From Amphiura filiformis (taxonomy: Eukaryota; Echinodermata; Ophiuroidea; Amphilepidida; Amphiuridae): a stretch of 64,000 bases of DNA. Location of the stretch: the NCBI RefSeq assembly GCF_039555335.1, contig NC_092628.1:94499782-94563781 (forward strand), given 5' to 3'. The position numbers were made by a program, and so were the translations under genes. Positions 1 through 64,000 of the stretch are shown here, piece by piece; the stretch's first letter is position 1; every line of letters begins with the position of its first letter. Below the pieces are notes generated by a model that was given only the letters and a program-made list of their open reading frames with translations, did no database searches and was not told the origin of the DNA.

Positions 1-1488
1 GGTTCACAGAGACAATTCGGCTCTTTGAATTTTATTTTGTGATACCATTATGCATTCATATTTTACAGCAATTTATAGCTGGAATTGTATTACAATATCA
101 ACATGCCTGCTAAAACATGAATGTATGTAGGGCAATTGTTAACAGGACTTGTTAGGTTTTGGATCAACTTGCCCCATTGGACAAGTTGCTATTGTTCACA
201 ACTTGCATGCTAGCTTCTCTCTCAACTTGCCCAACTACTTATGACAACATTTTGTGACGGTTTGTTTGTTTGTTTCAATTTACCACAATATTCAAATTTA
301 CATCAAGAAACCTGGGCAACTTGTAGTCATTTTAATTGCAGCTGCCAAATTGGAGTCCTGATTGTAAGCGATGTTTTTAAACTTTCTAGAAAAATGTGTA
401 GTCATAGTTTAATTCAGTTGTATGAATGAATATGCGTATATTATATTTTGTCTTTCAGTAATTTTGATAAGGGGTATGACCAACTCATATTTTGGCACCC
501 CCTGTTAAATATGCAGATGATAATGCTCTGAACAAGAATACAGAGATATTTTCTTTCAACTCCTACATGTATTTGCATGTGCCCTTTCATATATCTCAAT
601 TATATAATGCCAAGTGCTGTTGCTATTACACAAGATTCCTGTTGCTGCCAACCCCAGAGGTACACTGCTGCCCAGCTACTTTGTGGCTACTCTAGAAGAG
701 TACCAATCAAGTACCAGTACGTCTACGGTATGTGTGGTTCTGATGTGTGTACCCACACTGGTACCATAAAGTACCAATGAAGTACCTGGGGTGGCAGCAA
801 TAGGACTCTGGTAGTGTATTAATAGTGTAATAGGAAAATAAGTTTGGAATATATTATATAATGCCTACTTTTCCCAGGGAGTCAGTTGCATTATGCAGTC
901 AGTGGTGTATGAGTGTCTTGAGCATTTTTATGTTTAGGGTCTTTGTGCATCAGTGAACTTATAAATAAATGGGGTCATTGGAAGATAAGTTTTGAAATAA
1001 AATGGTGTATTGGTTGACAATTTGTAAACAAAACTGGGTCTTTTGGTGAAAAAAGTTAAACATTGGTTCTGCAGTGTAATACACATTTAAAGAAAGGTGC
1101 ATGCCAAAAGGTCCACAATATACTCTATACAATATATAAATGGATGATGCTAATAATTTAGGTGCATATTTTTCAATGTTTTAGACAGGCTTTGTTGAAA
1201 AACAAAATAAGACAATCATTATTTTACCTAAGTAGAAAGCAATTACGGTATCAATATCCATCAGAAGGTAATTGATTAATGCTTGTTTGTATCATAAAGT
1301 GGCTAACTGGCTATTTGTTTATGTTTATAAGTGCCATCCAAGAAATTTGATAACACAACGAAAATTCTATATTTTTATTTATTGATGAGCATATTATTAC
1401 TTCAGAAAAAGAAACGTAGCATTCATAATATGTTTATTCACATCTTGAAAACACAAAACAAGCTATTCGTCAGTGACATAGTTAATCA
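1..1488. other. intergenic DNA, no gene recognised
   Basis: AT-rich sequence with only short shadow ORFs, none with a recognisable domain or a convincing exon. No repeat with clear ends was found by eye before the MITE at 1489. Confidence 0.5.
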
Positions 1489-1748
1489 GATTAACTAGCA
1501 TAGCAATGGATGAATACAATTTTGACTATATCGCCCTGCACTACAACGTTCAAGCGGTACCGATACATTGAACCATAGATGTCAAAGAAAGGCTGATCAC
1601 TCACACCTGTAAGATTAGTATCTTTGAAAAGAGCAGTATTGTATTCAATTTATGTTTGCTGACATACACAGGTGATTAGTGCAATCTGCTTTTAGTGCAG
1701 GGCGATCTATTCAAAAATTGTATTCATCCATTGTTCTGGTAGTTAATC
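1489..1748. mobile_element. MITE-like fold-back element, ~260 bp
   Basis: The two ends are inverted copies of about 55 bp. The left end starts GATTAACTA and runs through 'caatggatgaatacaatttt' to 'cgccctgcacta'. The right end (about 1694-1748) is its reverse complement with a few mismatches. The ~150-bp centre has no ORF. Terminal inverted repeats on a short non-coding core indicate a non-autonomous DNA transposon; the superfamily is not determined because no clear target duplication was identified. Confidence 0.75.
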
Positions 1749-1968
1749 CAATTACAACATCACTTCAACAGCGAATTGAATTCTGTAACTTGTATCAACT
1801 TTTTTTTCTACAGATAAAGTAGGTTAGATCAAATCTAAGTTATGTACTTGTAAATCATAAAACTGTATATACTTTATCATTAACATTTTATTTCAATAAA
1901 ACTATTGTTAAAATTATGTTTTGCTTAACAGATCTCATAAATATAGCTAGTCTTCTAGTTGTACATTT

Positions 1969-2225
1969 GGGCTATTCCAGTTGAAATCCATACACCACCT
2001 ATGGAAGACATGACCTTAATCTCCCACACAGGGAGTGTGAATTTCAAACACCCATTCAGGTAACCCCCTTTGCTGGTGGTGTCGTGTCCGAGTCATTTTG
2101 CGAAAGAGAAAAATTATAGTTATTGTGTGTGATTAATTGTCTCAACATTTTGTTTCACACTCCTGTATGGGAGATTAATGTCATGTCTTCCATTGAGGGT
2201 GTATGGATTTCAACTGGAATAGGCC
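1969..2225. mobile_element. MITE of the GGGCTATTCCAGTTGAAATC family, carrying a gene fragment
   Basis: Inverted ends GGGCTATTCCAGTTGAAATC (left) and its reverse complement ending at 2225. The subterminal parts mention the same words seen in sister copies at 24633-24807 and 35845-35975: 'tatggaagacatgac', 'cccacacagg', 'cacccattcaggtaac'. Unlike those copies, the middle of this one (2072-2156) is replaced by DNA closely matching 4185-4273 in the neighbouring 533-codon gene. The family is present at least five times in this window (also degraded at 23043-23310 and 44515-44590). Confidence 0.85.
2072..2156 (-). pseudogene. captured fragment of the 2912-4513 gene inside a MITE
   Basis: From 'gctggtggt' at 2072 to 'ctcaacattt' about 79 bases later this stretch aligns without gaps to 4185-4263, with about 9 mismatches by eye. 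After that a 3-base gap leads into a shared 'tgtttc'. In the gene this part encodes roughly residues 84-110 (around the motif NYNFSLSRSDSDTLPPA). The copy lies in the same orientation as its source, about 2.1 kb away. It has no start, no splice sites and no ORF of its own, so it is a gene relic, not a coding exon. Confidence 0.8.
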
Positions 2226-2911
2226 ATTGAACATTGTCAACACGTTTGAACGATTCAAATGATTTAACACATTCTCCTCAAATATCCCTGCATTTCGTCA
2301 GCCTGCTACGCTTTTTGCCCAAGTCATTTTGTGTATTTTTGGCCCCCACACATATGTGGGGCTTATGTTATCATCCAGATGGTTGCCTGTTTGTTTCTTG
2401 AACCACATTTCGTTCTTTGTTCTCAAAATTACAAAAAATTACTTTGGCAATTAGCATAGCAGGCTGATGATTTAGCACATAGTTTCTGCACATCAACATT
2501 TTCAATGAAATGGCAGCACAATGGGCACATTTTCCCTGAAATTATGTCATTTTAGTTCATTTTGTCAAAGTGCCATACGTTTGGCACTTTATTTTAAAAC
2601 AAAAATGAATTCTGTAATTTTGGCATTTTATTTAACAAAAATTCCTTCAATTGAGCATATTTTCATTTCATGCCGATATTTGGCATATTTAGGCAAAATG
2701 TCGGCATGTAGGCAAGTCCAATTGCACGGCCTTTAAAAAATGTAAAGCTGTGACGGTTTTTGCATAAAAGTTCCAGAATAAAATCGACGCATGACATGCC
2801 TATTTAAAACAGCAAATACAATGTATATATAATCTCTGGTAATGTTAGAAACATAAAAATAAATAACATCAACTCTCTGGAATTCGATATTTGTTCACAG
2901 GAAAAAAAAAT
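2226..2911. other. 3' flank of the 533-codon gene
   Basis: Non-coding. Read on the minus strand it holds AATAAA words near 2590 and 2626, either of which could serve as a polyadenylation signal for the gene ending at 2912. The 71-codon plus-strand ORF at 2521-2736 is low-complexity repetition of 'ggca/cattt' words and is not supported as a gene. Confidence 0.4.
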
Positions 2912-4513
2912 TTAAAATGGTTTGGTTACACTCCGAAATGTCATATTCTTTGCTTTTAAATTTCCCTCACTTCGTTTTGCTAGATCTCTTTCTGCTTTCA
3001 AATTAACATCTGATTTGCTAAAACTATTCCCTCTTTTATGAGTTCTCATATTAGCGTTGTCCTCCAATCTCAAGGCATAGTAATCCACATTCTCTGGGTC
3101 CGTATAGTTATCCATTTTGTCTGCAAATTTTTTGACTCTGCCGGAAAAATTAGCTTGCCGAATTCTCGCTTCATTCAATTCCAAAATTGTTGGTCTTTTT
3201 TCTTCTCCAAAAATACTTGGCATAGAATGTTTATTGCTACTAGCCGCTTGCTCTTGTTTGCTTTTCATGAACTGTTTTTCTAATGAAGCTCCTAATAAGG
3301 CTACCATTGCAGTCTGTTTAAATGAAACGGAAGATTTAGAACTAAGTTTTGCGTCAGTGGAATGATTAGCATTTGAGCTATGCACATTATTTGTGATTTC
3401 TGATGCTTGTTCGAAAACAGAAGGACCGAAATTAGTTCCCTGCGGAACCCCCGTCGTTTCTTTGTGCGTATGGTCGTCGTTAGAGTCCAGTGGATCGTCA
3501 TTCCCGTCCAAGACAGTATCTGCTCTATTGGCTTCAATTATTGGCATAGTACCAATAGCTGTTTTAGGTCTATTAGTACTAATACGATCTAGATTTGTCG
3601 ATGACCTAACTGTAGCACTCAAAGTTGACTTTCGGAAAACTCGGGACAAACGAGGTATGGTATCATCTTCAAATCTTGACGGCTCTTCGTCTGATGTCTT
3701 GCCGTGTTTTTCTGATGTGGAATGATCGACTTTTACATTGTTTATGTCATTGCCTGTACATGTGTGTGCTGTTGGTACCTTTGGATTGTCATAGGTTTCT
3801 TTCTCAACAGACGTGTCTTGAAGTTTATTACTTCTACCTTTCGTCGCAGTGGAGTCCTTGTCTTTCTCAACAGACGTGTCTTGAAGTTTATCACTTTTAC
3901 CTATCGTTGCAGTTGAGTCCTTTTCTTTCTTAACAGACGTGTCTTGAAGTTTATCACTTCTACCTTTCTTTGCAGCTGTGTCCTGACTTTCCTTACTTCC
4001 AGCAACTTTTTCATCTTCCCAAACCGTCACTGGTGTAGCAGCTGGGGTCATCCCACCAAATTTCTTAATTTTGGTTGGTTTTGACTTAGTCTTATCAGGT
4101 ACTTTCCTACCACTACCGTCTTCCCGACTAGTTGATCTAGTTGCCGGAGCAGATCGTGCGCGACTTTGAAGGTTTCGTAAGTAAGCTGGTGGTAACGTGT
4201 CCGAATCACTTCGCGAAAGAGAGAAATTATAGTTATCATGTGTAATTAATTGTCTCAACATTTCTTTGTTTCCAGTCATTCTAGCATGAAAAATCTTGGA
4301 TCTGTGAAGCTTTTGTTGAAATCTCAAGTTCACCACTCTCTGATTTAATGATATCCGATGGGTGACTCGTTTCTCAGATACGTCCAACATTTGAAGCTCT
4401 CTCTGTAAAACCGCGTCAAGTTTCCAGTTGGCAGAATATACAGACTGAGATTTTTCGCCCACAAGGGCGCCCGTCTTTTTACTCATCGTAAATTTGTTTT
4501 TCAGCCCAACCAT
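2912..4513 (-). CDS. hypothetical intronless protein, 533 aa
   Basis: I do not recognise this family. A single open frame of 533 codons runs from ATG at 4513 to the stop at 2912, by far the longest ORF here that is not transposon-derived. The protein is hydrophilic, basic and rich in S, T, K, D and N, with no signal peptide, membrane segment or enzyme motif. Residues about 1-115 look the most structured (ANWKLDAVLQRELQMLDVSE; NLRFQQKLHRSKIFHARM), as does the C-terminal part (KKFADKMDNYTDPENVDYYA). Between them is a disordered middle with three 21-residue repeats built on SDKLQDTSVEK. A second in-frame Met (MSKKTG) lies ten codons downstream and could be the real start. A single long ORF that tolerates repeat expansion suggests a genuine but fast-evolving gene; a retrocopy or a terminal coding exon are alternatives. 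A fragment of it has been captured by the MITE at 1969-2225. Confidence 0.65.
   Translation of the reverse strand: MVGLKNKFTMSKKTGALVGEKSQSVYSANWKLDAVLQRELQMLDVSEKRVTHRISLNQRVVNLRFQQKLHRSKIFHARMTGNKEMLRQLITHDNYNFSLSRSDSDTLPPAYLRNLQSRARSAPATRSTSREDGSGRKVPDKTKSKPTKIKKFGGMTPAATPVTVWEDEKVAGSKESQDTAAKKGRSDKLQDTSVKKEKDSTATIGKSDKLQDTSVEKDKDSTATKGRSNKLQDTSVEKETYDNPKVPTAHTCTGNDINNVKVDHSTSEKHGKTSDEEPSRFEDDTIPRLSRVFRKSTLSATVRSSTNLDRISTNRPKTAIGTMPIIEANRADTVLDGNDDPLDSNDDHTHKETTGVPQGTNFGPSVFEQASEITNNVHSSNANHSTDAKLSSKSSVSFKQTAMVALLGASLEKQFMKSKQEQAASSNKHSMPSIFGEEKRPTILELNEARIRQANFSGRVKKFADKMDNYTDPENVDYYALRLEDNANMRTHKRGNSFSKSDVNLKAERDLAKRSEGNLKAKNMTFRSVTKPF
3799..3987 (-). repeat. three 63-bp in-frame tandem repeats
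   Basis: The word 'acgtgtcttgaagtttat' recurs at 3811, 3874 and 3937, an exact 63-bp period, so each unit adds 21 codons (core KLQDTSVEK) without changing frame. Differences between units are few and partly synonymous. This supports a translated repeat in the 533-codon ORF and makes copy number likely to vary between individuals. Confidence 0.85.
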
Positions 4514-5749
4514 TAAAGATTTAATATTACGTCAGCCTCGAAATTAGCATGGTTGTTGTGATGAATGCAATGCAATTAATATCCGTTGTCTCTTCATCAA
4601 TTGCTACTCATTCGAACTCCTCATGAGTTGTCGTTTTAATATAAATTCAACGTCCCAACGTCAATTGTATTATCATGATTATAGTCACTCTGTTCTAAAG
4701 TCATTTCAGCTTATTCCAATCAACTTTGTCAGTGAGCAACAGCGAATCATAACATCTGTGACGTTTATAGTTATTAAATGATGCATTTATAGTTCCTCGA
4801 AATATTCCGCTATACTGAACACAGCTTGACACGTTTTCTGATGATGATGATGATGCCCGTTCGATTTTCATTTCCTCTTAGTACACAATGACATGACAAC
4901 AGTTCAAGATTATTAGACCTGAACCAGCCTTACTGTAGTTGTGGATCCTCTTCAATCTCAAGTGTAGATAAAAAAAAAACTTCCGTCAGTAAAATTTGAT
5001 AACATATCCATCAGACGGTAGAAAACCTAACTTGTTGTTTGCAAGCCAGACACAACAGCATTGTGAGTTATTTTAATAATTATGTTAAGGTACATGAAGC
5101 AATAATTATTCTCTATAGTTGTTTGTTCGAGTGTCATAATAATCATTACTCACTGACATCAGCTCAATTTCGCATTCCCACAATGCATTACCAAAACATA
5201 TCAATCATACAATAGATCTGTTGTGCAGAGGGATAAATACAACTGAATATTGATCCCAACGGGATATCGATGAAGCCATCCCTCCTATATAAACATAAGT
5301 TTAGATTTTCCTTACGACATGTTCAAAGCTGCTGGTCCAACCATCCGGATGATCCCACCCCCACATTCCGAGTATAGGCCTACTCCAGTTTCAGGACCGT
5401 CAAAAAAGGGTATCTTTGAAATAACGTTCGCGTTTTAATCAAAAAAGGGGAATTGTTGAAGGGCGAAAATTCACGAAATCGCAAAAAACTTAAGGGGGCA
5501 TTGTTTCAGTAAAACATTCGCGAAATGACATTGGTGCAAAAGGGATTGTTTTCAAAGTTCGCCCACGAGCATCGGGGTCGGTAAGCCTATCATAGCGAAT
5601 GGAAATGTTTTTTAGCATGTTCTATCACAAGTACACGAATATATCGGAATAATAGAAGAGAAGATGTACATCATCTTCTTTTGATTTGCCATATTTCAAC
5701 AAGCTAAACAGATACTAAGTTCAAGCCTGTTGAGTGTTTTCTGACCGTG
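4514..5749. other. upstream region, no gene recognised
   Basis: Would contain the promoter of the 533-codon gene, but no TATA box at a convincing distance could be chosen. A short 'gatgatgatgatg' run lies near 4841. No ORF above about 60 codons and no repeat with clear ends was seen. Confidence 0.4.
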
Positions 5750-5975
5750 AGTGGAGCTACTAGTTAAAGCTACAGGTCTAAAGAAAGAAAGAATAGTTTA
5801 CCAATCCAAAGTGTTACAATTAAACAAGACAACAAATAAACAAATCCCACCGGCACACAACCCAACGTGGAAAAAAGCAAGGGAATGTGCCGGCATGGGA
5901 TTCGAACCCACGACTCCGATCACTAGACGGACGGCCGCCTTATCCATTAGGCCACCACCAGCTTCCACTGATAAA
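5750..5975 (-). mobile_element. tRNA-derived SINE (minus strand)
   Basis: Read on the minus strand, about 5968-5885 has an internal pol III promoter: an A-box-like TGGCCTAATGGATAAGGC and a B-box GTGGGTTCGAATCCCAT at the spacing expected in a tRNA. The head resembles tRNA-Arg-type sequences, but the outer acceptor strands do not pair and the anticodon stem has a mismatch. It is followed by a non-tRNA body (about 5880-5750) ending in T-rich and CTTT repeats. A tRNA head with broken acceptor stem plus unrelated body is the signature of a SINE, not a functional tRNA gene. The exact end of the body is uncertain. Confidence 0.65.
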
Positions 5976-6441
5976 CGGCTGGGTAGGCCTACTGACACTG
6001 GGTCTTAGTCTGGAGTAGGCCCTGCAGCTGGCAATACTCATCAAAATATTAAAATATTTTACAATTGAATAATATTGTTCTCCGTCCTTCACAACGTGCC
6101 TCTGTTGTACGAATCGAGTCAAAAATATAATACAATTGTCGCAATGGTTTATGGTGTAGCTGTAACTTAACTTCGTTAAAGTGTCATTTATTAACACAAT
6201 GCATTAAACATTATAATGGTACAATAATGATGGCCCACTCAGTGATCGATTTTACCAACATGTCCATGGAGATGGTAAATAAATTCAATTGATCGATCAT
6301 TGGTATCGGAGCATGTCAATATTGACTTCCTTGAACATATTATGTGCAAATATGGTAGGGTTATAGGCCCTACAACTTCTGTTCAAGCTTCTTGAGTCCA
6401 GGCCAGGGGTGAAAGTTGATTGATATATTATTTCCGGCAAA

Positions 6442-7106
6442 TTAAGGGAAGGGGTATGAACGTTTGGACAGTATTTATTGTGGGACATTAGAGCACATCA
6501 GACATATCGAATTCCATTCTGAATACGAAGAATGGCCTTCTGATATCAAATAATTTTGATTTTTGAAATTCGCAATGTAATACACATTTTATGGCAAATC
6601 ATTAAAATTGATATTTTGATATTTAACAGTACTTAAAGTAAACTTTATAAATCTGATGATTTATACTTAAAGTGTATGTAGGTGGGATGAAAAGCCGACG
6701 ATCAATTGAAAATTTTGACCTTTCGTATTGAAGATACGGGATGTTTTTCCTAAATCACCAAAAAATAGGTCTTTTTGGGAAAAAAATCCATATCTTCAAT
6801 ATAAAAGGTCAAAAGTTTCAATTGATCGTCGGCTTTTCCTCCCAGCTACATACACTTTAAGAATATATCATTAGATTTATAAAATTTATTTCGAGGACTG
6901 TTATATATCAAAAATTTAAAAAATATCAAATTTTAATAATTTGTCATAAAATTTGTATTATATTGTGATTTTCAAAAAATGAAAATTATTTGATATCAGA
7001 AAGACATGCTTCGTATTCAGAATGCAATTCGATACGTCTGAGGTGCTCTCATGTCCCATAAAAAATACTGTCGAAACGCCATAAACGCTCGTTCTAGATC
7101 CCTTAA
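6442..7106. mobile_element. TTAA-flanked palindromic element, ~660 bp
   Basis: The element reads TTAAGGGA at 6442 and TCCCTTAA ending at 7106. Inside, the two halves are near-perfect reverse complements over most of their length: 'attctgaatacgaag', 'gatatcaaataatttt', and 'aagccgacgatcaattgaa' mirrored at about 6817-6835. No transposase ORF is present. A TTAA target and RRG-type ends (AGGG/GGGA) fit Kolobok- or piggyBac-type non-autonomous elements. The 80-codon minus-strand ORF starting at 7259 overlaps its right end and is treated as chance. Confidence 0.75.
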
Positions 7107-7990
7107 GGTACAGCTACCTGACACAAAAATACGTATATTTTGTATTTCAGGGTCGGGTTCATATATATTGGCTGGATAAATCTGAGACGCTAAATCATGC
7201 CTTTCTCCTATTGCTACTAATGCCTGAAAACGCGCAAAAGGGGTTTCTAAATTTGCCAAGAGCCTGAATGTGATAGCTAAACACTATAAAGAAGATGTAT
7301 TTAAGGGCTGCTACAGACTTTTTTTGATGTATAGATATTCCATGTAACATGTCAATCTTCGTTTAATACCATAATTTCCTATCATGTTTAACGTCATGTT
7401 TCAATGACGTAGGCCTAAAAGATACTGACGTAAAATCGATTTCCAACAAATATATTTCCACCAGATATTCCACAGTAACACATTATCGACATTTAGGTAA
7501 AATTTAAATAGAACAGTGGCGTAGCTGGGGGGAGCCTGGGAGGGGGGTCACGTGCCCTGGGCGCAGTCTTGGAGGCGCCGAATTGCTTGCAAAATTAACC
7601 AAATTGGCCATACAAGATTAATATTGCTTCAAATACATGTAAGTGCGTTTAGATTTTCAAGCGCAGTGGCCATTGTTGGGGTCAACAATCAAGTTTCAGT
7701 CGGCAGAAAATATAAAGAGATGAAGATCCGGGACGTGATGCTATATGCTATCGTCAGTAGATAATGCCACGTTTTACATTATTTTTTCCTCTATGTTTGA
7801 GTTCCATCGCGTACGAATCATTTTCTCATCCCACCCAAGAAACTTATATATATATTATAGCCTCTTCACGAACCAGATTTTCTTATCTCTCTATTTTTAT
7901 TCCTGTAAAAAAGCTCGTCACTTACAGAGTTTGAAAAAAAATTAAAGTAAAAAAAACCCTACATACAAAAATCGCATTCCGCATTAGGTT
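7107..7990. other. no gene recognised
   Basis: AT-rich intergenic sequence. Short ORFs on the plus strand (7552-7945) show no domain or splice context. Confidence 0.4.
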
Positions 7991-9060
7991 TTCAATTTGG
8001 GAAGGACTTTGAGACAAACTATTAAATTAAGATGGCCTAATATTGTTTTGCAAAACGGTACGTAGTTTCATATCATCATACTGAGATTTGATTGTATCTA
8101 TCTCTTCAGAAGATAGCAAAAAACATCAAAGACATACAGAAACACTAATGTTTTGTAGTTTTGCTATCTACTGAAGATAGCATTTAGTGTCAGGTCCAAA
8201 ATTTTCATCTTTTTCTGCTTTGTTTTTCTCTCTATTGTAACTCAATCACGTAGCAAATCGTTTTTCTTTCTCATACCTAAGCCCCATTCATACAGAACGT
8301 TTATCTCTATACGTCCAAGACCTACTCTCTGGCTATTTTAGCCTTTCTTTAATATCTTAACATTATAGGCCTATAATAACTTTTCCTGAACGCGCACGGA
8401 GCGCGTGTTATGTAATAGCTTTTGGTAGAATATATCGATGTTTCATATTTTTTCACAATCTACTGAAGATAGCCTTTAGCTTCACGTCTCGAATCTTCAT
8501 CTTACATTTTTTCTCTCACGGAACGGACATTTTTTCTTTCTACTACGTTAGTCCTGTTCATAAATTGCATCTCTGTATATGGTCTCATCACGTCCCGATC
8601 TTCTTCTCTCTCGAATTTAACTTTTTTTTAATAGCACAACATAAGACCTTTTCTGAAGGTGCGCATAACGCGTGTTAGGAAAATCTTTGGGAACATGTTA
8701 ATGTTTCCTGGGTTTTTTTTTCGTCCGGCCGCACTATCTACTTTAAATTATAGTTCCATCACGATGTGGATATTTTTCCCGTTCTATAATTTTAGCTCTA
8801 TTTTTCTAATATCTCATAATTAGTTTTAAATAATAGGCGTTTCTGAACGCGTGTGTTAATTGGGTATATCTGCTATCTACTGAAGATAGCATTTAGTTTC
8901 ACGTCCAAAATCTTGAGAATCTTGAGAAATTAGTTACTATATTGTCTTTAGAACATAAATACGCAGTTTTCATCGAGTTAGAAATTTAAGGTAAGTTGTT
9001 ATGGTGGACGGGAATTTTTTTTTTTTTTTTAACGTTAACATTGTACCTCTTATATCAGAG
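7991..9060. repeat. tandem duplication, copy 1 (~1.07 kb)
   Basis: Begins 'ttcaatttgggaaggacttt' and ends 'gtacctcttatatcagag'. The whole stretch is repeated at 9061-10130 in the same order with scattered substitutions and small indels. Inside, a short stem-loop built from TGCTATCT and AGATAGCA around 'ACTGA', followed by 'tttagnntcacgtc', occurs several times (near 8112, 8162, 8462 and 8873), so the unit is itself built from smaller related modules. No coding frame was found. Confidence 0.85.
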
Positions 9061-10130
9061 TTCAATTTGGGACGGACTTTGAGACTAACTATTAAAGTAA
9101 GATGGCCTAATATTGTTTTGCAAAACGGTACGTAGTTCAGTCGCGTACTTTTTGTTCCATAACATCATAGATTTGATTGTCTATCTCTTCAGAAGATAGC
9201 AAAAAACATAAAGACATACAGAAATACTAATAATAATGTTTTGTAGTTTTGCTATCTACTGAAGATAGCATTTAGTGTCAGGTCCAAAATCTTCATCTTT
9301 TTCTGCTTTGTACATGATGTAAGTCACGTTTTACAGTTTTTCTCTCTATATTGTAACTCAATCACGTAGCAAATCGTTTTTCTTTCTCATACCTAAGCCC
9401 CTTTTATACAGAACGTTTATCTCTATACGTCCAAGACCTACATCATCTCTCTTGCTATTTTAGCATTTCTTAATATCTTAACATTATAGGCCTATAATAA
9501 TAATAACTTTTCCTGAACGCGCACAGAGCGCGTGTTAGATAATAGCTTTTGGTAGGATATATTTCGATGTTTCATATTTTTTCATAATCTACTGAAGATA
9601 GCCTTTAGCTTCACGTCTCGAATCTTCATCTTATATTTTTTCTCTCACGGAACGGATTTTTCTTTCTACTACGTTAGTCCTGTTCATAAATTGTATCTCT
9701 GTATAATATAGTCTCATCACGTCCCGATCTTCTTCTCTCTCGAATTTAACTTTTTTTAATAGCATAACATAAAGCCCTTTTCTGAACTTGTGCATAACGC
9801 GTGTTAGGAAAATCTTTGGATACATTTTGATGTTTCCTGTTTTTTTTCCGTCCGCACTATCTACTTTAAAGTTTAGTTCCACCATTTTTTTCCCTTTCTA
9901 TTTTAGCTCTATTTTTCTAATATCTCATAATTAGGTTTAAATTAATAGGCGTTTCTGAACGCGTGTGTTTTTTTTGTTACACGTCCCAAATCTTGAGAAA
10001 TCAGTTACTATGTTGTCTTTAGAACATAAATACGCAGTTTTCATCGAGTTGGAAATTTAAGGGAAGTTGTTATGGTGGACGGGGAAATTTGTTTTTTTAA
10101 ATGTTAACATTGTACCTCTTATATCCGAGT
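9061..10130. repeat. tandem duplication, copy 2 (~1.07 kb)
   Basis: Direct repeat of 7991-9060: the same opening 'ttcaatttggga', the same 'gatggcctaatattgttttg' at 9101, and the same 'cctgaacgcgcac' motif at 9513 that occurs at 8387 in copy 1. The copies differ by a few percent plus indels such as an extra 'taataa' in copy 2, so the duplication is not an assembly artefact of identical sequence. Confidence 0.85.
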
Positions 10131-10340
10131 AGTGTCCCCAGGGCCAAAAATGTGCAACTTGTCAGAGGGAACAACTATTAAAAGCAAAAGTGGTTACCAC
10201 TTTAGTTCGATTTTGAAGCATATTAAAGTTAAATCAGTTTTGATTTTGAAGCATATTAAATCAGTTTGATTTTTAAGCATATTATAGTTTGCCCTTTTTC
10301 GTCCGAGTCACAAAACAATATTCGCGAAGTGAATTAGCTT

Positions 10341-10790
10341 AGGTATATTTTCACGGGAAAATTTTCTGGACACGTGACACCCATGGGCGCAGACATTAGC
10401 ATTATGGAATGTGACCCCGAGCACAGCGGGTGTTCTTCCAATTTATTTGATTAGAAAGTATTCCTCCTTTGAGGCAAAATAAGTTACTTGTCGCAAGTTA
10501 ATAATGTTATGGTAAGAGTTTCCGAAGATGAATATTTTTTTCCGTAAATAGATATTTTTGAAATTACGTTTTGATGATATTGTGACAAAATCAAGATAAC
10601 ATAATATTCAATAAATTTGCAATCCACAAATTTCTATCAAAATTGCGGTCAAAAATACTATTCCAATTCAAAATTACTAAGACTTGAATAGCGAGGTCAC
10701 CGCCGGGGGTCAGAGATCAGGCTCGAGGTTACACTCACATTGATACGCATTGGTCACGTGTCCAGAAAATTTTCCCGTGAAAATTTACCT
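10341..10790. mobile_element. fold-back element with ~38-bp inverted ends
   Basis: Left arm 10341-10378 (core 'ttttcacgggaaaattttct' then 'ggacacgtgac') is mirrored at 10753-10790, where 'gtcacgtgtccagaaaat' leads out through 'tttcccgtgaaaattt'. The 370-bp interior has no coding frame. Superfamily not assigned. Confidence 0.7.
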
Positions 10791-13700
10791 ATTAATGTTG
10801 ACTGCTCCTTTTCAGGTTTTTCATTGATGCCACTCGTTATATCTTATCTCAGGCTCACTTTTGTTCTGTCTCTTCCCCAATCACGGGTTGTTTGTTCTAC
10901 CGTGGTCGCATTTGACTGTCAGCAGTGGGCTTGTGATCGGATAGATTACTTGCCTAATTAATTTTGTATGCTATTGTTTAGCTAATTCTGGCATTTGTTA
11001 GTATATCATGTATTATTGAAGTTGTGAAATAAATGTTTCTTGAATTGACGTCTTTTTGAAGAAAATTACCAACTGCAATCCCTTGTGCACACTCAATATT
11101 TGGGGTTAAAATCAGTTTTGTTTGTAGCACTAAACTTTAACTAGGGGGCCTATATCTATATTTTCAAAAGAAAACAAAGCACATGAAAACAGAAAAGACT
11201 TGAAATGCGTTCCAAGAATAATATATTAAAAGTTCAATGATTAATGTTTTTGATGCATGCACACACAAGTACCCAACACACAAATTATTTGACTTCAGTA
11301 TCTTCAGTAGACGGCTAAATGAACTTGTTTGATCGAAACAAAAATAACAAAAATGACAATATATGCATGTCATTTAGCTGTAAGATACCACAAACCATGA
11401 TATGCCTACCACAAAGACTTTTTTATATTAATACAGATCATCATTGCAACAATAGAATTGAAAGAAAACCCTGTCAGTTTTTGAAACATCTGCATGTAAG
11501 TGGAGTTTTATTTGACTAGTTGTATGAACTTGTCCAATAAAATGACAAGCTATCCCCATAAATCCCACTTCATTGCAAAATATCATTAACCAAATTATTT
11601 CAAATCCTACTTGTGCATGAAATGAGATTTTTCATGCTTCAACTTAATCAAAACTGTTGAGTTTCGGTCTGACATGAGGTCAAAGACATACACTGCATAT
11701 GTTTTGATTTTCTGCATTTCAAGCCAGAACGGGCAAGTTTACCACATTGTTTAGGATGTGATATGCAATTTTTCAAAAGCATGATTTAAATGAACTGATT
11801 TGGCATGAACATGTTTAAATGAACTGGTTTTGGAGAAAACATTTGGAAAAAAATAAGAGTCTTCCGAGTTCAGGACTCCTAAACATTCAATATTTGTACA
11901 CTAGAATCTTCATTCTGGAAATTATTGCATTTCTTGTTTACAGTGCATTCCTGTACGTGTGCATGTAGGACACTCATATGAGATGCTGTGTGTGTGTAGG
12001 GTGCTCATGACACCATGCTGTCTGCACACACAAGACGATTTCACATTGAAACACATCCAAGGAATGCATTTTAATATGGTCCCTGACTCTTGTGTGCAGT
12101 TGCCCATTATGCACCTGTTCTTACACAAAACTAACCAATCTGACGAATGACAATGACAACATTTAGTATTATTGTATTTTTAATTCATGATTATTAACAA
12201 AAAGAAAAAAAAAGTTATTAATTCATGATACATTGAAGAATTTAGCTACTAAAAAACAAAGACATGGGAGAGTATCATGGAATGCCAGATAGGTATCCTT
12301 TTCATATTCCATGGTATTTTGAAGTCCTGACATAACTGTGTTGTTATATAACGATGGCATTGATTTGCGCCGTTAAATATCTTGTACTATTCAACGGCAG
12401 GAATCGTATCATTATATAAAACAAATATTGCATGCCTATGTTTGTGTAATGGTATAAATACATATATATCACTCTGTCAAATTTGGACTGTTCCATTTCA
12501 CAACTTTGGCTTGTGAAATGGGAAAAGTCAAAATTTGATATTGTGCTATATTTGTATACTCTTGCACACTCAATATTTGCATACTTTGTCAGGGTGTTCA
12601 GTTTCTACATCTGCTTTTATACCTTTCCGAACACAGGAAATTTTGAACATAAAAAAATACATGAAATAAATAATAAACCCATAAGAATTCCACATTTAGC
12701 TCTACCTTAATTACATGTATTTGTTAACTAAGGCAACTTATTTTAAGAAGAACACCAAAAGCTCTGTAGTGAATGGTTTATAATATCACAGTTAGCTTGT
12801 TCTTAAGTTGCTGGGTGGGTGCTTATAAGGGCATGAGCGGTCAATGGAACGAATTAATACAATAGTCACTTGATAACAGCTGAAGTGTTGTCACATTTGT
12901 GACAAAATCATAGAGCCTTTCATTTAGGGGTTGCTTGTAATTCAAAGTTATCATCTTTGTTAATTTCTTGATATCAGAACTAAAAACCATCACCATTGGT
13001 CTTGATGCCAAAATCTATAATCTCTAAAAAATTGTTTGAACACTTTAAAAGCCTAATTGGAAATGATCCCCCTTAGACCCCCGTCCAATGTTGGAAACTT
13101 GGAATGCACATCACCATTTTATATTCTCCCAATGTTGATTTAAGAGCGAAAGGAGAGGGGTTATGTTGAAGCAGAACATTGATGCAACATTATTATAATT
13201 CTTAGGTGTAGTATAGTAAGAACATACAATTTAGAGCAAGTGTTTGAACATGTTTTTCCGAGATTGTAGATAGCTACTTACATTATAGTTAGCAAAATAC
13301 AAGACATCATTAAAAAAAAGTATGACAAGTAATGCTTGCACAACCCCCATGGCTCGGGGCGATGAGACAGGAGCAAGTGATTGAGACAGTCATTAACATT
13401 ATACTAGTACAATACTAATTTGAATACTTCTATGCATGTATGCTTTGTATGGAAAACCAATTGAACAGTTGCATAAAATATTCTATAGCAGATTACATAA
13501 TTCATATGTCATTCTCATCCACAGGTATTGACAATTTTATGGTAGAACTAGACAAAGTGCTTCTTACTTAGTCTGACAAGCTCCCAGGTGATGTACTTAT
13601 AACTTCTACTCAGAAGCATTAAGTCAGTTTCAATGCTTAATTTAATTCCCTCTCCGTACAATTCACTCCAATGTCTTATGTAATGGTTTTGGTGCAGTGA

Positions 13701-13917
13701 AAATGGGATTTGGTTGATGTTCTCAATTTAAAATATTGTACAGTTTTGCCATTTTGAGAACAACCAATAAGTCCATTTGTTGCACCTAACTCTAAGAAGA
13801 GCAAACACTGCTCACTACCAGTTACATCCTTCATAAAGCTGCTGTGATGGTACAGAAGACAGAGAACTCTCTCTCCTTGTCAATAATGACGATGATGGAT
13901 TTGCCTAAGTACTATTC
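10791..13917. other. intergenic DNA downstream of SMU1
   Basis: No exon or domain recognised. The only clear structure is an imperfect hairpin at 12477-12538 (arms of about 27 bp, 'ccatttcacaa' against 'ttgtgaaatgg'). The stretch next to 13917 should contain the SMU1 3' UTR (minus strand); I could not choose its polyadenylation signal with confidence. Confidence 0.4.
12477..12538. repeat. short imperfect hairpin
   Basis: Left arm 12477-12503 and right arm 12511-12538 are inverted copies with a 7-base loop 'ctttggc'. It is probably the remnant of a fold-back element. Confidence 0.6.
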
Positions 13918-28638
<14,721 letters not shown>

Positions 28639-29882
28639 TTTCACACTTCTTTCTTCACACGATCAGAAAACAAGGACGCTGCTGCACCAGACGCTGGTCA
28701 ACTCGAGTCGATAATTGAAACCAACTCGGCCCATATCTAAATCGGCCTTGCCTTTAGATTATTAAACTCCAGATTGGAACTTGAGGTCCGGACATGACAT
28801 GACAGTACGACAGTCGGAAACACTAGTTATTAAACATGCACGCACATTTTCCTGCTCGCTGTGTTGCAACACATATCTAGACCATTTTAAAAGGTTTGCA
28901 AAGGGATCCCAAAAATTTGGCATGCACAAGTGGGTGCAAAGATTTTTTGGCGGGCGGGGGGGGGGCAATATTTGGCAGGCCGAGGGGGGGGAAGCAATTT
29001 TCTGGCGAGCCGTTTGGAAATTTTACCTCCGGGGGCTCGTAATAGCCCCTAAACTTTTCAGCGCTATACACGCAAACTTTGAAACTTATGTGCTATTTTC
29101 ACACTGATTTGCGTTATTTTGCACCCCTCTCTTCTTGTCAAGGTCTTTAATGTATAGGCCTACATATGGATTTGAAGGTTTGGGTGTTAAAATTAAAAAA
29201 CCCTGGTGTGTAAATTAAAGATTTGTGTATTATTAGTAATGGAGTAATGGGGAGTAATAGGCCATGTGATGGGCAAAAACTGGGTGTGTAATCTTGAAGC
29301 GCGAGAAAAATTTCGATTTCAGACTATTTTAGCCAGAAATTAACATGATTAAACTCATTCAAGTATTTTCTGCTCTTTGATGTGCTAAATTTTGCAATTT
29401 TAGTACCCCAAAACATAATGTTTTATGTGCTAAAAACTTAAAAATGCACAGGGCAATTTATATTGCTTAATTTTTTTTTCTATTATGATTTTGTTTTTTT
29501 TGGGGGGGGGTGATCCCTATTTTTGGTATATTATGACCCCGGTATAATTATATGACTCCCCATTCTAAAGAAAATGACAACCCCTTGCATTCCCCCTCAT
29601 GGTTCCATTTCAGATTTCCTCTCAAGACCCCCTGGATAGGAGGAACGAGCGGTGGAACAATGGGGAAAATTCATGATTGTAGGGCCTAATAGTCCTATGC
29701 GGATATGCATGAATGGGGCTGGGGTCCACTTAGTGAAAATGCAAGGTACAAAATTAGGGGGCTGCAATTTTCTTCTGGAAGGGGGTCTTGAATATACTGG
29801 GAAATTTTATTCCAAAATAAGTTGTGGTCATAATTTTTATACCTCAAGAATAGGGGGGTGCAGGTGTTAGGCCCTATTATTT

Positions 29883-30367
29883 AGGGGTGGTGCAATAATT
29901 ATGTGTACCCCGGTGAATTCTCAAAATGGTCTGCCAAAATCGCTTGTTTCCCCTTTGGCCGTGCCAAAAACCTTTGCCCCCCCCTTCGACGTGCCAAAAA
30001 CCTTTGCCCCCCTTTTGACGTGCCAAAAAATCTTTGCCCCCCCCCTTACACATGCAAGATTTTGGGGAACCCGAATTTAAAACCTTAAATTGTCTTAACA
30101 TATAATGCGAGCATAGCGAGCAGGAAATTTTGCATATTTGAGCGTGTTCAGTAACGTTTTCCTCGCCTTTTTAGGGCGTAATATAGAAACAGTGCCCAAA
30201 ATATCTGTGCCAAAAATTGCTTGCCCCCCCCTTTCGACCTGCCAAAAATCGCTTGACCCCCCTTTCGACCTGCCAAAAATGCTTGCCCCCCTTTTGGCCT
30301 GCCAAAAATCTTTGCCCCCTATAATTCACCCCCCTTCTGGGGTACACATAATTATTGCACCACCCCT
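29883..30367. mobile_element. fold-back element with perfect 29-bp ends and internal tandem repeats
   Basis: 29883-29911 (AGGGGTGGTGCAATAATTAT then GTGTACCCC) is a perfect reverse complement of 30339-30367. Between them are two clusters of a roughly 30-35-bp unit, 'tgccaaaaacctttgccccc' plus 'cttttgacg', at 29935-30060 and 30200-30318. A related unit appears in reverse orientation at 28905-29030 outside the element. There is no coding frame. By structure it is a MITE that amplified an internal minisatellite. Confidence 0.75.
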
Positions 30368-31558
30368 TAAAGAGCTTGGGACTATTAACAAACATTTTCA
30401 CAACTTTTTGCGCAATCTTTTTGCATGATTGTGTGGTGTTAAAAAATTTTGCTCACTCTGTGCATTTTTTTTGTCAAGCAGCCGCACACATTTCTTGTCA
30501 CCTTTTCAGAATTTGTTTCGGCGATTGGGTCTGCGGAAAGGGGATCATGAACATTTATTTTATTATCCATTTTCAAAAAAGGTGTGGACATGAAACAATT
30601 TTTTAATTTTATTTGGCAGTGACTGGCAATAGGCCTATGGTTGATGTTTTAGAGAAAAACAAAAAAGGAAGAATGAAAAGAGGAAAATCCCAAATTTAAA
30701 GCAAGCAAGCAGACTTGGGAAAGCAAATTATAAGCCCAGTTGATCAGGAGCCGAGTTGACGGGAGGCCATTAATTCCCGTGGCAATCAGGACGCGAAATC
30801 CGCGAAGTAGAAGTCAGTGTCGTTGTTTTCTTGTGCTATCGTCTATCGAATACGAAAAATGGTAAGTACCTCCTGCATTTTTGAATGATCTGTCCAAAGA
30901 CCATTAACATTTTGTATATAAGGAAAACTAATGATCGCAGGGTCGGTTTTGGGCCCGGTTTTGTATGTGTACTTGGCTTCAAAATCATGAAATAGTCTGC
31001 CAATGCCTGCTGAATTCGGCAACCTTTCCAAGCAGGCCCTCACATGGCAGGGCTGTCAACTTTTTGGAATTGACAGAGCCGTAGCAGGATTTATCGGCTA
31101 CAATGTTCATTTTGACCCATTTTGGCACTCGAGAATCTGAAAAGCGGGGTGGTGGCTAGTGGGGATTATGCACTTTCAGTTTCCCACGCGTTTGAACGGG
31201 AATTGGATGGCGTACTTTTTCGATGTCTAGTGAGCAAATTTCTTCAATATTTTGAGAAAATGATGTCAAATTTTCTATTCTATATTGTTTGGTAGTAATG
31301 TCTTTTGCCAATAGTATGTTTAAAGTTGTTATTTTGTGTTTTTGATCGCAAAGATCGGATATTTTCGTTCCCGATTCGAATTCTGAACCCTAAATTTAGC
31401 CTAAGTTATTATCTGGCTTCACCGATTTCGCAGAACTTTGACGATAATTTTGCCTTTTGGACACTAAAATGCATTCGATCCTTAATTTTGTTTCAACCGA
31501 GTCTTAAATTAGCAAGCACAATAAGGTTAGTACCACTTTTATATAAGTTTATGAAATT

Positions 31559-31909
31559 TTAAGGGGGTACTACACCCCTGGCCAATTTTGGGCCTATTTT
31601 TGCATTTTTCTCAAAAATTATAGTGCATTGGTGAAAAGTAAGATATGTATATTATAGGGGCAAGGACTACAACTTCTGCTCTGAAAATTCAGCAACTCAA
31701 GGCAAGTAGTTATTGATTTATTGATCAAATATTGGTTTTCCCTCATTTTTGATTGTAACTCCACAACTGTTGTCTGTGCTGAAATAAAATTGCCAGTGCA
31801 GTAGTTCTAGTCCTTGCCCCTATAATATAAATATATTACTTGTCACCAATGCTTAAATTTTGAGAAAATGCAAAATAGGCACAAAATTGGCCAGGGTGTA
31901 ATACTATAA
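31559..31909. mobile_element. TTAA-type palindromic element, copy 2
   Basis: Starts TTAAGGGGGTACTACACCCC and carries the same mirrored internal words as 27055-27415, for example 'attgatttattgatcaaata'. The right end has decayed ('ccagggtgtaatactata'). Confidence 0.75.
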
Positions 31910-33078
31910 AGATTTTTTTTTCAAGTTTCTAACCGGCGCAAATCGTTAAGTGTGTATTTCCCATTGACATCCAAAATCGCCACTTGCAAAATTACAATTT
32001 TCACAGGCCCTGGATCATGGGATGTAGGTTTGATCCACCAGCATGACCAGGATGTTCAACTGCTGCGCACGGTCATTTTATTCCGCCATTTTGAATTGTT
32101 TTGAGATCAGGGCCAAGGGTATATGTGCCACATCCACATACTTGTGCATAATACGGAAGGTCGATTTGTGCCCAGAAATATTTAGGCCTATGTCAAACTG
32201 TATGTTATACAAATTGTACAGCTATCATTTCTACCCTATGACGAACCGACATACCTGTAAATCAAATAGCCCGCAAAGAACTGGTCATCGCTAGTATTTT
32301 TCATGAAGAAAAACGACACTTTTCACGCCGGAACAAGTCCAAAAAACGTCAGCTGACGTACAAGCCTCCCCACGCATGTACATAAACAAGCCGTGTTCAT
32401 TGTTTAATTGTAACCTGCAGCTGTTCGCAAGGAAACTTTCTGCATAAAATTACCTGGGGTCGTTATCAGGCCTGAGACACACAGGCGCTAGTTTGAGGAC
32501 AGTTACTAATGCAAATGAATGCCATGCAGAAATTGCGAGATGCATCGCCATTTTGTGACTCGTGCGAGCTAACGCAAACAAAATATTGGACTAAATAATC
32601 TTCAAGTTTTAATAAAAGGTGCATCTATCATGATAATATTACATTTTATTATTTTATTATTTGAATTACATAAGCTATGTCAATTTTGTGTCCATGTTAA
32701 TTTTTATATGTATTTACCTGTGTTGAATTTAAACTGTTGTGAACGTGGAGCTACGCAAACTAGTCAAAAACTGGCAGGCGATTACCCACCATGCAATGCG
32801 AATACACGGAAACGACCCAGTTTAGGATGCATCGCAGTTCCTATTGTGTAAACCGCCCATCCAACCATCGTGTGCACAGGATTTGTGCTGGAGGCTAGTA
32901 AATGCGCACAACCAATGCGCAGAAGAAGGCCTTGATACTAGGCGGAGCTTACGTTTCACAAGAATGATTGACAGCTGTGAGTAGGTGAAATTCTGTTCTG
33001 TGATTGGTACAAAAATATGGTTCTCGTATAAATGAATATATTATCCATGGCTTCAAAATTAGGAACCGTTTCTTCCAC

Positions 33079-33098
33079 AGAGCCCTATATAGGGCTCT
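33079..33098. repeat. perfect 20-bp palindrome
   Basis: AGAGCCCTATATAGGGCTCT reads the same on both strands. Role unknown. Confidence 0.85.
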
Positions 33099-33497
33099 AT
33101 GGTCTCTACTCATTATACACAACCGTAGAAGATCTGGCCAGCGACGGCGCCATGAATCAGGCTATTTAGTGCAGCGTGGCCTCTCATCCTTTATTATCTC
33201 TGGTCTTGTCACGCTGGTAGATTCGCCCACCTGTGATTACTGACCTGGATCTGGCAGAACTTCGTAGAACTTATGATTTTAAGCAGCGGGATTTTATGAA
33301 ACTGCCAATATTTGCAAGTATTCTGAAGGATCGGTAATAATTAATATATTTTTCATTGTATCGGTAGTGCAAGTTGAAGTTAGTGAATTTGTGGTTTTGT
33401 ATGTTATGTGCAAGAGTGTTTTCAGAAAGCGTAAATAGGCAGGCCGTTATGCTAAACCTTCCACCTTATCCATTGTATCTGTTAGTTCGGCGATGAA

Positions 33498-33531
33498 CTG
33501 GATACATCACACAGACGTGTGATGTATCCAG
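33498..33531. repeat. perfect hairpin, 15-bp arms
   Basis: CTGGATACATCACAC, loop 'agac', then the exact reverse complement. Intergenic. There is no adjacent T-run to suggest a pol III terminator. Confidence 0.85.
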
Positions 33532-34707
33532 ACTGGATATAGGCCAAGGGACTCGGGCTTCATTACGGCTATCGTGCCTCATGGTCAATGTAGACTGGCC
33601 CCCAGTCTCGGTTCGGTTCCATCTCTGGATAATGTAACAATAAATAATTACGTAATGCCCTATGAAAAAAAATGCCAACTCCCCCCCTTATTTTCTTCAA
33701 TGCAAAAAACCCATTCCTCTTCATCCACAAATCGGCGCCACTAATTACACCCACCACAGTCAACCATGCAGCAATATAGAAATATACTCAGTATTATAAG
33801 TGAACGCGAAAGTCCATTGAGCGCTGATTCCGAGACTGGTCCAATCTGTTAGAGATCTCACTTCCAAATATTCGTTCAACGAAGCACGGTGATTCCGATG
33901 TCAATTACGAAAGCCCCGCCCCAGTTTCAATTCAAATATGGTAGCACAAAGCTATGCCGCGGGATGTGGCGCAAGATCGGATGGGACACTTGTCAACAAC
34001 TGAGATGTATTGAACTCAAGTGGCACGCGTCTGATAGACCCATGGTACGCCGCAATAATAAAAGGCAACCACTCGACTCGGACTTAGGCCTATTGTCCAT
34101 ATTATGTATATTATCGCGTGCGGTTTGCAAATGTTTGCACATTATTTAGCTAGGAAGCCTTTTCAAATATCCCGCGCTGCCAAGCTGCGTTGATTGGTCA
34201 GATACAATATCTTTGTTTTAGTCGCTTACACAAACGTTAATGTAGCGAAAACATGGACGTGGTATATAGAAAGATTGCGTGACTCCAAATCCGTAAAAGT
34301 GAACTTCCAGCAGTTTGTGGGAGCTGGAAGTCAAATTGCCTACAGACTGGGAGGGTCCGTGTATTGGGTTGATTTTTAATGCTATGTAATCTACATTACC
34401 AGTCGTTCTCCCACGGACCCGAGGGAGGGTCTAGGTCAATGCAGCCTCTTGTTTTATCGGATTTTTCATTGAAAATGAAATAAATTTGGAAAACTGATAG
34501 GCCTACATCATACAACTTATACATTTTATTCGAGAACTCTAGCTTTGAATTTGCACACGATAGTTACACATCCGATGCTAGAGTGCTTTGCTATCGTTTT
34601 TCGGTCAGACAGCGACAGTGCAGTTTTTGGCACCGGAGGTTATTTATTCAGTGTTAATGTGGAAATTTAGATGAAAGTTATTTCGATGAGTCAACTGTAT
34701 CTTTTGA

Positions 34708-35218
34708 GCAAGATTTGCCTATTTTGGACAGTCTTAAAATTTTGCTGAAGTGTCATTGTAGCAACATTTTTGATGCAATCGCCTGTCGTGATCGGCTGTA
34801 ATAGTCTCTAGCCTAGAATGTGAAGCTATCGGTGAGCAAATTCTTGGCTAGACTTTTTCGAGCAACATACATTATGACATTGTATTGAATCCGTTGATTC
34901 TGTGCGTGAGTTTGTTTGACACAGTCCATTGAGTTTGTGTGGACCGGCACTCGCTATCGGGAAATATATATGTCTTGATTCCCTACCGGAGCATGATAGA
35001 CGTCACCCAATGACGGTGGGGTGTTCCTCACTGGGCATGTACATGTATGGTGTAAACATGAAGTCGGGTTCTTATTGGCTAGTATCTGTATCTGTATCTG
35101 TAGCAATACTGCTCAACGCTTCAGGTGAAGCCAGACGAACAGGAAATAGTTGAAACCATTAACACATCAGCACCTCATTCGCCGATCAATCATGTGACGC
35201 AGGCGTGAATTTACGCGA
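34708..35218. repeat. partner of the SMU1 intron 1 repeat, next to WDR61
   Basis: 34708-34797 matches 26411-26520 directly and 35160-35218 matches 26612-26672 inverted. It ends about 90 bp before the proposed WDR61 ATG, so part of the WDR61 promoter region may be repeat-derived. Confidence 0.55.
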
Positions 35219-35307
35219 GCGTATGAGGCGGGATAAAAACTGCGAAGGATTCTCTCAGTCGGGTTGTTTCATCTATATTGCACTTACCCACTTCTCACGT
35301 CTGTCAA

Positions 35308-38300
35308 ATGGTACACCCTCGCAAAATCCAAATTGAGGGCCTTGCAGTTCTAGTCAATTTTCACAGCACAGAAAATACCAATTTGGCTTGTCTTTGCTAA
35401 TTATTTAAAGTTAATTTCCCTGATAAGAAATCAAACTTTTGGAATTGTTTCATCAAGAGGTGTTTGTTTCACTTTCTCTAAGTTTTAATGTAAAGCATAA
35501 AACCCAATGTTTTGTTTGATTCTACAGTATAGTGTGCAACATAAGAAGGAGCAAGCTCATGATGACAGCATATGGTGCTGTGCATGGGTAAAGAGTGATA
35601 AGGATGGTGTGGATAATATTGTTACTGGCGGTGTGGATGACTTAGTCAAGTGTTGGCAATGGTAAGTGTTTAGCAATTTAATGGAAAAAATGCTTTTATT
35701 AAGCAGTCTGGAAATTCCTTACTGGTTTGATTTTGGCAGCTATTTTTGGGCATTCTCATAATCAAAATTAAAATTAAAGATTTCTATGTAGAGTCAAGAT
35801 GGTGAGATTTCTTGGTCATGTCACCGATACAAACAACCAATAATGAGCTATTCCAGTTGAAATCCATAACCCAATGGGGTTACCTGAATGGGTGACTCCA
35901 TTTAAAATCTATGCCCCCTGTGTGGGAGATTAAGGTCATGTCTTCCAAAAGGGGTGTATGTATAGATTTAAACTTAGCCTAATTCATTTACCACCAAAAT
36001 TTATTGACCAATGAAATTAAAACTTAGTAGGATATGAAGCACAAAGAATTTGGATACTGTATAGTTTTCTGTCATGAAAATTGCATGCAGGATGTGCATA
36101 TTAATTAATGAAATAAATTGCATATTTCGTTAACCATTTTACTAATCTACTGTACTACTAACAAAATTTGATCACATCATATATATTTTATTTTTCAGGG
36201 AGAATGATGAACTGAAGCTACGTTGGACACTAGAAGGTCATCAGTTAGGGGTTGTGTCAGTAGACATCAACCCTACGGGTACCGGTATCCTTTTATATAT
36301 ACCTACAGAATGAAGATTTTTAGAACAGTTTGTGCATTATATCAGTGGTGTGATTCTTCAGGATTTTTGTGGTTAAAATTTACGCAATTGTATTGATTTT
36401 CAGCCCGTTTTGGGGAGTAATTTTAGCCCAATTTCATGCTGCTTTTCAGGATTTTCTACTACTTAGAATATTTCACAAGTTTTGAATCACACCCAGTTAT
36501 ATAGAGAATGAGAGACTCTGTCAGTGGATTCAAATATTGTACATTCAGTTCTGTCAATAAGGTGTTTATTTGTTTGTCGCTCATGGCGGAAAATTAATGT
36601 AGTTCTGGATCATTTCACTATGTAACTGGTAAATTAATAACTACTACTAGTATTTGTTGTCTTGTCCTGTCTTGTCTTGTTCTTTATTGTGGACTTTAAC
36701 AATGACCAAGATCTGGAATGATATAATGGTATAATGATATATAACTAACTGTAACATACTATACAATAACGTAAATCCTCTATGCCCCCAAGTCCTTGAG
36801 TGTATTATTTTAGGTACCTGGATAATGAGCACATGTATATCAAGGACTGAGAAACAACTTAGCTAAGTATTTACAGTCTTGAGGCGCATGGAACGCCGGA
36901 CAGAAGGAGCTGCGGAATGCAGGCTTGGTGGTGTGTATGTTTCCTTTAGACCCGGAGAGTTGTGGGGTAGCAACCGTGACAATGCGCGCTGTGGAAGCTG
37001 AGTGTCGCGGGTGGAAGAGGGTGGCGGATCCAGAGACAATGCTGGTCCAGGGGTGTTTGGTGCTGGTTGGGTTGTGGGTGTGTCTGGAGTAGGTGGGGCA
37101 GTGTTGTCCTTAGGTGGCATACCTGTAGTCACCTTGTTCGGTCGCTGGGTGCAGATGCTAGGGAGGGTCTGCGAGGTACGACTGGTGGTGTAGGAGGGCA
37201 GATGAGGTGATGGGGCTGGCAAGACACTGCAGGTGTATACCGCCGCAAGAACTTCCTGTTACGTGGGTTACTCGGCCAGAGCCATCTCGCGAACCACATA
37301 TTGGTCAAACTGACGCACCTCAATGACAATGCCTGTTTTGTCCCATTTGGTTGGGTGAGGGCGGTTTGATTCTGGACTCGTGCGTGGTCACCAATAACAA
37401 GGGGAGGAAGGTGTCTTGTGTGCTCGGAAAGCCGTTCTGCAATTTTCATGTGTCTGTTACGCAGGGCCTCTTCTCGGGCTGCCAGTGTCTCTCTCCATGT
37501 TGGGTGTGGTTCATAGCGACCGGGGTGTATGGGAATGAAATCACGTATGGGTCGACCAAACAGACACTGTGCTGGGGAGAGTTTAGTCCCTTTGTCTGGT
37601 GTATTTCTGTATTGTAACATTGCCCGTTGAAAGGAGTCAGTGTCTAGGTCTCCATTGGGGTTTGTGTTGTCAGTAAGAAGGCGTTTAACCGTTTTAACTG
37701 CAACTTCAGCTCTGCAGTTGCTGTGAGGGTAGGCAACAGATGATACACGGTGCGGGTCTCCCCAATTTTTGAGAAAGGTCTTGGTGGCGGTGGATGAGAA
37801 CTCCGGACCACCATCAGAGGACAGCTCATCACTTATTCCATATGTGACAAATGTACGCCTGAGGCTGGAGATTAGGCCGTTTGATCCATCAGCTGCCCGT
37901 TCCACAATTGGCCAATTACTGTAGCGATCCACAATGACCAAGTAATTGTTGCCAGCAAGGTGGAAATAGTCAGCACATATCGACTGAAATGGGTACACTG
38001 GTGCAACAGGTGGGGTAGGTGGTGGATTGGGCTGTGATGGGGCCATACGATTACACTGTGAGCATCGTGTGCGCACGTGGTGGATATCGGACGTAATGCC
38101 TGGCCAAAAACTGAAGCTTCGCACGCGAGGTCATGGATGAGATGCCCTGATGAGCTGAGTGGAGGGACTTCAGAACCTCAGGGCGGAGTGATGGGGGGAT
38201 AATAATGCGGTGGTTGTGCATGGCAACGCCATCCAAAGAGTAGAGACCATCTCTCAGGCTGAAGTAATCTTGGAGATCGGGAGGCAACTCATGGCGTGAT

Positions 38301-41300
38301 CCTGGCAGACCATCCTCAATTATTGACAGCAGCTTGGACAATGTCTGATCACTTGTTGTCGCCAGGCGCACATCGTCCCATGTGATAGACTTAAGGGCAC
38401 TAAGGGAGGTGGACATAGCCGCCACTGCATCAGGCTCATGTGAACATGTGATAGATGTGGGCGATATATGTACGTGCGCATTCAAGCAGAGTGAGGGGAG
38501 GTATGTTGTATCGTGATGCAGTGTAGCAACATCATCTGGGAGGTACATGCCCTTGGACTTGCTGACGGGTGGCGGAGACTCCGTCTGCTGCTCTGTGGCG
38601 AACACCTGGAACATGGACTATACGGAATCGATAAGCGGAGTGATTTTTCCTTCAGGTTGCGAAGTCGTGGATTAGGGACATCCTCCAAGCATCTATCACC
38701 AAGGACCTTGAGGAGGGCTTGTGGTCAACTGCAATGATCAGGTTATCGCAACCAAGGACGAAATGGCGTGCCTTATCTAATGCGTCTCCGACAGCCAAAG
38801 CTTCCCCTTCTACAGGGTGGTAGCGGGACTCAGCAGGGGTTGTGAAACGGCTACCAACCAGGGTGACTTTCCACCCTGTCTTGCAGCAGAATGGGTCTGG
38901 TTTTGTGCATTGACAATGTTTTTGGAGCAACCAAAAGCCAATCCCAGTTTTGCTCCAATCTGTGGCAAGACACGTGGGCGAGATTTGTCAAAGATCTCGA
39001 CACCTTTGGAGATTTCCTCTATGATGATCCGCTTTGATTCTTCAAACAGGTCATTGAGTTCCTCCGTCCATGTAAATGGGGTACCTGGGCTAAGTAGCGG
39101 CGGAATGGTAGCATCTTTTCCGCTGAGGCAAAGGCATAAGCTACTTGGTTGACCAGGCTATGCCAGGAGCGGATGTCAGTAATGTTGCGCGGGGTAGGGA
39201 ACTTCTCAATGGCATCAAAGAGGCTGGGGCAAGGTCTCACTGATGAGGGGGTGTCACTGGGGGTGGTGGGGGCGCTTGGCGTTGGGGGCAAGCGCATGGG
39301 GCAGTAAGGGATGACCATGAGTTTAGTTTAGGGTCAGTTGCTGACTGGTCGCTGTTTGCTATCCCGGATGCACACGCCGGCTGAGTTTCTCCAATTGTTG
39401 GGAATCTGTCTGATATCAGCCCTAGGTCAATACATGCCTGCTTACTTAAATACAGATTGTCATTTGTGTCTGTGAAATAGACAATTTGGCGTGTTTGTAG
39501 GGTAGTACCATCTTTTGTTGTACCGAGATTCTAAGAACAAGTGCCCCGAGGATGCGTATGCCTTTGTTGTCAGCGGCACTCATTTTCATAGTGACCGGTG
39601 TGAGATGGTGGGTTTGCAGACCCATGCGCTGGAGGAGTTTGGTACCTGCCAGACATGACTGACAGCCAGTGTCAGCTATTATTGCGGTAGTAGGCAGTAC
39701 TTGGGGCGCGGGGGCAAGTGAAGGCCGAGCGTATCATAGTCTGAAGGAGCGCATTACGAATGGCTACATCTATAAGGGGTTGGGGATCAGATGCCCGACG
39801 TTCCCAAGTTTTACACAGATTATTATAGACATGATGGTCAAGATTGATCACAGGACTACCTCCTGCATCTAAACTACATAGGTTAGAGTCATTAAACACA
39901 TTAGAGTCATTGTCAATGCTGCAAAGTGTGTCAAATATGGCGCTTTCTGTGTCTGTCATGCCTTTTCTTTGATTAGTAGGTTCTTTGGAATGTCCTTTGC
40001 GGCCACCACCGCGGCAAACTGCGTCAAAGTGGCCCCGAACACTGCATTTTCCACACACATGGCCAAATGCAGGGCATGACTGCTCACGGTCCTTGCGACG
40101 TGTGCCATGTGACTCTTCTGACCACAATAGTTGCAAATGTGTCTTTGATGAGTGTTATCTGCCTTCTTCATTGAGCGGTAGCTACTTGTGGCAGCAGTGG
40201 AGGCTATGTTACCTTGTAGGCGGGTGGCGGATCGCTTCCGCTCTCTTTTGCCTCTATGTAGCTGACAGTTTCTTCTAAAGTCATGTTCTGTTTCTGCTCC
40301 CCAAGGAGCTCCAGTTGAATTTCCTCGTCGCTGATGCCACGAGGATGGCGTCCCTGTAGTACATGCTCACTATAGTCAACATTCTGGTTGCAATTTGGGC
40401 AGGGCACAATGAAATTACACACCCCTGCCTGGCCACGAAGACGGGCGGCAAAGTTCCGTATCGGCTCATTTGCTTGCATTCTGTGGGTAAAACATTTTGC
40501 CAAGTGCGCAAACCTTTGTAACACTTGAGCTTAAACTTAAAGACGTAATTTAACTATCATTTGATTTCGGGCTCTTGCTGATAAATGCAGGAGGTACATC
40601 ACATGTATCTGCCCTCCATGAGTGATAAACAGGGACAGGCGATTTGCGCGGAACTTTCTTTCCGCGCAATTTAGGGATACATGATTTGCACTGAAAAAAA
40701 AAGTTCCGCGCAATTTGCTATTTTTTTCCGCGCAAATCGCCTGTCCCTGGTGATAAATCAATAGCATTATGTATGATGCAATTTTGAGTACAATATGAGT
40801 TCTTGAAGGTAAACAGATGTCAAAAGAAGATGTTTTTCCTCTGTACTTTGGAACAGGGCTCCAATCTCACAAAACCAGTATAGAACTTGTGACCCCAAAA
40901 TGCAGTTATGACTGACTGGTTGGGAACAGCTATGATTGTGACTTCAAAGAAATGTTGAACAAGATTGAGTTGTTGAAATAAGATGCAGTCATTCCATTAT
41001 ACAATCCAATAATATGCTATGATCCACTTTCCTTGACCATTCTAACACATAGTTGCAGCATCCAGTTCTTTAGATGCCCATATTAGGTTATGGGATCTTG
41101 AGGTTGGCAAACAGATGAGGGCCATTGATGCAGGACCAGGTGAGTTCTTCTTTATCCAGTGTAGGAAGTTAATTACAATTAAGTTACTAGAGACAAACAA
41201 AGAGTGTATGTGCAAAGCAGCAAATTCAAGATGCAGAAGTGAATGTTTGATATGCAGAGATAGGGAAAAGCAGAATCAGCTTGCTGGACATCCAGTGTGA

Positions 41301-44300
41301 GATTGTTAAAAGGAGAATATATTGTCATAATTTATTTCATGTAAAGTTACAGTAAAATACAATACAAATTACAAAAACAAAACATTTGAACAAATAATAT
41401 TTTCTCTTCATATTTTAGTTGATGCGTGGACGATAACTTTTTCTCCGGATGGTCGTTTCTTGGCATCTGGTAGCCACACAGGTAAAATCAACCTGTTTGG
41501 AGTAGAAAGTGGAAAGAAGGAATCATCACTTGACACAAGAGGCAAATTCACACTCAGTGTTGCATATGTAAGTATTCACAGATATTTCACATGGTATGCA
41601 TGTAAGATATTTCTTTTGAAAACTTATAAACTTCACTTAGCCCAACACATATGATATGTACAATGTACAGTCATTAAGTCTGAAACTGTGTTTGCATCAA
41701 CAGAGACTAATCTAAAACAGTAGGCAATGCACTATAGCAGATTCAACCCATCGTGGGATGTTTTTTCAACAAATCCAGGCTGCCGGTCAATCATATGCCA
41801 GGCATACATAGCGTGATATGCATGATCGCCCGGTAGCCTGAATTTATTTGAAAAATGTTCCACAATGGGTTGAATCTGCTATGATATAGTCCATTTGGCT
41901 TCTTCAAGAGAGTGACATCTGTGTGTGCCCCATGGCACGTAGTATTAAATCGTACAAGTTGACTCAAAGAACTGGAATGGTTTACACATGCCATCAGAGG
42001 CGGTATGTCCGTACACACTCAAAGTAACTCCAACAAAGTACTGATGTCACTCTTTTGAGGAAGCCAAATGGACTATAGGCCAATGGACACATAGAAAGGA
42101 ATTTCTTGAGTTATTTAATGAAAACTGTTGAGTGATTATCATCAAATTGACCTATAGTCCATATCTCTACCTTGAGTCACTGGCTGTAGCTTTGAAGTTT
42201 AGCGTGTTCTACGTTGGCTAAATTGGCTTAGCGTTACTTGGTGCGTGTACATAATTGTATGTGCGCGTTCAACATGCCGCATATATACACACAAGAAACC
42301 ATGTCAAGCCAACGTAGCACATGCTGAACTTCAGAGTTATAGTGCCAGTGACTTGAGGTAGATATACCGACTATTAGTTATGTTCAATGATCAGTTCTTA
42401 GGAGCAGTCAGATAAATGATTGTATGCGCCAGCTTTGTAAAAAACCCACAAAATTACAGCTAGGAGAAAGTATTGCAATGTATGGTGTGAAAAACCCCCA
42501 TAAAAACCCCCACACAACAAATCATGTTTTTTAGGCCTAGTATATATTGACTAATGTTCATGTGTGTTATTTCTTTTATTGTACCACAGAGTCCTGATGG
42601 CAGATATATTGCAAGCGGTGCCTTGGATGGTATAGTTAATATATTTGATATCCAGACTGGAAAACTCTTACATACGTTAGAAGGTACGACATCAGCAAAT
42701 AAGAGACTAATAGTTGTTAGGTGATGTGGAGGTATATACAGGAAATTATCATGCATGAAGGCTGAACCCAGTATGACACTGAGGGCACAATAATTTCCCA
42801 TACCATAGCGACGCTTAATCTAATAACAAATTTATCATACCACTAAGTCATTCTAAATATTGAAATAATTAAATTTTTAACATTCTAATTTTTGCAAAAA
42901 AGAAAAAACACTACAAAAATTGGATGGCTGGGTATTACGTATCGCTTGCATTTTACGTGCACTGTTTATCCAAATTGTCGTTATGTGTGAACCTCGCCGT
43001 ATACGCATATTGTGCTTATGCAATACGTTCTCATTGACTAGATAAAGCATATAAGTATTCACTCTCTGACTAGATTTGAAAATATTTCCGGTTGGCGGTG
43101 TTCTTTGATGTTTCCCTTAGTGGTTGATAAAAAACAATATTCCTTTGTTATCCAGAAAATTTTGAGCAAACTGGCTCTTCTTTATTTCTGAGTTTATAAT
43201 ACTCATACAAAATTAACATTATGAATTATGTGTATGAAACCAACACCTTCAGAATTCATAAGAGAAGAGTCTAATGACAGAATAAATATATTATAAAATC
43301 AATAGCGATAAAAGAATATCATTGAAAAAGCACAACCAAATATCCTGAATGGTAGGTTGTTCTTATAACTACTGATACATGTTTCCTAGTTTACTATGAG
43401 CATGTCATGTTTTAGAAAAGGAATAGGAGGCTCAAGTCTGGTGCTGGTGAAAACAAGCTGCATGTTTGTAAACAACTTACGCATAACAGGGTAAATAATC
43501 TTCCATAAAACTAATCTTATACCTAAAAAAAAAACAAGCAATGAAAATAATAGAAAATGCTTATATTGAGTCAAAAATGACAGGGATCAAGAATGATAAA
43601 AAAATCTTCCTTGGGTAACTGGAGGAAGAGAAATAACCATTCTCTGTTTGTAATATCAGCCTGGCATGTTACTGTACCAAATTTTTGTGATCACAATCGC
43701 ATTTACAAGTGATACAACCCACAAACCATGCAGCGTAATTACAGCCTCACAAATCATTCAGTATAATTCAGGAGCACTGCTCAATCAACCTTATATCAGC
43801 TCGCAAATAAAAATTCTTGACAAGGCCTCATAGTTATATGCATCCATTTTGTGTGCAATTTAAAAATATGTGTATAGTAAACATAGAATTAACACATGAT
43901 ATTTTGCTGTCATCTTGCATTACAGGTCATGCTATGCCTATCAGATCTCTGTGTTTTTCACCAGATTCACAGCTATTAGCAACAGGATCAGATGATGGCC
44001 ACATTAAAATCTATGATGTGTAAGAATGATTTATTTTGTTATTGATTTCAAGGAATCTGAAAAAGTGAAAGAGCATATGACCTGAACCATTTCAGTATTG
44101 TTTTCAGTATTTGGTTTTGATACAGTGCAAAGGTAATTTTGTAGACTATCTACTTCATTAATGACTTCCAATAATTAGCTGTTATTACAGAAGTGTAAAT
44201 AATTATGAATTACTGTAGATTACAACTGGCACACCAGCATTTGAACTTGATATATTTTTGCAACGTTCATATTTATCTTATCAAACAAATATTTTAATGT

Positions 44301-46741
44301 GCACCTTTATTGAAGGCTCAAATATACATACTCGATGTGTTTGCATTTTTTAGTTGCTAATTTTGATAATAACCTGAATCCATTGCAATATACATATTTG
44401 TGAATGTGCTTGACTTCATTTGCTCACATAGCACTGCACAGCAATAATTTGTGCATTGACATAATTATGGGTTATCTGTGCAAAGGCTTTTGGGAATTAC
44501 CCAAATCGTGTATTGGGCTATTCCAGCTGAATTCCAGTGTGAATTTCAAATGGACTCACCTGAATGGGTGATTCCTTTTGAAATCGATTGCCCAATGGGC
44601 TGGTGTCAAATTTGAGCCCTGGAGCACAACCTGTTTTGATAGGTAAATATTTTGGATGTTTTTTGTTTCTTCTCACAGGCAACATGCCAACTTGGCCAAC
44701 ACTGTGTCAGGGCATGCATCATGGGTGCTCAGTGTACATTTCTGTCCAGATAACACACATTTTGTATCAAGGTAGGTACATGTAGATAAGTTTACAAATA
44801 CAAAGTATTTATGTCACTTGTTGATGGTGATTACCTTACCATGATAGTTGCACAAGTTTGTTCCATTTTCCTGTATCACTTTGTGTTACCTTAGTAATTA
44901 AACAATAAACAATAGCTTGAAATTTTGGACCTGCCTGTTGTCTGTCACATGGGGGAGGATAGTAAAAACAAAAATTCATATTGCTTATTTTCACTCTTAG
45001 TTCAATATTATTTTAATAACTGAAACTAGTTTTATGTATGAAAATTAAGTCACCATCATGAAAACTCTCCTTTCTCTAAAATGAATAAAGTCAATGACGT
45101 ATGATCCTAGCATATTGATTGATTGATTGAATTTATTCGAAATAACAACATTTATAAAAAATAACACATTTTTTACATCTTAAAAATTACATTAAAAAAA
45201 AATATGCTAAAGATAAAAAGATTACAATTCCAAACAAAATGTTGTTAAAACAGGATCACCCATGAAAGTCATAAATAATAACTTATTTCTAATGGGGTCC
45301 AGGGACACTACTAAAGGTCCAGGGACACTGCTAAACCAAAAGAAATAAAGAACTTCTTTTCTTTTTTTTACAATTTCTATAATATTTGGGGTGGGACTTT
45401 ACTCGAAGGTAGGACTATACGCGCATCATACAATAAGTAAGGATATTTCCAGTTAATGCAATTATACAATTTGTTGGTATGCGCTAGGTACCCAATTATT
45501 GTCTTCCATTGTGACTTGTGTGTCTTCATATATTTTCATACATCAATTTCTCAATATAAACCAAAGTTTGTTTTTATGATGATTATTTCAGTTCTTCAGA
45601 TAAGACAGTGAAAGTATGGGATGCAACAGCCAGGCAGTATGTAGCCACTTTCTATGACCACTATGACCAGGTAAGAGCAAATAATTCTGAAACTTGTATA
45701 CATCAATTGTATATGAAATGAAATGCACCAGAGAAGGAATCAGAGCCTCACTGTAATACTTTGCTCAAAACATGTGTTCAAGAAAAAGTTGCATATTGCC
45801 AACTGGCAGTCCACTTATGAACAATACAAAACATACATTCTGGAAATGATTAGTGTTTACAAGTATATGGTAGGGGTCATAGATGACATATATTAGGGTA
45901 CCATGCACAAGATGAGTGGTTTTCAACACAAGTTTAGCAATTTTGGAATTTCACCTTTGTATCGGGTAGTATCCTTTTAAAATGATAATTTGTATTCCTT
46001 TCCTCCAAACTCAGCACCTCAACTAAGTAGAAAAGGTTCTTTTTCTGCTCCAAAAACTGATACTCATTCAGAAATATTTCAATTCCTATCAGGAATCTTG
46101 ATCACTCTGGTGTTTCTAGATGTTTGAAGAAACAGCAACACTGTCTGTCTTGATGACATAGCCAAACATAATCAAGACCAGACAGTGTTGCTGTTTCTAC
46201 CAACATCTAGCATTACCCAGTGGATTCCTCTTGGTGGACAGATACTTTTGTTTAATTTGACAGGATGTGTGCCCTTGAGAATGGACCGCTTTCGATTTGT
46301 GAGTATGTCGCGAACCCTTTTGTTGGACCCAAGTAACTGCCTAAATGAGGCAAAATTGAAAAGAAAGGGGTTTCAAATTGAACTTGGCATTTGAAAAGTA
46401 TAAATCACGTTGGGTTTAAGGGTGTGCTAACAATTTTTTTGATGACTTTGACACAATTTGTTATTTTTTCAAATATGTAATAAAAAAAAAGACTCTTAAT
46501 GGAATGGACAGTATGACTGTTTGTAATGAAAGTTGGAACTATTTACATTGAATTCCAACAGCAACCAAATTATGTTTATATTACATTTAACTTAATTAAA
46601 ATATTATCATTAGTGACATATGTTTCTTTTGTTTCTGCATTTGCTTCATAGGTATGGCAGGCCAAATATAACGGGAATGGATCCAAGATTGTGTCCGTAT
46701 CAGACGACAAAGCTATACACGTGTATGACTGTCCTTTATAG
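35308..46741 (+). CDS. WDR61: WDR61 / SKI8, WD40 adaptor (10 exons, complete)
   Basis: WDR61 (SKIC8) is a WD40 propeller shared by the PAF1 transcription-elongation complex in the nucleus and the SKI complex that feeds mRNA to the cytoplasmic exosome. Exons: 35308-35310 (ATG only), 35528-35661, 36199-36284, 41053-41139, 41419-41567, 42590-42683, 43926-44019, 44679-44771, 45592-45670, 46652-46741. All junctions are GT-AG and phases agree; the sum is 302 codons plus stop against 305 that I recall for human. Diagnostic stretches: [110 protein letters not shown]. The start is the weak point: the model uses an exon consisting only of ATG. An alternative is ATG at 35507 read through into exon 2 (adding MFCLILQ), but that uses the pyrimidine-rich acceptor as coding sequence. 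Intron 3 holds an antisense Ty3-type element; introns 3 and 5 hold MITEs. Confidence 0.96.
35845..35975. mobile_element. MITE of the GGGCTATTCC family in WDR61 intron 2
   Basis: Starts 'gagctattccagttgaaatc' and contains 'acctgaatgggtgactcc' and 'gtgggagattaaggtcatgt'. It ends in a decayed right terminus ('atttaaacttagccta'). It is shortened relative to the copy at 24633. Confidence 0.75.
36863..40530 (-). mobile_element. Ty3-type (Mag-like) retrotransposon, degenerate, RT missing
   Basis: Antisense in WDR61 intron 3. In minus-strand order: Gag ([27 protein letters not shown]; 40524-40204); zinc knuckles ([23 protein letters not shown], a CX2CX4HX4C box; 40150-40020); aspartic protease ([13 protein letters not shown] near 39660); then directly the connection region ([20 protein letters not shown] near 39190), RNase H ([15 protein letters not shown] near 38950; [20 protein letters not shown] near 38790; DHKP), and integrase (H-C zinc site CSQCNRM near 38050; catalytic D in ICADYFHL, D in [11 protein letters not shown] in [14 protein letters not shown]; 38124-37129). 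The reverse-transcriptase fingers and palm expected between protease and connection are absent. Frames shift several times. I found no LTRs or target duplication by eye. It is inactive; frame breaks are described, not repaired. Confidence 0.9.
40630..40749. mobile_element. hAT-type MITE, 120 bp, perfect 8-bp target duplication
   Basis: Ends CAGGGACAGGCGATTTGCGC and the exact reverse complement; arms of about 24 bp. The flanks GTGATAAA at 40622-40629 and 40750-40757 are identical. An 8-bp duplication with CAGGG termini is diagnostic of hAT. The core repeats 'ttccgcgcaatttg'. It lies in WDR61 intron 3, just outside the Ty3-type element. Perfect flanks imply a fairly recent insertion. Confidence 0.9.
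41732..41886. mobile_element. fold-back element 1 of 3 in WDR61 intron 5
   Basis: Left CTATAGCAGATTCAACCCAT and right ATGGGTTGAATCTGCTAT are inverted. Inner arms ('caaatccaggctgccgg' against 'cggtagcctgaatttattt') continue the fold. Confidence 0.75.
41885..42078. mobile_element. fold-back element 2 of 3 in WDR61 intron 5
   Basis: TATAGTCCATTTGGCTTC with 'ttcaagagagtgacatc' at the left mirrors 'gatgtcactcttttgaggaa' with 'gccaaatggactatag' at the right. It abuts element 1 with a 2-bp overlap of the shared TATAG end. No ORF. Confidence 0.8.
42152..42376. mobile_element. fold-back element 3 of 3 in WDR61 intron 5
   Basis: CTATAGTCCATATCTCTACC with 'ttgagtcactggc' at the left mirrors 'gccagtgacttgaggtagat' with 'ataccgactatta' at the right. 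The terminal CTATAGTCCAT is shared with element 2, but the inner sequence differs. It ends about 210 bp before exon 6. Confidence 0.75.
42684..43925. other. WDR61 intron 6, nothing recognised
   Basis: AT-rich intron without a clear repeat or ORF. Confidence 0.4.
44515..44590. mobile_element. fragment of a GGGCTATTCC MITE in WDR61 intron 7
   Basis: 'attgggctattccagctgaa' followed by 'gtgaatttcaaatggactca' and 'cctgaatgggtgattcc' matches the left half of the family; the right half is missing. It ends about 90 bp before exon 8. Confidence 0.65.
44895..45095. repeat. half copy of the 48.3-48.6-kb fold-back family in WDR61 intron 8
   Basis: 'ttttggacctgcctgt', 'attgcttattttcactctta', 'aatattattttaataactg' and 'accatcatgaaaactc' correspond in order to 48456-48612. 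Only the right half is present. Confidence 0.6.
46116..46210. repeat. inverted repeat in WDR61 intron 9
   Basis: 'ctagatgtttgaagaaacag' with 'caacactgtctg' at the left mirrors 'cagacagtgttgctgtttct' with 'accaacatctag' ending at 46210. Arms are about 35 bp with one mismatch cluster. Confidence 0.75.
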
Positions 46742-46904
46742 CAGAAGTGGTACTTGGGACTTGTTTACTATTTGTGTACATTTGTATGTAAATAATTTTT
46801 AAGGATGCAAGTCATCCTTTGTTATGGGAGCTTGTTTTGTTCCTCAACCAGATTCCTGTTATTAGGCTGTTGACACTTGATTCCAAGTTTCCTGTTGCCC
46901 CACC

Positions 46905-47966
46905 CAGTGCTGTACGGTGCAAAAACTGATTGAGGAGCCAATGGCGCCTAACTTTATAAATTTAGGCGCCCATCAATTTTGCTCACAAGTAAAAAAAGTA
47001 AGAATGCATATATATTCATAGGCATACATTCATACTATTGGATGGTACGGTATGTACATATTTTGCATTTGCTGGCGATTAAAAGCTTCAACAGTCGGTC
47101 GCCATTGAGCTCATAATCAATCTTCACCTCCGTGATTTCATTTTGCTTCACAACCCATCGTGTCCTTGGCTTCATCATACTCCAACCAATCGAAGTCATC
47201 GGCCCATGTTGGTTGGAATTTACATCATTTAGGTTGAGCGGGTTGGGTAGAAGAATCTGTATTTCCCCCACTGCTTCCATCATCAGTTTCAACACGAACT
47301 TCCGGAGCAACAGTATTTCCCGATTTGCCTCCAAAAATCCAACAATGTCCTCTTTGTTGCCATTATTAAACTCCTACTCCTGATAAACTTTCAGCCCATC
47401 ACACAACATAAATACACCAGCACACCCTCGATGTATTCACATGCAAAACACTCGACCGTACACTCTGCATTGGCTCACTGTGTAGCACATGTACACTTCA
47501 CGATGTCAGCCTGTATAGCCACGTCGTTGAATATTCATTGTGCATGTGAGTGACACAGCACGACATGCACAGGTCACAGTGGTACAGTAGTGAGGCACAG
47601 CGCCCGTTGTGCAGTGTAATGCTGAACAGTACATGCTCACTGGGTCACGGGGAATCCCGGGAATGATGAATATTAATGATTATCCCTACCCGGAAGTGTT
47701 GAACACTTGTGTTTACGAAAAATATTTGCCAATTCACCCGAATGCCAGTCGATTTTTGTGTACAAAATGAGCATTAAATGGATACTTTATGGATCACTCA
47801 TCATCACTGTATATTTTTGTTTAGTCTGTGAGGTAAATATTGATTAGCCCTGGCGACTAACATGTGAAATGTTTAGTCGCCATTGGCGCTACGAATTTTA
47901 CTTTTGGTCGCATGGGCAAAATGTTAGTCGCCAATGCGACCAATTTAGTCGCACCGTACAGCACTG
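46905..47966 (-). mobile_element. hAT element, 1,062 bp, perfect 8-bp target duplication
   Basis: Terminal inverted repeats CAGTGCTGTACGGTGC (46905-46920) and GCACCGTACAGCACTG (47951-47966). Flanking GCCCCACC at 46897-46904 and 47967-47974 is duplicated exactly. An 8-bp duplication and CAG ends identify a hAT transposon. Subterminal 'ggcgcc' and 'agtcgcc' words also mirror. Internally, on the minus strand, it carries a coding remnant (47140-47230). There is no complete transposase, so it is non-autonomous. It begins 164 bp after the WDR61 stop. Confidence 0.9.
47140..47235 (-). pseudogene. BED/TTF-type zinc-finger N-terminal remnant inside the hAT
   Basis: A minus-strand frame reads KFQPTWADDFDWLEYDEAKD followed by TMGCEAK and a stop. 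This resembles the opening of the TTF/ZNF862-like zinc-finger proteins associated with hAT transposases (pattern KFQ-x-W-x3-F-x-WL-x-YDE ... M-x-C-x2-C). The second zinc ligand and everything after it are lost. A 99-codon ORF in another frame (47035-47334) overlaps it and has no recognised domain. Confidence 0.5.
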
Positions 47967-48343
47967 GCCCCACCCATGTTTGTGTTCATTATTGCAATTT
48001 TTCACAAATTAGAATTAAAAACAAGAGCTTGTTTCCTAAGACTGTTTAATTCTGCATTTTCACTGATAATGAAAGTTGGGTAAATATTGAATAATGAAAA
48101 AGTTGCCATGTTTGTTTTCTGAAAATATGTGACAGGAAACTCTCAATCAAGTGTGAAGAGCCCTAGTTGCTCCAGGCTTCTAATGTAGGATTTCAAACTG
48201 AAATCCAAGCAACCAGTTCTCAGAAGGATTGTCTGGAAAAAACAGGTATGAGGGGATTTTTCTCGAGTAAGACACTGCAAAATGTAAAGAATTCATCGAT
48301 TCATATTTCTGTCATCTATCATGAAATGGCTTTGCATTATTTA

Positions 48344-48530
48344 GAGAATAAGCGATAGGAATTTTATTTTTGCCTATCCTCTACCGTGTGATATAGAGCG
48401 ACAGGCAGGTCCAATATTTTGAGTAGTGGATGCCGGCGCAGCCGTATCCACTACGATAAAAATATTGGACCTGCCTGTCGCCTATCATAGGTAGAGGATA
48501 GGCAAAATAAAAATTCTATCGCTTATTCTC
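48344..48530. mobile_element. fold-back element, ~187 bp
   Basis: GAGAATAAGCGATAGGAATT at the left mirrors AATTCTATCGCTTATTCTC at the right, and inner arms ('gcctatcctctacc', 'gacaggcaggtccaatattt') continue the fold almost to the centre 'gatgccggcgcagccgtatc'. The hairpin is nearly complete over the whole element. Confidence 0.85.
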
Positions 48531-49600
48531 ATTCTTAGTCAGTTAAATATTATTTTAATAACTGTAAACAATTTTTTAAAGCAAAAACTAAGTTACCGTC
48601 ATAAAAACTCCCTCATTATAAAATGAACGAAACTTGTTTACAACTTCACGTATTCTGTTGCGCGTGGGGGCCTACTGCTAGCGCGTCGCGTATTCCGCAC
48701 TAGTCTCACGCATTACAGCGCCAATACATACGCCGCACCTCTACAAGCGTGTAAGGCATTATCAAGACGCATGATGACGTGGGGTCGTCTACGGCCTGAT
48801 AAACGGCACCGAAATCTTGCGATTGTCCAATCAAAAATGTGTCTACGAACTAGACCACTCCCACTGACTAAGAATGGTATTTAACCGGACATCAAACGCC
48901 AGTCGAAAATGTTGATGACATTGTAACAAGGTTCCAACATAGTTTTTCCATAAAAGGAAAATTGGGAAAATAGCTGTGACTTCAGTACTTTAACAAAATA
49001 TTGTTTAAATAGTAGTGGTGTACCAGGCAGGAGGAAGTTTTCTCCTTAGATCAAATTACCAGGAGAAAATTAACCAAAATTTGTAAATTACATCTTCGTT
49101 TGGACCTATCATAGTTCAAAAGTTCTCAAAACAAATCCAAATAAGGATGGTGTTACAATTTTGATGGATATTTTTTGCAGATTTGTTTGGACCTATTTCA
49201 AGCCAAAATTAAGCTTGTTTCATCCGTGTGTGTGCGTTTTTCCTGGTAAAGACATTCTAGCAGCTGGTCAGCAACATGGGGGACGACTTTACAATTTTGC
49301 CCTGCACCCTGGAAATTTGGTCCGGTACGCCACTTAAAAATAGTGGATTAGCTAGCATGGTTGATCAGTATATTCAGATCAGGATATTTTAAAGAGTATT
49401 TACCTATTTCATCTTGTAATATGTTCAAGATAAAGCAAGACCCCAAAACAACTCTGGTTTCCTACAACAGGAACTAAAGCTAAATACATTAATTTTGAAA
49501 ACATCTAACACTACCACCAGGAAAATGATTTTTTATTAAACTGAAATTGAGTAAATACGAAAACAGATTTCTTTTGAAAATTTCAATATAGTTGATAATG
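48531..49600. other. no gene recognised
   Basis: Contains a short CpG-richer patch (about 48650-48800, 'gcgcgtcgcgtattccgc') but no exon could be supported. The remainder is AT-rich. Confidence 0.4.
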
Positions 49601-50690
49601 TTGTCATTCAAAATGTAGTTAAGCATTTCATAATTTACTCTAGAGTAAGCCCTCTGTATAGCTAGTTTGCTGTTATGTTTTCCCCTTGTCTTCATTGCTC
49701 TCCCATCATGGGCTTCATATCAGTTGGCAGTGGTCTCTGTACATAAACACTCTCTGTTGAGTAGCTCAAGTTTCTTTAGGCTCCAAGCCACATGATGGAG
49801 AGCAATATTTCTGCTTCCCACACACTCTGCTTCCCCTTGTCTTCATTGCTCTCCCATCATGGGCTTCATATCAGTTGACAGTGGTCTGTACATAATCGTT
49901 CTCTGTTGAGTAGCTCAAGTTTCTTTAGGCTCTAAGCCACATGATGGAGAGCAATATTTGTGCTTCCCTCACCCTCTGCTTGTGATCTTCTCTTAAGGTA
50001 GCACCTGTCAATCTTGATTCCACATCATTCTTCTGTAAAAGTTCTCATGTCTAGATATCTTGGCTTTCCTTGTCTTGTGGGAAACCTTATATGTTTTATA
50101 AGGTGATGGTGATCCTACAGATCTGCAAACCATGTTCTTGTTGAAATAAATCATGAAACCACATTTGTATTACAAAAATATATATTATGAGAATACAAAC
50201 TTTAATAGCAAATATGTTCTTTGTGACTTGTTTGACTTATCAATGCCACAGCGTGTAGTCATCCAAAATGTAGTTAAGCATTTCATAATTTACTCTAGAG
50301 TAAGCCCTCTGTATAGCTAGTTTGCTGTTATATTTTCCCTTGTCTTCATTGCTCTTCCATCATGGGCTTCATATCAGTTGGCAATGGTCTGTACATAATC
50401 GCTCTCTGCCAAGTTTCATTAGGCTCTTAGCCACATGATGGGAAGAGTCAATATTTCTTCTCTCACACTCTGCTTGTGATCTCCTCTTAAGGCAGCATCA
50501 GTCAATCCTGATTCCACATCAGCCAAAACTTTTGTAAAAGCTCTCATGTCTAGATGCTGTGGGTTTCCTAGTCTTGTTGGAAACCCTATGCATTATACAA
50601 GGTGATGGTGATCCTCCGGATCTGCAAACCATGTTCCTGTTGATAAATGAAATAAATCATGAAACCATATTTGTATTACAAAAATATATC
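49600..50690. repeat. complex direct repeat block
   Basis: 'gtagttaagcatttcataat' followed by 'ttactctagagtaagccctc' occurs at 49615 and 50268. 'cttgtcttcattgctctccc' followed by 'atcatgggcttcatatcagt' occurs near 49685, 49835 and 50339. 'aggtgatggtgatcct' followed by a 'gatctgcaaaccatgtt' word occurs near 50100 and 50599. So a ~650-bp unit is duplicated, and in the first copy an inner ~150-bp piece is duplicated again. Non-coding. Confidence 0.75.
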
Positions 50691-51073
50691 ACTATGAGTA
50701 CAAAAATTGGCAGTGTTGACAGAAGTACTGGGAGCGGAAAAGGAGAGAGAGAGAGGGAAAAAAATGTAAAAATCCTGAGGACTTTGGTTTAAATGAAGGA
50801 AGGAGGTTTCTGGGGAAGAATGGACAACTTCACTCACCCGCACCCTTGTATGGTATACCCAAAATAAAATAAACAGGGAGAGGTGTGTTGGTCTTACCTC
50901 AATAAAACAACCAACAAAAATTGATGGTCTTGCACTAAGCATAAGCATGAACGATGGCCCAAACAGGCCCCAGCGTGCGGGCCGGCATGATGGTGCCATT
51001 TCTGAAAGCAACAACAACATTGATCAAACAAAATGGAATGACAACACAATTAAATAAAAGAAATGAAAACAAA

Positions 51074-51109
51074 GTTATATAATTATAATTATTATTATAA
51101 TTATATAAC
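51074..51109. repeat. perfect AT-rich palindrome
   Basis: GTTATATAATTATAAT, 'tatt', then the exact reverse complement: 16-bp arms. Confidence 0.8.
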
Positions 51110-51910
51110 CAACAAACCTGGTGTGCGATGCAGCTGTGCCACCAATATGTTTAAGTGCTGGTTTTGTGCACACTTGTGAGTCGTCGTCTTGCTTCTAAAC
51201 AAAGCTGTTGGTTTGTGCTGTCCATATGTATCACCACATACCCAATGTTTTCTTGTGCCTAATACTGCATTAAAGATATTTTAAAGTAAAATGTTTACCT
51301 TCGTTGCCAGCATTAACTGGTCGTTTGTGTTCATATGGAAAGGCAGTAAAAATATAACATATGTTAAAGCTAAACAAAGAAGACAAACTAACAGTTTTGA
51401 TTTATATTAATCATTTATTACTGACTAGTTTCGTGCACTATGCACTCTTCAGATAAATGATTTTATTTTCAACTGAACAATAATTAACTCAATATGCGCG
51501 CGCTGTCAGTGTAAGCGTGTGTTGCGCTGCTAAAAAGCAGCGCCAAGTTTTATTACGCTACTAAGGCACGCACACAAGTTTGTAGCGTTGCTAAGATACG
51601 CAAGTTGTTTAATAGGAATTGTTTGGCATGTCTGCATGCAGTTACAAGTTCATTTTGCTTGTTTAAAGTTGCCATTGATGCTTTGCATATTATGAAATAC
51701 TTTTCCCATAGACATAGGTTGCACCTGTTTGAGGCGGGGTTATTTGCTTTGGCACGTTTCAAAGTTTAAATATAGAAATCATACAATCATACGGATAGAA
51801 TCATACAATGCTTGCACCTTAAGGGCGCACATCACTATGCATCTTTCCTGTTTTTTAGGCGTTGTGCCTGTGCGTAGCGCTCTATAAATCACTGCATTTT
51901 TAAATATTGT

Positions 51911-52747
51911 TTATGGATGTCTAGTGTGTGGCCCATATGATCAACTATCCATTGCTGTTGCAGTTGAGGAGTGATATCCATCAGCTAATGTGGTACAAAA
52001 TTAAAGTCATATCTATCCATTCTACCCCATCTAAAGTGCTCCTGTAATGAATATTATGGATGTCTAGTGTGTGGCCTATATGATCAACTATCCATTGCTG
52101 TTGTTGGGGAGTGATAACCATCAGCTATTGTGGTACAAAATTAAGTCATATCTACCCATTCTATCCCATCTAAAGTGCTCCTGTAATGAATATTATGGAT
52201 GTCTAGTGTGTGGCCCATATGATCAACTATCCATTGCTGTTGTTGGGGAGTGATATCCATCAGCTTTTGTGGTACAAAATCAAGTCATATCTACCAATTC
52301 TATCATATCTAAAGTGCTCCTGTAATGAATATTATGGATGTCTAGTGTGTGGCCCATATGATCAACTTTCCATTGCTGTTGTTGGGGAGTGATATCCATC
52401 AGCTTTTGTGGTACAAAATCAAGTCATCTACCCATTCTATCCCATCTAAAGTGCTCCTGTAATGAATATTATGGATGTCTAGTGTGTGGCCCATATGATC
52501 AACTATCCATTGCTGTTGTTGGGGAGTGATATCCATCAGCTTTTGTGGTACAAAATCAAGTCATATCTATCCATTCTACCCCATCTAAAGTGCTCCTGTA
52601 ATGAATATTATGGATGTCTATAGTGTGTGGCCCATATGATCAACTATCCATTGCTGTTGTTGGGGATTGATATCCATCAGCTAGTGTGGTACAAAATCAA
52701 GTCATATCTACCCATTCTATCCCATCTAAAGTGCTCCTGTAATGGAT
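51911..52747. repeat. minisatellite, six copies of ~139 bp
   Basis: 'ttatggatgtctagtgtgtg' recurs at 51911, 52054, 52193, 52332, 52469 and 52608 (spacing 143, 139, 139, 137, 139). Each unit continues 'gcccatatgatcaactatcc', 'gttggggagtgatatccatc' and 'taaagtgctcctgtaatg'. Units differ at a few positions. The frame is open across some units, producing 60-codon look-alike ORFs, but these are repeat artefacts. Confidence 0.95.
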
Positions 52748-53338
52748 ACTAGCGGGTACCCGCGGGCCCCGCTAGGAGAGTAAACCGGAGCGATTAATGA
52801 AATGGGAAGAACCAATGAACAGGTGATGATAATGTTGTGGCGATTTATCATTCCCCTCACCCCACGCAATTAGAAGAAGAACCCGGACTCTATACTGACC
52901 GCCATGTAGGCCTCGGCTATGGGAAGAAATACCCGGGGATAAATGTTGGGGTCATTCGTTTGCCTACGGTGCGCGGAATTGAATGAAGCGTCTTGGTATC
53001 GTGTGTATTTCGCGTCTGTTAAGTGTGCCCATCATCCATGTCGCGCTTGCATGACAACGATTGCTTTGAGCGGATTCCGAGGGAAACCGAATATTCCGAA
53101 TGTTTGCTCCACGGAATATAGCCTATGGTGGTCGAGTATGGGTTCCCCTTCTATAATTCTTTGTTATACCCTTTCCCATAAACGGCAAGATAAAGCGAGT
53201 TAAGACCAAGAACACAGAAGTCAGAAATGAACGACAACTGTCGGTATAAAGGTTTTTTGTTTATATTATTAAATTTTAATGCAAATGATTCCCGTTCCCA
53301 TTATTCCCTTTTTTTTCTGCCAATTTTGTTCCCATATA
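52748..53338. other. no gene recognised
   Basis: GC-richer than the surroundings just after the minisatellite ('gggtacccgcgggccccgc' at 52765). The 86-codon plus ORF at 52943 has no recognised domain and no splice support. Confidence 0.4.
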
Positions 53339-54446
<1,108 letters not shown>

Positions 54447-54903
54447 TATAAATATGAATCTGTACGATATAAATTTAGCATTAATTCTTATTAATTAGTT
54501 GATAGTTCATTAATAACAGACATCGAAGCAGCATCGACGGTCGATCCAAAGATCGAACAAGTTTGTTTCTGGTGCCTAAATACTAATTTTATCAGATATG
54601 AATATTTTTGCTAACCAATCTGTTCTGGACAATAGGGGTTCTGGCACCGGGCAAGGGTACAAAATACCACCTTCATTTTGGTGCCCATTAATATGACGTC
54701 CAGGGCATGTGCCTCCCCTTGCCCCCTCTAGCTACATACTGGGACATTTGATGGATTCTAAATTATAGGACTATTTATATAGCTGTATCAAAATCTTCAA
54801 ACCCAGGCTGTATGCACTATTAACACTTACTTAGAATAATTCACTGCTCATTTTTAGGACTAGACATTTTGCTATGTTCGGATATTATGATGTGTATACT
54901 CAC

Positions 54904-55065
54904 CGTATTCGAGGACGTTTGGCATATCATTAGGTCCATTGGCGCTTCTAATGAAGCCAAGCAGGTTCTCTGTTCTGTCTTGATTAGTTTGTGAGGCTTT
55001 GATGCCAGCTGCTGGAAATATTTCCAGCAGCATATGGCACAATAAGACTTGAATCCAAGTACCAT
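54904..55065 (-). CDS. possible exon, unassigned
   Basis: A minus-strand open frame (SYCAICCWKYFQQLASKPHK, then TCLASLEAPMDLMICQTSSN) ends at a good donor ACG|GTGAGT at 54904, and AG acceptors such as 'ggattcaag' near 55047 precede it. Its phase does not join the exon starting at 54459, so it does not simply extend the acidic-tail gene. It may belong to another transcript or be a relic. Confidence 0.3.
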
Positions 55066-55143
55066 GGATTGAAGGTCAAAGTAAAGTTTGTCAGATATGA
55101 ATTGTTTCTTTCTTTCTTGCTTAGTTTGGGTTGTGTTTTGATC

Positions 55144-55146
<3 letters not shown>

Positions 55147-55182
<36 letters not shown>

Positions 55183-55275
55183 CAGCATTTATATTGTGCA
55201 TTGTGAATTGCAGATTCCTCAATGCACTTTACAATATAAAATCGAAAATCATAATCACAAAATAATAGATACATC
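55147..55275 (-). mobile_element. SINE/LINE 3' tail with (AAT)n
   Basis: An (ATA)n run at 55147-55182 is followed by 'aaacagcatttatattgtgc' and 'caatgcactttacaatata'. Read on the minus strand this is a retroposon 3' end finishing in (TTA)n. The same tail type ends the insertion at 58496-58778. Confidence 0.6.
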
Positions 55276-56928
55276 TAGATATAATGAAATTAGTATACAA
55301 AATTGTGAAAGGCTTAAAAATACTACACCTATATATACATCAACAAGAATTATAAAATATATATTTTAAAAACCAGACCAGCTGTGAATACAATTTGATA
55401 ATTCCAGAATTATATAGCAAACTACTACAGTATTGCACAACAAAAAAATAAACATGATAAAATTGCACAACATTCATAAATAACAAAATAAATTTCAAAC
55501 AATAATAAGACGACAAGACATAGGGTTGTCTATGCCATTCTTTAAAATATTCCAAAGAACAATCATTCTTCTGTTATCTGGGATCATTCATGCTCTAAAA
55601 AAACCACAATTAACAGAACATGAGAGTCACTTTGATGATGTAGCAGATATATATTTTACATTGCTGAAATCCTACCAAACATGACTTAAATGGTCTAGTT
55701 GCCAATGTCCTTCTTGGTGCTCTGATGTTTCTTCTATTCACCATGTTCGAATTGGCTTTGTTTCAAGAATCATATTGTATACCTGGTATATCATCAGGAA
55801 CAACACTAACAAAGTGATATTGTTTGATCTTCTTGTTTCATATCCTTATATATGGCATGCTGCATATGGCTGTTCTGTGTAAACTGATGGTCTCAAATCA
55901 ATAACTTTTTACTGTATTATTATTAGGTAATTGGAAATTGGTTGATGTATTTAAGAAATTCTTCAGCTACACAGTTGTAACGTTTATCAGCTGGATTATA
56001 CTTGTAAAATTAATTCCACATTTATCATGCTGATCTGTAATTATAATTGAAAAAAGAAGAAATAACAAGAGTACCACATGTAAGATATATGATGAATTTG
56101 ATTGCAAATTGCATTTTTAGAACTTAGTTGGGAAGGGTAAAAGTTATTGAAAAGGACTTTATTTTATGATACATCTGTATTCGTGTATTCAGATGTATTT
56201 AAAAAAGGGTAGTTTTTCTGAAATGGTCAACTTAGGCTAATTTTTTTTTCAAAGCTTTTTGAAATTAACTGCAAAAATGTTAAATTTATGGCTAAAATTT
56301 TGGTCAGAAGGCAATATTCGATGCAAAGTTAATTGTTGAATTAATTTGGTAAGTTAAAACCTCCAGAAATCTATTCATTTAGCCTGCTGTATTGAACTTG
56401 ATTTTTGAATATTTTGATCAATTATTATTAGGTGACTGATGGCAGCTCCATCATTGTGAATAATACTGGATGATATCATCCAGTTTTTTAAATATTTTGT
56501 AAGGTCTTAAACCAATTCACAATGGTATCTGAAGGTTTGCCGTTTCTGTACTAACATTTCTTGCGGAATAATCCATTGTTTATTTCATATTTCGGTATCC
56601 TCCTCCTCTTCCATATCACTTGACAGTTCAAAGTAAGCACATCACAGCCATTGTGGTGCCGACTTAACAATAAATATCTGGCACTATGTTATATACTGTT
56701 CATAGTCAGTTAGCCTGAAATGTTGTGCAGGAAGTTTATGTGCGATTATGAAGAATCTGTGATCAGATGCTGGTCTATCAGCACCTCCAAGAAGGCCTGG
56801 TAGAATCTTCATCTCAAGATTGGCTTTGGGAAATGTGTATTGTGTAATGTGCAAGTGTATTGTAATAGGCTACAACTTTGCCAAGCATGTGGTGTTGGAA
56901 AAGATCTTGCAAGAATGCTTTCCATTTA
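55276..56928. other. no gene recognised
   Basis: AT-rich. Several short minus and plus ORFs have no domain or splice context. Confidence 0.4.
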
Positions 56929-57093
56929 GACAATAATAACTGCGCACGATCTATTGTGAGGTCATTGTGGGAAATTGGAGGGTTTTGTTTTGGGCCGAGG
57001 TATTTTCCGAGGGCGCAAATACCGAGGCCCAAAACAAAACCCGACAATTTTACACAATGACCTCACAATAGATCGTGCAAAGTTATTATTGTC
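56929..57093. mobile_element. near-complete hairpin element, ~165 bp
   Basis: GACAATAATAACTGCGCACG then 'atctattgtgaggtcattgt' and 'gggttttgttttgggccgag' is mirrored with few mismatches, the centre being 'gtattttccgagggcgcaaa'. Arms of about 75 bp. Transcribed, it would form a long double-stranded RNA. Probably a MITE. Confidence 0.85.
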
Positions 57094-58289
57094 ATTCATT
57101 ACCATTTTGTGTACAAAATACTATCTTTTCTTCGTATAATTTGCATGAAAATCTTGTGACTTTCTCAATTTGGTAATCGTCATCCCTCATAGATAATGGA
57201 ATACCCCTAGGGAAACCCGACTAATGACGTCATTTACATGGATACAGAACGATATCATTAGTTTTTGATATCCATGTTCCGGGGCCCCGTTGATTGAGCC
57301 GTTTGACTGACGTGTTGTGTTTCCATCGAACTGTCAAAGAAATGCCGGGAGAAATGTTAAAAAGAAACAAGACGATTAGACAGTTGATTAAACCATTATT
57401 GTGTTCTTTATTGTCGTGATATATTATCTGGAGAATCATAGCATTATGTTGAGTATTATTTTCTGGATTTCGCTGGAATTTACTGATCAGAATCATCATT
57501 TTTATCCGGGTCATCTGGTCATACTACGACCACGTGTGACGTGTGAAACTCGCATGCTCACTTTTGCCATTGCACTGATTTTGTGAATGAGCTGCACGCC
57601 TGGATTAATTCTCATGTAAACAAGTGTATATATGATCAGCTGATCAGCACCTGGATGTAGAATGGATTTATATAGTGGAATATACTAACAAGTTCGGATG
57701 AATACCATAACCTAGAGTTCTTCAGGGTAAGTAGGTTTTATCATTTAAGCCTTCAAACACATGGTTTTATAAAATGTTGGCAATTTACAACAGCAATTAA
57801 TAACAACATGAATAACTTCAACTCAACTTCAGTAAGTTACAGGTTTACAATCATGAGAATTAAACAAGTCAATTTGAAGAAGTTAATTTTTTGGTGCAAC
57901 CTTCAACTAGTACAATCGAATTGTTTAACAATTTACAAAATAGGACTCGCTTTAGAATTTGTGGTTAAATTTGACACTTCATTTAAACTTCAAATTTAAC
58001 AAGAAAAACATACAATACACATGATACATGCATGGGCATGTCAACTGTCTGTTGTCTGTACATTTTGTCATTTTCACACTTGCCTATTCTAATTTGATCC
58101 AGACAGTTCATCGTCTTTAACTTGGAGCAAAATTAAAAAAAAAAACAATTTTACCACAAACTTATTTACAAATTACAAATCTTCAACAATTTATAAATTG
58201 TTTAATTTGGTCCGCATACGAATACGATAACCATAGATTGTACATTCTTCTGGATCTGGATCTGGAACAATATTCTCAACGCTCTTAAA
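57094..58289. other. no gene recognised
   Basis: AT-rich intergenic sequence without clear structure. Confidence 0.4.
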
Positions 58290-58494
58290 GAGCCAAGCGA
58301 GAAGAATCTGTGATGTGTGTGAGGGTATTTTAGTCCTTTTGTTGCTTGCATTTTATTTGCATAGGCCCCAGGCAAGCATTTTAATGTTCCCCTTGTAATC
58401 TTCCGACCAAGGAATTTTGTTAGATGATACGAGCAATGTTGTGGGTCAATAACCCCCTTGTCCAACATGGCTCCCTTTCTGAATTGCCCATTGC

Positions 58495-58536
<42 letters not shown>

Positions 58537-58930
58537 ACGACACTTATAGAACGCTATATTAAAATTTTCAAAGCGTTTTTACAATAAAAAACATTAAAAT
58601 GTAAATACAAGAATATACATCAAAATATATCTTAAAAAGTACATAATTATTAAGAAAAATACATGATATACATATTAAAAAATCACATGAAAAATACCCA
58701 TTAAAAATTTAAGTAAAACCAAAGAACTAATGAGTGTGGCAAGAAAATCAAATATATGAAACCTGGGAAAATGAGGCGTTGCTACACACTTGGCGAATGT
58801 TTATGTGCACTGGTCTTCAAGATATCTACCCAGTTTTGCGCCAGGGCAGCTGCAAAGTTTGCTGTGAGTAGCAAATTCTATCGGTAGTTCCAAGCCATCC
58901 TCTGAGCAAAATATGGGACACCGCCAAATA
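58290..58930 (-). pseudogene. transposase-like fragment, copy 1, split by an insertion
   Basis: The minus strand reads NGQFRKGAMLDKGVIDPQHC then SYHLTKFLGRKITRGTLKCL in 58500-58340. The opposite flank (58779-58930) matches the 5' side of copy 2 ('gctacacacttggcgaat'; 'gagtagcaaattctatcggt'). The pattern KGVQxAM...H..L..SL.R.I....LP(G) resembles the middle of an uncharacterised DDE-transposase-like family of invertebrates. The assignment is from memory and tentative. Copy 1 keeps about 65 bp near 58800-58865 that copy 2 lacks. Confidence 0.4.
58496..58778 (-). mobile_element. SINE-like retroposon, 283 bp, flanked by TTGCT
   Basis: Compared with the uninterrupted copy at 62.3 kb ('gaccattgctacacacttgg'), copy 1 has 283 extra bases bounded by TTGCT at 58491-58495 and 58779-58783. 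On the minus strand the insert ends 'cttataagtgtcgtttaat'-like sequence then (AAT)n, a retroposon tail. The empty site in the paralogous copy therefore defines both ends. No pol III promoter was recognised in its 5' part, so it may be a truncated LINE instead. Confidence 0.7.
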
Positions 58931-59488
58931 CTATACCTAAAGAGGTAATTATGATTTAGGTCAATACTTATTATTGTTATTTCCAAACCTACATTTTAAT
59001 GCAGGAAATCAATAATCCAATGTGCACATTTTATGATATAATTTTGAGACAAAGAATTTTGGGGAATCATCACCTTAAAGTGATTAAGTATAGGTGTTTT
59101 CACCTTAAGCATGCATGCAATTAAACTCGACTGAAAGTAAAACTCGCCCAAGACTGTATAAAAATAAAGTCATTTTTGTGACCTGGCTGCTTGCCTATCA
59201 CCCATTGAAAGGTCATCTCCCTGGCACAATTGAGAAGTCATTGAATAGCGAGTTTCCAAACTCAAAAATATGGCAATGTTAATTACATGCATGTTCATTA
59301 AAAGACCTATTATAATAATAATATATCATGGATGCAAAACCTAAGTATAGGAAGGGACATGTATAAAAAATATTAATCGGTGATGGCATTTCATCTTTTT
59401 ATGAAAGCTTATAAAATCGTGATCATCATAAACCGCAAATCGCTGGTGATGATCAAGACGAAAGTTAATTAGAACAAATGAAAGTTGC
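58931..59488. other. no gene recognised
   Basis: AT-rich intergenic DNA. Confidence 0.4.
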
Positions 59489-60286
59489 TTAAAGGGCAGG
59501 TCTATAGCAAGCTAATATTATGAGGACAATGAAAATGACTCCTTTTTTGAGAAAATAAGACAATTAAAATTGATATTCCGCAAAAAAAATTTGGGCGGTG
59601 AGTTCCTTCGAACGAGACAGATTTGGCCTAGAAAAACGGTGACGTCATGAAATGAGATGTGCCCGCTGTGAGAAAAGGGACTATAAACGCTCTCAATGGA
59701 CAGAACGTATACTGTTGTTGTTCACAGAAAAAATAGCCAAATTAAGTATTACAAATTTCATATTATATTAGGCCTAAAAAATAAATACATAATTTGAGCT
59801 TAGAATTTCATCTGAGACTAGCATATAAACCGTGTTAAGTCCACAAACTCATGTATCTGATTTCCCTGTATATTGCAATACTATAGTTTCAGTTGGATGA
59901 AATATTACAAAGCAAACACATAGTACAATACTGTGTGGGCTTTGTTCCCGGAAGAGAACAATAGTGTGCATATTGTTATGCAGCATTGTTATGGTAAGTG
60001 ATAGTACAACTCATTGTTGCTAATGTCAAACTTGTCAAAGTTGTTGTGATTGTATGATGAGATACGATAAAGTGCCGCTTCATTTACCTCGTCATCAGTC
60101 AAGCGGGGAGAACACGTGCGCTTCAAGCGGGGGAAGAACACGTCTGAGGCTGAACTTTACCCACACAATTTCTCCTTTTTCAGGAGAAATACATTACAAA
60201 AATTGCAACAAGTGTCAACTTGTAATGTAATAATTATTCTCTTCGAATAGAGATAAACTTGTTTTTGCTATAGACCTGCCCTTTAA
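59489..60286. mobile_element. TTAA-flanked non-autonomous element, ~800 bp
   Basis: TTAA then AGGGCAGGTCTATAGCA at the left; TGCTATAGACCTGCCCT then TTAA at the right: 17-bp perfect inverted ends directly inside a duplicated TTAA. The TTAA target plus an AGG start fits Kolobok better than piggyBac (whose ends begin CCY). No transposase ORF inside. It contains 'caagcgggg' direct repeats near 60100-60130. Confidence 0.8.
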
Positions 60287-60690
60287 CAGCAAATGAAAAT
60301 CAAAAATACGAGATGATAATCCGATCACCGATTAAAATTAAAATAAATCTTTTTGCCATTAAAAATGGCAAAATAACCTCCTTGATGGGAATTTCCATCA
60401 AGGGGTTTTGGTTAATTTAGAATTAACCAACCAAACCTAATTTTTGATCCAAGCTTGTGAAAATGTAATAAAGACAAAAGGCAGCACTCCAAACATCTCA
60501 ACCTTCCTTCACGGACGCCCCAGGAGAAGTGAGATGTTTTTGAGAATCTCCTCCTGCATGTTCCAATGATTACTGTGCACATTTTGTTCCTAATATTGCA
60601 CAAAACAATAAACAAAATTAGCCCTGATGGATGTCACAAAAAGTGAACCAAAATGACATTTAAAGTTCATCTGTGTTGGTAGACTTCATA

Positions 60691-60860
60691 ATTGTAAATT
60701 TAAACTTATGATCTCAACACAAAATTAAGACGTACCTCAAATTTTCGGTCACTGATCCCAAACTTGGGTTGCCAGTCTCCAGATGAAGGTCAAAGTTGTG
60801 ACCGAAAATTTGAGGTACGTCTTAATTTTGTGTTGAGATCATAAGTTTAAATTTACAATT
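60691..60860. repeat. perfect hairpin, ~62-bp arms
   Basis: 60691-60752 ('attgtaaatttaaacttatg', 'atctcaacacaaaattaaga', 'cgtacctcaaattttcggtc') is an exact reverse complement of 60798-60859, with a 45-base loop. Perfect identity over this length means either a very recent origin or arm-to-arm conversion. Confidence 0.9.
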
Positions 60861-61300
60861 ATTTAAAAATATCGTTGTAGTGTGTTTCCATGCAAACGTA
60901 TAAATTTTTTTTTTTTCATGTCCTTTATATATATATAACCCGAAAATGTTATTAAAATGTTTTCTTTGGTGGGAATGTTTATTCATTATATGTTTATTCA
61001 TTATATGTTTGTTTAAACATTATATGTTTGGTTCACTTTGAAGAAAAAAAGATATGAGAACTATATCGACTATACATACAATAGAGGGTGGTCAAACTGA
61101 TGATACCCATTGATAAATGACAAGTGCCCCTTCACATCGGCCAAGAATTTAATTTTACATGTAGGCTACTACAAATTAAAACGCTGTGGCAGTACATGGC
61201 CAAATACGTTAATAAGCTCCTCTATGCCAGCAACCCTATGTTGGTGATCCTTCCCGTCGTCGTCTTCAAAATTCATAATTTATTATAGTTAAACTGTTAC

Positions 61301-61431
61301 AATTTCTAAATGATAAACCTCAGAATGAAAAAGGGAAAAGGAAAACAACCCTTTTCCATTTTTCTATTTTGAGGTTTTCATCATTTAGAAATCAGTAATG
61401 GTTATTTTTCATTTTCCCTTTTTCATTCTGA
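61301..61431. repeat. interleaved inverted repeats
   Basis: 'tttctaaatgataaacctca' (61300-61320) pairs with 'tgaggttttcatcatttaga' (61370-61390), while 'ctcagaatgaaaaagggaaa' (61319-61338) pairs with 'ttccctttttcattctgag' (61413-61431). The two stems overlap in a pseudoknot-like order. Confidence 0.7.
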
Positions 61432-61755
61432 GTTGACAATTTTTTCATAATTTAATAAAATTGAAACAGTAGGTGACCGTTTTTCGAAATAATAATATGT
61501 GAAAAGGGATAAGAAAAAGCGTAATAAAACTATAAAAAAACCCGACTTATTATTGTTTTTCGTTTGCAATTTAGACCAAACTAAAATGCAAGAAAAGGTT
61601 ATTTTAAGTTTACAATCTAAGCATAAAAATAAAAGAATAAAACAAATTGAGTGTTTTTAGTGTTTACTGTAAATCAAAAACAGACAGGAAAACGAACGAA
61701 CGGTTAGTACCTGGATTTACCTGTACCTTGTTTAATTAACGATAAACGTTCTTAC

Positions 61756-61965
61756 CTCCTGGACAGCTTGTGCAACAACTTGATTCAGCTCTTCCTGCTG
61801 GATTGCAGCTTTAATTATTTGGTTCGTATAACAATACCTACGTATGTTCATGGCAGAACACCCTCGCCTTAAACCACAATTCTTTAAAAATACAGATACT
61901 TGGTCGTAAGTATTACTTGCAGTAATGAGCCTCTTTATATCGTCCCGAAATGGGTCGAGCGCCAT
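61756..61965 (-). CDS. orphan N-terminal exon, 70 codons
   Basis: ATG at 61965, open for exactly 70 codons to a strong donor (GAG|GTAAGAAC) at 61756. It reads MALDPFRDDIKRLITASNTY, then LRRGCSAMNIRRYCYTNQI and EELNQVVAQAVQE. The RG-C/F-S-x2-N/S-I/V-RR-Y/F-C motif resembles the N-terminal domain of invertebrate and fish integrase-core proteins of transposon origin. That comparison is from memory. No following exon with an integrase core was found in the window, so it may be a first exon whose continuation is unrecognised, or a relic. Confidence 0.5.
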
Positions 61966-62045
61966 TTTAAAGCACTAACACAATTGCAAACGAATTTTGG
62001 TGGAGACTATTACGAGCTTGGTAACTGGTCTAATCTTGTGTTTGG

Positions 62046-62450
62046 TCAGCGAGGAAGCATGGTTCTCTTTACATTAAACAAGCAGCAGCTTTCAACAATA
62101 GTACATTGACATTTACCCTTGACAGCGTTCCAGTGGATTAAATAGTTGATTAACTTTGCCATGGTTCGTTTCTGTTGTTTAATCAAAGCTTGCATAGGCC
62201 CAGGCAAGCATTTTAATGTTCCCCTTGTAATGTTCCGACTAAGGGATTTTGTCAGGTGATGCAAGCAATGTTGTCGGTCAATAACCCCCTTGTCCAACAT
62301 GGCTTCTTGGACACCCTTTCTGAATTGACCATTGCTACACACTTGGCGAATATTTGCTGTGAGTAGCAAATTCTATCGGTAGTTCCAAGCCATCCTTTGA
62401 GCAAAATATGGGACACCACCATTGTGTACCTGATTGATAAAACCACCTCC
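62046..62450 (-). pseudogene. transposase-like fragment, copy 2
   Basis: The minus strand reads NGQFRKGVQEAMLDKGVIDR then QHCLHHLTKSLSRNITRGTL and KCLPG. Upstream in a neighbouring frame are HNGGVPYFAQRMAWNYR and LLLTANIRQVC. It matches copy 1 (58290-58930) base for base over most of its length. This copy has the unoccupied insertion site but lacks ~65 bp that copy 1 keeps. Frames break, so it is not functional as read. Confidence 0.4.
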
Positions 62451-62524
62451 CTTTTGGTGGATTATTATACCACCATCTGCTGCAACAGCTATCAGTACAC
62501 TTTTGCGTTCATGTTGTATCTTCT

Positions 62525-62990
62525 TTATCGTTTGATTGAATTTTCTATTTTCAGAAAGATTTTCTTGGTTAATTTTTTTTTGTCCGCAACACTTACATGC
62601 CTCACCTTGTTTTTTAGGCAAACAGAATTCGCTCTCCGGTGACCTGACAGAGTTTTGACGTCACTCCTGCTGAATCCAGCATGTATCAGTGTTGTGATAC
62701 TAGTGGCACGCAGGCAATGATTTGTGTATCTCTGGCTCTTACAGCTGAACCTGATCACTGATAGTACTCATCATATTTCCTAGGATATTTTTGCCTACTG
62801 GTGCGTCTTCATACCATGTGGTATCTGCCCGAACCCATCGCTTCATATTTTTCGGACGTTGGAAGAAGCTGTCTTGCTTGGGATTCAGTTTGCTTAAGTA
62901 CAGCTTCAAGGCAGCAACAGGACACTGGTCCGTTTGCGTCGCGTCGCATACATTCGTCTCTCTTGCTTGTTGTCAGGATCAATAGCCTGA
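62525..62990 (-). pseudogene. KIAA1958/Crypton-type tyrosine recombinase, C-terminal part, frameshifted
   Basis: A minus-strand frame from about 62980 reads CPVAALKLYLSKLNPKQDSF, then WYEDAPVGKNILGNMMSTIS. After a frameshift near 62745 it continues SQRYTNHCLRATSITTLIHA and GFSRSDVKTLSGHRRANSV. These are landmarks of the KIAA1958-like (DUF3504) tyrosine-recombinase family related to Crypton transposons: CPV..F/LK.YLS.L.P near the start, then the catalytic H-x2-R in HCLR and the GHR box. The catalytic Tyr position after GHR is not evident (VCLKNK). The N-terminal half was not found. It lies beside the transposase-like copy 2, same strand. Confidence 0.75.
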
Positions 62991-64000
62991 TCGCCATGAA
63001 ATTTTACGTACCAGAGACAAGAATCTAATAAATAGACAGACAAATTAGTTTTTGTATCATTTAAATCAAAGTTCTATTGAAGGAAGTATTCATAAATAAT
63101 ATAAAATATGTACATGCATAAATAAATATTGAAATGACATTTTGTGACAAGTTTCCATTTTCCAATATTATTATTGGAATATCAATATTTCTATTAAAAT
63201 GACATTAAAGTCTATCAATCAGAAAGTTCCTTTCTAGCCAGCATTTCTAGTCAGTCAAGAGTTTAATTAAAAAGGGAAAATAACATCACGTGTCGGCCTT
63301 GACATACCAATGTAAACAATAAACAACGGGAAATGTTTACATCACCACGTGCACTCTTGTTTATAAAATACTCATAGACTTTTCCCAAGTTCGTACCGAC
63401 CCGGACTCTATCGCCGCGTCGAGCATACAAATTATAAAGTAAAAAATCAAGAATGAAACAATGTGACACTTCATAAACACTGACTAGAATAAATGATTGA
63501 TAGAATATAAAAAGTATAAAAGTTTAGGTCTGATGATGACTCGTAATTTATCTGGAATACGGTTGACTAAGTGCTACACGAGAGTCACAAATCCTACGAG
63601 CACAGAATTCGGCAGAACAAACATAAAAAAACTAACTCGACGCTTATTCATAAAGGCTGAGTACACTATGCTAGTACAATGATATTTATACTTGGCAGAA
63701 AGCAGAAATTAAAAAAAATTAAAGAGTTAAATACAAACAGTAAACTCAAATTATTTTCAAATTATAGGACCTGTACGAAGAAATGTTACAAAGGTCACAT
63801 ATAATAATAATTATAATATAGTATAAGCTCTAATTGTCAAAAGAAAAAATTATTTAACAGAATAACATGGAAGATTTGTTTTGTTATTGATGGTATGCAA
63901 AGTTTTTATTAAATGAAAAGTTCATATTTAAAATTTGAAAAGACTTGCCTTTTAAAAACATAGGCCCCAAGGGCTAGGCCTCATTCATGACATTATGAGG
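62991..64000. other. no gene recognised
   Basis: AT-rich sequence with short ORFs only. Confidence 0.4.

Follow-up and report, generated by a model that had tools for sequence, protein, structure and literature searches.

A MITE lying beside a 533-codon gene in Amphiura filiformis carries, between its inverted arms, a copy of coding sequence from that gene. As an individual case of a MITE that has copied part of a neighbouring coding sequence it is a clear one, because a single window (the whole stretch of DNA that was analysed, 64 kb in length) shows the parent together with both junctions, as well as two family copies that have no insert at the same point. We consider it likely that the element is a gap-filling Pack-TIR of the animal kind, in which the insertion of a MITE was followed by break repair that copied the gene 2.1 kb away, and that the product is probably functionless. 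An earlier note on this DNA had recognised the capture and described such events as less familiar in invertebrate animals, a view that is not supported, as 370 Pack-TIRs are reported from 100 animal genomes in a survey (PMC8277862). The present element represents one more case for an already described class and leaves the general view unchanged. The coordinates of all features are collected in Table 1.

Table 1. Position, strand and characteristics of the focal MITE and its parts, the parent gene and the other family copies (window coordinates).
Feature	Position	Strand	Remarks
Left target-site-duplication candidate TTGTACATT	1959..1967	.	Adjoins the left arm directly
Left inverted arm	1968..2041	+	Begins TGGGCTATTCCAGTTG; pairs with 2154-2226
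Retained ordinary MITE core CACCCATTCAGGTAACCCCCTTT	2049..2071	+	Copy C shares the first 19 bases exactly, copy D the first 13 (on the other strand)
Inserted coding-sequence copy	2072..2156	- (reading sense, as in the gene)	76/88 columns identical to 4185-4272
Right inverted arm	2154..2226	-	Pairs with 1968-2041
Right target-site-duplication candidate TTGAACATT	2227..2235	.	Adjoins the right arm directly
Parent gene, intact 533-codon ORF	2912..4513	-	Three in-frame 63-base tandem repeats at 3798-3986
Source segment, about codons 81-110 of the parent gene	4185..4272	-	Match to 2072-2156
Family copy B	24632..24808	.	Without fragment; insertion point spanned (CCCCATTTGAAATTC); different short core
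Family copy C	35844..35977	-	Without fragment; core CACCCATTCAGGTAACCCC kept; most of the arm past the insertion point missing
Partial family copy D	44513..44600 (end approximate)	.	Without fragment; insertion point spanned (reverse complement CCATTTGAAATTCACA)

With regard to the element itself, its existence at 1969-2225, as first described, is borne out, the true ends being located one base further out on either side, at 1968 and 2226. The resulting 259 bases are too small for a transposase and display the attributes of a MITE, namely, terminal inverted repeats, short size and several copies in the window. The repeats measure 73-74 bases, with mismatches at 6 of 73 aligned bases and one gap, and the DNA strand from 1960 to 2235 folds at -75.7 kcal/mol (z = -12.8, 200 shuffles). 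The two 9-base sequences that flank the arms, TTGTACATT and TTGAACATT, are identical at eight of nine bases. Pairs of 9-mers with at most one mismatch at the same fixed spacing occur at 16 of 63,580 window positions, and once the scan is given its freedom of 90 boundary combinations, the same criterion is passed by 54 of 3000 random sites. Among the three family copies checked (focal, B and C), the near-repeat is present in the focal one; no target duplication was found for B, and only a 4-base TAAT for C. A 9-base target duplication of the focal MITE is thus to be regarded as likely rather than proven.

The inserted fragment was compared with the gene in several ways. The earlier count by eye of roughly 70 identical bases out of 79, in the same orientation and at a distance of about 2.1 kb, proved exact (2072-2150 against 4185-4263, with nine mismatches), and the match extends further, to 2156 and 4272, where the gapped alignment comprises 88 columns at 86.4% identity and a single 3-base gap that keeps the frame. 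When the parent ORF was used as a tblastn query, its residues 84-110 were found at 81% in the inserted fragment. On the same strand, against 2227-6500 (4.3 kb), the best score was 52 (+1/-2), compared with a maximum of 12 when the query was dinucleotide-shuffled 100 times. The focal MITE is accordingly a TIR element with non-TE filler whose parent is identified, as in a Pack-TIR, and this parent is unique within the window. That the common stretch might be a dispersed repeat, or the usual core of another MITE subfamily, that came to lie inside the ORF by chance is highly improbable. MITE cores do vary, as exemplified by copy B with its different short core, and the insertion point is tested by two other copies only, within 64 kb. 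However, the 64 kb contain just two strong matches to the fragment, itself and the gene, the next best being 19 bases long (E 0.065), and the stretch reads seamlessly through the 533-codon ORF.

This ORF is not a chance product, since in 20 mononucleotide-shuffled versions of the window no stop-free run exceeded 191 codons. The protein that it encodes has no match in Pfam or PDB at E up to 1. The tandem repeats at 3798-3986 correspond to 21-codon units within the ORF; identity to the first unit is 90% for the second and 86% for the third. Upstream of the gene, a tRNA-Thr (AGT) is predicted at 5887-5962 on the minus strand, which could be either a genuine tRNA gene or the head of a tRNA-derived SINE.

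The nine substitutions between fragment and gene include eight transitions; four are silent and five change an amino acid, in four codons, their number being too small for a dN/dS test. In principle, the fragment could derive from a paralogue or another allele of the parent gene, and not from the copy at 2912-4513. The divergence of 11% and the four silent changes out of nine speak for such an origin, as does the in-frame gap of three bases, which would also suit a gene copy under constraint, but the five amino-acid-changing substitutions are what a decaying copy would likewise show, and a tblastn search of the window (E up to 0.01) revealed no further copy of the ORF. We judge such an origin decidedly unlikely, and retain the gene at 2912-4513 as the parent.

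Both family copies that had been noticed earlier, at 24.6 and 35.8 kb, are confirmed, and there is a further, partial copy with its start at 44513. The family is hence represented in the window by four copies, the focal one included, of which one is partial (D) and one shortened (C). The earlier note had named a finding that would speak against capture, namely, that the fragment is the normal core of all MITE copies. Within the window, none of the three other copies carries it, and the fragment is present in one copy out of four, the focal one. The insertion point is continuous in two of these three copies, B and D, whereas copy C is deleted right there, so that its missing fragment tells little and only B and D test the point. 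Copy C contains the ordinary core CACCCATTCAGGTAACCCC (2049-2067) without any difference, and copy D contains 13 bases from the beginning of this core, as the reverse complement. In the focal MITE, the gene fragment starts 4 bases past this core. Since the ordinary core is still in place, the gene piece interrupts the focal MITE, and the description of a centre replaced by the gene piece has to be abandoned. Six bases that directly precede the core in copy C, TGGAGT, are absent from the focal MITE. Besides the four copies, a region at approximately 23040-23300 contains several short, mutually inverted stretches with a distant resemblance to the MITE ends (62-79% identity), as if a related element had been multiplied or nested there.

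The direction of transfer from gene to MITE, which had been favoured from the outset, is well supported by the arrangement of these sequences, because the ORF is continuous through 4185-4272 and on both sides of it, no match to MITE sequence was found around this segment, and copies B and D are devoid of the fragment. The opposite event, in which the gene took the stretch from the MITE, would account for the similarity itself and for nothing beyond. It conflicts with the two copies that span the insertion point without the stretch, as well as with the lack of any match to the MITE arms around the source, and appears close to untenable.

How the gene piece may have entered the MITE can be proposed from the anatomy of the chimera. 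A MITE would have inserted about 0.7 kb past the stop codon of the 533-codon gene, as suggested by the arms and by the 9-base flanking repeat with its one mismatch. Later, a break would have occurred in the foldback centre of the MITE, or a replication fork would have stalled there, and we infer the hairpin as the site of this break or stall. In the course of repair, synthesis would then have jumped to the gene, at a distance of 2.1 kb, and copied 85-88 bases of its coding sequence, before returning to the MITE with the loss of about 3 bases. The strong DNA fold is consistent with a fragile MITE centre. The insertion point is internal, at a relative position of 0.57 in the 181-base element rebuilt without the filler, and the bases lost at this point amount to about 3 of 181 (1.7%), as judged from copies B and D. 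At the junctions, gene and MITE have 1 base (G) in common on the left and 3 bases (TTC) on the right. In 100,000 simulated junctions, overlaps of at least 1 base arose in 45% and of at least 3 bases in 5.7%, and the junction overlaps alone are within chance. Taken together, the 2.1-kb distance, the internal breakpoint, the small loss and the short overlaps are consistent with gap filling.

These values can be set beside those of the animal Pack-TIRs in the survey, for most single-copy members of which the mechanism given is the repair of a break during which the template is switched to DNA close by (PMC8277862). Its authors report a parent within 15 kb for 160 of 281 unique Pack-TIRs (56.9%), the majority of those being closer than 5 kb; 190 of 281 (67.6%) show an overlap at one breakpoint or at both, with a median of 2 bases; the gap has a median of 4.6% of the element, and breakpoints are skewed inward (PMC8277862). 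Of the features by which gap-filling Pack-TIRs are recognised, the focal MITE has a parent close in cis and a small gap with an internal breakpoint. It resembles the single-copy animal Pack-TIRs in that a TIR element has received a short non-TE filler by copying, from a parent less than 5 kb away, and also in its small internal gap and in breakpoint overlaps that are short, though within chance, the single occurrence of the focal chimera being that seen in the 64-kb window (PMC8277862). An exonic source is shared with 13.4% of the animal Pack-TIRs, whereas the filler, at 85 bases, is shorter than their median of 224 (PMC8277862). A switch of template to neighbouring sequence while a break is repaired is also encountered in the gap repair of Drosophila P elements with filler DNA, which has been observed when the transposase was artificially activated (as cited in PMC8277862); for the focal MITE, no transposase is known.

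Another possibility is that the chimeric MITE was formed elsewhere or earlier and transposed as a unit, as a multicopy Pack-MITE, reaching the vicinity of the parent by local hopping or by chance. Both arms and the 9-base flanking near-repeat are equally expected if the chimera moved after capture, and the divergence of the fragment from the gene (9/79) is no lower than that between the arms (6/73). The two values do not differ significantly (Fisher p = 0.59), and divergence therefore cannot order capture and insertion. Against such a movement, the source is only 2.1 kb from the chimera, no second chimeric copy is present among the four family copies in the window, and the survey states that multicopy Pack-TIRs, in frogs or alligators, were without exception in distal regions (PMC8277862). 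We thus hold transposition of a ready-made chimera to be unlikely, and capture at the present site to be the better account.

Plant Pack-MULEs are similar to the focal MITE in that a gene fragment is captured between inverted arms. Its long arms and the 9 bases repeated at its flanks recall Mutator elements, and 9-base repeats are found in maize Mu. It could accordingly be envisaged that a Mutator-like MITE, with its long arms and 9-base target duplication, captured coding sequence and then spread, and would thereby constitute an animal Pack-MULE. This is very unlikely. According to the survey, no Pack-MULE was identified in its animal reference genomes (PMC8277862). The fillers of Pack-MULEs often come from other chromosomes, in contrast to the parent 2.1 kb away in the present case (PMC8277862). 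These fillers are, moreover, longer, with 305 bases (as cited in PMC8277862) compared with 85 in the focal MITE. Sequence searches outside the window, in collections where animal DNA is not expected, gave no matches to family or fragment patterns among viral contigs, nor to one family pattern among contigs of prokaryotic genomes, and strings of family sequence had no match in literature text.

With respect to function, none is indicated for the captured fragment, which is probably functionless. The idea, put forward in the earlier note, that the captured piece could feed small RNAs against the parent gene is weak, as exact identity between the two sequences extends over 19 bases at most, with no 20- or 21-mer in common; such a feedback is unsupported, though not disproved. 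Between the paired arms, the fragment is mostly unpaired in the centroid fold, although a few of its bases pair locally in the fold of minimum energy. On the minus strand, AATAAA motifs are located at 2627 and 2588, between the stop codon of the parent gene and the MITE, and a third one at 1887, past the MITE. If the first two are used, the parent transcript may end before the MITE, while use of the third would make possible a longer 3' UTR that takes in the MITE.

The window is also populated by other repeats. Just to the left of the focal MITE, another short inverted-repeat element is present at 1483-1754, with 41-base arms at 88% identity. Large nested inverted repeats at 6461-7078, with arms of 146 bases at 85%, 104 at 89% and 50 at 88%, probably represent another foldback element. 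A LINE-like ORF on the minus strand (19342-21090) harbours endonuclease and reverse transcriptase domains (Pfam Exo_endo_phos_2 and RVT_1). Finally, the minus-strand ORF at 37129-38124 shows a match to the integrase core rve (32.2 bits, E 1.4e-7), just below the cut-off of 32.6 bits, and is likely a retroelement remnant.
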